Source: a virus. From it: a stretch of DNA of 49,487 nt. The stretch spans positions 1 to 49,487 of the IMG/VR virus record IMGVR_UViG_3300035183_000812; one strand, written 5' to 3'. The translations under genes and the position numbers were made by a program. Shown piece by piece: positions 1 to 49,487 of the stretch (its first letter is position 1; each line of letters starts with the position of its first letter). The notes beneath the pieces were generated by a model that had not been told where the DNA came from, ran no database searches, and saw nothing but the letters and a program-made list of their open reading frames with translations.

Positions 1-127
1 GATGCACGCTGCAACGCGGCCCCGGAGCGCGGCGATCGTCCCTTCGGTTGGTGCCCGGCGCATGCAGCCGCCTGGCGATGGAGCGAGCGCCTCCGCGTGG
101 ACGAATCTGGATGCCACGAGGCGCGGA
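1..127. repeat. Left copy of 127-bp terminal direct repeat (contig circularity)
   Basis: Bases 1-127 are identical to bases 49361-49487; base 128 onward continues the sequence that breaks off at the right end. An exact overlap of this length at both contig ends is the usual signature of a circular (or circularly permuted) molecule assembled with a 127-base k-mer. A reading frame on the minus strand stays open across the join, which supports circularity. A genuine 127-bp terminal repeat in the virion cannot be excluded by sequence alone. Confidence 0.95.
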
Positions 128-705
128 ATGAACAGCGGCGCCGGCGCCACGCGATGCTGCCAGGGCACGTACTCAAGCACATATGGAGAGCGCGCGCTTC
201 GGCGCTTGAACCAGAGCGGATCTGGCGGCAGCGTCAGGCGTGGGGCAAAGGCTGGGTATTCGAGCGGAGGCAGGGAGCGGGTCGCCCTGACGAACCGCCT
301 GATGCGCGGGCGTATGGGGACGACTGGCTTGCCGGTGCTTCTGCGCACGTTCACCGGCTGCTGCACGAAGAGGTCGGCTCGAACGGTGCCAGCCCGCACG
401 TACTTGGGCGGGGTGTTCCACTCATCCCCAGCGACCTCTGGGGGCCGCGTGCGGACCACGGCGCCTGGCGGCGGCTCCGTCTGGTGCGTGCTGGAAACGA
501 CCGTCGCGCGGGTGTAGTTCCAGCTCTCGTCCGCGAGCTCCGGCGGCGCGCAAACAAACAGCCCGCCCGGGTGCGGTGGCGGGTCCAGGCGGGCTGTAGT
601 GGCGACCCGCGTGCGTGGGTTTGGGGGCGGGTCTACGGGAGGATGGTCGCGAGGCGGGAGCTGGTGAAAGAACTGCTTCCGGCTTCGCCTGTGATTCAGC
701 TGCAC
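1..705 (-). CDS. Unrecognised proline-rich virion-module protein, N-terminal part (gene crosses the contig join)
   Basis: On the minus strand the frame is open from the TAA at 718-720 down to base 1 and continues in phase at 49360 to a stop at 48599, giving about 488 residues on the circle. The first in-frame start is GTG at 705-703, two bases after the TAA of the upstream 114-residue gene, so reinitiation by translational coupling is likely; no clear Shine-Dalgarno sequence is seen. The N-terminal half is rich in proline and arginine and has no in-phase ATG, so the GTG start is inferred. Its place between the large coiled-coil gene and the head-tail connector genes suggests a virion protein. 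I do not recognise the family. Confidence 0.7.
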   Translation of the reverse strand, partial: MQLNHRRSRKQFFHQLPPRDHPPVDPPPNPRTRVATTARLDPPPHPGGLFVCAPPELADESWNYTRATVVSSTHQTEPPPGAVVRTRPPEVAGDEWNTPPKYVRAGTVRADLFVQQPVNVRRSTGKPVVPIRPRIRRFVRATRSLPPLEYPAFAPRLTLPPDPLWFKRRSARSPYVLEYVPWQHRVAPAPLFIPRLVASRFVHAEALAPSPGGCMRRAPTEGTIAALRGRVAACI

Positions 706-706
706 G

Positions 707-1051
707 TTACAAGATGATTACAAACTGGTGCTCCGCCAGCTTTTCGGCAAGGTCCTTGGCGAGCATCTTCCTGTCGCCGAGCTTCAGGCCATAGCCGATG
801 TGTTCCTTGACACAGAGCACTTGGACGACCTGAGGCTCCTCGACCGACTTGCCGTCTGGGGTGAGGTGCCTGTCCAAGGCTGCGAACGTGTTGACGAAGT
901 GGTGCAGCGAGTCGTACACCTGTCGGTCCTTCACAAGCAGTTCCACGACACGGTAAAACTGGTCTGGTGGGATGAGCAGCTTTTCCGCCAGCTCCTTGGC
1001 TGAGAGGCACGGGACGGTATCGAGGAAGCGGTACTGCATGTAGTCTGGCAT
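707..1051 (-). CDS. Hypothetical protein, 114 aa
   Basis: A short, mostly helical protein. Residues 10-45 look like two amphipathic helices containing CLSAKELAEKLLIPPDQFYR, a layout reminiscent of a small winged-helix or helix-turn-helix fold. The start at 1051 lies one base after the stop of the upstream 149-residue gene and the stop lies two bases before the GTG of the next gene, so the three are surely co-translated. The function is unknown; the context is virion structure. Confidence 0.75.
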   Translation of the reverse strand: MPDYMQYRFLDTVPCLSAKELAEKLLIPPDQFYRVVELLVKDRQVYDSLHHFVNTFAALDRHLTPDGKSVEEPQVVQVLCVKEHIGYGLKLGDRKMLAKDLAEKLAEHQFVIIL

Positions 1052-1052
1052 T

Positions 1053-1502
1053 CTACTCCTCCCCGCACACGCGCGCTACGCACTGCACGTCCGCGCTGGC
1101 CGTCACGACGATGCCCAGGCGAGTTCCGCCGCCGATCTTGATCTGGCGCCCGAATGGGGCTTGCCAGGTGTAGCCGGTCTGAGGATGCACTTCCTCTGAA
1201 ATGAGCAAGGCGGTGGTGGTGGGCTCGACGGTCGCGTTCTGCGTGCCTGCCACCTGCAAGGTCTCATCCGCGTCGGCGGGGTCCTTGGCGAGGCTCGCAA
1301 TGGAACTCATCGTGCCAGCGGTGCCCTGCCGCACGACCTGCACCAGCACCGGGCTAGCGGTGTTGCTGGTGCCCTTGAACGACACGCTGATCTCGTCGAT
1401 CAGCACACCGTGGTTGGCGGCAGCGACAAGCTGCATGATGGTTTTGGCGGATGTGCCGGTAGAGATTTCCGACGTAACTGCCTTGAAACGAACTCCAGCC
1501 AT
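1053..1502 (-). CDS. Putative small virion (decoration or fibre-like) protein, 149 aa
   Basis: The protein is rich in Thr, Ser, Ala and Val with alternating hydrophobic residues, as expected for a beta-sandwich. It ends in a strand-rich segment (TRLGIVVTASADVQCVARVCGEE is its C-terminus, quoted in part). It begins with MAGVRFKAVTSEI, typical of phage decoration, fibre or adaptor proteins, and it lies 15 bp downstream of the very large coiled-coil gene. The family is not recognised; the structural role is inferred from composition and position. Confidence 0.7.
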   Translation of the reverse strand: MAGVRFKAVTSEISTGTSAKTIMQLVAAANHGVLIDEISVSFKGTSNTASPVLVQVVRQGTAGTMSSIASLAKDPADADETLQVAGTQNATVEPTTTALLISEEVHPQTGYTWQAPFGRQIKIGGGTRLGIVVTASADVQCVARVCGEE

Positions 1503-1517
1503 TTAAGACTACTCCTA

Positions 1518-4500
1518 TTAAGGTTGACTGCTTGTAGTGGAACCCTGATTCTGTTCTTTTGTCTGTTCTTTTAGAACGGGACGAAGCCGCCTAAATAGCT
1601 GGGCAGCCGAGAGGCCAGCGCGCTCATGCGGGTCGCCCAGGAAGGTCGGAATGACCCTGACAAATGATACGTCCAGTGGGGTGTGCGGTCCTCCGATGAG
1701 CTCCTCAGTCCGCCGCGCGGCCCCATACGCGGACTCGATAGTTTTGTACCATCCTGCGCTGAGATGCCGCTGTTCGGTGCTCTGCCTCAGCGCCTCGACG
1801 ATCGACTGCAGGGTTCTCCGTGGCTTGCCGCCGCCGGGCGCTGGGTACGCGCGCCTGAGTCCAGTCCGCAGGCTTGACTTCACGCTTTCAATGATCGATC
1901 TGGCGTCGCTGCTATCACTAAGGTGCCTGGCCAGAACGGCGTGTGCGTTGCTGAGATGCTCGGCTGCTTTTTCTTTGGTCGCTTGTACTGATGCTCTGTG
2001 CATGCGTGCGATTGCTGCGTCCAGGTCTTTGTCATCAACATTCTTGAGGAAGGCATTGAGCATGTCGCGACTGTACCCAAGTTCTGTGGGCTTCAGGCGC
2101 CTCATAGCCGATGCAGTAAGGCGATGGATGATCCATTCTTGAAGATGGGGGTGCAGGTCTTCCATTATGACGTTTATGCTATTCTCGTGATCCCCATATA
2201 TGTTGCGGAGCGCGTTCCTTACCACGAACTTGGCGTCACCCAAGTGAAACTCGCTGGCGTGGCGCAGGGCCGCACGGAATGCGTAGGAGTTGGTGCCAGC
2301 CTCGCGCGTGGCGGCGTCCTGTCGCATCACTAGCCTGGTGGCATGCGTCATGATATTTTCGCGAAGTGTTTTCTGGTACTCTGTGCCAATGCGATTGATT
2401 GCGTGGAAAAACGGCGCGTGCTTCGCGATGAAGGCGCCCAGCTCCGACATTCTCGCTCTGTCGAAGAAGTCCGTCTGCGACGCCAGCGCATGTTGCCACT
2501 CCTCTATGTGTGGTGGCGGCTTATCTTGGCCTGGGAGAGGCTTGGCCTCCTCGGCGGCCTCCGCTGGCGCCAGCCCTCTGTTGCGGATCCACTGCGCGGC
2601 TTCTCGTACCGCCTTCGCGACCTTCGGGTCCGAGCGATGGGCCTTCACTCCCAGGTAGTCGTTGGCTGTGGTCACCAGCTTAGCAAGTGCTTCGCGACGC
2701 TTCCCGCCCATGTCGCCGATCCCCTGGATGCGGTGGGTCGGGAGCAGCACGTGCATGCCGATCTCATGCAAGGCGCGGGCGATGGCTCCCAGCTTGGTCC
2801 ACTGCTGAGAGTTCATCGTGTTCTCAGTCGAGATCGGATAGAGCTTGCGCAGGTACTGCTCTGTAACATCGTTGAGAGCGCGGAGAGCGGCGGCTGTGCT
2901 GTGCCATCCTTCCGGGCCAGCGGCATCCAGTATGTCGCGCAGCGCTGAGTGGCTAAAGTGCCTCTGATCGGCGTTCAGTCCCTGATAGTGTTCAAACGAT
3001 CGGCGTAGCACAGGATGGCGCTCGGGGTCGACACCACGCGGCTCTCTTGCATCCATCAGCATCCGCTCGAACTTATTTAGGTGTTCTTGGCTGATGTATG
3101 GTTCGACGGCAGCTTTCCGCGTCGCCTCGGCCTGCTCTCCTTCGCGCGAGCGAATGAACGTTTCGTATGGTGTGACATCAACGCCAGCCCGGATTATTCT
3201 ATCATGCCCGATGCCAGTGGTTTTTTTGTACTCTCCGAGGCTTTGGAAGAAGGTTGGCCGCGTAAGTTCTTCGAGCGCAATTCCTCCCAGCTCATGCAAC
3301 GCTCTCTTGTGCGGCTCAAGGCTATTCCCCAGCCTAGCCTGTTCGGCCATTCTCCGGTGTATGCCAATTGACTTCCCGGCCTTTTCCAGCAGTTCGTCGA
3401 TCGGGACGGACGGTGTGCCGAGTGGGCCAGGTTCCATTGCGATACTTTCTTTGTGAGGCGAGCTCTCTGGCAAAGCCGACAGCATGGACAACTGATCATC
3501 CGGCGTACCCTGCCTGGAGGTGGGCCTCAGCGCAGACCTGATCGGGCGGCTATGTTCCTGGGAAAGCTTCTCGTTCCTCTCGAAGGCCTTCATGCTTGCT
3601 CGGTGCTGCATGACGCTGTTTGCCCTTAGCGTGGCATCTATCCATGCCATCTCTTTCTGCCGCTCTAGCGAGGCCCTGACTTCCTGTGCGGGTATTTCCG
3701 GCAACAGGCCGGCCTCTGACGCAAGTCGCTGGCCGTGTTCCATTAGCTCTCTTTGCCGTTGGAGCGAGCGCATGCGCTTGTAAGAGGTGAGGATCTCTTC
3801 TGGGCTAGCCGCGTCGAACTCGAACAGGTGGCTCGGTAGATGCGGGGTAATCAGCTGGCGCAGGAAGTCGTGGTCAGGTGCGTTAATGGAGCCCTCAGTA
3901 TTGCTCGCAGCTGCGACCAGCCGCTCTCGGACCTCTTTGGGAACGCGATGAAATCTCTCGCTCAGAGCGCGCACTATCGCGTCGGAGCGAAGGCGACCGA
4001 ACTCCTCGGGGGTGCGAGCGTACCATCCGCGACTTTTCCCGTAGAACTCCTCCGCTATCAGGGAGCGCACTGGCTGAGTGGCCTCTCTCGCGGCACGCTC
4101 TGGCCTCGTGCGACTCTTTCGCTCAAACTCCCCCTCTATCCTGTCGCGCTCAACTTGCACGGCGGCCCTTGCAATATCGGGGATTGCGGCGCGCCCTTGC
4201 CTAAGCTCTTCTTTTAGCGACTCCAGCACACGCGCCAACGCGTCTTGTGACTCTCTGTGTAGCCCAAGTCGCCTTTCCCGAATCTCGTTGCGCAGGTCCG
4301 CGAGCGCCTGCCTCCTAGCAGCAGCGTCGCCAATCTTTTTGACCTCTTCGTACCTTCTCTTGGCCTCCTGAGCCAGTTCCTTGCGCGACTCCCGCAGAAT
4401 TGATTGTTCAATATGGCGCTCGGCAGAGTATTTCCGCCCCATCTTCTGCGTCAGCCACCTGTGCTCAGACAGCACGGTGGCTTGTTCAAACTTTGGCAGG

Positions 4501-5960
4501 CCAGCGAGTCGTTTTCCGCGCCTCTCCTCTAGTCTCGCGAGCTCTTGCTCCCGGACGCCTTGTGCAGTCTGTTCGACTTCACCCAGCCGTTGCTTGAGTT
4601 CGTCCACCGACATTGGCGCCCTCGGCGGGCGGCCGGCGCTTTCAGCCAGTCGGCGGTGTGTCTCAATTTCCGAGAGTAATTCACTGTGTGACTGCGGATC
4701 GTGTTGTCTCAGTGCTTCTAGTATGCGATTGCGCCGCTCTTCAGGTGCCAGCTGCTGGCGGATGGCGTTAAATCGTCTTTGCGCCTCCTCTTCTTCACTT
4801 TGTAGCTGATTGTAGCGATTAATCAGCTCGTTGTACTCATCTATCGTCTTCACGCGCCCAGGCTTGCGGATATTTGGCTTCCATGGGCGCGCGGCGAGGG
4901 GCCTGGTCTCGGAGGATGTTTCTGATTTCGTGGACCCCGCCTCCTCCGTCGGCACAGAGCTTCGCCGTGAAGAACCACTTGGAGGTCGTGGGTTCCTATA
5001 CTTGATGCGGTATACATCTTCTACTGGCGGCTGGGGATTTGCATGAAACGCCTGCCGCGTCGTAAGCTCTGAGGGCTCGGCAACCTCCGCTGGATTGTCG
5101 ATATGTGGCGGAGAGAAGGGTATGCGCGCGCGCCGCTGACTCCGATATGCTCGCCACGATTCCAGTGAGGCGAGTGGACTGTTTGGGTCTCTCCTGGCCG
5201 GATGCTTTGCGCCAATTAGGTCTCGCAGCGCCGAAAAGAACGCTGCCACGCCTAGCGATTGAGCGCCAGTCATCGCGAAATATCGGGCGCTGCTTTCCGG
5301 AGCGCCCAGCTCGGTGGTTAGTTCGGGCTGTTTCCCTGCTGCTTCTTGGGGGCTCAAGAACTGCGCCCGCCTCAACCGAGCGAGGTAAGCCTGCGTCATC
5401 TGTTTTGGCTGACTTGACTCCCCCTGCCCGGCTGGTGGCTGCACGCCAGGACCTTGCTGCGCTTCCGCGAGCGCTACTGGCTGCGCCGATGGCTGAGCTG
5501 CTGGTTGTGCCACTGGTTGCGGTGCGCCCGCGGCGCCAGTGGGCCCGGCCTGTGTTGGTTGACTTGTTGAACTCGGTTGCTGCCCTGTGCTGCGGGCTAG
5601 CTTTGATGCGCGGACTCCTCGCCGGCCGCCGGTGCGTTGTTGCTCTGCCGTCTTTGGCTTGCTCTGGTTGCCCTGCTGCCTTTGCGTGCTCTTTGCGCCC
5701 TCTCCTGTCGTCGAGGGCTTGGGTGCCGCGGCCTCTCCCGTCGTCTCTGGATTTCGTGCCGCGGCCTCTCCTGTCGCCGCTAGCTTGCGTGCCGCGCCCT
5801 CTGCTCCTGCCGCTTGTGGGTCTTTGGCGGCATTCCCTTTACTACCTATTAACCGTCGCTTGGCCTGGTCCGACGGTTTCCTGGTCGTGCCCTCTTGTTC
5901 CCCTCGCGAGGGCTTCTTTGGTCCGCCGCCACCTGTCTCTGGGTTCTTGCGTGCTGCCAC
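1518..5960 (-). CDS. Giant coiled-coil protein (1480 aa), candidate internal virion or tape-measure protein
   Basis: This is the largest gene of the genome. Residues 1-200 are disordered and repetitive (Pro, Gln, Ala, Gly, Lys with recurring TGEAA / NPETTGE units). Residues about 370-900 are long charged helices rich in Arg, Glu, Gln and Ala, and the C-terminal 500 residues are also helical. No clear transmembrane stretch is visible, which argues against a classical siphovirus tape measure with hydrophobic segments and fits an ejected internal protein of a podovirus equally well. It follows two other Gln/Lys-rich leftward genes. Both roles are inferences from length, coiled-coil character and position. 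Confidence 0.75.
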   Translation of the reverse strand: MAARKNPETGGGGPKKPSRGEQEGTTRKPSDQAKRRLIGSKGNAAKDPQAAGAEGAARKLAATGEAAARNPETTGEAAAPKPSTTGEGAKSTQRQQGNQSKPKTAEQQRTGGRRGVRASKLARSTGQQPSSTSQPTQAGPTGAAGAPQPVAQPAAQPSAQPVALAEAQQGPGVQPPAGQGESSQPKQMTQAYLARLRRAQFLSPQEAAGKQPELTTELGAPESSARYFAMTGAQSLGVAAFFSALRDLIGAKHPARRDPNSPLASLESWRAYRSQRRARIPFSPPHIDNPAEVAEPSELTTRQAFHANPQPPVEDVYRIKYRNPRPPSGSSRRSSVPTEEAGSTKSETSSETRPLAARPWKPNIRKPGRVKTIDEYNELINRYNQLQSEEEEAQRRFNAIRQQLAPEERRNRILEALRQHDPQSHSELLSEIETHRRLAESAGRPPRAPMSVDELKQRLGEVEQTAQGVREQELARLEERRGKRLAGLPKFEQATVLSEHRWLTQKMGRKYSAERHIEQSILRESRKELAQEAKRRYEEVKKIGDAAARRQALADLRNEIRERRLGLHRESQDALARVLESLKEELRQGRAAIPDIARAAVQVERDRIEGEFERKSRTRPERAAREATQPVRSLIAEEFYGKSRGWYARTPEEFGRLRSDAIVRALSERFHRVPKEVRERLVAAASNTEGSINAPDHDFLRQLITPHLPSHLFEFDAASPEEILTSYKRMRSLQRQRELMEHGQRLASEAGLLPEIPAQEVRASLERQKEMAWIDATLRANSVMQHRASMKAFERNEKLSQEHSRPIRSALRPTSRQGTPDDQLSMLSALPESSPHKESIAMEPGPLGTPSVPIDELLEKAGKSIGIHRRMAEQARLGNSLEPHKRALHELGGIALEELTRPTFFQSLGEYKKTTGIGHDRIIRAGVDVTPYETFIRSREGEQAEATRKAAVEPYISQEHLNKFERMLMDAREPRGVDPERHPVLRRSFEHYQGLNADQRHFSHSALRDILDAAGPEGWHSTAAALRALNDVTEQYLRKLYPISTENTMNSQQWTKLGAIARALHEIGMHVLLPTHRIQGIGDMGGKRREALAKLVTTANDYLGVKAHRSDPKVAKAVREAAQWIRNRGLAPAEAAEEAKPLPGQDKPPPHIEEWQHALASQTDFFDRARMSELGAFIAKHAPFFHAINRIGTEYQKTLRENIMTHATRLVMRQDAATREAGTNSYAFRAALRHASEFHLGDAKFVVRNALRNIYGDHENSINVIMEDLHPHLQEWIIHRLTASAMRRLKPTELGYSRDMLNAFLKNVDDKDLDAAIARMHRASVQATKEKAAEHLSNAHAVLARHLSDSSDARSIIESVKSSLRTGLRRAYPAPGGGKPRRTLQSIVEALRQSTEQRHLSAGWYKTIESAYGAARRTEELIGGPHTPLDVSFVRVIPTFLGDPHERAGLSAAQLFRRLRPVLKEQTKEQNQGSTTSSQP

Positions 5961-6011
5961 GTCTGCATCTCCTATCTGGAGTATATCAGACGGCCAATAA
6001 GCTGTGCATTT

Positions 6012-7127
6012 TCAGCCGCTCCATCGCCGTCCGCGGCGTCCCTGTCCCTGGCCTTTGGCGCCTTGCTGCGCCTGTTGCTGCTCCTGTTGTGGTGCCTGTT
6101 GTTGATTTGCTTGTGGCTGCTTTGCTTCCGCCTGCTGTGGCTTTGCTTCTTGTTGTTGAGCCGGCTTTACTTCAGCCTGCTGTTCTTGATGCTGTTCTTT
6201 CTTCTTGGATTCGGCTGCCCGTCTTTCCTTGGTCCATTCGTCGATTGCGCGATTTATCGCGGCCAGCCTTTCCTCCGGAGATGGCGCTTTCGCCCGCTCC
6301 CTCTCTCGCGCCGCCCGCTCCCTCTCTCGCGCATCCAGCTGCGCCAGCACCTGAATGGTCCTCTTCAAATCCTCCTCGTAATTCGGATCCCTATTCGGTT
6401 TCCCTTGTGGCTTCTCTTGTGGCTTCTCCTGTGTCTGCGGCTGAGGCTTCGCGCCAGCCAGCATTCTCTCTTGAATGGCGTGGTATGCGTCGAGAACCTT
6501 TTGTAGGCTGCTATGTTGCTTGGCTGCCTCAAGCATGTTTCGCATGTGCTGCTGCCACCGAATGCGCTGAACAAGTGGCATGCTGGCAATCATGCGGGCG
6601 GCGTGCGGTGCGGCGAGCGCGTACAGGCCACGCCCGGCCCTGGCCGCTGCCATGCCGAGCCACGAGATGCCTCGGACGGCGGCTCTGCCTAGCTTGAATG
6701 CCCCCCTGATGCTTTCGCCGAGGAGAGCCGCGTCCCAAGCAGTCTCCAGTGGGTTTTGCGGCTGCATGCCAGGCGGCAGCCTCATAATGGCCTTGTAGGC
6801 ACGCATGACGGGGTTCCGCCTTTTCGTGCGCGCCCCGCCTTGTGCGGCTGGCTCGGATGGCCCCAGCCGCCGAGCCCGCTGTTGCGCGGCTGGCTGCTGC
6901 TGCTGCTGCTGTTGCTGCGCCTGCTGCTGTTGTTGCCTCTGTACAGGCTGCTGCTGCGCCTGCTGCGTCGGCTGCTGCTGCTGCGGCCTCTGCTGCTGTT
7001 GCTGCTGTTGTTGCTGCCGCTGAACGTGCTGCTCTTGCTGCCGCTTTTTGTGTTCTTCCCGAAGCGTCTGCTCCAGCTCCTGCTGGGCGCGCTTCTTGGC
7101 GGAATCAAAAGCTTTGCGGCGCTTCAT
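6012..7127 (-). CDS. Glutamine-rich low-complexity protein, 371 aa
   Basis: Residues 1-90 are basic helix followed by long glutamine tracts broken by Pro, Ala, Arg and Val. Residues about 90-200 contain a more ordered Ala/Arg/Leu-rich helical segment. The C-terminal third again alternates charged helices (EKPQEKPQGKP repeats, RERERAARERER) with Gln/Ala tracts. It ends 51 bp before the start of the 1480-residue gene and shares its disordered, basic style, so the two may act together, for example as DNA-associated internal capsid proteins. No enzyme motif is seen and the family is not recognised. Confidence 0.7.
   Translation of the reverse strand: MKRRKAFDSAKKRAQQELEQTLREEHKKRQQEQHVQRQQQQQQQQQRPQQQQPTQQAQQQPVQRQQQQQAQQQQQQQQPAAQQRARRLGPSEPAAQGGARTKRRNPVMRAYKAIMRLPPGMQPQNPLETAWDAALLGESIRGAFKLGRAAVRGISWLGMAAARAGRGLYALAAPHAARMIASMPLVQRIRWQQHMRNMLEAAKQHSSLQKVLDAYHAIQERMLAGAKPQPQTQEKPQEKPQGKPNRDPNYEEDLKRTIQVLAQLDARERERAARERERAKAPSPEERLAAINRAIDEWTKERRAAESKKKEQHQEQQAEVKPAQQQEAKPQQAEAKQPQANQQQAPQQEQQQAQQGAKGQGQGRRGRRWSG
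6291..6332. repeat. Two perfect tandem 21-bp units
   Basis: Units at 6291-6311 and 6312-6332 are identical. On the minus strand they encode the repeated heptad RERERAA/RERERAK in the Gln-rich protein. Being a multiple of three, the duplication preserves the frame. Confidence 0.9.
6890..7021. repeat. CTG/TTG triplet-rich tract (polyglutamine coding on minus strand)
   Basis: Imperfect runs of ctg, ttg and cgc triplets encode glutamine blocks of up to nine residues on the minus strand. Such tracts are unusual in tailed phage genes and are expected to vary in length by slippage. Confidence 0.85.
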
Positions 7128-7165
7128 GCATGCAGCGGACGGGGCGTTAGAGGAAGGAAGGGCCC

Positions 7166-7582
7166 CTATCGATCGTGTTTACTGCGACTCTGTTCAATCA
7201 TCCGGCGCCGCATCGCGGCATGCATCGCGGTAACATCCGCTGGCGTGATTGGAGGCAGGGTTAGTGGCAGCTTTGTGATTTTGGGCTTCTTCCTTAGGCG
7301 CGGCTTTTGGGCCTTCTGCCGCTGTTGCAGCCGCTGTTGCGTCCGCTTTTGCGCCAGAAGATACGACTCGAAGAGCCTATGCCTCCGCTCATATTCCGAG
7401 GCAACCTCGGAACCGATCCTCGGCGGCGGCACCTTTGGCTTGGCCTGTGGCCTTGGCTTTGGCTTCCTGCGCTTTGGGCGGTCCTGTGCCTGCTTCTTGG
7501 GCGCGGGAGCAGACTCTGCGCTAGATGGCGTCGATCGCCGACCGAATCCGAATATGCGTGACAGGAATCCCATGCCACGCAT
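7166..7582 (-). CDS. Basic hypothetical protein, about 138 aa
   Basis: The likely start is the ATG at 7582 (MRGMGFLSRIFGFGRR) or the in-frame ATG at 7573; farther upstream the frame runs into the 3' end of the previous gene with an unlikely Cys/Arg composition. The N-terminus has a short amphipathic hydrophobic segment. The rest is extremely rich in Lys, Arg, Pro and Gln (KRRKPKPRPQAKPK) and ends in a helical region. It belongs to the same block of basic, low-complexity leftward genes, consistent with a nucleic-acid-binding or internal virion role. The family is not recognised. Confidence 0.65.
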   Translation of the reverse strand: MRGMGFLSRIFGFGRRSTPSSAESAPAPKKQAQDRPKRRKPKPRPQAKPKVPPPRIGSEVASEYERRHRLFESYLLAQKRTQQRLQQRQKAQKPRLRKKPKITKLPLTLPPITPADVTAMHAAMRRRMIEQSRSKHDR

Positions 7583-7610
7583 TAGAGCACGGGCGCCAAA
7601 AGACGGCAAA

Positions 7611-8237
7611 TTACCAGGTGATCTCCTCGGGCGGCTCCTCTCGGAACAACACCGCACGAGAAGGAATCGGCATCGGCGGCACAACCTGGCCGAGTAACGG
7701 CACCGGCACACTCTTGGCCGTCGGCACAAAGGCAAGCGGAGCGAAGATGATGCGCCTGGTAATCAGGTCCGTTGACCGCCGCAGCACGTTGCTCACCAGC
7801 AGGGTGATGACCAGATCGGCGACGTTGATCTGGACCATTCCACCGCCGGCCTGCGCGTAGAAGTCGATCTTCGCCTGGCGCCAGTCGTTCGAGGTCCGCT
7901 CCTGGTCCCAGAAGTGAAACGACGTCATGCTAGCAGACGTGACAAGAACGGACTTCCACGGGCCCGTATACGTGTCAATCCGGATGCGCGTGTAGAGGTT
8001 GAGCGTCGCAGTGCCTGACTGCTTGGCTGCGTAGATGGTCCAGTACGGCGTGGCAGTCGCTTCATACGGGTCAAGACTGTTGAACGCGGTAATCTGGGCA
8101 GTCTGAGAAGCTCCTGACGCAGTAAACAGCACGTACGCAAACGTGAGCCCATCATTGTCGACCACGTTGGCAAGGTTCGTCCAGGCCGGACCACTCCCAG
8201 ACTGAGTCGCACTCGTGCCACGCGACCAGGATGACAT
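7611..8237 (-). CDS. Putative virion protein, 208 aa, first gene of the leftward arm
   Basis: The protein begins MSSWSRGTSATQSGSGPAW and is rich in Ser, Thr, Ala and aromatic residues in alternating patterns, as in beta-rich fibre or capsid accessory proteins. The C-terminal 60 residues are hydrophobic with a proline-rich tail (PVPLLGQVVPPMPIPSR). It is the promoter-proximal gene of the leftward arm; the long inverted repeat at 8252-8318 lies only about 15 bp upstream of its start codon, in its leader. No strong Shine-Dalgarno sequence is visible. The family is not recognised. Confidence 0.7.
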   Translation of the reverse strand: MSSWSRGTSATQSGSGPAWTNLANVVDNDGLTFAYVLFTASGASQTAQITAFNSLDPYEATATPYWTIYAAKQSGTATLNLYTRIRIDTYTGPWKSVLVTSASMTSFHFWDQERTSNDWRQAKIDFYAQAGGGMVQINVADLVITLLVSNVLRRSTDLITRRIIFAPLAFVPTAKSVPVPLLGQVVPPMPIPSRAVLFREEPPEEITW

Positions 8238-8251
8238 GTAACACCGCAGTA

Positions 8252-8318
8252 GAGATACCTAAGACTAGCTTACTAGAGAATACTACGTATTCTCTAAGTA
8301 AGCTAGTCTAGGTATCTC
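8252..8318. repeat. Near-perfect 31-bp inverted repeat (AT-rich hairpin/cruciform)
   Basis: Left arm 8253-8283 and right arm 8287-8317 pair along their whole length except for one extra A and one missing T, with the loop TAC. The arms contain agactagcttac and gagaatac. It is markedly AT-rich against a GC-rich background and lies 15 bp upstream of the leftward arm's first start codon, so it could be an operator, a leader hairpin or part of an origin. Confidence 0.85.
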
Positions 8319-8530
8319 CAAAACACGGTTGATTCCAGGCACTTTGGGCAAAATAGGCAAAGCCAAGGGCCGGCATGCCCAGAAAGGCCTAAAAACGGCC
8401 TTTTAAGACCTGCTTGAAATCGAAGGCTATCACCATACCCCTCGGCAAAAAAAGTGGCGGAAAAGGCCAAAAGTCGGCCTTTAAAGGGCATCCGCCAGAC
8501 AAGGGATGAAACCTGGGGAAAGCCAGGGCT

Positions 8531-8702
8531 AAATCCGGGGCCCCATAGACCAAAAGCAGGGGGCCCCATATGCCCAAATCCGGGGCCCCACAGGGAAGAC
8601 CAGGAAAAGACCCCCGCACCCCAAATCCGGGGCCCCAAGGCAGTCGGCGAGCGTGAACGTACCCCGCAGCGAAGAGTAACCTGCAATATTCTCAGGGGCC
8701 CC
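8531..8702. repeat. Iteron-like array of GGGGCCCC palindromes
   Basis: GGGGCCCC occurs at 8537, 8560, 8582, 8629 and 8695. Three copies sit in the identical 15-mer aaatccggggcccca (8531-8545, 8576-8590, 8623-8637), spaced 45 and 47 bp apart. The regular spacing of the larger unit looks like binding sites for a dimeric protein. Confidence 0.8.
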
Positions 8703-8803
8703 AGGGGTGGGGGGGGTACAGGGTATAGATGAGGGGTGGGGGTCGCCACCAGCCAACGGTGGCTGGTGAGCGTTCCGTCCCCCACACGCCAAAGGAGACG
8801 AGT

Positions 8804-9163
8804 GTGAGCGAACTCGACGAACTTCGACAGAGGGTCCGAGACCTCGAAGCCCAACTGGCTTCCAGGCAGCGCGGGCGGCCGGCACCGAAACGGTCGCTGC
8901 CGCCGGAGTCGTTTCTCGAATGGCTCAGGTCCGTGGGGCCGGGCACCCATTGGGTGCCCGACCACGTCCTCGGCCAGGGCCTGACTCAACAGGCCAGGTG
9001 GTCGAGGTTGTGCCGTTACTGCGCCCTGTTGCTGGACGCCGTTCATCTCGGCGCCCAGTGGCTGGAGTGGGATCCGGTGATACCGGATCCCACCGACGAG
9101 CTGCAGAAGGCAGCAGAAGCGCAGCCTGAGCCGAAAGACACGGCACTCATCGTGACAGAGTAA
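8804..9163 (+). CDS. Hypothetical protein, 119 aa, first gene of the rightward arm
   Basis: The start chosen is GTG at 8804, 6 bp after a GGAG at 8794-8797; an upstream in-frame ATG at 8729 lacks a ribosome binding site and overlaps a hairpin. The protein starts VSELDELRQRVRDLEAQLAS, a short coiled coil, followed by a basic linker and a helical domain with two cysteines (LCRYCALLLDAVHLGAQWLE). Its coding DNA includes two long perfect inverted repeats (8940-8960 and 9067-9093, the latter a 12-bp stem). The function is unknown; the first-in-arm position suggests early expression. Confidence 0.7.
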   Translation: MSELDELRQRVRDLEAQLASRQRGRPAPKRSLPPESFLEWLRSVGPGTHWVPDHVLGQGLTQQARWSRLCRYCALLLDAVHLGAQWLEWDPVIPDPTDELQKAAEAQPEPKDTALIVTE

Positions 9164-9240
9164 CACGCTAACCGACGCGAGCCCGCCCCCGCCCCACCAG
9201 GGGCGGGTTGGCGGGCGGAAACTTCAAGAAAGGAGAGCCC

Positions 9241-9381
9241 GTGAAAGTCTACATCTACGACTCAACTGGGAGGTCGCACCAGATTGACTTGTCCGTCTTC
9301 CCTGATTTCACGAGGAAGGCGATCCTGGAAACGCTCTACGAGATTGCAGGTCCCCTAGGCCTGGTGGTGCTGAAGTTCTAG
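9241..9381 (+). CDS. Small hypothetical protein, 46 aa
   Basis: A GTG start at 9241 follows a strong AAAGGAG at 9230-9236. The product begins MKVYIYDSTGRSHQIDLSVF and ends GPLGLVVLKF, looking like one helix between short strands. It is preceded by a GC-rich hairpin (about 9182-9218). Its last codons form a perfect 10-bp hairpin spanning the stop codon (9361-9370 with 9381-9390). It is flanked on both sides by the same hairpin plus AAAGGAG modules used by its neighbours, which supports it as a real gene. The function is unknown. Confidence 0.65.
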   Translation: MKVYIYDSTGRSHQIDLSVFPDFTRKAILETLYEIAGPLGLVVLKF

Positions 9382-9411
9382 CACCACCAGAAAGACCGGC
9401 TGACTGACCGA

Positions 9412-9445
9412 GCCCCGCCATCCTGATGGGTGGCGGGGCGCTTTT
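9412..9445 (+). terminator. Intrinsic terminator after the 46-aa gene
   Basis: A 9-bp perfect stem (gccccgcca 9412-9420 / tggcggggc 9431-9439) is followed by gcttttc. Confidence 0.7.
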
Positions 9446-9474
9446 CGTGAAAGGAGGAGCGCGGCAAGCAACAC

Positions 9475-9512
9475 GCCCCGCCCACTGGGCAGGTGTGGCG
9501 GGGCACTTTTTT
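9475..9512 (+). terminator. Second tandem terminator
   Basis: An 8-bp GC stem (9475-9482 / 9497-9504) is followed by actttttt. It is the same arm sequence as the preceding terminator. A third hairpin follows at 9513-9546 with 13 of 15 bp Watson-Crick paired. Between the first two lies an AAAGGAGG with no following gene, as if a gene had been lost from this module. Confidence 0.7.
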
Positions 9513-9574
9513 CCCGCCCGGTCCGTGGATTCACGGGCCGGACGGGACAAAAGTCCAGAAAGGAGGTGAGATGT

Positions 9575-10009
9575 ATGAGTGGCGACTCGTTCGCTTGCTG
9601 GTCCGAGTTCGGGAAGGCCAGCCAGCGGGATCTCTGGTTAGATCCCGTGGACTTAAACGTGACGGTCACATGGCCCGACCAGCCGATGCCCATTGAGGCA
9701 ATCCGGCTCGGCCGCGCGCTTAATCCAGACGCGGCCGAGTTCGTTCGCCGGGCCTTCGACCAGCTAACGGACTGGGACCACCCGCTTCCGCGGGCTGACC
9801 AGTCCGGCCAGCTCTGGCTGGTCGAGCACTGCACTTCTTGCGGAGTGCACCGGTTCCCGCCGTTCGGGAACCGGATTCCAGTATTCCATGTATGCTGGCA
9901 CGGCGGGCTGACTGTCCCGCTGTGCGTGACGCGCGGCCCACTGGCCGCGTCGCTCATTGAGCACGCGGTCAGGAACTGGGCCACCGCCGGCAACCTCGCC
10001 GGCGGGTAA
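9575..10009 (+). CDS. Tandem paralogue A (144 aa), unknown function
   Basis: The start is ATG at 9575, 8 bp after GGAGG at 9562-9566. The C-terminal half carries the shared family pattern: a helix (EFVRRAFDQLTD), a Cys-containing strand (LVEHCTSCG), then FHVCWHGGLTVPLC and a closing helix (AASLIEHAVRNWA). The same order appears in the next three genes, so this is the first of four divergent tandem duplicates. Four or more cysteines could bind metal. Its coding DNA contains at least five perfect inverted repeats of 7-10 bp. No known family is recognised; position suggests an early, possibly host-directed, protein. Confidence 0.75.
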   Translation: MSGDSFACWSEFGKASQRDLWLDPVDLNVTVTWPDQPMPIEAIRLGRALNPDAAEFVRRAFDQLTDWDHPLPRADQSGQLWLVEHCTSCGVHRFPPFGNRIPVFHVCWHGGLTVPLCVTRGPLAASLIEHAVRNWATAGNLAGG

Positions 10010-10027
10010 CGACGAGAAACAGTCCGA

Positions 10028-10061
10028 GCCCCGGTCGCCACGGTGGCGACCGGGGCATTTT
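10028..10061 (+). terminator. Intrinsic terminator after paralogue A
   Basis: A perfect 13-bp stem (gccccggtcgcca / tggcgaccggggc, loop cgg) is followed by atttttct. The next gene's ribosome binding site follows 14 bp later. Confidence 0.9.
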
Positions 10062-10084
10062 TCTCTTTCACGAAAGGAGGTCAG

Positions 10085-10564
10085 ATGTATCCAGACCCGT
10101 ACCGTTTCTCATTCGAGGCCGAGGTCGATGCGCTTCGGCGCAACGACCTGTGGTTGCATCCGGAGCACCTTACGCTCCGGATGGCCCGGCCGTGGCAGCG
10201 GCCGGACCAGGGGTTCACGATTTACGTTGGCCGCGCTGTCTCTGACGCCGCGGCCGACCACATCGTCCGGGCGTTCGACGAAATGATGGAGGCCAACGAC
10301 GGATTCTATCCGGACTACCTGCCTCCAGAGGGCGGGCCCGGCTGTGCGGAGCCGGTGGAGCTTGTCGAGCTTTGCACGTGCGGCGCGCGCGTGCATGCCG
10401 GCAACTTCTATGGCGGGTACATTCTGCCCGCCTTCCGTATCTGCCCGGCCGGCGGACTTGCAGTCCCGCTCTGCCTTGCAGACGGGATCTATGCCGCACG
10501 GCTCGTCCGCCGCGCACTTGAGCACGTGGCGGACATGCGGGCCACGCCCGACGCGGCCCAGTAA
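10085..10564 (+). CDS. Tandem paralogue B (159 aa), unknown function
   Basis: ATG at 10085 follows AAAGGAGG at 10074-10081. It shares with A the helix HIVRAFDEMMEAN, the Cys strand VELCTCGARVHAG, the core FRICPAGGLAVPLC and the helix AARLVRRALEHVADM. The N-terminal 60 residues differ from A. Coding inverted repeats include a 10-bp perfect stem at 10157-10183. It is separated from its neighbours by terminators on both sides, so each gene looks monocistronic or attenuated. The function is unknown. Confidence 0.78.
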   Translation: MYPDPYRFSFEAEVDALRRNDLWLHPEHLTLRMARPWQRPDQGFTIYVGRAVSDAAADHIVRAFDEMMEANDGFYPDYLPPEGGPGCAEPVELVELCTCGARVHAGNFYGGYILPAFRICPAGGLAVPLCLADGIYAARLVRRALEHVADMRATPDAAQ

Positions 10565-10579
10565 GTAACAGCAACCAGA

Positions 10580-10612
10580 GCCCAGACGCCACGGTGGCGT
10601 CTGGGCGTTTTT
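10580..10612 (+). terminator. Intrinsic terminator after paralogue B
   Basis: A perfect 12-bp stem (gcccagacgcca / tggcgtctgggc, loop cgg) is followed by gtttttct. The loop and the inner six stem bases match the terminator after paralogue A, showing that the terminator was duplicated with the gene. Confidence 0.9.
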
Positions 10613-10638
10613 CTCTTCTCTTCCCGAAAGGAGGTCCG

Positions 10639-11082
10639 ATGGAACAGCGCAGCGAGTTGTTCCTACGCGGCGACGACTGGCATGTAACAGTCGTCGGCGA
10701 GGGCTTCCGGCCCGACTGGGCCGGCGCCCACCTCGGGACCACATTCGGTCCCGAGTCTACCGAGATCTTGAGGATCGCGGTCGACTTCTGTCGACCGCCG
10801 TACTACGACGCAGGTCCGGTGCCGCCGCCGGACCTGCGGCCTGAAGCTCCCAAGTACTGCGTCTGGCTTTGCCAGGCGCACTATACGCACCGCGAGGTGC
10901 TTTACAGCACGGACCGGATTCCACCGTACCGTTCGTGCGGGTGCCAGCTCGCGGTTCCCGTGTGCATCTGCCACGGGACAGAGTTGGCAGACTACGTACG
11001 AGACCTGCTCGACCACGCCGGTCGGGCAGGCGGGCTGGGGTACTTCGGTGTCCTGCGGGACACCGAAGCTGACACCGGTTAA
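10639..11082 (+). CDS. Tandem paralogue C (147 aa), unknown function
   Basis: ATG at 10639 follows AAAGGAGG at 10626-10633. The family pattern is present as the helix EILRIAVDF, the Cys strand VWLCQAHYTHREVL, the core YRSCGCQLAVPVC and the helix ADYVRDLLDHAGRAGGL. Its DNA has perfect inverted repeats of 7-11 bp about every 30-60 bases (for example 10732-10755, 10777-10798, 10811-10836 and 11043-11068). The function is unknown. Confidence 0.77.
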   Translation: MEQRSELFLRGDDWHVTVVGEGFRPDWAGAHLGTTFGPESTEILRIAVDFCRPPYYDAGPVPPPDLRPEAPKYCVWLCQAHYTHREVLYSTDRIPPYRSCGCQLAVPVCICHGTELADYVRDLLDHAGRAGGLGYFGVLRDTEADTG

Positions 11083-11091
11083 GTCTCCTGC

Positions 11092-11128
11092 GGGGGGACG
11101 GGAACGGATTCCCGTCCCCCCAATTTTT
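11092..11128 (+). terminator. Intrinsic terminator after paralogue C
   Basis: A perfect 12-bp stem (ggggggacggga / tcccgtcccccc) is followed by aatttttta. Confidence 0.9.
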
Positions 11129-11130
11129 TA

Positions 11131-11211
11131 TCGACGCGCGACAGCGACTCGACTCTGTCGCGCGTCGAGTTTTTTTCGGCGCGTCGCCCGGCCATTTTTT
11201 TCGACGCGCCG
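11131..11211. terminator. Two further nested hairpins built from CGACGCGC arms
   Basis: A 14-bp perfect stem (11131-11144 / 11155-11168) is followed by agttttttt. A 10-bp stem (cggcgcgtcg 11177-11186 / cgacgcgccg 11202-11211) has a run of seven T inside its loop. All four arms share the core cgacgcgc, so alternative pairings are possible. The rest of the 336-bp gap to 11418 holds another 8-bp hairpin (11267-11287) and no gene. Confidence 0.8.
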
Positions 11212-11418
11212 CCCACCGAACACTACAGCCGCGCCGGCTGCTTGACCAGTGTAGTTATTAGACAGGCTGGCGCGACTGCCGCGCCAGGCCGCCTGCCGAG
11301 ACGTTGGCGGCCAGATCGCTTGCGCGGCGCCACGATCACAACACTTGCCGGCGCGCCATCTCGCCCCGTGGCAAGCCGGCATGCTTCCAGTTCTGGGGCG
11401 CAAACGGAGGCCGTCCTG

Positions 11419-11895
11419 ATGTACGAAAAGCATTACCGCCTGTATCTCGAAGTTCTGCCGCGGTGGCGCATCGCGGCCATCTCGGAGGACTCGTTCGAGC
11501 AGGAACCCTACGAGTCCATTCCGCTCGGGCTTGCGCCGAGCGAGGCCGCAGTCGCGCTGTTGCGGCGGGCCGTGGCCTACGCGGAGCGGCATGTGGACCC
11601 GCCCGCGCACGGCATGAAGCCAGGTCCATTCGAGGTGGCCGTGTGCCAGTCGCACGTGAGCCACATCCGGTTCTTGCAGGCCGGCGATCGCGTGCAAGCC
11701 TTCGCGCCGTGCGGCAAGTACGGTCTGTACATCCCGGTGATTGTCGCGAGCAGCCTGGAAACGGCCTCGTTCGTGCAGGATTGCATCAACCTGGCCGCGC
11801 GGCTGGGCGGCCTGGAAGACTGGGGCATCCGGGCGCCGGACGTGGAGGACAGCGCCGAGATCAGCTACGAGGACATTGACCTGGACAGCCCGTAG
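11419..11895 (+). CDS. Tandem paralogue D (158 aa), unknown function
   Basis: ATG at 11419 follows CGGAGG with 8-bp spacing. It keeps the family layout: the helix AVALLRRAVAYAE, the Cys strand VAVCQSHVSHIRFL, the core FAPCGKYGLYIPVIV and the helix SFVQDCINLAARLGGL, ending in an acidic tail. It has lost the last core cysteine (Ile in place of Cys). Its DNA has fewer internal hairpins than A-C. A terminator follows. The function is unknown. Confidence 0.77.
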   Translation: MYEKHYRLYLEVLPRWRIAAISEDSFEQEPYESIPLGLAPSEAAVALLRRAVAYAERHVDPPAHGMKPGPFEVAVCQSHVSHIRFLQAGDRVQAFAPCGKYGLYIPVIVASSLETASFVQDCINLAARLGGLEDWGIRAPDVEDSAEISYEDIDLDSP

Positions 11896-11936
11896 CTGGT
11901 ATGAAGTGTCCATAGCGGCGAGAGCGATCACCTAGT

Positions 11937-11982
11937 GCCCAGGCCGGGGTTTCAGCCTCCTTTACCCGGCCTGGGCCTTCTT
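11937..11982 (+). terminator. Intrinsic terminator after paralogue D
   Basis: A perfect 12-bp stem (gcccaggccggg 11937-11948 / cccggcctgggc 11965-11976) is followed by cttctttt. Confidence 0.85.
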
Positions 11983-12011
11983 TTCAAGGGAGGCGTCTGG
12001 AGGCACATCCG

Positions 12012-12659
12012 ATGAACGAGGAGAAACATTCGTTCATGCTCGGCATCATTATGGATGCCGAGGACGTGCAGTTCACGCCCGGAGCGCCGATGATCGTCGG
12101 GCGCTGTGATTCCGGGCAGTGGTCTGTACTGGGGGACTGCGTCCCCCTGCGGTTCAAGATTCCCGAGGACGGCATGGCGGCTGCCGCGGTGGCCGCGTCG
12201 TGCGGGCTGGTGCTCGAAACGACTGGCGGTATTCTCGCCAGGCATCGTGACGAGCTGACAATGGTGGCGGCTCGCCGCGTGGCCGTGCCCTTCGTCCGGG
12301 ACATTCTGCCGTACCTGGACGAGAAGAGCCGGCGGGACATCGATAGGTCGCTCAAGATCTCCGGGATTCCGGAGGGGATTGAGCGGACCGAGCCGCTGAG
12401 CCTGTTCTTCGACGAGAACTGGCGCATGGGCGAGCAGCAGATGGGACTTCTGATGATCCCGGTCCTGCAGGAGAGCGTCGGAATGTACCACCTCGGCGTG
12501 GGTCCCGTGGATGAGAACGGGTACCTGTGCGGCGAGTGGGAGCGCATGATTCCGGCTGCTCCGACCGATCTTGAGTCTCACTGGAAGGTTTGCGCGACCG
12601 GCGTTCCCTGCTGGGAGTGCGACAGCGAAGGGAGGTTCTATGTTACTCGAATCGCTTAA
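12012..12659 (+). CDS. Hypothetical protein, 215 aa, upstream of the AAA+ ATPase
   Basis: ATG at 12012 follows a GGAGG at 11998-12002. The protein mixes beta-rich N-terminal segments (MIVGRCDSGQWSVLGDCVPL) with a central helix (VAARRVAVPFVRDILPYLD). It has a cysteine pair near the end (GVPCWECDSEG). Its 3' end overlaps the start of the AAA+ ATPase gene by 20 bp, so it is translated with that operon. It lacks the four-paralogue core. The function is unknown; as the fixed upstream partner it may belong to the ATPase/VWA/RT system. Confidence 0.75.
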   Translation: MNEEKHSFMLGIIMDAEDVQFTPGAPMIVGRCDSGQWSVLGDCVPLRFKIPEDGMAAAAVAASCGLVLETTGGILARHRDELTMVAARRVAVPFVRDILPYLDEKSRRDIDRSLKISGIPEGIERTEPLSLFFDENWRMGEQQMGLLMIPVLQESVGMYHLGVGPVDENGYLCGEWERMIPAAPTDLESHWKVCATGVPCWECDSEGRFYVTRIA

Positions 12660-13713
12660 CTCGCAGTTCCTGCAACGGCAGGACTGCATCGAGGCACTGG
12701 AGGCTGGGCTGATCAGCGGGCACAATGTGCTGCTCATCGGTCCGGCCGGGTCCGCGAAGTCGGCCCTTTGCCGCGCTGCAGCGGCGACGGTCGGGGCCAA
12801 GTACTTCGAGATCGCGCTGGCGCCGACGACGACGCCCGAGGAAGTGTTCGGGCCGCCGGACATCGAGGCGCTGACGCAGCGTGGCGAGTGGCGGCGCAAG
12901 ATCGACCACTACGCGCCCAGCGCGGAGATTGCGTTCTTCGATGAGTTCTTCCGTGGCTCGCCCGCGATTCGGGACACGCTTCTCTCCATGCTGGGCGAGG
13001 AGCGGCTGTGCTACATCGACGGGCTGCCGGTGCGCGTGCCGCTGCTGTACGGCATCGGTGCCACGAACTTCCTCGACGACTCGCCGGAGCAGGCGGCGAT
13101 CCTCGATCGCTGGTGCTTGCGAGTCGAGGTGAACTACGTGTCTCCCAACCAGTGGGAGTCGCTGCTGTTCGGCCAGAACGGCGGCTGTCCGGTGGGCAAG
13201 TGCTCGGTCCCTGAGGTGCTCGCGCTCCGGGACAAGGCCAAGGCTATGCCCTTCGAGGCGGATGCCAAGCAGGCCGTGCTCGACATCCTGAACAAGCTGA
13301 TGACGGAGCACGGGGTGCAGGTGTCTGACCGGCGCAAGAAGTGGTCGGTCGCGGTGGCCAGGGCGATGGCCGCATCGTCTGGGCACGACTCAGTGATGCT
13401 GCGGGACCTGGCGATTCTGCGGCATGTGTACTGGACGGCGCCGGCGCAGCGGGCCGTGGTGAACGATGTCGTGATGGGCGTCGCTTGCCCTGGCCGGCTC
13501 GCGTGCCAGAAGCTGATGGCGGAGATCTACGAGGCGTATGCCGAGTTCTCCGGCCAGCGCTCGATCGGTTCGGCGGTTGCGGCTCTGGCCAAGTTCAAGG
13601 AAATCGCCGAGCAGGTCAACAAGTACGACAAGGAGGACGTGGCCGAGGCACGCGAGGCCTTGAAGGCGGCGGCTGACGAGTGTCGTAAGTTTGTCACTGG
13701 AGGCATTGCCTAG
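12640..13713 (+). CDS. MoxR/RavA-like AAA+ ATPase, 357 aa
   Basis: The start is ATG at 12640 after GGGAGG at 12630-12635. Residues 34-41 are a Walker A motif (GPAGSAKS), residues 97-102 a Walker B (IAFFDE) and residues 141-143 a sensor-1 ATN. The segment VFGPPDIEAL at 69-78 is characteristic of the RavA branch of MoxR ATPases, which act as hexameric chaperone-like remodellers. Such ATPases normally pair with a VWA protein, and one follows 13 bp downstream. In this phage the pair is extended by an unknown gene and a reverse transcriptase. The target of remodelling is unknown. Confidence 0.92.
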   Translation: MLLESLNSQFLQRQDCIEALEAGLISGHNVLLIGPAGSAKSALCRAAAATVGAKYFEIALAPTTTPEEVFGPPDIEALTQRGEWRRKIDHYAPSAEIAFFDEFFRGSPAIRDTLLSMLGEERLCYIDGLPVRVPLLYGIGATNFLDDSPEQAAILDRWCLRVEVNYVSPNQWESLLFGQNGGCPVGKCSVPEVLALRDKAKAMPFEADAKQAVLDILNKLMTEHGVQVSDRRKKWSVAVARAMAASSGHDSVMLRDLAILRHVYWTAPAQRAVVNDVVMGVACPGRLACQKLMAEIYEAYAEFSGQRSIGSAVAALAKFKEIAEQVNKYDKEDVAEAREALKAAADECRKFVTGGIA

Positions 13714-13726
13714 AACAGGAGCAAGA

Positions 13727-15070
13727 ATGGATGAACTCAGGAAAGCACTCGAAGCCGCCGAAGAACACGTTCAAGCTGAAGAAGCCCCGACTTCGTACGG
13801 GGGCGTCGCTGAAGATGCCATCGACTCGACGGTCTACGATGTCGATGTATGGACGCGGCGCCAAGGCGAAGTTCTGGCAGGACTTTGCCAAGCTTCGGAA
13901 AAAGAAACTCGGTCACTAGCCGACGCCGGCGACCTGATCACGGACGTGTGCGTGGACGCCTTCAACGCGGCGTTCGCGCCATCGCTTGAGCGCACGGGCA
14001 AGCCGCCGGAGCGCCGGGCCAAGTTCTTCGACACGCTGGAAGCCAGCGGCGACCTGGCTGCCATCCGGCAGAACACGGCCCTCAATCTGGACCTGGCGCG
14101 CATTGCCGCGGAGGGGTTGCTGCACGGGTACTGCGAGTCGCTTCGCGTGGAGCAGGACCCGCTTTCGCAGCACCAGCCTCCGGCGCTCCTCTCGGCGATG
14201 GCCGCCAAGGCGGCGACGGACGCGGCCAAGGAGGTGCGCGCGACCCTCAGGTCGGCGGCTGATCTGGCCGAGTGCGCCATGTCGCGCGGGGACCCGCAGG
14301 CGCTGGCGCGCTCGCTACGGTCGGCGCTTCGCAGCTCGCGCCTGCGCGGGATACTGGAGCGTGTGGGCCGGTACATCAGCCTAGCCAGGTGCCTGCAATC
14401 GTCCAAGGTCACGACCACTGGCTCGCTGGAGACCACGGGCATCACGTTGAGTGGTGACCTGAGCGCGGTCGTGCCCTCGGAGCTGGCCATGCTTGGCGGG
14501 GCGGTTCCGGTGCTGCGGAACTTGCACATCGCGCGCCTGCTCCAGCGGCAGGCGATGAGCTGGCGCAAGATCCGGCGCACGGAAGCCAAGCGCGGGCCGA
14601 TCGTCGTCATGCTGGACGAGTCAGGCTCAATGAAGGACGTGCTCGCCGACGCCAAGGCTATCGCAGCCGCCCTCGCGTGGGTGGCGCGGAAGCAGAAGCG
14701 CGAGGTCGTGCTGATGTCGTACTCGTCCCAGCTCATGCTCGCGGACTTGAGTTCGGAGGCGACGTTCCTCCAGTGGTTGGAGATGTTCCTGGACGGTGGA
14801 ACGATCGCCAGTCTGGCGCTGGCCGAGAGCATGAAGTACGAGATCCGCGGCGCCGATCACGTGATCATCACGGACGGCGACTGGGATGAAGAGCCGGACG
14901 ATCAGCGATTGCTGGACTACCGCGCCTGGTGCCGCAAGCACGGGGTTACCGTGTACGGGATCAGCGTTGGCTGCGAGACACCGCAGCTGAAGGCGATCGC
15001 GGACCAGATTTGGAATTACGCTGAGCTTGGACTGGATTCTGCCTGCGTGCAGTCCGTGCTCAGTATCTAG
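13727..15070 (+). CDS. ViaA/CoxE-like VWA-domain protein, 447 aa
   Basis: The start is ATG at 13727 after ACAGGAG. Residues 1-270 are helical. A VWA domain occupies about 290-447, with the metal-ion-dependent adhesion site DESGS at 297-301, a DGGT at 356-359 and ITDGD at 381-385. This architecture (long helical N-terminus, C-terminal VWA) is that of ViaA, partner of the MoxR-type ATPase RavA, and the preceding gene is that partner. The VWA domain probably docks a client for the ATPase. No cobaltochelatase-specific features are evident. Confidence 0.88.
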   Translation: MDELRKALEAAEEHVQAEEAPTSYGGVAEDAIDSTVYDVDVWTRRQGEVLAGLCQASEKETRSLADAGDLITDVCVDAFNAAFAPSLERTGKPPERRAKFFDTLEASGDLAAIRQNTALNLDLARIAAEGLLHGYCESLRVEQDPLSQHQPPALLSAMAAKAATDAAKEVRATLRSAADLAECAMSRGDPQALARSLRSALRSSRLRGILERVGRYISLARCLQSSKVTTTGSLETTGITLSGDLSAVVPSELAMLGGAVPVLRNLHIARLLQRQAMSWRKIRRTEAKRGPIVVMLDESGSMKDVLADAKAIAAALAWVARKQKREVVLMSYSSQLMLADLSSEATFLQWLEMFLDGGTIASLALAESMKYEIRGADHVIITDGDWDEEPDDQRLLDYRAWCRKHGVTVYGISVGCETPQLKAIADQIWNYAELGLDSACVQSVLSI

Positions 15071-15102
15071 TTTCACACGCGGGCATCGTGGAGGCATCTC
15101 AG

Positions 15103-15879
15103 ATGCGTTTCAGTGTTGTTTCCTGGCGTTCTCCGTCGACCGTGCCGGTTGACCGTCTTGCGACGGCCCTTGCGGACGCTGGCATCTCGAAGCAGGTCGT
15201 CGGCATGGGCGCGCGCACGGCCTTCCGTCGCGCGCTGGCCGCTGCCGCTCGCGAGCTGGGCCATACGAAGTACGACATCAAGACGCTCGGCAAGAGCGAT
15301 CTTGGCTGGCGCTACCAGCTCTCGGAGGCGTACGAGTATGGTGGCCGGCTGGACTATCGTGCCATCTGCGTGGCGACGGTCGTCGGCACCAAGCTGGTGT
15401 TCGAGGAGGGCGACCAGTGGGTGCGGGACATTGTGACTCAGGCGTTCCAGCGGGAGCTGGAGAATCAGACTGGCTCCTTCGTGGATGACATCGTGCATGC
15501 GTTGTTCGACGAGAACAACATCCGCGTGGTGCCCTTCTGCCGTGCGTTCCTGGTTCAGACGCACCCACAGGTGCTGGATAAGCTTGGCAAGTTCTTCGCG
15601 AGCATCCATGCGCCGTTCCGGGTGCTCAACCTCGACCCGAGCGTGGAGAACACGCGGAGCGTGGCGGCGGTGATCGAGGAGCACATCGGCGACCGGTTGC
15701 GGGAGCTGAAGGACCTGTTCAAGGACGGCGAGTTGAGCGGCAAGAAGCTCGACAGGGTCTCCGATCTCATTGCCTACCTCCAGTGCTTCTCATCCGTGCT
15801 GGCCGAGCGTGCTAGCGAGATCAGCACGGAGATCCATTCGCTGCTCGACGAAGTGGCGTCGATCAAGGCTGGAGAGTAG
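15103..15879 (+). CDS. Unrecognised protein of the ATPase/VWA/RT operon, 258 aa
   Basis: ATG at 15103 has GGAGG at 15090-15094. The product begins MRFSVVSWRSP. It has a mixed N-terminal region, a central helical region with buried aromatic residues and a C-terminal 100-residue helical segment that looks coiled (RLRELKDLFKDGELSGKKLD). It lies 32 bp after the VWA gene and 3 bp before the reverse transcriptase, so it is firmly part of the operon. It has no catalytic motif that I recognise; it could be the client or effector of the AAA/VWA pair. Confidence 0.75.
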   Translation: MRFSVVSWRSPSTVPVDRLATALADAGISKQVVGMGARTAFRRALAAAARELGHTKYDIKTLGKSDLGWRYQLSEAYEYGGRLDYRAICVATVVGTKLVFEEGDQWVRDIVTQAFQRELENQTGSFVDDIVHALFDENNIRVVPFCRAFLVQTHPQVLDKLGKFFASIHAPFRVLNLDPSVENTRSVAAVIEEHIGDRLRELKDLFKDGELSGKKLDRVSDLIAYLQCFSSVLAERASEISTEIHSLLDEVASIKAGE

Positions 15880-15882
15880 TCG

Positions 15883-16731
15883 ATGAAGGGCGAGTTCCAG
15901 CGCATGCATCTGCGTAAGCGGAGCGGCGGGTTGCGCGAGGTGTACCGCCTACGCCGCGACGTTGCCGCCTACTACCGGTCGCTGGTACCGGAACTATCGG
16001 CGCTGGCGCTGACGTTGGACGTGTACCGGGTGGCGCACGGGTTCATGCCTGGGCGCTCCCCGGTCACGAACGCCCTCGCGCACAAGGGGCCGCACGAGGC
16101 GACGCTGTGCATGGACTTGAAGGACTTCTTCGACTCGCTCACGTACACTACGCCGCGCGCTCCGAACTGGTATCACGAGACCAACCTCAAAGAGTCGCTC
16201 ATGGAACGGCTTCTCACGCCGCTGTATCCGGAGTGCTGGCAGTTATTGCAGAGCAGGCCTGCCGCGCAGGGATTTCCGACCTCGCCAGCCGTGGCGAATA
16301 TCCTGATGTACAGGTTCGATGCCGCGCTGCATGAGATCGCGCATCGGCGCGGGTGCGTGTACACGCGCTACGCGGACGACATTGCCATCTCCGGTCCGCT
16401 GATCGTGGTGAATGGCATGGAACGGATGGTGCGCGAGTGCTGCAAGATGTACTCGCTGCAGGTGGCTGAGGAAAAGACGCGCCTGTACCTCTCCTGTCGC
16501 GGGGCCAGGATCATCACTGGTGTCGCGGTGTACGATGACAGGATCGACGTGCCACGCCACATCAAGCGCAAGCTGCGCGCCGCGCGTCACCAGAACCACA
16601 GCCGCGTGGCCGCTGGGCTGGAAGAGTGGTGCAAGCTCAAGACGCCGAACATCGGGAAATGGGTACTGCGTGGCATGGACGCGGGCCTTGATCCCGAAGC
16701 TCTCATTCAGGTCTCCTCGCTATCCCGCTAG
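15883..16731 (+). CDS. Retron-like reverse transcriptase, 282 aa
   Basis: ATG at 15883 follows GGAG at 15872-15875. Motifs run in reverse-transcriptase order: NALAH at 63-67 (the NAxxH of retron RTs), motif A CMDLKDFFDS with Asp78, motif B QGFPTSPAVAN at 129-139, motif C YADD at 163-166, motif D EEKTRL, and ITGVAV at 211-216, equivalent to the retron VTG element. All catalytic aspartates are present, so the enzyme should be active. Motif B is QGxPTSP rather than the form seen in diversity-generating retroelements, and no template/variable repeat pair was found. The length is slightly short for a retron RT. An abortive-infection or other unclassified RT remains possible. Confidence 0.9.
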   Translation: MKGEFQRMHLRKRSGGLREVYRLRRDVAAYYRSLVPELSALALTLDVYRVAHGFMPGRSPVTNALAHKGPHEATLCMDLKDFFDSLTYTTPRAPNWYHETNLKESLMERLLTPLYPECWQLLQSRPAAQGFPTSPAVANILMYRFDAALHEIAHRRGCVYTRYADDIAISGPLIVVNGMERMVRECCKMYSLQVAEEKTRLYLSCRGARIITGVAVYDDRIDVPRHIKRKLRAARHQNHSRVAAGLEEWCKLKTPNIGKWVLRGMDAGLDPEALIQVSSLSR

Positions 16732-16927
16732 CGCGGGTAGCCGTCGCCCTAGCGCCGCGATGCTTCGTCGCGCCCCGATCCACAGGGTCGGCCCCGTCCT
16801 GCGGGGGCAAAGGCGATTACTCCGACGGGTTCGTTCCGGGCCCTCGCCCTACAACCCTCGCTTCGTGACCACTCGGGTCACTCCGCTCGGGTTGACGGGC
16901 TCCCGCCCTACCTCACCGTACCCGCGC
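16731..16927 (+). ncRNA. Candidate structured RNA (possible msr-msd-like element) downstream of the RT
   Basis: The 276 bp between the RT stop and the next gene contain no convincing gene. Nine bases at 16731-16739 (gcgcgggta) are exactly complementary to 16919-16927 (tacccgcgc), enclosing about 180 nt with several local hairpins (for example 16866-16880) and three near-repeats of cgcccta. Retron RNAs are bounded by such a1/a2 arms and lie next to the RT, though usually upstream. Alternatively the structure is simply an operon-end regulatory element. It is a prediction from base pairing only. Confidence 0.35.
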
Positions 16928-16949
16928 GGCGGATAGCGACGGAGACCGA

Positions 16950-16978
16950 TTGACAGACGCACAGTACGGTCGTATACT
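16950..16978 (+). promoter_or_regulatory. Sigma-70-type promoter with overlapping dyad
   Basis: TTGACA (16950-16955), a 17-bp spacer and TATACT (16973-16978) match the consensus closely. The -10 box lies within the near-palindrome ggtcgtatactacc (16969-16982), which could be an operator. Transcription would start near 16985, 23 bp before the small DNA-binding protein gene. Confidence 0.8.
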
Positions 16979-17007
16979 ACCGACGCAACCCAGTATGGAG
17001 GTCAGAT

Positions 17008-17265
17008 ATGCGAAGGTACTACTCAGTCGGGGAACTGGCGCGGGAGCTTGGAGTGAGCCGCACCTGGATTCATGTGATGATCTGGCGCCGCAAGCTCCGG
17101 CCCAGCATTCGTGTCGGGAACATTTACGGGTTCAGCCGGTCCGCGGTGCAGGCCGCGAAGGCCGCTGTCGCGGACGGTTTTTCCTTGACTCATGTCACGA
17201 TCAACGACGCGCCGCCGCCAGAAGCGACGCGCCAGGATTTCGACGTTGACTCACCCGACGGCTAG
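17008..17265 (+). CDS. Small helix-turn-helix DNA-binding protein (excisionase/MerR-like), 85 aa
   Basis: Residues 4-25 (YYSVGELARELGVSRTWI) form a helix-turn-helix of the MerR/excisionase type, followed by a short wing (NIYGFSRSAV) and an acidic tail. ATG at 17008 has GGAGGTC upstream. It is the first gene after the consensus promoter and may bind the palindrome over that promoter's -10 box, acting as an autoregulator of the recombination operon. No integrase is present for it to assist, so a regulatory role is favoured over excision. Confidence 0.8.
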   Translation: MRRYYSVGELARELGVSRTWIHVMIWRRKLRPSIRVGNIYGFSRSAVQAAKAAVADGFSLTHVTINDAPPPEATRQDFDVDSPDG

Positions 17266-17317
17266 GCGCGCGCCGTCTTTTCAATGCGCGCCGTGTTCAT
17301 TCCACAGGAGCGACATC

Positions 17318-17629
17318 ATGTCCGATGCCACGCAGACTATTCGCGCATCAATCGCGGCTTGCTACTCATCGGCTGCCGGATTGAGCGTGGAGAGTAGTGC
17401 GTCAGCGATCCGCGGCACGCTTGCCGCGTTGTACAACTCGATCTCCAACGTGCTAACGGTGCCGAACATCATGCGCGCCGAGCAGATCACGCTCTCCTCG
17501 CATCTGAACAAGGAGATCAACGCCGCGGTGGAGAGCGTACACTGTCTTATGACCGAGCTGTCCTATCTAGTGCAAGTGCTAGAAGCCAGGAAGACCTTCC
17601 ATAACACGTTTTCCGAGAACGGAGGCTAG
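17318..17629 (+). CDS. Small helical protein 1 of a six-gene set, 103 aa
   Basis: ATG at 17318 has CAGGAG at 17305-17310. The protein is almost entirely alpha-helical, with Ser/Ala-rich first helices (IRASIAACYSSAAG) and a long last helix (INAAVESVHCLMTELSYLVQ). It is followed by five genes of similar size and layout. No motif of known function is seen. Confidence 0.72.
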   Translation: MSDATQTIRASIAACYSSAAGLSVESSASAIRGTLAALYNSISNVLTVPNIMRAEQITLSSHLNKEINAAVESVHCLMTELSYLVQVLEARKTFHNTFSENGG

Positions 17630-17631
17630 AC

Positions 17632-17937
17632 ATGTCTGAAGAACGCGACAACGAAGACTACGTGAACGACGTTGTGCAGGCCGCGCTGCCTGTCCTGCTG
17701 CTGCCAGAGAATCCCACGATCGAGGATCTCCGTCTCCGCTGCATCTCCGCTCTGGGCCTCGTGACGCGCTTTGTCCTTGGTGCGGCGGACCTGCTGCAGC
17801 AGCAGGCGGAGTCCGACGAGCCGCTTACGCCAGAGAAGATCCAGTCCTTGATAGTCGCCTCGGCGGGGCTCTGTCGTGAGTGCCTGCGCGCGGCGGTCGA
17901 ATCCATCATTGAACAGGAGGAGAAGAGCAATGGATAA
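17632..17937 (+). CDS. Small helical protein 2 of a six-gene set, 101 aa
   Basis: It begins two bases after the previous stop. The layout is an acidic N-terminus, a helix (YVNDVVQAALPVLL), a Pro-started helix (PTIEDLRLRCISALGLVT), a polar linker and a last helix starting with Pro (TPEKIQSLIVASAGLCRECL). Its stop overlaps the next start by 8 bp. The function is unknown. Confidence 0.75.
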   Translation: MSEERDNEDYVNDVVQAALPVLLLPENPTIEDLRLRCISALGLVTRFVLGAADLLQQQAESDEPLTPEKIQSLIVASAGLCRECLRAAVESIIEQEEKSNG

Positions 17938-18316
17938 CCAGAACCACAAACCCGACAACGGGCAGCATGAGCCCGAGGCAGAGAACTCGCTTTGGGACAC
18001 ACTGGACACTGCGGCGCGAGCGCTCGGCTCTTGCAGCACGCCGGTCGAGCTGTACAAGGTCACGATGTCCCTGCTGCAGTTCGGCATCCTTGTCGCGCAG
18101 ATACAGTACACGAACACGGTCGAGGAGCGGATGAGCAAGCGCGCCGTGCGCAAGCCGACCGCCTCGATCATCAAGGCTGGGCTGCGCTCTGCCGCCGAGC
18201 TGTTCGCCAACGTGATGTTCCGCGCCGTGCATCTTGCTGGCTACGACATGTCGGAGCTGGTGTACGACGAGATCAAGCTTCCAAAGAAACTGAACCCAGA
18301 GGAGAACTGCCGATGA
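17930..18316 (+). CDS. Small helical protein 3 of a six-gene set, 128 aa
   Basis: ATG at 17930 has AGGAGGAG upstream inside the previous gene. A polar 20-residue N-terminus precedes helices LWDTLDTAARALG, TPVELYKVTMSLLQFGIL and SIIKAGLRSAAELFANVM. The C-terminus is longer and more charged than in its neighbours. It overlaps the next gene by ATGA. Confidence 0.75.
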   Translation: MDNQNHKPDNGQHEPEAENSLWDTLDTAARALGSCSTPVELYKVTMSLLQFGILVAQIQYTNTVEERMSKRAVRKPTASIIKAGLRSAAELFANVMFRAVHLAGYDMSELVYDEIKLPKKLNPEENCR

Positions 18317-18606
18317 CTTCGCCACAGGCTGTCGAGCTTTTCCGGTTCGCAGCCACGTTGATTCGCGCGCCGGAGAAGGAAGTGCGGAACATGTCCGCCG
18401 AGTACGCTGACTCGCTGCTGCTGGTAATGACGACCGCGGTGGCGGCCTGCGGGCTCGTGCGCTGCGCCGAGCTTTCTGGCAAGGCGGCGAGCAAGGACGA
18501 CGCCGCAGCATGCGAGACGGTCAGGGACGTGTTCAGCAACATGAACGCAGCCATGTCGCTGTTGCTCAAACTGATGCCGAAACTGAAGGGAGGTGACAAT
18601 GAGTAA
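18313..18606 (+). CDS. Small helical protein 4 of a six-gene set, 97 aa
   Basis: It starts in an ATGA overlap with the previous gene and overlaps the next by 8 bp. Helices are SPQAVELFRFAATLI, YADSLLLVMTTAVAACGLV and ETVRDVFSNMNAAMSLLLKL, the same three-block pattern as its neighbours. The function is unknown. Confidence 0.75.
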   Translation: MTSPQAVELFRFAATLIRAPEKEVRNMSAEYADSLLLVMTTAVAACGLVRCAELSGKAASKDDAAACETVRDVFSNMNAAMSLLLKLMPKLKGGDNE

Positions 18607-18892
18607 CGATCGGAAGCTTTCTGGCGACGAGTTGCTTGAGGCACTGACGCGGGCGGTGCATGAGAACATGCTGCCACTGCCCGAGATGGACCTGACCGAT
18701 CTGAAGATCCGCATCTGGCGCCACTTCTGCTACCTGCTGAGCATGGCGACCTTCACGCTCATGCAGATGCACAACGGAGTGGAACCGCTCTCGCTGATTG
18801 GACCATATCTGCACGCATTGTCGCATGGTTGCCGCCGCGCGGCGGCTCAGTTGTTCGAGAAGATGGAGGCACCTGAAGATGAGCGCAAATAA
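18599..18892 (+). CDS. Small helical protein 5 of a six-gene set, 97 aa
   Basis: ATG at 18599 has GGGAGGTG upstream within the previous gene. Helices are GDELLEALTRAVHENM, LKIRIWRHFCYLLSMATFTL and IGPYLHALSHGCRRAAAQLF, ending with a charged tail. It overlaps the next gene by 14 bp. The function is unknown. Confidence 0.75.
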   Translation: MSNDRKLSGDELLEALTRAVHENMLPLPEMDLTDLKIRIWRHFCYLLSMATFTLMQMHNGVEPLSLIGPYLHALSHGCRRAAAQLFEKMEAPEDERK

Positions 18893-19196
18893 TGACTGGT
18901 TCAACCCCGAGGTCCTGGCCTTCATGTACAGGCCGATCGTTGAGGCGGAGACGCCCTACCAGGCGCTGCTGAAGTACGCGCAGCTTTGCTCCGCCCTGAT
19001 CCTCACCGCGGAGCAGTACTGCGAGATGAGGCTGCTGGAAGAGGCACACGGACTGCGCAAGGACAACGAAACCCTCGTGCAGTACCTAGCCTCTCCCGTC
19101 CGCTTCATGAGCGAGATGGCGCGCAAGTGGGGCGAGGAGCTGGGGCAGGACATCGACTCACTGGATTTCTCGTACGACTACAGGAATCAGGAGTAG
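18879..19196 (+). CDS. Small helical protein 6 of a six-gene set, 105 aa
   Basis: ATG at 18879 has ATGGAGG upstream. Helices are NPEVLAFMYRPIVEAE, PYQALLKYAQLCSALILTAE and LVQYLASPVRFMSEMARKWG, with an acidic C-terminus. It ends three bases before the YqaJ-type exonuclease gene, so the set is transcribed with the recombination genes. The function is unknown. Confidence 0.75.
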   Translation: MSANNDWFNPEVLAFMYRPIVEAETPYQALLKYAQLCSALILTAEQYCEMRLLEEAHGLRKDNETLVQYLASPVRFMSEMARKWGEELGQDIDSLDFSYDYRNQE

Positions 19197-19199
19197 CCC

Positions 19200-20123
19200 A
19201 TGACAATCAGCAACGACCAGATCCGGCAGAGGCGGCGCTACATCGGTTCATCTGACGCGCCTGCCATCGTCGGCGTGACGCCCTGGTGGCGCAATCCGGT
19301 GGACGTGTACTATGAGAAGACGCTGCCGGACAACGTGGATGTGCCAGCGGACGAGCGCCCGCACACGTACGTGGGGAATCTGCTGGAGCACGCCTTTCTC
19401 AAGCACGCGGCCAAGGTCCTGGACCAGCCGGTGGCGGCGGTAACATCCACCATCTGGCACCCGCATCACGACTTCATCGCCGCCAACCTCGACGGCATCA
19501 GCGAGGACGGGCACATCATCGAGTGCAAGTATGTCGGGCCTCGGATGTCCGGCGACTGGGGGCCTGGCGACACGGACGAAATCCCCGAGTACGTGCTGGT
19601 GCAGGTGCAGCACCAGATGGCCTGCCAACAGGCTGACCTGCCGGCTCTCGTGGTTGCCGGCGTGGTGGACGCGAGCGAGGGCCTGGAGATGCGGCATTAC
19701 TGGGTGCAGCCAGACCAGGCCCTGCAGGATGCCATCATCAACGCCGAGCACCGGTTCTGGCACAAGCACGTGCTGGCACTGCTGCCGCCGGATGGTGTTC
19801 CCAGGCCGTCCATCCTGCGCCGCATCGCCAGGGTGGCCGAGTGCGTGGAGCTGGACGACGAGGCACAGCAGGTCTACGAGGAGCTCGCGATGCTCAAGCG
19901 CGAGTATCGGGAGCTTGAGGGCAGGATCGAGGAGTGCAAGAACGCGCTGATCTCCAAGCTCGGCACGTTCGAGAGGGGCAGGCTGCCAACCGGCGCCATC
20001 ATCTCCTACCGGGAAGAGAATGCTGGCGAGCGTGTTGACATCGAGTACCTGAAGCGTGAGTTCCCGGAGCTTTACAAGGTTGCGCGGAAGCAAGCGAAAC
20101 GCTGGGTTCTGCGCGGAGTCTAG
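19200..20123 (+). CDS. YqaJ-type (lambda-exonuclease-like) recombination nuclease, 307 aa
   Basis: The protein opens with GSSDAPAIVG at 16-25, the hallmark start of the YqaJ fold. It carries LLEH with Glu63, NLDG with Asp98 and IECK with Glu108 and Lys110, which form the PD-(D/E)XK metal site. Residues 220-270 are a coiled coil. Family members digest one strand of duplex DNA 5' to 3' and hand the 3' strand to an annealing protein. A RecT-type gene follows 13 bp downstream, completing a two-component recombination system. Confidence 0.92.
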   Translation: MTISNDQIRQRRRYIGSSDAPAIVGVTPWWRNPVDVYYEKTLPDNVDVPADERPHTYVGNLLEHAFLKHAAKVLDQPVAAVTSTIWHPHHDFIAANLDGISEDGHIIECKYVGPRMSGDWGPGDTDEIPEYVLVQVQHQMACQQADLPALVVAGVVDASEGLEMRHYWVQPDQALQDAIINAEHRFWHKHVLALLPPDGVPRPSILRRIARVAECVELDDEAQQVYEELAMLKREYRELEGRIEECKNALISKLGTFERGRLPTGAIISYREENAGERVDIEYLKREFPELYKVARKQAKRWVLRGV

Positions 20124-20136
20124 AGGAGTCTTTGCG

Positions 20137-20841
20137 ATGACTGACCAGAATCAGACCCAACCCCAAGAGCAGCAGCAGGCCGCCGGCCCCAGGCCGGGCA
20201 CGTCACTCATTCGTGTCGGTCGGACCGGCATCATCATCTCCTCGATGGAGGAGTTGTGGCGCTTCTCGGTGTGCGTCTGGCGCGCCGGCATGGTGCCCAA
20301 GGGCTTCAAGAACATCGAGGCCGTGGTGACCGCCATCCAGTATGGGATGGAGTTGGGCATCCCGCCGATGTCGTCCCTGCGGTGCGTGGCCGTGATCAAC
20401 GGCATGCCGAAGCTGTGGGGCGACGGGCTGCTTGGGGTCTGCACCAGGTCTCCGGTGTTCGACCACAGCTCGTTCAAGGAATGGATCGAGGGCGAGGGCA
20501 TGGACGCGGTGGCTTGCTGCTCTGTCCGGCGTCTGCCGGCTGGCCAGGTGATCACGCGCTGCTTCAGCATGCAGGACGCGAAGGTGGCCGGCCTGCTTGC
20601 GAAGGACGGCCCGTGGCAGACCTATCCCATGCGGATGCTGCAGCTGCGTGCCCGGGCGTTCGCCTTGCGAGATGCCTTCCCAGACCTGCTGTTCGGCGTG
20701 CAGGTGGCGGAGCTTGACGTGGAAGACGAGGAGCAGGTGGTGGAGACGCAGGAAGAGGCTCCGCTGGTGGAGCGCGTGGAGAGCATGTACCGCGACGGCG
20801 AGGAGGTGCGTGATGAGCACGAAACTGATGTATCCGCGTAA
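20137..20841 (+). CDS. recT: RecT-family single-strand annealing protein, 234 aa
   Basis: ATG at 20137 has GAGGAG upstream. After a Gln-rich N-terminus, residues 62-95 (AIQYGMELGIPPMSSL ... INGMPKLWGDG) match the conserved core of phage RecT proteins, followed by the MRMLQLRARAFALRDAFPDL helix region typical of the family. The C-terminus is acidic. RecT proteins coat ssDNA and anneal complementary strands; pairing with the upstream exonuclease is expected. The gene symbol is given at family level only. Confidence 0.9.
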   Translation: MTDQNQTQPQEQQQAAGPRPGTSLIRVGRTGIIISSMEELWRFSVCVWRAGMVPKGFKNIEAVVTAIQYGMELGIPPMSSLRCVAVINGMPKLWGDGLLGVCTRSPVFDHSSFKEWIEGEGMDAVACCSVRRLPAGQVITRCFSMQDAKVAGLLAKDGPWQTYPMRMLQLRARAFALRDAFPDLLFGVQVAELDVEDEEQVVETQEEAPLVERVESMYRDGEEVRDEHETDVSA

Positions 20842-21577
20842 CTTCATCCTGATTGAGGCTGGGGCGTTGATGCGAGACGCCAAGGGGCTGGCGGCTGGTC
20901 TGCGCAGGTGGGGCACGAGTGGCGGCTGCCAGGTACTTCCAGAGGGAGCCAGGCTGCTGTACTGGCCACTGGCCGCGTGGCAGCTCAAGTCCACTCTGAT
21001 GCTGTCCGAGGGGTTCGTCTGTTCCCGCGTGTTGGGCCTGCTTGGCCGCATCTCCCGCTTGACCAAGGAGGCGGTTCTGACGACATGTCTGCGCGCGGCG
21101 GCGCACAGGCTTGGGCTGGTCGGCGTCCCGCCTCTGATGCAGCGATCGGAGCAGCGGAGCATGGAGGCGTACGGGTTCTGGCGTCACGGCATGCCGACCT
21201 GGGAGCTGGTGGCGAGTGTGATGACAAACCGCCTGTTCTCCAGGCCGAGCCGTGTTCGCATCACTGGGCAGGAGACCTTGTTCGACGCTGGCGAGGACGA
21301 GAAGGGGCAGCAGGAGCTCTCGGTGCCGGTGCCAGAGCTGGAAGCGTTCTGCCAGTTGCCGAATGCGCTGGGTAGCGAGCTGCCGAACGTGAACACGCTG
21401 GACCAGTTCTGCATGCGCAACCTGCTCAACAAGATCCTGACGTTCGGCGTGTCGGTATCGGAGTGTTTGCGCGTCGTGCGCGAAACTCTGCCGCACTTCC
21501 ATCCGTTTTCGCCGCGCGGCGAGGGGCTGAGCGTGATCGACATCGGGGCGCTGTTAACTAAACTTCGCGAGGACTGA
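20813..21577 (+). CDS. Hypothetical protein, 254 aa
   Basis: ATG at 20813 lies inside the 3' end of the recT-like gene, with AGGAGG upstream. The protein has a Leu/Arg-rich helical N-terminal half (LMRDAKGLAAGLRRWG) and a C-terminal helical domain (LDQFCMRNLLNKILTFGVSV). No known motif is seen. The overlap with recT suggests a role in DNA replication or recombination. Confidence 0.75.
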   Translation: MSTKLMYPRNFILIEAGALMRDAKGLAAGLRRWGTSGGCQVLPEGARLLYWPLAAWQLKSTLMLSEGFVCSRVLGLLGRISRLTKEAVLTTCLRAAAHRLGLVGVPPLMQRSEQRSMEAYGFWRHGMPTWELVASVMTNRLFSRPSRVRITGQETLFDAGEDEKGQQELSVPVPELEAFCQLPNALGSELPNVNTLDQFCMRNLLNKILTFGVSVSECLRVVRETLPHFHPFSPRGEGLSVIDIGALLTKLRED

Positions 21578-21580
21578 GGC

Positions 21581-22183
21581 ATGGGATTCGACCAATCCAA
21601 GTTAGAGGCGCTGCGTTCCGGGCAATCCGGCGTGAGCCAGCAGTTGTTGGCGCTGTTCTCCGTTCTTCCGGAGATGTACGCATATACGCAGAAGCTGCCG
21701 CCGAGCATCCAGTCTGGGTTTCTTCAGAATGCCCGGGAGACGTTGGACGAGATTCCGATCGACGCGCTGAAGGCGATTCTGCGCGAGATGGAGCAGGCTG
21801 GCGAACTGGATAACGTCATCCGCTATTCCGCCGTGATCAAGTCGATCTCGGCTCGCTGGCGCAAGCAGAGCGCCAGGCCACAGACGGAGTGCCCGCAATG
21901 CGGCACCAGGGCCGGCTACATCCCGGTCTGGAATCCTTCCTACCTGCTTTGGCACATCACTGGGCGCGAGGGCTTCCCGCCGCCGCGGCATCTGGTCGTT
22001 GCCTGCCCGTCATGCAAGACGCCAGGCACGGCGCTGGCGAGGATGTTCAACGAGGTTACCGACATTCCGGCGAGTCTCCCGCTGGAGGAGGCGACCGACG
22101 CCTACATCAACAGCATGAGCCCGCCGAGGCCAGAGAACTTGGAGCCAGAACCCGATGAGACTGAACCGAGATCTGCCACCTAG
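21581..22183 (+). CDS. Zinc-ribbon protein, 200 aa
   Basis: The N-terminal 95 residues are helical. A four-cysteine zinc ribbon follows: CPQCGT and, about 46 residues later, CPSCKT. The C-terminus is Pro/Glu-rich and disordered. It overlaps the next gene by 29 bp. Zinc ribbons at this position in phage recombination/replication operons often belong to DNA- or RNA-binding proteins, but no specific family is recognised. Confidence 0.75.
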   Translation: MGFDQSKLEALRSGQSGVSQQLLALFSVLPEMYAYTQKLPPSIQSGFLQNARETLDEIPIDALKAILREMEQAGELDNVIRYSAVIKSISARWRKQSARPQTECPQCGTRAGYIPVWNPSYLLWHITGREGFPPPRHLVVACPSCKTPGTALARMFNEVTDIPASLPLEEATDAYINSMSPPRPENLEPEPDETEPRSAT

Positions 22184-22817
22184 GGGGCGGCGACGAAACG
22201 CCATCTTCCAGGTCACGCGTTTGGTGAACCTGTGCGGGCGGATTGCCAGCATACAGCACGGCCCGATTCCGCCGGCCCATTACCAGGTGCTGGACGCCGT
22301 GCTTTCCAGTCAGCCGAGGCTTAGGTTCGTGGACCTGATATCGAGCCTCTGGACGCCAGCCTTTTCGCTAGCCAGGCGGCACCCGAAGGCGGCCTGCGTT
22401 TGCAACGACGTGAGCGGGTCGATCTACCGGGCGATCACCCAGATGAGCGAGGCGTTCGTGCGCCAGTCGCTGCTCTCCTACGGCCTGAGCAGGCTGAGCG
22501 ACGACATCGAGGTCGAGATCGTGGCCGGCATGCTTGGGGTGACGATCGACCGGATCGACGCTGTTTGCGCGGCGAGCCTGTACGCCGGCACCGGAACCAT
22601 GATGCTGCTCTGGATACCGCCCATGCCGGCCGACATACTTCGGTCGGCGCGGCAGCATCTGCTATCGTGCATTGCGATCGTACACCACAGTCGCGGGCCA
22701 GGCTTCCTGCTCGTGCCTAGTTTTTACGCATACATGGCAGATGGCTTTTCAAAACCCACAGTAATCGACAGCGACATGATACTCTTTTGCAACCGGCCTG
22801 ATGTTTACCCATCTTAA
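22155..22817 (+). CDS. Hypothetical protein, 220 aa, last gene of the recombination operon
   Basis: It begins with an Arg-rich stretch (MRLNRDLPPRGRRRNAIFQV). It is largely helical and contains five or more cysteines without a clear metal motif. The C-terminal quarter is hydrophobic (PGFLLVPSFYAYMADGF). It is followed by the 477-bp non-coding region. The function is unknown. Confidence 0.72.
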   Translation: MRLNRDLPPRGRRRNAIFQVTRLVNLCGRIASIQHGPIPPAHYQVLDAVLSSQPRLRFVDLISSLWTPAFSLARRHPKAACVCNDVSGSIYRAITQMSEAFVRQSLLSYGLSRLSDDIEVEIVAGMLGVTIDRIDAVCAASLYAGTGTMMLLWIPPMPADILRSARQHLLSCIAIVHHSRGPGFLLVPSFYAYMADGFSKPTVIDSDMILFCNRPDVYPS

Positions 22818-22907
22818 CATCAACGGCAAGGGCCCCAGGAGCGCATTAGGGCCACTTTTTAGGGCCGAATGTGCAATCACACCACCAAGCCACAAAAAAC
22901 GCCGCAG

Positions 22908-22927
22908 AAGGCCAAAAGTTGGCCTTT
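22908..22927. repeat. Hairpin shared with 8463-8482
   Basis: Nineteen of 20 bases match the sequence at 8463-8482 (aaggccaaaagtyggccttt). Flanking bases are also similar (gcngaa before, gggcat after). The single difference (t for c) extends the stem here to 8 bp. Confidence 0.8.
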
Positions 22928-23085
22928 GCGGGCATGCTGACCGATTGCCGATAGCCCTATTGCCGGCCTATGCCCTAAAGCTTCGACTCCGCCGGCCGTA
23001 TAGTTAGAACCATAACAGAGTATCAATGTTCCTGGTTGGTATTCTCTATTCTTAATAGTAGTAGGACCCCTCCTACTTCAGGACT

Positions 23086-23159
23086 GGGTTTAGAAAAACC
23101 CTTTGAGGCGATGGGCTCCCTACACTAGCCCTGAGCCGAAAAAGGGTTTTTCTAAACCC
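23086..23159. repeat. Perfect 19-bp inverted repeat
   Basis: Left arm 23086-23104 (gggtttagaaaaaccctt and one more t) pairs exactly with 23141-23159. The 36-nt loop carries its own gggct/agccc hairpin (23113-23131). The short repeat tagtagta/agtagtag flanks it on both sides. Confidence 0.9.
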
Positions 23160-23223
23160 CCAGTAGTAGAACTTATTACCCAACTTAACAGGGAAACTAA
23201 CTCCAAAAACCTATGCGGAAGGT

Positions 23224-23265
23224 GGTGCTTAAAAAGTAGGCAGCGTTGCCCAACGTTTAAGCACC
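23224..23265. repeat. Two-stem inverted repeat ahead of the 127-aa gene
   Basis: The outer stem ggtgcttaaa (23224-23233) pairs with tttaagcacc (23256-23265). The inner stem cgttg/caacg lies at 23244-23255. It sits 30 bp upstream of the next gene's start, so it could control its translation. Confidence 0.8.
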
Positions 23266-23294
23266 TCGTTTCCGACGCCAGTTGGAGCTCAACA

Positions 23295-23678
23295 ATGCCG
23301 CACTACATGCTGCCAGAGAGGACTATCGAGCACTGGACGAAGCTGGCCGAAAGCCTGGGCAAGAAGACCACGGCCAAGGTATCAGCCAGGCGAACCCTGA
23401 CCACCGGCATGCCGGTCAGCGTCAGGCACCGCATCTCCTACGTGTGCCAGGATGGCACGGTGCATAAACTCGACGAATCCGACACCGGATGGTTCGTCTA
23501 TGCCCAAGATGACGGCATCTGGGTGGCAACCGAGTACTCGATCGTGTTCGCCTACACTGGGAAACCATACAATCGAGATGGGATTTGCAGGCTGCCCTCC
23601 AAGATAACCGTTCATAGGATTGACACACTGGAACCCAGTGAGCTAAGATCACTCAAGCGGAAGAGGAGACGCGGATGA
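23295..23678 (+). CDS. Hypothetical protein, 127 aa
   Basis: The start is ATG at 23295 with TTGGAG 7 bp upstream; the open frame farther upstream crosses strong hairpins and is not used. The protein has a short N-terminal helix, a basic strand region (TTAKVSARRTLTTG) and a beta-rich middle (DTGWFVYAQDDGIWVATEYS). It ends in a Lys/Arg cluster (LKRKRRRG). It overlaps the next gene by ATGA. The function is unknown. Confidence 0.75.
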   Translation: MPHYMLPERTIEHWTKLAESLGKKTTAKVSARRTLTTGMPVSVRHRISYVCQDGTVHKLDESDTGWFVYAQDDGIWVATEYSIVFAYTGKPYNRDGICRLPSKITVHRIDTLEPSELRSLKRKRRRG

Positions 23679-24103
23679 AATCGCTATTTCTGCTTGCCCT
23701 GCCGTTCGCTCTGATCCAGGGGTGCCAGTACACACAGGACTCCGGCACGGTGGCCACCGCACTCGCCGCTGCCGCAGTCATTGGCTCAGACTCCCAGCAG
23801 AGCGACCGACAGGAGTCAAGTGGTTCGCCGGGAGTAGCAGCATCCAGTCCCTCGCCGCCTGTGGGCGGGGCCGGTGCTAGTGCCTCCGCCGGTCCCGCCC
23901 CATTTTCGAGTCGTCAGCGCCAGGCTGGGGCCGCTGCCTATACGGCGCGGCCCCAGTCCAGCTCTCAATCTCCTCGCTGCCCTGGCGGCGTCTGTCAGCT
24001 CCGCGCGTCCGGCCCTACCCGAAGCAGTCCGCCGCCAGGGTCTTATTACACTGAACCCGGCCCAGTCCGGAGATTTCTCGGGAGGATCTTCAGGAGACGA
24101 TAG
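23675..24103 (+). CDS. Putative lipoprotein, 142 aa (possible outer-membrane spanin)
   Basis: ATG at 23675 has GAGGAG upstream. Residues 1-17 are a lipoprotein signal peptide (MKSLFLLALPFALIQGC) with the lipobox cysteine at 17. The rest is a Ser/Pro/Ala-rich, probably extended chain ending in a basic patch. Small proline-rich lipoproteins near phage membrane genes are often the outer spanin subunit, but a superinfection-exclusion lipoprotein would look similar. If it is a spanin, the host is Gram-negative. Confidence 0.7.
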   Translation: MKSLFLLALPFALIQGCQYTQDSGTVATALAAAAVIGSDSQQSDRQESSGSPGVAASSPSPPVGGAGASASAGPAPFSSRQRQAGAAAYTARPQSSSQSPRCPGGVCQLRASGPTRSSPPPGSYYTEPGPVRRFLGRIFRRR

Positions 24104-24499
24104 ATGCCAGGCATGTCAGCCCGGCGCAAGGGCAAGCATGCGGAACTGGAGGCCGTGAAAGTCCTGGCCTCCATCTTGCCCGAGCTGAAGTTCAGGAGGA
24201 GCGCCCAGGTCACCATGATGCAGGGCGTTCCAGACCTGCAACTCCTGCCTGAATACGGCAACCCGGACCGTGTCTGGATAGAAGTCAAGGCCAGGAAGGC
24301 CGAGATCTGGCCGTGCGAACTGAGGGATGTCCTGGCCAGGGGAATCAAGTACTCCACGCCTGAATGCAGGCTGATCGTCTGCATGTACCGGCGTGATCAC
24401 GTTGGTTGGTTCTTCTACACCGGCTCTCGGACTTCCACCGTTATCGAGCGCTGCACGGCGGAGGAACTCCGCGAGAAGATCCTGGACGCACTTAGATGA
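24104..24499 (+). CDS. PD-(D/E)XK nuclease (VRR-NUC/Holliday-resolvase-like), 131 aa
   Basis: The motif order is KHAELEAVKVL (Glu14), GVPDL at 41-45 and WIEVKARKA with Glu60 and Lys62: the alpha-beta-beta-beta metal site of small VRR-NUC and archaeal-Hjc-like nucleases. These cut branched or flapped DNA during replication or packaging. It starts directly after the lipoprotein stop and ends in an ATGA overlap with the next gene. Confidence 0.82.
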   Translation: MPGMSARRKGKHAELEAVKVLASILPELKFRRSAQVTMMQGVPDLQLLPEYGNPDRVWIEVKARKAEIWPCELRDVLARGIKYSTPECRLIVCMYRRDHVGWFFYTGSRTSTVIERCTAEELREKILDALR

Positions 24500-24705
24500 T
24501 CTCGACAATCCTCATCGTCCTGCTGTTCGGCCTCTCCGTCTGGCTCTACCTTGGCGGCCCGATGCCAAACCTGCTGCCCAAGAAGACGCGAGAGGAACTG
24601 CTGCTCAACGCCTGGCTCATCCTCAGGCGCCAGATCGACGATCAGGAAGTGCGGCAGAAGCTTGACGAGCTGCTGCCACTGCTACTGAAGGAAAAGCAGC
24701 AATGA
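24496..24705 (+). CDS. Small membrane protein, 69 aa
   Basis: One N-terminal membrane segment (STILIVLLFGLSVWLYLGG) is followed by a charged helix (LRRQIDDQEVRQKLDELLP). It is tied to both neighbours by ATGA overlaps. It could be a holin-like or spanin-like partner, but the sequence alone does not decide. Confidence 0.75.
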   Translation: MISTILIVLLFGLSVWLYLGGPMPNLLPKKTREELLLNAWLILRRQIDDQEVRQKLDELLPLLLKEKQQ

Positions 24706-25166
24706 AACGGGCTGCCATCATCCCACTCGTCGTCGCACTCGGCCTCCTGGCCTACAACAACCTGCCGCAGGGCGCCGATGTTTCCGCCGACGCCAAGCGG
24801 GCCCAGCAGATCATGGCCGAACCGCTGTCAAGAACATCGAGCCAACAGCGGAAGCAGCTGGCCGCCTTCTACTCCGGAGTCGCCAGGCTCCTTCCAAACC
24901 TCAAGGAAGCCGCTCCAGATCTGGATAACACCAAGTTCCGCAAGGTGCTCGAACTCGCGGCACGGCTCTACTTCAGCAAGTCATTCCCAAAAACGGCCGG
25001 TCTGGCCGATAGCATCCACGGGCCGAACGGAGTCATCGCCCAGCTTTACGGGCTAGATACTGGGCCGCTCGACGTGGAGCGCATGGCACGCACACTCAAT
25101 GCGATCGCGGAAGCATGTTCTCATCCAAACCCAGCTATCCGTATGCTCGAAGATTTGATTCCCTGA
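24702..25166 (+). CDS. Exported or membrane-anchored helical protein, 154 aa
   Basis: Residues 4-19 (AAIIPLVVALGLLAYN) form a signal anchor. The rest is a soluble helical domain (RKQLAAFYSGVARLLPNLKEA). It is part of a run of small envelope genes and overlaps the next gene by 52 bp in another frame. The function is unknown; a lysis or envelope role is inferred from context. Confidence 0.75.
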   Translation: MKRAAIIPLVVALGLLAYNNLPQGADVSADAKRAQQIMAEPLSRTSSQQRKQLAAFYSGVARLLPNLKEAAPDLDNTKFRKVLELAARLYFSKSFPKTAGLADSIHGPNGVIAQLYGLDTGPLDVERMARTLNAIAEACSHPNPAIRMLEDLIP

Positions 25167-25369
25167 GCGCACTGGTTCTGTTCGCCGCCGGCGTGTGCAT
25201 GGCCTTCAACGTCGCACAGATGGTCTGGCTCACGCACCTGACCGAGCAGATCGAGGCATACAAGCGCGGTCTGCAGGCCATGCACGTGGAGCAGGGGGTC
25301 GTGTTGCAGAGCATGGAGAAGTCGGCGGCACGAATCGAGGACGCGGCAAATGCCCTCGAAGGTAGATGA
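25115..25369 (+). CDS. Small membrane protein with coiled coil, 84 aa
   Basis: A membrane segment at about 17-38 (LSALVLFAAGVCMAFNVAQMV) is followed by a periplasmic-type helix (LTEQIEAYKRGLQAMHVEQG). The topology resembles an inner-membrane spanin or holin accessory. The gene lies partly inside the 3' end of the preceding gene, an arrangement also common for spanin pairs. The assignment is tentative. Confidence 0.7.
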   Translation: MFSSKPSYPYARRFDSLSALVLFAAGVCMAFNVAQMVWLTHLTEQIEAYKRGLQAMHVEQGVVLQSMEKSAARIEDAANALEGR

Positions 25370-26207
25370 GGTGATACGACTCAGAAACATCGACACCTCT
25401 CCGCGCCCAGCCTTCAGGTATACCGGCTCCAAGCGCGGTGTTAGCCGCATCGTGCTCAAGCTTCTGAAGGACCTGGACGTGGACACGTTCTGCGAGCCAT
25501 ATGCCGGGTCCGCGGCGGTCACGTTCGTGTGCAAGGCCGAGTACGGCGACAAGATCAAGCGATGGTGCATCAACGACCTGGACAAGGACCTGATCGCCGT
25601 CTACCACGCCATCAGGGAACGGGGAGAGGAGCTGGCCTGGGAATGCATGCGCACTCCCTACTCGCACGAGGCGCTGATGGTCGCCAGCAGCATCTACAAC
25701 CGGTACTTCCAGGCAGACGATAAGCCTCGGCGCTTCCCGTGGGCCTTCATGGTCAGCAAGAACTTCTCGTTCGCGTCGTCTGCCTCGCTGTCTCGGCCAG
25801 GGCAAGAGGCGAGCTTCAGGCCAGACCTGGAGCACATGCGCTTCTCGGCGAGCGTCAAGCGCGTGTCCGCCTTGCTCCAGGATGTTGACATCACGAGCAT
25901 GGATGCGGTGGAGTGCATCAAGAAGTACGACTCTCCACGCACCATGTTCTTCCTAGATCCACCGTACGTTCTCGATACCAGAATCTCGCAAGAGCTGTAC
26001 TTGGTGGAAGCTAGCATCAAGGATCACGTGAGGCTTCTGGAAACATGCCTTGCCGCACAGGGGAAGATGGTTATCACTGGTTACCGGTGTCCGGAATACG
26101 ACAGGCTGATCGGGCACTGGAAGACAATCGAGCGCCGAGTGCGCTCTGGTGGCAGTGGCTACAGCTTTACAAAGACCAGGACGGAATGCGTATGGCTGCG
26201 CACCTGA
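25350..26207 (+). CDS. Dam-type DNA adenine-N6 methyltransferase (D12 class), 285 aa
   Basis: The motifs are FRYTGSKRG at 22-30 (the AdoMet/FxGxK element), CEPYAGSAAV at 48-57 (motif I) and the catalytic DPPY at 203-206. A central target-recognition region separates them. No restriction endonuclease partner is adjacent, so it probably modifies the phage's own DNA against host restriction or marks it for replication timing. The 5' end overlaps the previous gene by 20 bp. Confidence 0.9.
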   Translation: MPSKVDEVIRLRNIDTSPRPAFRYTGSKRGVSRIVLKLLKDLDVDTFCEPYAGSAAVTFVCKAEYGDKIKRWCINDLDKDLIAVYHAIRERGEELAWECMRTPYSHEALMVASSIYNRYFQADDKPRRFPWAFMVSKNFSFASSASLSRPGQEASFRPDLEHMRFSASVKRVSALLQDVDITSMDAVECIKKYDSPRTMFFLDPPYVLDTRISQELYLVEASIKDHVRLLETCLAAQGKMVITGYRCPEYDRLIGHWKTIERRVRSGGSGYSFTKTRTECVWLRT

Positions 26208-26473
26208 ACGTCGCGCACTGCTGCGCGTACCTAAAATCCGAGAGCCGGCTGCTTCGCCTCGTCCCAGACAAGTACCTCTCCGAGGTGGCGATTGAGGCGG
26301 CCAAGTACATCGAGTCATACCCGGCCGCGAAACACAACCACGTGAAGCTTTACCTGCGACGGTGGCTGCGCCAGTCGTCGCTCCCGTGGTGGGTGGTGCT
26401 CCTGATCAAGGCTGGCCTCGAAATCCTGGTGAGCTTGTTGCTCAACTACCTCAAGCCAGTTAGGTTCGACTAG
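26186..26473 (+). CDS. Membrane protein, 95 aa
   Basis: The start is ATG 26186 or 26192, inside the methyltransferase gene's end. The N-terminus is soluble and cysteine-containing (HLNVAHCCAYLKSESRLLRL). The C-terminus has one strong membrane segment (WWVVLLIKAGLEILVSLLLN). A C-terminal anchor of this kind could be a holin or antiholin. It ends 2 bp before the papain-like gene. Confidence 0.7.
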   Translation: MRMAAHLNVAHCCAYLKSESRLLRLVPDKYLSEVAIEAAKYIESYPAAKHNHVKLYLRRWLRQSSLPWWVVLLIKAGLEILVSLLLNYLKPVRFD

Positions 26474-26475
26474 GC

Positions 26476-27429
26476 ATGGACGAGACCATCACCGACATTG
26501 TGCGCGCCTATGAGCAGGGCCTGCCAGGCTGGCAGTACGACGAGCGCACGATGGACAAGCTGTTCGCCGATGATCTGGTCGGCGACTTCGACAGTGAATG
26601 CCCGCACCTGGCCGGCATCGGCGAAGGCAAGCTCGTGATGCTCTGGCGAAGCCGCGAACTGTACGACCCGGGCGCATTCTCCCAAGAGCGGCAGACGACT
26701 GGGGATTGCGTTTCGCATGGCAGCCGCAACGCCAGAGATACCACGCGGGCCGTGGAAATCCACATCAAGGGCGAACCAGAGGAGTACTTCCTACGAGGAG
26801 CCACCGAACCGACGTATGGCGCGAGAGGGCACGGAGGCCAGGGAATGGACCCCGCTCGCGCCGCTCGGTTCGAGGTCGAGTGCGGGTTCCTGTTCAGGAA
26901 GAACTATCCGGGCGTCGTCGATCTCAGCAAGTACAACAGCAGCATCGGCAGCCGCTGGGGATCGACCGGCGTGCCGGAGGCAGTCAAGCAGCTATGCAAG
27001 GAGCACAACGTCGGGCGCTGGATTGCCCCGCGCACCGTCGAGCAGGCCCGCGACCTGCTGGCTGCCGGATATGCCATTCACTCAGGCCAGTCTTGGGGTT
27101 GCTCCAGGGAGAGCGACCGCCACGGCATGGCGGTCACCAGCGGTTCCTGGTCGCATGACATGGCCACGGTAGGGTTCGACGCAACGAAGGAGGTCTACCC
27201 AGAGACCGTCTACCTGGTCGTGAACTCCTGGGGTGCATGGAACGAGAAGCCCAAGGTGTGGCCCGATGATCGCTATGGGCCGTGGCCGCCAGGCTCGTTC
27301 TGGGTTCCGGAGCCTGTGTACGCCAGGTACTTCGTGGGTTCCAGGAGCATCTTCGCCTACGCCGACATCAAGGGCGTCCCGGCGAAGAAGCTTCCTGATT
27401 GGGGGAAGTTAGATGATGTTCTAGGATAG
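26476..27429 (+). CDS. Papain-like (C1-type) cysteine protease, 317 aa
   Basis: Catalytic elements are in the correct order: QTTGDCVSHG with Gln73 and Cys78, SHDMATVGFD with His227, and VVNSWGAW with Asn250, as in family C1. There is no signal peptide. Papain-fold peptidases are rare in tailed phages; possible roles are cleavage of cell-wall peptides (as CHAP/NlpC enzymes do), processing of virion proteins or attack on a host protein. No conventional endolysin was recognised elsewhere, which makes the lysis role worth testing. Confidence 0.85.
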   Translation: MDETITDIVRAYEQGLPGWQYDERTMDKLFADDLVGDFDSECPHLAGIGEGKLVMLWRSRELYDPGAFSQERQTTGDCVSHGSRNARDTTRAVEIHIKGEPEEYFLRGATEPTYGARGHGGQGMDPARAARFEVECGFLFRKNYPGVVDLSKYNSSIGSRWGSTGVPEAVKQLCKEHNVGRWIAPRTVEQARDLLAAGYAIHSGQSWGCSRESDRHGMAVTSGSWSHDMATVGFDATKEVYPETVYLVVNSWGAWNEKPKVWPDDRYGPWPPGSFWVPEPVYARYFVGSRSIFAYADIKGVPAKKLPDWGKLDDVLG

Positions 27430-27441
27430 GAGGATTCAGAC

Positions 27442-27720
27442 ATGTACGCATTCGACGGACAAGCTCTCGCCGACGCCCGGAGGAAGGCCAAGCTCTCCCA
27501 GAGGCAGCTGGCTGGACTGATCGGTGTCAGCTCTGCAGCCATCTGCCGCCTGGAAAAGGGGCGTCGCGTGCCAAGCCTCAAGATGCTGTTCAAGCTTGCC
27601 GAGCACACGAACACTCAGCCGGCGCGGTTCATCACTTCCTGCGATGGCAATGGACCTTCCCCTTGTTCTCCATCGCGTAATAAACGCGCTCGCCCTTCTT
27701 TGGCCCGTAGCGCTTCTTGA
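27442..27720 (+). CDS. Cro/CI-type (XRE) transcriptional regulator, 92 aa
   Basis: ATG at 27442 follows TAGGAGG. Residues 8-55 are an XRE helix-turn-helix (KLSQRQLAGLIGVSSAAICR then LEKGRRVPSLKMLFKLAE). The last 28 residues (Ser/Pro/Arg) look unlike a protein domain, and that stretch of DNA is shared with an antisense gene, so the tail may be a by-product of the overlap. It could switch late gene expression. No dimerisation or RecA-cleavage domain is present. Confidence 0.82.
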   Translation: MYAFDGQALADARRKAKLSQRQLAGLIGVSSAAICRLEKGRRVPSLKMLFKLAEHTNTQPARFITSCDGNGPSPCSPSRNKRARPSLARSAS

Positions 27721-27751
27721 GGCGCGACATCAACTTGCGGCAGACTGGCAT
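27632..27751 (-). CDS. Small conserved-looking phage protein, 39 aa, antisense
   Basis: The minus strand from ATG at 27751 to TGA at 27632 encodes a basic peptide, MPVCRKLMSRLKKRYGPKKG at its start, followed by ERVYYAMENKGK. Short phage proteins with the pattern KYGxKKGxxVYYAMENKGK are familiar to me from many virion/terminase regions, which is why I call it real despite its size. It overlaps the tail of the XRE gene on the other strand, and its start codon overlaps the start codon of the plus-strand terminase-small-like gene (CATG). Confidence 0.6.
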   Translation of the reverse strand: MPVCRKLMSRLKKRYGPKKGERVYYAMENKGKVHCHRRK

Positions 27752-28421
27752 GAGTGACGAAGGACAACGGAAAAAGCGGCGATACGCCTACTTGCGCGAA
27801 ACCCCAGCGCAGAAGATCGCCGTTCTGGTTAAGCTGCTGGCCAGCGGGGCCACGATGGCCGCGGCATGCTCGGCGGTTGGAATCCGTCCTGTCAGTATCA
27901 AGAAATGGCTGGCTGTTGGCAAGAAGCACTTCAAGGCCAGGGCGAAAAGCCGGTTCGCCGAGCTGTACTACGAGGTGATGAAGGCCAAGGGTACGGCCAG
28001 GTGCTCAGCCGAGCACAGGGTCTGGAAGGGCGATCCCAAGTGGTGGCTATCTCGTGGCGAGTACAGGGATGATTGGACGATGGCTCCCAAGCGCGTGGAC
28101 GTGAAGAAGCTCATGGCCGGCCTGGTCAGGCACCAGCATGAGCACCAACACCAGATCGAGGAGACGATCGAGCAGAACGTGAACGTCAACGTCGAGACGA
28201 CGCACACCTTCGCCATCGAGGGTATCCCAAACGACCTGGCCGAACAGGGCATTGCCGAGGCGCTCGTCTACCTAGAGGAGCTTGGCCTGCTATCCAGAAC
28301 CGAGGAAGGCAAGAAGGTGTTCGGCATCGAGAGGAAGGTGAACACCAGCGGCGAGACCGACGAGATCCCGAACGAGGAAGAGGACGAGGACCGGCCTGAA
28401 AACTACGGGAAGTCCCTGTAA
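27750..28421 (+). CDS. Terminase small subunit-like protein, 223 aa
   Basis: The N-terminus is basic with a helix-turn-helix (MAAACSAVGIRPVSIKKWLA). It is followed by helices and the pattern GDPKWWLSRGEYRDDW, which resembles the KxxxWWLER-type segment of many small terminase proteins. The acidic C-terminus fits a large-terminase-binding tail. Small terminases recognise the packaging site. It is far from the large terminase (45.8 kb, opposite strand), which is unusual, so a transcription-factor role remains possible. Confidence 0.6.
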   Translation: MSDEGQRKKRRYAYLRETPAQKIAVLVKLLASGATMAAACSAVGIRPVSIKKWLAVGKKHFKARAKSRFAELYYEVMKAKGTARCSAEHRVWKGDPKWWLSRGEYRDDWTMAPKRVDVKKLMAGLVRHQHEHQHQIEETIEQNVNVNVETTHTFAIEGIPNDLAEQGIAEALVYLEELGLLSRTEEGKKVFGIERKVNTSGETDEIPNEEEDEDRPENYGKSL

Positions 28422-28855
28422 TGAAAGAGGTTGTCCTTGAACTCGCCAACGCGGTGACGACCGAGCTGAGCCGCGCGCAATTCAGCCAGTGGTTCGAGCC
28501 CAAGTTCGAGTTTCGACCGCTGGATGACCTGGCGGAGCTGCGAGACCTGCACGTAAGCGTGGTTCCGGGCGGTTTCGGCAACTTCAAGCTGGACCGAGGG
28601 TTCGATACCGCCGACTACTGCGTGCACGTGATAGTGCGGCAGAAAACCGACATGAACGCCTCGCGCCTCGCCGCGCTCGTGGCCTTGATGCAGGAGATCG
28701 CGGACCACTTTTGGAAGAACCCACTCCCAGGATTCCAGAACGCCTACTGTCTGGAAGTCGCCAGCGACCCGCTCTACAGCCTGAGTGACCTGGAAAAACG
28801 GATGGACTTTGTTGGCAGGATCAGGCTAGTTTATCGCGTCAGGAGGGAGCAGTGA
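28421..28855 (+). CDS. Putative tail-terminator/completion-like protein, 144 aa
   Basis: It starts in a TAATG overlap with the preceding gene. The alpha/beta layout (a helix, then LHVSVVPGGFGNF, DTADYCVHVIVRQ, a helix, and a final strand RIRLVYRVRRE) resembles phage tail-completion proteins that cap the tail tube, such as those of the lambda gpU type. That similarity is by architecture only. Confidence 0.55.
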   Translation: MKEVVLELANAVTTELSRAQFSQWFEPKFEFRPLDDLAELRDLHVSVVPGGFGNFKLDRGFDTADYCVHVIVRQKTDMNASRLAALVALMQEIADHFWKNPLPGFQNAYCLEVASDPLYSLSDLEKRMDFVGRIRLVYRVRREQ

Positions 28856-28909
28856 TCGGCGCCGCGACAGGGCCAGCGGGATGCGTGCAAATTAGGGCGA
28901 GTCGCTATA

Positions 28910-29131
28910 ATGCCAGAGCTGATCATCGAGTACAAGGTGTTGGTCGCACAGCGGGATCCAGCGGAACTTCAGAATACCCTGAAGCTCTACGGAGATGCCG
29001 GATGGCGCCCAGGACCACTCGTGGGATGCATGCTAGTCCTCTGGCGCCCAGCCGAAAGGCAGCCAGAGAAACGCAAGCGAGGCCGACCACCGAAATACAG
29101 GCCAGCAGCAGATAGCCCGCCATGTTCGTAG
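28910..29131 (+). CDS. Small basic protein with AT-hook-like tail, 73 aa
   Basis: The N-terminal half is an alpha/beta unit (IIEYKVLVAQRDPAELQNTL). The tail contains KRKRGRPPKYRP, matching the GRP core of an AT hook, so minor-groove DNA binding is possible. Its ATG at 28910 lies within TATAATG; no ribosome binding site is visible. It overlaps the next gene by 10 bp. Confidence 0.65.
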   Translation: MPELIIEYKVLVAQRDPAELQNTLKLYGDAGWRPGPLVGCMLVLWRPAERQPEKRKRGRPPKYRPAADSPPCS

Positions 29132-29715
29132 CAGGTTCGTACGTCGCGTTCTACCGGCAGCAGTTCCTCGGCCAGATTCAGGAAGGGTTCGCTATCGAAT
29201 GGAGTGTCGATGGCGAGCCGGTCGGCACGGATTACTGGGGCCAGATGGTCCAGGACGTGGTGTTCCTGTGCGGGAACATCTACGTCAGCCTGACCTGCCT
29301 TGAGCCTGACCTGAACGTGGTGCAGGAAATGATGTGGCCGCAGCCGCCCTCGCAGCAGCCTGGGCAGCAGACCATTCCATTCGGCACGTGGATGCAGCCT
29401 GGCGTGCTCTGGCGCCACCTTGGGCAGTCGCCGCTGCACCTGATCTCCAGGGCCGGCACGAACGCCACGCCGAACCAGATCGTCTTCCCATACGTCATCG
29501 TCCAGCCAGGCTACACCATCCGCACTAACTGGGCCAGCACCCTGCGCCGGATTCCGATAAGGCTCCTCGCCTTGCCAGTGCCGATTCCGTCAGAGGAACC
29601 GGTCGCCCTCAAGTATCCGTTCGGCGGCATCGGCATGATCGCGTTCTACCAGGGCAACAGGGCTACGCCGACTCCGACAATGCAACCGCCGGCCATTCCG
29701 CCGCTGCCGCAATAG
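29122..29715 (+). CDS. Putative virion protein, 197 aa
   Basis: The protein is beta-rich and aromatic, with many Pro and Gln (MMWPQPPSQQPGQQTIPFG). It has no signal or membrane segment. A Pro-rich C-terminus (PTPTMQPPAIPPLPQ) resembles the ends of adaptor or fibre-linked proteins. It lies between small structural-type genes and large unrecognised virion candidates. The function is unknown. Confidence 0.7.
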   Translation: MFVAGSYVAFYRQQFLGQIQEGFAIEWSVDGEPVGTDYWGQMVQDVVFLCGNIYVSLTCLEPDLNVVQEMMWPQPPSQQPGQQTIPFGTWMQPGVLWRHLGQSPLHLISRAGTNATPNQIVFPYVIVQPGYTIRTNWASTLRRIPIRLLALPVPIPSEEPVALKYPFGGIGMIAFYQGNRATPTPTMQPPAIPPLPQ

Positions 29716-29729
29716 TCGTATAGTGCCGC

Positions 29730-31160
29730 ATGCCTAACGAAGAAGTCACGCTGAGGATTATCATCGAATCTCAGCGCGGGCGCGGCAGTCCGGCGCCGCC
29801 TCCGGGCCCACAGCCGGACACCCCTCCTGGAGATACGCCACCAGACACTGGTCAGCAAGGACCGCAGGAGGAAGGCGCTGCGCAACAGGAGGCTGCCGCG
29901 CAGCAGCAAGCAGCAGAAGAACCGGAGGCCGGCGCTGTTCGGGGCAGAAAGGGACGGGCGACGAAAAAAAAGGCCGCCAAATCGGCGAAAAAGAAGTCCA
30001 AATCGGCGAAAAAGAAGTCCAAATCGGCGAAAGGGGCCGCCGGAGCGACTGGACGCGAGAGCGGAGAGGCCGGCCAAGGCGACGAGAATGAGGTTTCGGC
30101 TCCGACCGCCGAGCCAGGAAGCGCAGAGGGGGCCGAGCCAACAGAGACTCAGACCACAGAGGCAGGGCCGCCGATAGAGGCCGGAGCCGAGGCCGGAGCG
30201 GGCCAGCAGGGGCAAACAGCCGAGCCAGCGCCGGATCAAACAACCACCACTGCGAGTGGCGCAGAGCCGGCCACGGAAGCCGAGACCACGGAAGTAGGGG
30301 CGCAACAAGAAGCCGAGCGGGCACCAGAGGCGCCAGCGCAGACACAGTCGGCCCCAGGAGCGGCTGAAGGCACCAAGCCGGCGGCAGGGGCAGGAGGGCC
30401 GGATACCGGCACGACCGATACCACCACCGGCCAAGCCACAGCAGGCCAAGGGCAACAGACTGTCACGTTGCGACGGACGAAGGGACGCGTCGGGCGCAGG
30501 GCGAGTCAGCAAAAGAAGGAAGATAAGCCGGAGACGGCGCAGCCCACGGAAAGCCAAAAGCCGCCGGACCAACAGCCAGGGCCGTCGCCCGAGCAAGAAG
30601 GCACGAAGCCAGCGAGTGCGCTCTCGTCGGTGGAGCCAAGCAGCAATGGCAAGCCAGTGCCGCCGGCACCAACGGCACCGCAAGAGCCGAAGCGCACCGA
30701 GAAGGAAGAAAAGCCTGAAGCCGAGCCGGCCCCACCGCCGGAAACGAAGCGGGAAAAGACGGTTGTGGAAACGATCTTCGCCAGGGGCGCCGGCATGGAT
30801 GGCGGAGGCGACGGTGTCTTCCTAAGGCCGCGATTCGGCATGCCGCGGCAGGCGGACATCGACACCATCATTCCCAGGCTTTCTCGCGGACGAGAAGAAG
30901 AACATGGCGCCGATGGCAGTGAGACCGGGGCCGAGGGCGGCCTCTCCGAGAGGCTAGACCGTCTGGCCCAGATCAGCGAACAGGGTATATCTATTCTGCA
31001 AAGGCACACGGAGATCCTCGACGCCATCCTGGGCGCCGTCACCAGCATGCAGCAGAATGGCGAGCAGGAGGCGGGGCTGAACCGCTTCCTCGACCATTTG
31101 CGGAGCGTAGAGGATATGCCTGCCGATTGGCCGGAAGGCGTGGAAATCCAGAGGTGGTAG
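29730..31160 (+). CDS. Intrinsically disordered low-complexity protein with C-terminal helical domain, 476 aa
   Basis: Residues 1-330 are dominated by Pro, Gln, Glu, Ala, Thr and Gly with a lysine block encoded by 21-bp repeats. The C-terminal 110 residues are a helical domain (LSERLDRLAQISEQGISILQ). The design recalls scaffold or spacer proteins. It mirrors the disordered leftward-arm proteins (5.9-7.1 kb), suggesting that this phage uses several disordered virion components. No enzymatic motif is seen. Confidence 0.7.
   Translation: MPNEEVTLRIIIESQRGRGSPAPPPGPQPDTPPGDTPPDTGQQGPQEEGAAQQEAAAQQQAAEEPEAGAVRGRKGRATKKKAAKSAKKKSKSAKKKSKSAKGAAGATGRESGEAGQGDENEVSAPTAEPGSAEGAEPTETQTTEAGPPIEAGAEAGAGQQGQTAEPAPDQTTTTASGAEPATEAETTEVGAQQEAERAPEAPAQTQSAPGAAEGTKPAAGAGGPDTGTTDTTTGQATAGQGQQTVTLRRTKGRVGRRASQQKKEDKPETAQPTESQKPPDQQPGPSPEQEGTKPASALSSVEPSSNGKPVPPAPTAPQEPKRTEKEEKPEAEPAPPPETKREKTVVETIFARGAGMDGGGDGVFLRPRFGMPRQADIDTIIPRLSRGREEEHGADGSETGAEGGLSERLDRLAQISEQGISILQRHTEILDAILGAVTSMQQNGEQEAGLNRFLDHLRSVEDMPADWPEGVEIQRW
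29979..30033. repeat. 21-bp tandem repeat, 2.6 copies
   Basis: The unit aaatcggcgaaaaagaagtc plus c occurs at 29979-29999 and 30000-30020, with a 13-base partial third copy. It encodes repeated KSAKKKS and keeps the frame. Confidence 0.9.
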
Positions 31161-31169
31161 CTGCACGCA

Positions 31170-33446
31170 ATGAGCGAACCGACCATCCAGTACGGCGATT
31201 TCGTGTTCCCGTCGGCAACGCACTCCAACCTCGTGATCGAGCCGGTATATGATGCGGCGTCTCGCGGACTGAAGTACCGCAGATACACGCTTGCCGTCAC
31301 GTGGGTTGAGTCCGCCATGCACATGGACACATATCGCGGGCGGAGCTTCTTGGATGCGTATAAGCGCATCGCCGCGAATAATCCAGAGTATGACTCCAGT
31401 ACATGGCCGATGCCTGGGAACGCTGGCCCAGGCGCGAACGTCGAAGCCTGGGTGCATGCAATCGGGGTCTACCTCTCCACTCCGCGCCGGAAGCTGGTCT
31501 ACAAGAAGCAGGGCCTCGGGCCGATCGTCGTGGATCCTTTCAATTTCGTCCCGGAATGGGGCCCGAAGCCGCTCAAGTTCTCGCACAAGCCGCTCGGCGG
31601 AAGCAGCGCCACCATCTGCTCCTGGGTCGTCACGTGGTGCTCGACGTGCGAGCATGGCGACCACAACAAGATCGGGGGCATGACGAACGGCGACGTGCCG
31701 TCTAAAGAATCGATTCTCGAATGGGTCGATTCGGTTTCCTTCGATGTTAGGCCGGACGGCACGTGCACCAGGACGATCAGTGGCCGCGTCGCCTGCGCGT
31801 TCCCGATCGACCTGTACAACAGCACGCGCGGTTCCTCGGCGAAGGTTCCGAAGCCTGGCATCTCCAGCTATGGCCAAGTGGACGCCCTGATGGCCTACGT
31901 GATTAGCAAGCATCGGCATCCACCTGGCTACAAGCGATCGTTCTCCAGGAGCATCTCGTCGGACCGGCGCACGCTGACCTACAAGATCGTAGATACGCGC
32001 ATACCGAGCCTGAGCGGTTATCCGCCTGGAGTTGACAGCATCAGGATGGTCCAGACCCGCGCCAGGAAGGGAGTGGAGCCGGCGGCTGCGGAGCTGGCTG
32101 CACTGATCGGTGGAACGCTGGGAGTTCTCGCGGACGCTCTCTTCATTGAGAGCGGGTACTGGTTCGGCAAGATGCTGATGCGGTTCATCGTCAAGCTGCT
32201 GAGCTGGGCCAGACCAACCTACAGAACGGTCTTCCAAGGCACGGCGACCGTCCCCGTCGGCTCCAGGAACAAGGTGGCCGCGTACGAGGCCCTTGCCAAC
32301 ACGATCCTGCAGAGGGGCTACCCTGCTCCGCACGAGGCCGGCATTCTGTCGCACATGAGGATGGTCCAGGCACTCTCTGTGTTTTTGCCGGTCGGTGGCG
32401 TGGGCATGATGTATCCTTACTTGGAAGACATCGTGGTCGCGGACGATATTTACGGGCGGTCGGTTTCTCTCTCCGCCGCGTACAGCGACGTGAACTGGCG
32501 CTGGCACCCGCTGGACCCCAGGATGTTCTATCCGGTCGTTCCGCAGCCTCTGCGCAGCATCCCTAACTTGGATGGCTTTCTGGTGCCTGGCTACCAGAAC
32601 ACGGTCTGGGACAACCACTCAGCTATGCAGGCCGACCACTTCGGGGCATATGGACCCAACGGCAGCCTGGTCGCCGAGCACTGTGACGACATCGTGGACC
32701 TGTGCGAGGAGGAACAGTACAAGCACTGGTACCTGGCCAACCGCGACAAGGACTGGGACCGATCTGTGTTCGGGGGAGAGCCGGGCGATGCGCCGTGGAG
32801 CATGGAGCGCGACGCGACGGTCAGGCCGCCGCGCGAGATGTTTTCGCTGTATTCGATCGACCCTCCGCTGCCCACTGCGATCAGCAATCTAATGCAGTAC
32901 ACCACCAGCCAGGCAGAGGCCGTCACGGCCATGCTGAACGACATTTACGACGCGAACCCAGGCGTGCTGCCAGATAAGTACGATGGCGTCGATATACGCG
33001 GAAATGCCGGCAGAATGGTTCTGTACGCCATAAACCCATACAAGGCGAGGCACGAGCAGTCGGCTACCGGATCATTTGATCTGCTGGCAGCGTCACCAAA
33101 AGCAGTGCTAGGCCCACTCGGTGCGTTCAAGTCGGCGAGGTCGCTAATGATCGATACTGCCACGTCAGTGGTCCAGAACCAGTACTTCGTCCTCGGAGTC
33201 GATATACAGAAAAACAAAGTGAAGGAGCTTCCGGTTCCTGTCGTCTATCAGGGGAAAGACGACAATAACAAGCTCACCAACCCAGCGCCCGCTGGGATGA
33301 GGCTCTCGGTGCCTCTGCCACTTGCCCTCAGGGGCAGCGAGCAGTATACCAAGAACAACGAGGACCTGCTCGGCGCGAACATCAGCCTGTGGGCGTTCAG
33401 CGCCGTGCTTGATGGCGACAAGCCCGTGTACATCGGGTATGCATGA
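31170..33446 (+). CDS. Large unrecognised protein, 758 aa, probable virion component
   Basis: Long and rich in aromatic residues. Beta-rich segments (VSFDVRPDGTCTRTISGRVA, RLSVPLPLALRGSEQY) flank a helical middle that includes a moderately hydrophobic stretch (AELAALIGGTLGVLADALFI). There is no signal peptide. Its place upstream of the portal, with two more large genes downstream of the portal, suggests a tail, baseplate or host-recognition protein. I do not recognise a family. Confidence 0.7.
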   Translation: MSEPTIQYGDFVFPSATHSNLVIEPVYDAASRGLKYRRYTLAVTWVESAMHMDTYRGRSFLDAYKRIAANNPEYDSSTWPMPGNAGPGANVEAWVHAIGVYLSTPRRKLVYKKQGLGPIVVDPFNFVPEWGPKPLKFSHKPLGGSSATICSWVVTWCSTCEHGDHNKIGGMTNGDVPSKESILEWVDSVSFDVRPDGTCTRTISGRVACAFPIDLYNSTRGSSAKVPKPGISSYGQVDALMAYVISKHRHPPGYKRSFSRSISSDRRTLTYKIVDTRIPSLSGYPPGVDSIRMVQTRARKGVEPAAAELAALIGGTLGVLADALFIESGYWFGKMLMRFIVKLLSWARPTYRTVFQGTATVPVGSRNKVAAYEALANTILQRGYPAPHEAGILSHMRMVQALSVFLPVGGVGMMYPYLEDIVVADDIYGRSVSLSAAYSDVNWRWHPLDPRMFYPVVPQPLRSIPNLDGFLVPGYQNTVWDNHSAMQADHFGAYGPNGSLVAEHCDDIVDLCEEEQYKHWYLANRDKDWDRSVFGGEPGDAPWSMERDATVRPPREMFSLYSIDPPLPTAISNLMQYTTSQAEAVTAMLNDIYDANPGVLPDKYDGVDIRGNAGRMVLYAINPYKARHEQSATGSFDLLAASPKAVLGPLGAFKSARSLMIDTATSVVQNQYFVLGVDIQKNKVKELPVPVVYQGKDDNNKLTNPAPAGMRLSVPLPLALRGSEQYTKNNEDLLGANISLWAFSAVLDGDKPVYIGYA

Positions 33447-33457
33447 AAGGGTGCGGC

Positions 33458-33763
33458 ATGGAGTTCATCGTAAAGCCTTATCAAGTCAGCATATACAACG
33501 AGCAAGGCGACCTGCGCTGCCGGTTCGACCTGATCGACTTTATGATGCGCGCGGAGAGCATCAGCAACGGCTGGGAGCGCAAGGGCGCCGAGTACATGCC
33601 AGAGATCGTCGCCCTGCTTTCGAGCTGGGGGTTCCAGAATCCGGAGCCGACCATCGCAGAGGCATGGCAGGTTGTCAGGCACTGCTCGAAGATGTGGGAG
33701 AGCGTAAAAAAAAATATCGACGCCTCGCTCTTGCAGTCGCAGCCTTTGGATTCCATCCTCTGA
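33458..33763 (+). CDS. Frame-0 product of a two-frame gene, 101 aa (tail-chaperone-like arrangement)
   Basis: ATG at 33458 is preceded by AAAGGG; an in-frame ATG at 33443 overlaps the previous stop. The product is alpha/beta (VKPYQVSIYNEQGDLRCRFD, then helices). Near its end the message contains nine A residues (33706-33714), where a -1 shift would join it to the downstream frame. Small genes with a -1 slippery site are the hallmark of phage tail-assembly chaperones, which are normally found before the tape measure; here the portal follows instead. Confidence 0.7.
   Translation: MEFIVKPYQVSIYNEQGDLRCRFDLIDFMMRAESISNGWERKGAEYMPEIVALLSSWGFQNPEPTIAEAWQVVRHCSKMWESVKKNIDASLLQSQPLDSIL
33706..33714 (+). 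promoter_or_regulatory. A9 slippery run, candidate programmed -1 frameshift site
   Basis: In frame 0 the codons read GTA AAA AAA AAT. Slipping back one base gives AAA AAA AAA TAT and enters a frame that stays open to 33978, giving a fusion of about 173 residues. No other A run of this length sits at such a junction. Confidence 0.6.
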
Positions 33764-33978
33764 TGGGGCAGAGGGAGGCGTTCGTCGTCTACAGCAACCT
33801 CGATGCCGTCAACGCGCAACGAGAGCTAGACGCCAGGATGGCGGCGTCGGAGCTGACCCCAGACCGCTACAAGTGGCTGCTCATGCAGGTTGGGCACTCG
33901 GAGGACGATGCCGACCGCATGGCCGCGCAGTACGCCCTGAGCGTGCTCAGGGCACAGTCTGGTAGAATGGGCTTCTAG
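33763..33978 (+). CDS. Downstream frame of the two-frame gene, 71 aa (or C-terminal part of a frameshift fusion)
   Basis: The frame has convincing protein character (FVVYSNLDAVNAQRELDARM then a helix ending MAAQYALSVLRAQSGRMGF) and fills the gap up to the portal gene. It can be reached by -1 slippage at 33706-33714 or by restarting at the ATG in TGATG (33761-33765), where the stop of the upstream frame overlaps a start. Frame openness upstream of this ATG, back through the A run, favours the shift. Confidence 0.65.
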   Translation: MGQREAFVVYSNLDAVNAQRELDARMAASELTPDRYKWLLMQVGHSEDDADRMAAQYALSVLRAQSGRMGF

Positions 33979-33991
33979 CAGGAGACGGCCC

Positions 33992-35221
33992 ATGCCACAG
34001 ATAACCCCAGAACAGCTTCTCGGTCCGCCACAAACCGCCGATTACCAGCCGACCGGCTACTGGCACTACGGCGTGCTCTGGCGATTCCCGCGCTTCACCT
34101 TGATGCATGTGCATCGAATGCTGGCCGAGCCACGGATCTGCTTCGGCCTGCATCTGATCAAGGGGCCAATACTGGCCGTGTCCAGGTTCTACGTGGACAC
34201 GGAGAACATGGACGTAAAGGACTACATCACCGACGCCTACGGCAGGTTCTGGAACGAGGGCGCCGTCAAGGCCCTGAAGGCGATCGAGTGGGGCTACTCC
34301 TGCTCCGAGGTGTTCTACAAGTTGGACCACCTCAACAGGATCACGTACGACTGCATGAAGGACCTGATGCCGACCGACTGCCGTGCCTACACCAGGCGTG
34401 GAAGGTTCTACTGCGCCCTCGTGCGAGGCACCAAGACAACGCTGAGCGGCGTCCCGCGCAACATCTCCTGGCTCTACGGGATGAAAGCCTTCTGGCACGT
34501 TCACAACAGGGTGTTTCACCCGTGGTACGGCAGGTCCAGGCTGTTCGGCTGCTTCATCCCCTGGATGGAGCACAGCTCGGATGGCGGCTACCGTGATAGC
34601 AGGCGCCTGTACCAGCACAAGTTCGCGTACGACGGCGGAGTGATCTACCACCCGCCTGGCACCATCAACACAGTCAGCGAGGGCGGCGTCCCAATCCAAG
34701 TGTCGGCCAAGGATTACGCGCGCGAGCTGCTGGAGAAGAAGAAGACCGGCGGCGTGCTCACCCTGCCGAACACGCTGATGGAGAACGGCCAGGCCAGGCA
34801 GTGGGAGTACATTCCGCCACAGATCACAGCCGCCCCGTCCGCGGTGCTTGAGTACGGCATCAGCCTGAGGGACGAAATCCTGGAAGGCATGGGGATTCCG
34901 CCAGAAATGGCCAGGCCAGAAGCAACTGGGCCAATGGGAGGTGGAAATGGGCGCGGCGTGGCCCAGAACGCCTTCTTCTCCATCCTTCAGGAGATCGTCA
35001 ACACTCTGACCGACGACTTCGACCAGCAGATCCTCAGGCCGCTGGTCAAGTTCCACTTCGGGGACGTGCGGTACAGGCTTATCCCCTGGCGCCTGGTCGA
35101 TTTGCTCGACAGGACTGGCACCCCAACCATGCCAGCCTTCCCAGCTCCCCAAGTGGGCCCAACAGGTGGATTTGGGTTCTCGTCGTCCGGCCTGTTCACA
35201 GAGGAAAAGCCACCGGAGTAG
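33992..35221 (+). CDS. Portal protein (Mu gp29/DUF935-like), 409 aa
   Basis: ATG at 33992 has AGGAGA upstream. The pattern WNEGAVKALKAIEWGYSCSE, then a hinge with FHPWYGRSRLFGC, and a late AVLEYGISLRDEILEGMGIP followed by a long helix and a strand-turn end, matches Mu-type portal proteins. Portals form the dodecameric ring through which DNA is packaged by the large terminase. It is on the strand opposite to capsid and terminase, an uncommon arrangement. Confidence 0.75.
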   Translation: MPQITPEQLLGPPQTADYQPTGYWHYGVLWRFPRFTLMHVHRMLAEPRICFGLHLIKGPILAVSRFYVDTENMDVKDYITDAYGRFWNEGAVKALKAIEWGYSCSEVFYKLDHLNRITYDCMKDLMPTDCRAYTRRGRFYCALVRGTKTTLSGVPRNISWLYGMKAFWHVHNRVFHPWYGRSRLFGCFIPWMEHSSDGGYRDSRRLYQHKFAYDGGVIYHPPGTINTVSEGGVPIQVSAKDYARELLEKKKTGGVLTLPNTLMENGQARQWEYIPPQITAAPSAVLEYGISLRDEILEGMGIPPEMARPEATGPMGGGNGRGVAQNAFFSILQEIVNTLTDDFDQQILRPLVKFHFGDVRYRLIPWRLVDLLDRTGTPTMPAFPAPQVGPTGGFGFSSSGLFTEEKPPE

Positions 35222-35225
35222 AGCC

Positions 35226-36920
35226 ATGTACACCACGGACTACATGGGGATTCTGGCGTGGCTGGAGGCAGATGTCCTGGAAGGACGGCAATGGAAGAAG
35301 ATTTATGTGCCGCTTTCTCCGGTGCCTATTCAGAGCATCCGGGGAGCCGAGGGGCCCGATAGCCGACAGTACGGCTACTTCGAGGAGGGGCCTGTGCTGA
35401 TAATGCCCAGCAACGAGTGCGGCGTTGGCAGGGTGCGGTATTACGGGGCCATTCCCAATCAGTACCGAAGCAGCGACGTAAAACTTAACGGCCTATTCTA
35501 CTTCCTGGCGTACAAGGCCGTGGAGACACCAAGCCTCTACTATGGCAAGGGGAGCGGCAAAAGCCCTAACGAACAGGACGTATTCGAGGTCAGTGGCGGG
35601 TTCTGTTATTGCGGCATCAGCCGGATTGGTAACTGCCTGGTCGTCCAAGGCGTATTCCCGTGGTACGCAGAGGGCGCCACAAGAGTAATCAACGACAAGG
35701 AGCGAACTGAGAAAACTTTCGCCAAGGGCGAGACGAAAATCGACGTAACCGCATATCTGAGAGGTCGGTGGCTCCCACGGCTTTCGTACATGAATCGCGA
35801 AAAGCTGGCGCAGGGGCACTGGGACGGGCTGTCGCCACATGTTGGCATTACCTATACGGCCTATCCTCTTGTAGAGCCTGCAAACTGGAGCAAGAGCAAG
35901 CTGTGGAGAGTCATGGACTATGTGCAGCAGGGCGCCATTGACAGCCTGAGCGATGAAGAAAAGGAGCTGGCCGGCTACGTGTGGTGGTTCACACAAGGTG
36001 CGCTGGTGAAGCCTCTAGACTACGTGGTGTGGTGCCGGTGCTACGAGGCACGTAAGCGACACAAAGACGAGGCGGCTCCTCTGTGGCTGAGGGGAAGCCG
36101 TTACAGCAAATGGTATATGCGCTTCAAGGGCTCTGAGCAGCGCGGCCCATCGAAGGAACTCAAAGACCTGCTGATTGACGAACAGAATGTCTGGGAGCTT
36201 GAAAAGAGCAATATTCCATTTTTCTACATGGGCGACGCGATGCCAGACGACAAGGAGGCTGCAGAGTCCATCCTTGGCCGCAACGAGGCCTACGAGGCCG
36301 CGATGAAGGGAGAGTGGTACGGCGGCTTCGGGGCATGCCTGTATGGCATCCATCCATCCGGCGCTGGGGCCATTGATGACGTAAAGCGGATGACCAGGAA
36401 GGAGATCGCTGAGTTCGTGCCAAGCATTGATATGGGCAGCGTCAGCCTCGGTCGCAAGCACTCGCTAGCCTATGCGTACACTCGGCACGGCTGGCGCACG
36501 TATGTTGGATGGCCCGCATTGAGGCTGTACCTATCCATGCTCGGCGACCCGTCTCCATACGGAGAACCTCTGGAGTGGGCGTATTCCGCATGCCCATTCC
36601 AGGTGGAGACGTCGCCGGTCTCACACGGCCTTGCTCCAACGCACTTCGCAAAAGATGCGCCGACAATCGTCGATGCCGACCAGCTAATCCCCGAGCTTGT
36701 CAAGGAGTTCGATAGCAATGATGTAATGCACGGGCTGGTGCCCGATGGGCTGGATCCGCATGAACAGAAGGTACTTCACGACCCGCAAAAACCAAAGATC
36801 TGGTGGGTCCGGCCAGCGGATACGACACCGCCACAGAACTTTCCAACGGTATACACCGTGGAGCTGTTCGGAGGCAATGTCGAAGTTCACGTTGACGGCG
36901 AGCAGGTAAAGGGGCATTGA
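35226..36920 (+). CDS. Large unrecognised protein, 564 aa, probable virion component
   Basis: It starts four bases after the portal stop. It is rich in Trp, Tyr and Gly, with mixed alpha/beta segments (GGFCYCGISRIGNCLVVQGV; LRGRWLPRLSYMNREKLAQG). There is no signal peptide or membrane segment. The size and aromatic content resemble the 758- and 693-residue genes, suggesting a set of related or co-assembling virion proteins. The function is unknown. Confidence 0.7.
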   Translation: MYTTDYMGILAWLEADVLEGRQWKKIYVPLSPVPIQSIRGAEGPDSRQYGYFEEGPVLIMPSNECGVGRVRYYGAIPNQYRSSDVKLNGLFYFLAYKAVETPSLYYGKGSGKSPNEQDVFEVSGGFCYCGISRIGNCLVVQGVFPWYAEGATRVINDKERTEKTFAKGETKIDVTAYLRGRWLPRLSYMNREKLAQGHWDGLSPHVGITYTAYPLVEPANWSKSKLWRVMDYVQQGAIDSLSDEEKELAGYVWWFTQGALVKPLDYVVWCRCYEARKRHKDEAAPLWLRGSRYSKWYMRFKGSEQRGPSKELKDLLIDEQNVWELEKSNIPFFYMGDAMPDDKEAAESILGRNEAYEAAMKGEWYGGFGACLYGIHPSGAGAIDDVKRMTRKEIAEFVPSIDMGSVSLGRKHSLAYAYTRHGWRTYVGWPALRLYLSMLGDPSPYGEPLEWAYSACPFQVETSPVSHGLAPTHFAKDAPTIVDADQLIPELVKEFDSNDVMHGLVPDGLDPHEQKVLHDPQKPKIWWVRPADTTPPQNFPTVYTVELFGGNVEVHVDGEQVKGH

Positions 36921-36922
36921 AG

Positions 36923-39004
36923 ATGTGCGCGATGCTACGCACGACACTGAAATGCGACGACGGCGGGCTTCCTATTACCTTTGCCGTACTCACGGATTAC
37001 CAGGAGTGGCGGGCCATGCTGTGCCCGGCTGTCGAGAAACGCTTCGTGTCGTTCAATAGCTGGCCCGTGGGCGAAGTGTTGGATGGCGCCGGAAACCTAG
37101 TGTTTCATCCGTTCCCCGTGTTGGACGAAGACAAATGGCTTGCTTCGCGCGCCGGAACACGGAACGTATACGTCTTTCTGGTCGTGCTTCACTGGGATAC
37201 GTGGCTCTATTCCGAGAATAAGCAGACCCCAGGATTTTATGTGGTGGGCCCACGCGAGGTGCTTAGTTACTGGGGCGTGGTTGAGCCTGGCAATGCTGAC
37301 GCGATCTGGATCGTCTGTGACAGATACCACATGACGCCAAGGCCATTTGTCTCAGGTTGGATTAGCAACCCACTAACGCACAGGACCTTTGTGCCGTCTC
37401 TGGCGAGATGCAGGGGCGACAGTTTGTATGGTATTAGTACCACCGTTTCCGCGGACATGAGTTACGTCGTGCCGCCGCAAGGAATCAACAAAGAGGGCAG
37501 AATGGGATACAACTGGCAGGTCCGGCATGGGATGTTCAGAAGAATGAACCAGCGCAATACGGAGCCGTTTGTGCGAGGTCCAGATCCAAAGACTGGCGCT
37601 GGCATGAGAATCCTTGAGCCATCGGTCGAAGAGATCAGGATGCAAATCCAGAATGCGGCTGTCGGTGCAAAATCGGCAGAAGAGCTAAAACAAAAGCTGC
37701 TTGGACTTAATCTAAGCGTCAACACTTCAGACGACAAAACGCACGTGTTGAGCCGCACGGATTATGCGCTAGAGAAATTATGGCGAACGTTCGTGTGGGA
37801 CGGCGACCCGATGGACCTGATGCTCGCTGACTGCTCCAGCATTTCTGCGAGAACAATAAATCAGATGCAGGAGTACATGTCAGCGAAGTACGCGTCGCGC
37901 CACATATACCACTATGCATATTGGGACCGATACTGGGGGATCACTGAGGGTCCGCCCGTGTTTTTGGCGACGGCTAAAAAACACGAAGGCGAGGATATTG
38001 CGAGCCGCCAAAAGTGGTGGATTGGGCGCAAAGCCAAGGAGCCTAATCCAGGAGATCCGGTTGGTTACTCTCCATACCCACGCAGGCTGCCTCGGGCTGG
38101 TTCCTTTAGCAATGATGGCGAGACTAATTTTTATAAGTGCGACAAGTATGCGCGCGCGACCATTGAAGACCCTTCCGCGCCGGCGTTCTCGGATGGAATA
38201 GATAGCTTTGCTGGTGTTGTGGTAAATATTACGTACGAAGTCGAGCTGCGTATTAGCTCCGGCGTGATCAACACATTGTTCCTAATCCTCCCTCATTTTC
38301 GTACCTGCTTCGCGCAAGTCAGAAAAGTGGCTATAGATATAGGCGTAAAGTGGCCAGATCCACCACTAGACGACCACGGAAGGGTGGTAGCAGACGCACT
38401 ACATGCCAAGGACCCTTACGCAGATCTACTACATGTCGAGGACCAGTACAACGCTTATGCCCTGCCGGTCCTAACATGGCGCCCGGATAAGGAGCCTGGG
38501 TTTGTCGAGCACCTCATCGTCCACGGCAAGCTGAAGTACGCCCAGAGGGTCTCGTACCTAGAGCAATTTGAGGCGTTTGGAGAAGCAAAGAGCGTGCCGT
38601 TCAGCACATACAAAGTGTTGCCGTTGAAAAGCCAGTATCACCAGGACGTGGACGCCATATACGCCGGGGCGGAGATGGATGTAGCAATCAGACAGTGGCC
38701 TATTTCATTCAGCATTACCGCAACGTTCATATATCCACCAGACCTGACGCCCGGCATGGTCGTTGGCGAGTATAGGCACGGCGACGGCAGAAGGGAGCCG
38801 GTTGTGCTAGGGAATACGCTTTACAAGGAGTACTGGACGATGACGAGCCAGGTTAGAAGGGCCTCGTATGACGCTCCGATTGGAAATGGAGCAGGGCTAG
38901 AGATCTGGCCAGAACATGCATCCAGGATGTACCTGTTCAACAACCCGGCTCTCGTGCAGACGGAAGGGCGCCCGCTGACATTCACCTGGGAGCCTTTTTC
39001 CTAG
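36923..39004 (+). CDS. Large unrecognised protein, 693 aa, last gene of the rightward arm
   Basis: ATG at 36923 is used; a TTG six bases upstream is an alternative. It is aromatic-rich with beta-type segments (ISFSITATFIYPPDLTPGMV) and a short coiled region (IRMQIQNAAVGAKSAEELKQ). Its DNA is noticeably more AT-rich and uses rarer codons (ata, tta, cta) than neighbouring genes, hinting at a separate origin. Its 3' end overlaps a convergent minus-strand gene by 23 bp. A tail fibre or receptor-binding role is a guess from position. Confidence 0.7.
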   Translation: MCAMLRTTLKCDDGGLPITFAVLTDYQEWRAMLCPAVEKRFVSFNSWPVGEVLDGAGNLVFHPFPVLDEDKWLASRAGTRNVYVFLVVLHWDTWLYSENKQTPGFYVVGPREVLSYWGVVEPGNADAIWIVCDRYHMTPRPFVSGWISNPLTHRTFVPSLARCRGDSLYGISTTVSADMSYVVPPQGINKEGRMGYNWQVRHGMFRRMNQRNTEPFVRGPDPKTGAGMRILEPSVEEIRMQIQNAAVGAKSAEELKQKLLGLNLSVNTSDDKTHVLSRTDYALEKLWRTFVWDGDPMDLMLADCSSISARTINQMQEYMSAKYASRHIYHYAYWDRYWGITEGPPVFLATAKKHEGEDIASRQKWWIGRKAKEPNPGDPVGYSPYPRRLPRAGSFSNDGETNFYKCDKYARATIEDPSAPAFSDGIDSFAGVVVNITYEVELRISSGVINTLFLILPHFRTCFAQVRKVAIDIGVKWPDPPLDDHGRVVADALHAKDPYADLLHVEDQYNAYALPVLTWRPDKEPGFVEHLIVHGKLKYAQRVSYLEQFEAFGEAKSVPFSTYKVLPLKSQYHQDVDAIYAGAEMDVAIRQWPISFSITATFIYPPDLTPGMVVGEYRHGDGRREPVVLGNTLYKEYWTMTSQVRRASYDAPIGNGAGLEIWPEHASRMYLFNNPALVQTEGRPLTFTWEPFS

Positions 39005-39368
39005 TTGCCCGCATCAGGCCCATCTCTTCCGGCCTGATCCCCTTGCCGCCCTTTCTGGTGAACTCGCCGTGATTGTACCTGGCCCTCAGCTCAGCCACCG
39101 TGGCAGTGCCTTGCATCAGGCCGTCGATTATCCGGCTCACGCCAGGCGCGTTGAACTCCTGCAAGATGCACTGCTTCAGCTGCTCGTCCGTGAGCTTGAG
39201 GTCGTACGGAAGGCGCTCGTTGGCGTCGAACAGTGCCACGAGGAACTGGGCAAGATTCTCTCCATGCGCTCCAATCACTCCAGATCCCTGACCAGCCTCT
39301 GGTACGTCGCGGATCGTCAGGATAATGGTCTTGTGCCGCTTGCGGCAAAACACGCGCTTTTTAGCCAT
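38982..39368 (-). CDS. Basic hypothetical protein, 128 aa
   Basis: The start is ATG at 39368 (MAKKRVFCRKRHKT); longer versions would run into the ParB-like gene on the other strand. The C-terminal half is helical (DEQLKQCILQEFNAPGVSRI) and ends in a Lys/Arg-rich tail, as in small DNA-binding proteins. Its start codon overlaps the ATG of the plus-strand ParB-like gene (CATG). The function is unknown. Confidence 0.7.
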   Translation of the reverse strand: MAKKRVFCRKRHKTIILTIRDVPEAGQGSGVIGAHGENLAQFLVALFDANERLPYDLKLTDEQLKQCILQEFNAPGVSRIIDGLMQGTATVAELRARYNHGEFTRKGGKGIRPEEMGLMRATRKKAPR

Positions 39369-40413
39369 GACGAAGCTGAAGATCGAGTACTGGGACGTAG
39401 ATAAACTCAAAGCCTATGCCAAGAACCCCCGCAGGAACGAGGCCGGCGTGGAGTCGGTCGCCGCCTCGATCAAGGAGTACGGGTTCCTGGTTCCAATCGT
39501 AGCATCAGACGACGGCACCGTCTTGGCCGGCCACACGCGCCTGGCGGCAGCCAAGCGGCTGGGCATCAAAAGCGTGCCCGTCGTGCTGGCCTCGCACCTC
39601 ACGGAACGGCAGGCCAGGGCCTTCCGCATCGCCGATAACAAGGTCGCCGAGCTTTCGGACTGGGACTACGGCCTGCTTTCCGACGAACTGCGGGCGCTGC
39701 TGGACGAGGACGTGATGCCAGTGCTGGGGTTCACGGACTCTGAGATCGCCTCCATCCTCGGCATGGACTCAGAGGCGTTCGACAGCCCAGTGAACAAGGA
39801 TTCGCTGCGCAGGCCAAAGCCGCCGACGGTACGGCATGGCGAAGTCTGGCGCCTCGGTAGGCACCTGCTCTACTGTGGCTACCTGCCGCCAAAGCTGAGC
39901 GCCTCATGCTGCATCATCGAACACGGGCACTGGGAGTCCGCCATCCTGGAACTGTGCCAAAACGCATGCACGTTCTGTGTGTTCCAGGACGGGGCATCAG
40001 TCAGCATTCCACCGCCTCCGCTGACCCCGTTCCAGATGGCCGTGGGCGTCAGGTCGATGGACACGGATGGCGAGCCGCTGCGCGTCAAGCACGACAGTGT
40101 GCTGATCTGCCACGCCGGCACGCCGAGGCGCGTCAAAACCGACCTCACGAGCGTCTGGGACCAGTTCGGGACCAAGTGCAACAGGCGGCGCGGCGCGATG
40201 CTCATGTGCATGCTTGCCGCTGGCGTGGGCGAGAACGACACCGTGCTTGCGGTCTGCTCGCAGCGTGGAGAAGCGATGCTCGCGGCAGAGGAGGCTGGCG
40301 CCACGGTGGTTGGCTTCGAGCCAACCGCAAAGGCGGCGCAGTCAGCAATGGTCAGGTGGACGAGCGCGGGCGAGGATGTGGAGCCACCAGTTCTCGTTCA
40401 GAGCAGCGAGTGA
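39367..40413 (+). CDS. ParB-like nuclease-domain protein with degenerate methyltransferase domain, 348 aa
   Basis: Residues 1-100 are a ParB/sulfiredoxin-type domain (NPRRNEAGVESVAASIKEYG and GHTRLAAAKRL at 55-65). After a linker, residues 155-348 follow the layout of the methyltransferase usually fused to this domain (HGEVWRLGRHLLYCG ... GENDTVLAVCSQRGEAMLAA ... VVGFEPTAKAA). The catalytic DPPY is absent, and the AdoMet-binding glycine-rich loop reads AVCSQRGE instead of DPFxGxG. It is therefore probably a binding protein, not an active methylase. It is the only plus-strand gene between minus-strand genes. Confidence 0.85.
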   Translation: MTKLKIEYWDVDKLKAYAKNPRRNEAGVESVAASIKEYGFLVPIVASDDGTVLAGHTRLAAAKRLGIKSVPVVLASHLTERQARAFRIADNKVAELSDWDYGLLSDELRALLDEDVMPVLGFTDSEIASILGMDSEAFDSPVNKDSLRRPKPPTVRHGEVWRLGRHLLYCGYLPPKLSASCCIIEHGHWESAILELCQNACTFCVFQDGASVSIPPPPLTPFQMAVGVRSMDTDGEPLRVKHDSVLICHAGTPRRVKTDLTSVWDQFGTKCNRRRGAMLMCMLAAGVGENDTVLAVCSQRGEAMLAAEEAGATVVGFEPTAKAAQSAMVRWTSAGEDVEPPVLVQSSE

Positions 40414-40636
40414 CCATCTTCATAATCGCTTCCAGGGCAGACTGGTGCTTGAGCATCACCTCAGAGATCTCTCTCAGCACCTGCTCCTGCCTCTCGTAGG
40501 AGCCACGAATGGACTCCAGAAACTCCTGGTGACTTTTGAGCAGGATCCGCGACACGTGCCAGGCGAAGTACAGCAGCACCGCCGCAACCGCGGCTGGGAA
40601 GCCTAGCTGCGTGAATAGGTTGAAGACCTCTGGCAC
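40352..40636 (-). CDS. Membrane protein, 94 aa (holin-like)
   Basis: One N-terminal membrane segment (GFPAAVAAVLLYFAWHVSRI) is followed by a charged coiled helix (HQEFLESIRGSYERQEQVLR). Small proteins of this topology with Asn-out, single-span layout occur as phage holins. It is the last gene of the leftward structural arm and overlaps the ParB-like gene's 3' end by 62 bp on the opposite strand. Confidence 0.7.
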   Translation of the reverse strand: MPEVFNLFTQLGFPAAVAAVLLYFAWHVSRILLKSHQEFLESIRGSYERQEQVLREISEVMLKHQSALEAIMKMVTRCSERELVAPHPRPRSST

Positions 40637-40640
40637 GGTG

Positions 40641-40793
40641 TCACGGCTTTCCTGATCTGGCGGCCTCGAATACCCTGGCCACCTTTCCGCGATTCTTGGC
40701 CTTGCTCAGGTACGCGCGCCTGTAGGCAGTGAGGGCGCGCCAGCCTCGATGCACCCTGCCCTTCCAGATTCCCTTGTAAGGACGGCCAGGCAT
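40641..40793 (-). CDS. Small basic protein, 50 aa
   Basis: Minus-strand ATG at 40793-40791 shares one base with the stop of the upstream 121-residue gene. The product is very basic (RPYKGIWKGRVHRGWRALTA; YLSKAKNRGKVAR). The frame extends far upstream only because it is open within neighbouring genes. The tight spacing on both sides supports a real gene. The function is unknown. Confidence 0.6.
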   Translation of the reverse strand: MPGRPYKGIWKGRVHRGWRALTAYRRAYLSKAKNRGKVARVFEAARSGKP

Positions 40794-41158
40794 TAGCAGT
40801 CGTTGCCCATGTGAAACGTGCCAGTAATACTCGCGGCTGCCGAACTGGTGACCCTCAGCGTGGCGTTGGCCTGAGTGGACCGGTAGCCGATGTCGCCAAG
40901 GCTGAAGGTGTACGGCGTGTTCGCGGCAAGCACTGGCGTGCGGTAGACGGTCTTCGTTGTCGTGCCGACTTCCTCCAACAGGAGGCTGGCGCCGGCACTG
41001 GCGGAGACGCTGAAGGCAAGCAGGTTGAACTTCTTCCCGGACGAGGGCGTGTAGACGGTCGCGCCACTGCCGACGGCCAGGCCGTTCACATCCGCGAACT
41101 TGACCGGAGCCGCCGCAATGTTGCCACCAGGGAACGCCCGATAAACAGAACCAGGCAT
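40793..41158 (-). CDS. Putative virion protein (beta-rich), 121 aa
   Basis: The sequence alternates small and hydrophobic residues (FNLLAFSVSASAGASLLLEE), typical of phage decoration or fibre beta-sandwiches. It directly follows the major capsid gene, sharing ATGA with its stop. It could be a capsid decoration or head fibre subunit. The assignment rests on composition and position. Confidence 0.7.
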   Translation of the reverse strand: MPGSVYRAFPGGNIAAAPVKFADVNGLAVGSGATVYTPSSGKKFNLLAFSVSASAGASLLLEEVGTTTKTVYRTPVLAANTPYTFSLGDIGYRSTQANATLRVTSSAAASITGTFHMGNDC

Positions 41159-42279
41159 CAGAACACCACTGTTGCGAAGGCGATGGACTTTGGAACGTAC
41201 AGGGCTGGGATGCAGTTATCCACGGCCAGGAGTTCCCAGCCGGCGGGCTGCACCGTGCGTTGCGACCAGGCGGCGAAGCCGTATCGCTCCGAGCCAGGGT
41301 CGTTGAAGTTCTCGACCACGACCTCGGACCCCTCGTGCATCTCGTAGAGGTCTGGGCTGGGGTTGGGCAGGAAGATGGCGGCGTTGTCGGGGATGATCTT
41401 GGTGAATACCCCGTCAACATTCAGCCCGGCGTCGTAGACATGGAACCGGAGCCACGGCAGGCCGCGGAACACCACTTCATGCCCAGTGTCCGGGACCCCT
41501 TCTGGGTTGGCGTACGGCGAAGGTCCCCATGCCGCCCAGACTGTATTGGCCATGCCAGCGGCATTGATCAGGCCAGTGTTCTCCATCAGCATCTTGAGCA
41601 CGACGCTGGTGATCCACACATGCTCCAGCGGGTACCCATGCTGTTCCTCGAACGCGGCCCGGACCTTCAAGCAGTGCCCGATCACGTCGGCGGACGGGTC
41701 GGACCACGGCTTGTCGATGATCGGCCCCGTGCCGAGCATATCGAGCTGGCCCTTGTTGCTGGCGGGAACCTTGAAGTCCACCTGCAGCTGCCCGCCAGAA
41801 TCGACCGGGATCCAGTTATCGCCAGACTGCTTCAGCTGGAACCCGCCTCGGAACATGCGGGAAACCATGAACTCACGCATGTTCTTGAATCGCTGCGCCA
41901 GAATGAACTGCTGCCGAGTGACGTACTGCTGCCCATTCGCGTCCACGGTGCCCCACTGGGTTCCCAGCGGGCGCAGGCGGAAGATGCGCTCTTGCAGGAG
42001 CGTGACTTTCTCGTGCGACCTGTAGATCGTCGAGCTGACATGGCCGATCGGCTGCCTGGCCACGGTGGCGGGGCCAGTTCCAGGCGCGCGACCCTGGGCC
42101 AGGTTGCGCGTGTGATCGAAGATGTCCCAGCCGGTATGGTGCCCGCCCGGCCTGGCCACATTTGGACCACCCATGTACATGCCGGTCCATTGCTGCAGCC
42201 GCTCGTTCGGGACCTTGATCCGCGAGATCGCGCGGGTGACGACTGGCGCGAGAAGTAGCTGTTCGAGTGTTACTGACAT
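41158..42279 (-). CDS. Major capsid protein (lambda gpE-like, HK97 fold), 373 aa
   Basis: The protein has the features of the capsid E family: an N-terminal helix before an extended E-loop region (DHTRNLAQGRAPGTGPATVA), a core helix with QFILAQRFKNMREFMVSRM, an A-domain segment and a C-terminal strand region (GFAAWSQRTVQPAGWELLAV) typical of gpE relatives. Protease/scaffold and decoration genes lie immediately upstream in the same order as in lambda-like head operons. Confidence 0.85.
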   Translation of the reverse strand: MSVTLEQLLLAPVVTRAISRIKVPNERLQQWTGMYMGGPNVARPGGHHTGWDIFDHTRNLAQGRAPGTGPATVARQPIGHVSSTIYRSHEKVTLLQERIFRLRPLGTQWGTVDANGQQYVTRQQFILAQRFKNMREFMVSRMFRGGFQLKQSGDNWIPVDSGGQLQVDFKVPASNKGQLDMLGTGPIIDKPWSDPSADVIGHCLKVRAAFEEQHGYPLEHVWITSVVLKMLMENTGLINAAGMANTVWAAWGPSPYANPEGVPDTGHEVVFRGLPWLRFHVYDAGLNVDGVFTKIIPDNAAIFLPNPSPDLYEMHEGSEVVVENFNDPGSERYGFAAWSQRTVQPAGWELLAVDNCIPALYVPKSIAFATVVF

Positions 42280-42282
42280 GGC

Positions 42283-43104
42283 TTATGACGTGATGGCTAC
42301 GGTCTGTCCTGGCCAGAGGCGCGGGAAGATGAGGGAGAGACTTGCGGTCTGCACAACCTCGAAGAACGCGCCAATCTTGTTGGAAGCAGCCGCCATCGAC
42401 ACGGTGTCGGCGGCGGCATCGTTGTCAACCACCAGGGTATCCGAGGGGTTCGCGGAAATCGTGATGTTCTGGTTGGCAACGATGTAGAATCCCACGCGAT
42501 ACCCACGCCGAGGCATTGGGAGCGTGAAGGTCACGGCGCCAGTGGCACCCTCGTTGGTGAACAAGGTGCCATGATCCGTCGCGTCCAGGGTATAGTTGGC
42601 GGTCTTCGGCACCACGCGCAGCCATCCGCCCATGCCGCCCTGGAAGTTCGTGTCCAGAACGAATCGCCCGTTCTGGGTCAGCTGGTTGCGAACCTCGAAC
42701 TCAAGCGCATTTCCGGCCAGGCCAGCGTTGACCGAGCCTGGCACGATGATGGCGCTCTCCTTCAGGCATCCGGCCACCATCGCATAGCCGAACCAGCGGT
42801 TGGCGTCGGCGCCGGCAGCTTGAGTCTGGACCTCGTAGAGCAGCACTCCAGCGATGTGCTCGGAGCCGTCTGTGGCCGTCGGGTTCCATTGCCGCCACAT
42901 TCCCGTGGCGGTCACCCGGCCAAGCAGCAGCCCTGGACGCAGGATAGTCGGCTTGCCGTTGCCAGTGTCGCGCGCCGAGCCGTCCAGGAAGACGGGCACG
43001 ACCAGGGGCTGGTGCACGAAGCCGCCCCACCAAATCTGGCCTTCCGTGTTTTCCAGCGCCTCTGTTTGGCCCGGAACACGCCAAGCATGATCAAACTGGA
43101 GCAT
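42283..43104 (-). CDS. Head decoration protein (gpD-like) with C-terminal extension, 273 aa
   Basis: The N-terminal 150 residues resemble the gpD family (ILRPGLLLGRVTATGMW ... DGSEHIAGVLL). A C-terminal 120-residue beta-rich extension (AVTFTLPMPRRGYRVGFYIV) resembles phage fibre folds. It sits directly upstream of the major capsid gene, 3 bp apart. It probably stabilises the capsid trimers, with the extension displayed outside. The extended length is unusual for a gpD protein. Confidence 0.75.
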   Translation of the reverse strand: MLQFDHAWRVPGQTEALENTEGQIWWGGFVHQPLVVPVFLDGSARDTGNGKPTILRPGLLLGRVTATGMWRQWNPTATDGSEHIAGVLLYEVQTQAAGADANRWFGYAMVAGCLKESAIIVPGSVNAGLAGNALEFEVRNQLTQNGRFVLDTNFQGGMGGWLRVVPKTANYTLDATDHGTLFTNEGATGAVTFTLPMPRRGYRVGFYIVANQNITISANPSDTLVVDNDAAADTVSMAAASNKIGAFFEVVQTASLSLIFPRLWPGQTVAITS

Positions 43105-43107
43105 CTG

Positions 43108-44265
43108 TTACTTCTTCCTGTTGTTGTTCATTACCGCGTAGCCGGCCGCGCTGAACTGCTGTTCAATGAGCCTGTCGATCTGTTCATCGTCCAGGTCGTC
43201 GTAGACTCCAGCGTCTGGCGGCTCGCCGGCGGCATCGACAGTTGATGCCTTGAATCCGCTGTGGAGAATGCGGGGTACCGGAATTGCCTCCAGCGCGGCG
43301 ATCAGCGATTCAAGTGTGCTGGGTTCCGGGTTGCCGTCCTTATCAAGCGAGAGCTTGAATCCGCCGAGAAGCGGGTCGATGTGCTTCTTGCGGTATTCGG
43401 CGGTCAGCCTGCCGGTCTTTTCCAGGGCCTTCAGCCGATTTTCGATGTTTTGCTTCGCGAGAGCGTTGGCGTAGAGTTCGTAGCTGTTGCTCATAACGAC
43501 TGGGGACGGCTCTTGCCGTATATCCATTCCGATTGTCCTGCGCGCGGAGAGCGCGGCACGAGCGGCCACGTTGATCCGCTCGATGAAGTTCATGGGGTTC
43601 GTGTCGGGCGGCAGGTCAAGGCCAAGGGCGCGCAGGTTGCGCATTGCCTCCAGCAGGCCCATCATCATCTGTTCGGGCGTCTGCACCGGCATCATCATGG
43701 CAGCCTGGTTTGGATCGACCGACGGCACAATGGCGTTGTCGGAAGTTGCGCCAGGCGGCGGAGCCTGCATCAGCAGGCTGCAAACCATGCCGGCCGCATC
43801 CTTGATCTGCTCGAAGTTTTCCTGGCCCGGCACCACCGGCGAGGTGCAAAGGGCGATATGTACCGGCGCCTCCTTGTATGTCTTGCCTGTGCCGTCGGTC
43901 CAATTTTCCAGAACCATCGGGCTGACTTCCACGACGGTCGTGCCGATCTTATCAGCGTCAGGATGCCCGTCTGGCACTTCGAGCTGACCATACAGGTCGC
44001 CAGTCTTGGGGTCGATCCAGAGGTCGTTCCAGAACCCAGCGTTGAGCCTGGGATCCGAGAACTCGGGCCGCTGCTCGTTGCTGGCCAGCAGCCCCTTGTG
44101 CCCCCACGGAGCTGGCACCCTGACGCCAGCCTCCCGCATTTTCTTGAAAGAATCCACCCAGAGGGCGATGCGGTCGAGCGATATATCCTCGGCCCGCCTC
44201 TTGCCGTCCAAGCCCACGACGTGATAAGTGCCCGGGCGAAGGATTTGTTTCTTGAACTGTGGCAT
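43108..44265 (-). CDS. Prohead protease/scaffold (Mu gpI-like), 385 aa
   Basis: The N-terminal 150 residues show the Mu protein I-type pattern (ISLDRIALWVDSFKKMREAG, PWGHKG with a candidate catalytic His, TTVVEVSPMVLENWTDG and an LCTSPVVPGQ end). The C-terminal half is helical and Met/Pro-rich, as expected of a scaffold fused to its protease. It lies between terminase and capsid genes, the standard place. Active-site residues were not individually confirmed. Confidence 0.8.
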   Translation of the reverse strand: MPQFKKQILRPGTYHVVGLDGKRRAEDISLDRIALWVDSFKKMREAGVRVPAPWGHKGLLASNEQRPEFSDPRLNAGFWNDLWIDPKTGDLYGQLEVPDGHPDADKIGTTVVEVSPMVLENWTDGTGKTYKEAPVHIALCTSPVVPGQENFEQIKDAAGMVCSLLMQAPPPGATSDNAIVPSVDPNQAAMMMPVQTPEQMMMGLLEAMRNLRALGLDLPPDTNPMNFIERINVAARAALSARRTIGMDIRQEPSPVVMSNSYELYANALAKQNIENRLKALEKTGRLTAEYRKKHIDPLLGGFKLSLDKDGNPEPSTLESLIAALEAIPVPRILHSGFKASTVDAAGEPPDAGVYDDLDDEQIDRLIEQQFSAAGYAVMNNNRKK

Positions 44266-44286
44266 GAGTAAATGTATGCCCGATAA

Positions 44287-45852
44287 TCAAAAAACCGTCA
44301 ACATTGGATCTGCGGTCGTAACCTGGTACACATCCACATGCCCGCCAAGTTCGCTGGAACTCAGGGTTCGCTCGCTGCCTGCGGCCTGCTCAGTGACCCA
44401 GCGAGAGGCGTAGGCGAGCACGTCCACCTGGTCCGACTGCTCCTGGGGGTGCCCAGTCCAGGAGAACAGCTCTGACTCCCAGGGGCCGAGCCACTTGGCG
44501 CACTTGGGGATGTGCCGGTCGCCGTCGTGTGGGAAGTAGATCTTGCCTTGTTCCATGCGCAGGGTGGCGTCCGTGGCACGAACCAGTTTGTCGTGCGACT
44601 GCGTGCGCACGGCCCTGACTGGCAGGCCCATGCGCATCGCCGACTGGAAGACGCCGATCCCCAGCCCGTTGGCCTCGATGCCGATGAACTCAAGGCCCTC
44701 GCCCACGTGATCAGCGGTGCATTTCCTGAGTGCGTAGAGTACGTCTGGAACCTCTGCGCGGATGCGGTACACATCCCACAGCAGCATGTCATACGCAGGC
44801 GTGACGTAGAAGACGCCGATCACGGTCCAGGAGGGCATTCTGCGCCATATCACATTGTCGCCTGGACCCTCGCGCACCGAGGCGGCGGGGTCGCAGAAGG
44901 CCACCAGGCGGCAGGAGCCTCGGTGAAACGAGGCGACCTCGTTCCCGTTTTTGTCGCGGAGCACGAGGTAGGCGCCGCGTGTATCGTAGCGGCGTAGCCA
45001 TTGGCGCAGGAAGCGCCCCTTGCTGGAGGCATCCCAATCCCCCTTCAGGTACTGGTCCCTGGTGACTGGGTCGAGCTCCACCAGGGATTTCTTGTAGTCC
45101 TCGATGTCCAGGAACGGGTTGTCGCTGGGCAGGGCTGGCACGTAGGGCCGTTTCGGGTGCATGCCACGGTAGACGACCCTGCCGTCCGGCATCTCAACCC
45201 GCTTGATGCGGAACCGGCGCTTGACCCAGTAGTGCCCAAGGCCGCCAGGGTTCGACGCCGCGCGGACCCGCAATGGCACGCGCTGGAGGCCGGCATACTC
45301 CTTGCAGTCGCGGCAGTTGGGGTCGGGATCCTTGGTGTGCCTGTAGCACTGCGTGCGGCGGAGGCGGGAGAACAGGTAGAGGTAGTCTTCCTCGAAGAAC
45401 TGCGTCAGCTCATCGAACCCGATGAACTGGAAGTGCGCCGACTGGTAGCGGAACTTGTCGAGGCCCTCGGAGTGCGAGCCAGTGTCGAGGTAACCGAAGT
45501 GGAGAGTGGCGCCAGACGGGAAGATCCACTTGTGTTCGCCAGGAATCCACTTGGCATCGGTTGAGTCGAGCCAGTCGTGCGACCGGTCAATCAGGGAGCC
45601 GCGCAGCTTCAGGTCCGTCAGCTTGCGCCGGAACAGGATCGCGGAGTACTGCGGCACATCCACGTACTGGAGGGCCGACATCAGCAGCCAGTCGGACTTC
45701 CCGCCACCGGCCGCACCTCCGTAGAACACCTCGCGGTGCGGCAGCATCATGGCCGCGAGCTGCTTCGATGTCGGCACGTGCGGGATGTATTTTGTCAGGC
45801 GCGGGTAGAGCTTCTTCAGCAGCGCCGCGTCATTGTCCAGTAATACTCCCAC
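44287..45852 (-). CDS. terL: Terminase large subunit, 521 aa
   Basis: The ATPase domain has Walker A GGAAGGGKSD at 45-54, Walker B FIGFDE at 143-148 and the coupling motif ASNPGG at 199-204. The RNase H-like nuclease domain shows acidic residues Asp321 (FCDPAAS), Glu393 (FIGIEANG) and Asp477 (DQVDVLAY). It cuts concatemeric DNA and drives it through the portal. An inserted cysteine cluster (YRHTKDPDPNCRDCKEY, about 170-186) may be a small metal site. It overlaps the upstream gene by 23 bp. Confidence 0.95.
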   Translation of the reverse strand: MGVLLDNDAALLKKLYPRLTKYIPHVPTSKQLAAMMLPHREVFYGGAAGGGKSDWLLMSALQYVDVPQYSAILFRRKLTDLKLRGSLIDRSHDWLDSTDAKWIPGEHKWIFPSGATLHFGYLDTGSHSEGLDKFRYQSAHFQFIGFDELTQFFEEDYLYLFSRLRRTQCYRHTKDPDPNCRDCKEYAGLQRVPLRVRAASNPGGLGHYWVKRRFRIKRVEMPDGRVVYRGMHPKRPYVPALPSDNPFLDIEDYKKSLVELDPVTRDQYLKGDWDASSKGRFLRQWLRRYDTRGAYLVLRDKNGNEVASFHRGSCRLVAFCDPAASVREGPGDNVIWRRMPSWTVIGVFYVTPAYDMLLWDVYRIRAEVPDVLYALRKCTADHVGEGLEFIGIEANGLGIGVFQSAMRMGLPVRAVRTQSHDKLVRATDATLRMEQGKIYFPHDGDRHIPKCAKWLGPWESELFSWTGHPQEQSDQVDVLAYASRWVTEQAAGSERTLSSSELGGHVDVYQVTTADPMLTVF

Positions 45853-46411
45853 CTGTCAGCTCCTCAAGAGTGAACATCGCGGACGTGCGCCGAGCTCCGT
45901 AGAAATAGCTGCGCATCAATGCCACCGCGTCGGGAAGCTCGCTCGTCGGCTCGTCAGAAAGTATCCAACTTGGCGATGTGAAGCTTGCTGACGCATCCGT
46001 GCGACTCCAGCGCAACGGCTCGACGAATATGTACGGGTTGTTGGGGGCTATGGATGCCAGCAGGCGGTTGGCTCGCTCGACAACCTTGACGCTCTGGTGA
46101 AGCAGTTTGATGCAGTTTCGGCTCATTATCTCCAGGCCGCTCGTGTAGTCGAACACAAGCGCTTCCGGCCTCATGTCGATAGGCACGTCCCTGCATCGCG
46201 CGCCAGCGATGACGGTGATGCTATAGATTTCGTCGAGGACATGGTATCCCTCTGTGTATTCCGTTGGACCAGACCACGAGTCTGGCGACACCAGCAGAAA
46301 ACGGTCCGGAAGATTCGCATAGGCACGGTTGGGTGCAACGAGGGCCCGGACCTCGATGCCAGTGTTTTCGGAGAGTTCCTCGATCACTGCGGCCAGAAGC
46401 GCGGAGATCAT
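45830..46411 (-). CDS. Hypothetical head-tail or tail-completion protein, 193 aa
   Basis: Alpha/beta: an N-terminal helix (SALLAAVIEELSENTGIEVR) followed by strands (YSITVIAGARCRDVPIDMRP) and two helices, similar in outline to tail-terminator proteins. It is linked by ATGA overlap to the Mu-gpG-like gene upstream and overlaps terL downstream. The function is inferred from order only. Confidence 0.65.
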   Translation of the reverse strand: MISALLAAVIEELSENTGIEVRALVAPNRAYANLPDRFLLVSPDSWSGPTEYTEGYHVLDEIYSITVIAGARCRDVPIDMRPEALVFDYTSGLEIMSRNCIKLLHQSVKVVERANRLLASIAPNNPYIFVEPLRWSRTDASASFTSPSWILSDEPTSELPDAVALMRSYFYGARRTSAMFTLEELTGGSITGQ

Positions 46412-47781
46412 GTCGGCGAGCCTTCCGGTGCATCCTCCAGGCCGACAACACCAGTAATGTTCACGCGGCTGGCTTGCAGGAGTCGTGTTACAGCGGTTGA
46501 AAGCAACCTCTGCAGGTCAGCCGGCCACAGCCTTCTCTTCGGCCTGGGGCCTCGCCGCCCAGGCTCCTGTTCCACCGACGGGCCAAGGTGATGATATACC
46601 GCATATGGCACTTCGATGATTGTACTAGTGTCGCCCTTGCCGACCTCCACTCTGTCAACAACACGCACGCCCACTGTCACTTCAGCTCTAATCGGCGATT
46701 CTTCGGTAGACGGGTACACTGTGACATCGCAAATATGGCCAGGGCGTCTGTGCTGTTTGTCCTCGGCGGGGCCGCGTCCGCTGCGCCGATCGATGATATA
46801 TTGGGTTTGGCCAGCTTCATTTCTTCCCACCGCGCCTGGCAGCAGCGAGTTATAGATCGCGCCGCTGTCTATCATCATCAGCACCATGCTCGATTCAAGG
46901 GCCCCGTGCTCCCTAAGCCTGTGCCTGGTGAGGAACGACTCGCCTATCAATGCTCTCATTATGGCCGATCTCAGAATCGCGTCCTTCTCGTCTCGCGTCT
47001 TCCCCTCCATTGCCTCTATCGCATCATAGTCGACGTACGCCAGCCTTTCGGCGCGCCTGATCACCGACCTCCACGCTTTTCTGGCGGCGCGTGCCGCGGC
47101 GCTCCTGCGGGCCGAAGCAAAAGTGGCCCCTTCTTTGGCGCGTTCCGCTTGCAAGAATCCAGGGTAAGCCCTGGCATAGACTTTCTTCCAGAATCTGCGC
47201 AGGGTCGGCGGCAGCGATGCTCGCCTTACTCGCTTGATCGGCACACCAGTGAGACGGGCAACGCGGCGCCTAGCCATGAACGAGGCGTGAAGGGAACGCA
47301 AGAACTCTTGCAGATCTCCGGCCGGCGCATCCCCCCACTGATGTGTGTAGCGAGGCATTGGGTTGGATGGCGGAGCGCCATACACCTCTTGCCGCCACTG
47401 AGCCTGTATGTCCTCTTTGGCGCCGGCGATGTGGCCGGCGCGGGTCCAGTGCCATAGCCTTTCCACTAGATGTGGATCCGACTTCGGTCTTCGTGTTCTC
47501 TTTCTTTCAAGCAGATTTATGTAGCTAGTATGCGCCTTGCGCCAAAGCCTTGCCCTGCGGCGGCGGTGTTCGGCCAGCAGCTTTCTGTAGATTGTCAGCC
47601 GGCTTAGCGGAGGCCAGGCCTCGTCATTGAAGCCGGCGGGTGGCCGCCCGCCGGACATAGCTTTATGTATGTAGATCTCGGAGATCACCTTGAAGAGGTA
47701 TTGGGCCAGCTTAGCAGGGAAGCTCTCCAGGAACGGGTCCAGTTTCTGGGCGGGCATTGTGACTTTGATCTCGACAGGCAT
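46408..47781 (-). CDS. Putative virion morphogenesis protein (Mu gpG-like), 457 aa
   Basis: The start is ATG at 47781, inside the stop of the preceding gene; an open frame farther upstream is a shadow of that gene. A basic helical first half with an Arg-rich region is followed by a segment containing MIDSGAIYNSLLPG and YAVYHHLG, which recalls the TGxLxxS/HxxG pattern of phage virion morphogenesis proteins. It is longer than the usual family. Neck or head-tail joining is the likely role. Confidence 0.65.
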   Translation of the reverse strand: MPVEIKVTMPAQKLDPFLESFPAKLAQYLFKVISEIYIHKAMSGGRPPAGFNDEAWPPLSRLTIYRKLLAEHRRRRARLWRKAHTSYINLLERKRTRRPKSDPHLVERLWHWTRAGHIAGAKEDIQAQWRQEVYGAPPSNPMPRYTHQWGDAPAGDLQEFLRSLHASFMARRRVARLTGVPIKRVRRASLPPTLRRFWKKVYARAYPGFLQAERAKEGATFASARRSAAARAARKAWRSVIRRAERLAYVDYDAIEAMEGKTRDEKDAILRSAIMRALIGESFLTRHRLREHGALESSMVLMMIDSGAIYNSLLPGAVGRNEAGQTQYIIDRRSGRGPAEDKQHRRPGHICDVTVYPSTEESPIRAEVTVGVRVVDRVEVGKGDTSTIIEVPYAVYHHLGPSVEQEPGRRGPRPKRRLWPADLQRLLSTAVTRLLQASRVNITGVVGLEDAPEGSPT

Positions 47782-48272
47782 CAGATCAGCTCCATGCCCT
47801 GCACCGGGTCCTTGTGCTGCCGCGCCGACTCTCCGCCGGTGGATATGGTGGGCTGAACGCGCACTTTCTGGATGGAGAACCGGTCGTCCACGACCATGTT
47901 TGAGAGAGCGGGAGAGAGGTCTGCCTTCCAAGCAAGCCCAGGCACCTGCAGCTGGCCCAGCCGGATCATTTCCAGCCAATCCATCACCTGCCTGGCCCTG
48001 GCGTTGAAGAGCGAGGGGTTGCCGCGCCGGTGCGTGAGAAAATGCGCCGCCAGCCATGTCGCCTGGCGGCGAACCCACTTATTCGCCGCCATTTGCGCGC
48101 GATCATAGAAACGATCGAGGTACATGGCGACCGTTTCGGTGGCGTCATCAAGTATATCGGCCCACACGTTCGGGTCGATGCTCCCGGTCTTGGTATCCGA
48201 CAGGAAGCTCTTGACCGCGTGCAGGCCAAGCAGCCGCTCGACCTCAGCCTTGCTCGTGAACCAGTCTGGCAT
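47781..48272 (-). CDS. DUF1320-like (Mu gp36-type) head-tail connector, 163 aa
   Basis: The sequence WFTSKAEVERLLG, a later helix pair with DILDDATETVAMYLDRFYDR and WLAAHFLTHRR, and a short C-terminal tail fit the all-helical gp36-type connector that sits under the portal. The length is typical. It is one base-overlapped with the next gene and 3 bp from the previous one. Confidence 0.75.
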   Translation of the reverse strand: MPDWFTSKAEVERLLGLHAVKSFLSDTKTGSIDPNVWADILDDATETVAMYLDRFYDRAQMAANKWVRRQATWLAAHFLTHRRGNPSLFNARARQVMDWLEMIRLGQLQVPGLAWKADLSPALSNMVVDDRFSIQKVRVQPTISTGGESARQHKDPVQGMELI

Positions 48273-48275
48273 GGC

Positions 48276-48593
48276 TCATGCTCCGATCGTCGCCGCCCGC
48301 TCGCCGCTTTGCACGTATTTTACCCACGTGGCAGCCAGGTTGCCGGCTGGCTCATAGTACCTGATGACCACCTTGTACTCCGAGCCATCGACCAGGTTGA
48401 CGCTGAACGTGCCCTCGAAACGGCCAGGGATTCCGGTGTAATCCACTGTTTCTTCCGGCATCACTTCGACGCCTGTTGCAGCATCGAGAATCGATGCAGT
48501 AACTCTGCCATCCGTGACCTTGTTTGAGGGGTAGGCCAGGCGCAGATTGCTGACAGAGATGGAGATCCTGTTACCAGCCGACAGCTCAGGCAT
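48276..48593 (-). CDS. Hypothetical beta-sandwich protein, 105 aa
   Basis: Alternating strands (ISISVSNLRLAYPSNKVTDG; TFSVNLVDGSEYKVVIRYYE) suggest an immunoglobulin-like domain, common in phage adaptor and decoration proteins. It lies between the join-spanning gene and the connector gene in the leftward operon. The function is unknown. Confidence 0.7.
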   Translation of the reverse strand: MPELSAGNRISISVSNLRLAYPSNKVTDGRVTASILDAATGVEVMPEETVDYTGIPGRFEGTFSVNLVDGSEYKVVIRYYEPAGNLAATWVKYVQSGERAATIGA

Positions 48594-48598
48594 TTCCG

Positions 48599-49487
48599 CT
48601 ACCTATCTGGCCTATGGTGCGTGTCTTCCAATTCTACGCTCACGATGATGTCGGCGCGCACGGCTGGCCCGACTCGTATATCGGCGATAGCTGAAACACG
48701 GAGCGCCCGCAGCAGAGTGGCACGCTTGCTGCTAGTATAGTCAGCGTGCGCAAATGTGTAATCTAGCACAGTCCGCGCGCGGACCAGCCACGGCGCGCTG
48801 ATGCCAGCGATAAGGCCGGTCGCAAATTGCGGTCGCCGCCACGCCTTGTGCTGCTCCGGCTCGAACAGGGCGGCCAGGAACCTGGACTTCGGGAGCACTT
48901 TCGTGGCTGCAATCAACGCTAGCAGATTGCGAGCGCACTTAGCATGCATGTAGTGCGGATGTTCGGCCAGCACCAGCCTGGTGCCCATGACTCGCGCTGG
49001 AGTGACGAGCATCAGGCGGCGGGCGACCTGAGCCGCGTAGAAGACCTCGCCGCCGCCCTTCGCCACCCTGTGCGGAAGCAGCTTGAACACCGGCGGCTTG
49101 TGCCACCGGCGCCAGGCCCTGACGCGCTGGTGCTGCACCAACTCGATGCCACGGGCGAAGCGCGAGGTTGGAAGCCACGGACCAACGTCATTTTCGCTCG
49201 CCAGCGGGTTGAAGCAGATGCTGATCCTATCTCTCGGGCCAAGATTTCTGAGCCACGGAGGGGCCAGTATGGACCTGGCGAGCCTGGACAGGATAATTGG
49301 GGCGCGCAATTCGCCGCGGAACTTCGTTCCCTGCCTGGTTTTGCGGTCAACCAGGGGTTCGATGCACGCTGCAACGCGGCCCCGGAGCGCGGCGATCGTC
49401 CCTTCGGTTGGTGCCCGGCGCATGCAGCCGCCTGGCGATGGAGCGAGCGCCTCCGCGTGGACGAATCTGGATGCCACGAGGCGCGGA
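48599..49487 (-). CDS. Unrecognised virion-module protein, C-terminal part (continues at base 1-705)
   Basis: This is the 3' part of the gene whose 5' part lies at 705-1. The duplicated terminal repeat is why it appears twice at its middle. The C-terminal 290 residues are basic, with many Arg/Leu/Ala residues and a run of predicted beta-strand at the end (RVGPAVRADIIVSVELED). It is followed 5 bases later by a 105-residue beta-rich gene and then by a DUF1320-like connector, so a role in the tail or neck is plausible. No family match is recognised. Confidence 0.7.
   Translation of the reverse strand, partial: PRLVASRFVHAEALAPSPGGCMRRAPTEGTIAALRGRVAACIEPLVDRKTRQGTKFRGELRAPIILSRLARSILAPPWLRNLGPRDRISICFNPLASENDVGPWLPTSRFARGIELVQHQRVRAWRRWHKPPVFKLLPHRVAKGGGEVFYAAQVARRLMLVTPARVMGTRLVLAEHPHYMHAKCARNLLALIAATKVLPKSRFLAALFEPEQHKAWRRPQFATGLIAGISAPWLVRARTVLDYTFAHADYTSSKRATLLRALRVSAIADIRVGPAVRADIIVSVELEDTHHRPDR
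49361..49487. repeat. Right copy of 127-bp terminal direct repeat
   Basis: Exact copy of bases 1-127. Removing one copy gives a 49,360-bp circle. All minus-strand genes near 48-49 kb then continue into those at 1-8 kb as one leftward operon. Confidence 0.95.

Follow-up and report, generated by a model that had tools for sequence, protein, structure and literature searches.

Why should the coding DNA of a phage be packed with perfect inverted repeats, and do they reflect selection or mutation? The question is raised by the IMG/VR virus contig IMGVR_UViG_3300035183_000812, a sequence of 49,487 bases from an uncultured phage, the whole of which is the window analyzed here. The contig carries genes for a terminase large subunit, a major head protein and a lambda-D-like decoration protein, along with genes for a YqaJ exonuclease, a DNA adenine methylase and a ParB-like protein; the portal gene gives a weak Mu-type match. 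Given the presence of terminase, portal, head, decoration and these other genes, the source virus is, as judged from gene content, a tailed dsDNA phage. Its genes run leftward up to ~8.24 kb and rightward from 8.80 kb, and the hairpin block consists of the first rightward genes beyond the divergent intergenic stretch between them.

Density and extent of the hairpins

The hairpin excess is a real and strong feature of this genome. Counting non-overlapping perfect stems of at least 7 bp with loops of 3-15, we found 28 in 8747-11290, the interval that the original prediction had described as stem-dense, compared with 3.8 expected from the rate in the rest of the window (1.49/kb; Poisson p ~1e-15). 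Stems occur within as well as between genes, 17 of them lying entirely inside coding sequence. At a threshold of 9 bp, the interval contains 18 stems and the other 47 kb only eight. All seven hairpins that had been named as examples are present (9067-9093, 9361-9390, 9707-9739, 9850-9874, 10157-10183, 10777-10798 and 11043-11068), with stems of 12, 11, 10, 10, 10, 9 and 11 bp, respectively, the second having been given as 10 bp. The proposed spacing of one hairpin every 30-80 bases conveys the density but not the unevenness of the block, where gaps range from 0 to 153 nt.

Nearly all stems are 7-14 bp long, those inside genes measuring 7-12 bp and those between genes up to 14 bp, the length of the longest perfect stem in the interval; the sole longer stem, at 9505-9554, is imperfect and spans 23 positions. 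The stem sequences differ from one another and have no common motif, which rules out N4-type hairpin promoters. Because a Poisson scan returned 8285-12139 as the top-scoring interval, the boundary of the block at its terminators is not sharp. Over the contig as a whole, the excess of hairpins and folding is limited to about 8.7-12.2 kb.

Organization of the block and its upstream region

All features of the block lie on the + strand. Its cistrons have AAAGGAG-type RBSs, most of them with a hairpin shortly upstream, and several of these hairpins bear a T-run. A 9-bp hairpin detected by the stem scan (8747-8768) lies 5' of the first RBS and is followed by g8804 (8804-9163, 119 aa), which contains stems at 8940-8960 (9 bp) and 9067-9093 (12 bp) and has a fold z of -3.4 to -4.7. 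Next comes a small ORF of 46 aa (9241-9381) that has no clear internal excess and carries the 11-bp hairpin 9361-9390 across its stop codon. An intercistronic terminator-like hairpin with a T-run (9412-9439, called by the terminator scan) and a second hairpin of this kind (9475-9504, absent from that scan) separate it from three members of a paralog family: g9572 (9572-10009, 145 aa, fold z -6 to -7), g10085 (10085-10564, 159 aa, fold z -5.6 to -6) and g10639 (10639-11082, 147 aa, fold z -8 to -9). Between the first two lies a 13-bp terminator-like hairpin (10028-10056), found by both the stem and terminator scans ~15-20 nt 5' of the next RBS, and between the second and third a homologous one of 12 bp (10580-10606) that differs by two compensatory pair changes. 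Two strong hairpins of 13 and 14 bp, each followed by a T-run, occupy 11092-11168, and the first of them was called by the terminator scan. The view that the whole gene run is hairpin-packed thus holds for g8804, g9572, g10085 and g10639, and not for the small ORF. Of the flanking genes, which had been described as free of the excess, the fourth paralog g11419 (11419-11895) indeed has none (fold z ~0) and serves as an internal negative control; the next gene, g12012 (12012-12659), has a weaker excess, mostly at its 5' end, with three stems compared with 0.93 expected and a fold z of about -5.

The divergent intergenic region contains a near-perfect, AT-rich inverted repeat of ~32 pairs with one-base bulges (8252-8319, assigned to neither strand), which falls just outside the interval first proposed and is possibly an element separate from the hairpin block. 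Being AT-rich within a GC-rich phage, it may serve as an att site, a terminator, an origin or an element for telomere resolution. Farther to the right, at 8528-8706, at least four iteron-like copies of TCCGGGGCCCCA recur ~45-66 nt apart (likewise assigned to neither strand), and their arrangement suggests an origin- or operator-like function.

Synonymous codon choice and folding energy

As controls, we permuted synonymous codons within each gene while keeping the protein fixed (1000 shuffles per gene). For stems of at least 7 bp, g9572 has five compared with 0.64 in the shuffles and g10639 has seven compared with 0.97, numbers that none of the 1000 shuffles reached. For g8804, p = 0.003 was obtained for stems of at least 9 bp, and for g10085, with three perfect stems of at least 7 bp, p = 0.05; most remaining genes have stem counts near the shuffle expectation. 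The comparison with codon-shuffled controls, which had been put forward as the check on the stem count, therefore upheld the excess.

Over long stretches, the folding energy of the coding RNA is also far below that of codon-preserving shuffles, with z of -4.7 for g8804, -6.2 for g9572, -6.0 for g10085 and -8.3 for g10639 (four of five genes), compared with a mean of -1.0 (sd 1.5) across other genes. The value is 0.0 for g11419 and -5.3 for g12012, and it fades over the genes after g12012 (-3.4, -2.4, -1.7 and -1.9). Given that the palindrome capacity of the proteins is ordinary (z 0.5, 1.6, -1.7 and 1.0), the hairpins are built by synonymous codon choice, and the proteins are undistorted. These results agree with the original prediction that the coding DNA was either selected or mutated into hairpins. 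Elsewhere in the window, the sole comparable z (-5.3) belongs to a poly-glutamine-rich protein gene at 6012-7127 on the - strand, with runs of up to 9 Q, and may be explained by its glutamine-codon runs. A second, smaller folding peak at 22921-23281 (dinucleotide z ~-6, near 23041), close to the gap that precedes the 23103 gene, is a possible structured RNA.

By the same shuffle test, the genes of the ssRNA phages MS2 and Qbeta gave z of -4 to -9 and those of the ssDNA phages phiX174 and M13 gave +0.2 to -3.7. The block genes thus equal ssRNA-phage genes in folding excess and mostly exceed ssDNA-phage genes, and folding of RNA-phage grade is unusual for a DNA phage. A folded ssDNA stage, one of the causes first suggested, is left unsupported by the weak structure of most phiX174 and M13 genes. 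The block resembles the structured coding RNA of MS2 and Qbeta in the size of its excess over synonymous shuffles and in its distributed structure. However, these phages, like the RNA viruses with genome-scale ordered RNA structure, have RNA genomes, whereas the present phage is a dsDNA phage in which the structure does not extend throughout the genome. The stems differ too: perfect stems of at least 9 bp number 7.0 per kb here, compared with 0.28 in MS2 and 0.71 in Qbeta, making long perfect stems 10-25 times sparser in the RNA phages, and the ratio of perfect to imperfect stems is 33:11 here, compared with 19:15 in MS2 and 26:17 in Qbeta. To our knowledge, such a hairpin-tiled coding block has not been described for any dsDNA phage, and a literature search of open-licence papers returned no report of such hairpin-packed genes in one.

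Stem anatomy and paralog comparison

Interior stem mismatches on the coding strand are G.T in eight cases and A.C in two (one-sided p 0.055), the direction expected for RNA. Outer closing mismatches favor A.C (10:5) and inner ones G.T (10:5), so that these leanings cancel. Beside the 18 perfect stems of at least 9 bp, there are 10 one-mismatch stems with at least 9 pairs, compared with ~0.8 expected, and their mismatches are mainly G.T. Sense minus antisense stability relative to shuffles was -1.15, +0.07, -1.33 and -2.77 for the block genes and ~-1.1 for controls; the sense strand is not clearly the more stable one, and the test is not decisive. The loops of the block hairpins show no A-richness and no GNRA or UNCG tetraloops. 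In the arms, codon position 2 faces position 2 in 22 of 39 cases, the same as in shuffles (53%), stem ends are not associated with the exhaustion of synonymous extension (11:11), and an Rfam search gave sub-threshold hits only.

The paralogs g10085, g10639 and g11419 are 25-33% identical to g9572, and all but g11419 are hairpin-rich. The midpoints of hairpins coincide between paralogs no more often than expected by chance (p 0.07-0.8), and stem arms show no avoidance of conserved residues (0.97 compared with 0.84 when rotated, p 0.18); both arms are coding, and the protein is preserved, conserved residues included. Three homologous hairpin pairs, two coding and one intercistronic, all between paralogs within this phage, keep their pairing through compensatory changes. 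Between 9707-9739 and 10226-10258, C-G is replaced by G-C and another C-G by T.G; between 9830-9849 and 10373-10395, T-A is replaced by G-C; and between the intercistronic hairpins 10028-10056 and 10580-10606, T-A is replaced by A-T and G-C by A-T. Non-shared positions together with three compensated pairs would fit selection for general structure and not for fixed elements; the same pattern would also fit a mutational process with turnover. An AlphaFold model of a paralog (pLDDT 75) has two b-b-b-a units, and a search for structural matches to it gave nothing; neither the collections searched nor structure comparison revealed a family, fold or homologue for the block proteins.

Proposed selection on the transcript and other possible origins

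The reading that we favor, tentatively and at slightly less than even confidence, is that the block is under selection, via synonymous codons, for strong local folding of its transcript. The first rightward transcription unit (about 8.75-11.17 kb) would have been selected for local RNA secondary structure, with its cistrons folded into short hairpins and terminator-like hairpins placed between them, just before the next RBS. The block would then be a single transcription unit and the sense RNA the selected molecule, and the benefit may be an early message that is long-lived or shielded from endonucleases, Rho or RNA-targeting defences. Since hairpin positions are not conserved between paralogs, such protection would operate without specific conserved elements. 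The following observations speak for transcript selection: the fold z values of the four genes lie in the MS2/Qbeta range, far from the mean elsewhere; protein palindrome capacity is ordinary; interior mismatches favor G.T and three homologous hairpin pairs are compensated; and structure drops to z 0 in g11419, just past the hairpin/T-run pair at 11092-11168. Against it are the weak separation of sense from antisense, loops that are not RNA-like, stems more perfect than those of ssRNA phages, positions not shared between paralogs, and a Poisson-scan boundary that is not sharp at the terminators.

The more specific proposal, that a dsDNA phage evolved hairpin-tiled early mRNAs of RNA-phage grade as a general shield against nucleases or RNA-targeting defence, is one we regard as doubtful. 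If the hairpins are selected, DNA phages can put the protein-coding sequence to use as structured RNA, probably in the earliest transcripts of an infection, with a bearing on mRNA decay and RNA-targeting immunity. RNase III processing, also suggested at the outset, is unlikely. RNase III substrates have stems of about two helical turns, and the block, with nearly all its stems at 7-14 bp, falls short of this length and, apart from the imperfect stem at 9505-9554, lacks the stems of ~20 bp or more between cistrons that mark an RNase III-processed polycistron.

It is possible, though on balance unlikely, that the hairpins have a mutational origin, in which short-range template switching during replication repeatedly perfects imperfect inverted repeats and purifying selection keeps only the protein-sparing events; the hairpins would then need no function, and the block would document, in a compact natural setting, template switching within protein genes, and would help to show how perfect hairpins arise. 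Strikingly perfect stems with few mismatches fit this origin, as do positions that differ between paralogs, as turnover would produce. According to one proposal, template switching both generates RNA hairpins and keeps them intact (PMC8794818). Such hairpins resemble those described here in their perfect stems and compensatory changes; they are known from RNA genes, however, whereas we describe a tiled block of coding hairpins without an ancestral series. Template switching has also been invoked for the coding palindromes of Nematomorpha (hairworm) mitochondrial genes, which show no excess of imperfect repeats, their perfection being the case made for repeat conversion (PMC6649704). Like those genes, the block has many perfect and fewer imperfect inverted repeats in protein genes, with both arms coding and the protein preserved. 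Nematomorpha stems, however, are at least 15 bp long (mean 43, up to 142) and some positions are common between species (PMC6649704), whereas stems here are 7-12 bp in genes and at most 14 bp between them, are confined to one block of a dsDNA phage, include an excess of one-mismatch stems, mainly G.T, and share no positions between paralogs beyond chance. That one-mismatch excess counts against template switching, as do the lack of an amino-acid footprint, the failure of stem arms to avoid conserved residues, and the escape of g11419 in mid-domain. A mutational process must also account for a domain that takes up just ~2.5-4 kb of the genome.

Less likely still is a role at the DNA level, in which the region beside the divergent repeat-bearing DNA becomes single-stranded or strongly supercoiled, with hairpins or cruciforms shielding it or being used by proteins. 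The block does adjoin the 32-pair palindrome and the GGGGCCCC repeats of the divergent region, its antisense fold excess is almost as strong as the sense one, and its loop composition is not RNA-like. However, the excess extends rightward only and is interrupted by g11419, genes of ssDNA phages mostly lack such an excess, the nearby origin is putative, and the stems, all different in sequence, are not the binding site of one protein. Chance or composition, by which GC-rich codons would yield many inverted repeats in a region of 65% GC, can be set aside as refuted, given that neither shuffling of synonymous codons nor shuffling of codon order in these genes reaches the observed counts, that the AAA and vWA genes of equal GC and GC3 have no excess, and that the densest 2.4 kb holds 27 stems, compared with at most 11 in ~310 kb of other phage DNA with GC up to 67.5%.

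Search for relatives and neighboring genes

No relatives turned up in the collections searched, which covered viral contigs, genome contigs, phages and plasmids. Viral contigs were queried with AAA, g10639, terL, RT, the paralog alignment, vWA, capsid and g10085, and genome contigs with AAA and g10639; phages and plasmids were searched by tblastn with six concatenated proteins, and seven terminase- or RT-related viral records by profile. The sole matches were distant relatives of the terminase and the RT.

Downstream of the block, 12643-15070 encodes a MoxR-type AAA ATPase (Pfam bpMoxR) and, after it, a VWA/CoxE-like protein whose match is weak. At 15883-16731, next after g15106, lies the gene for a retron-type reverse transcriptase, matched best in PADLOC by RT_III-A (E 6e-40); the only viral relative found for it has 30% identity. 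A D12-class adenine DNA methyltransferase is encoded at 25350-26207.
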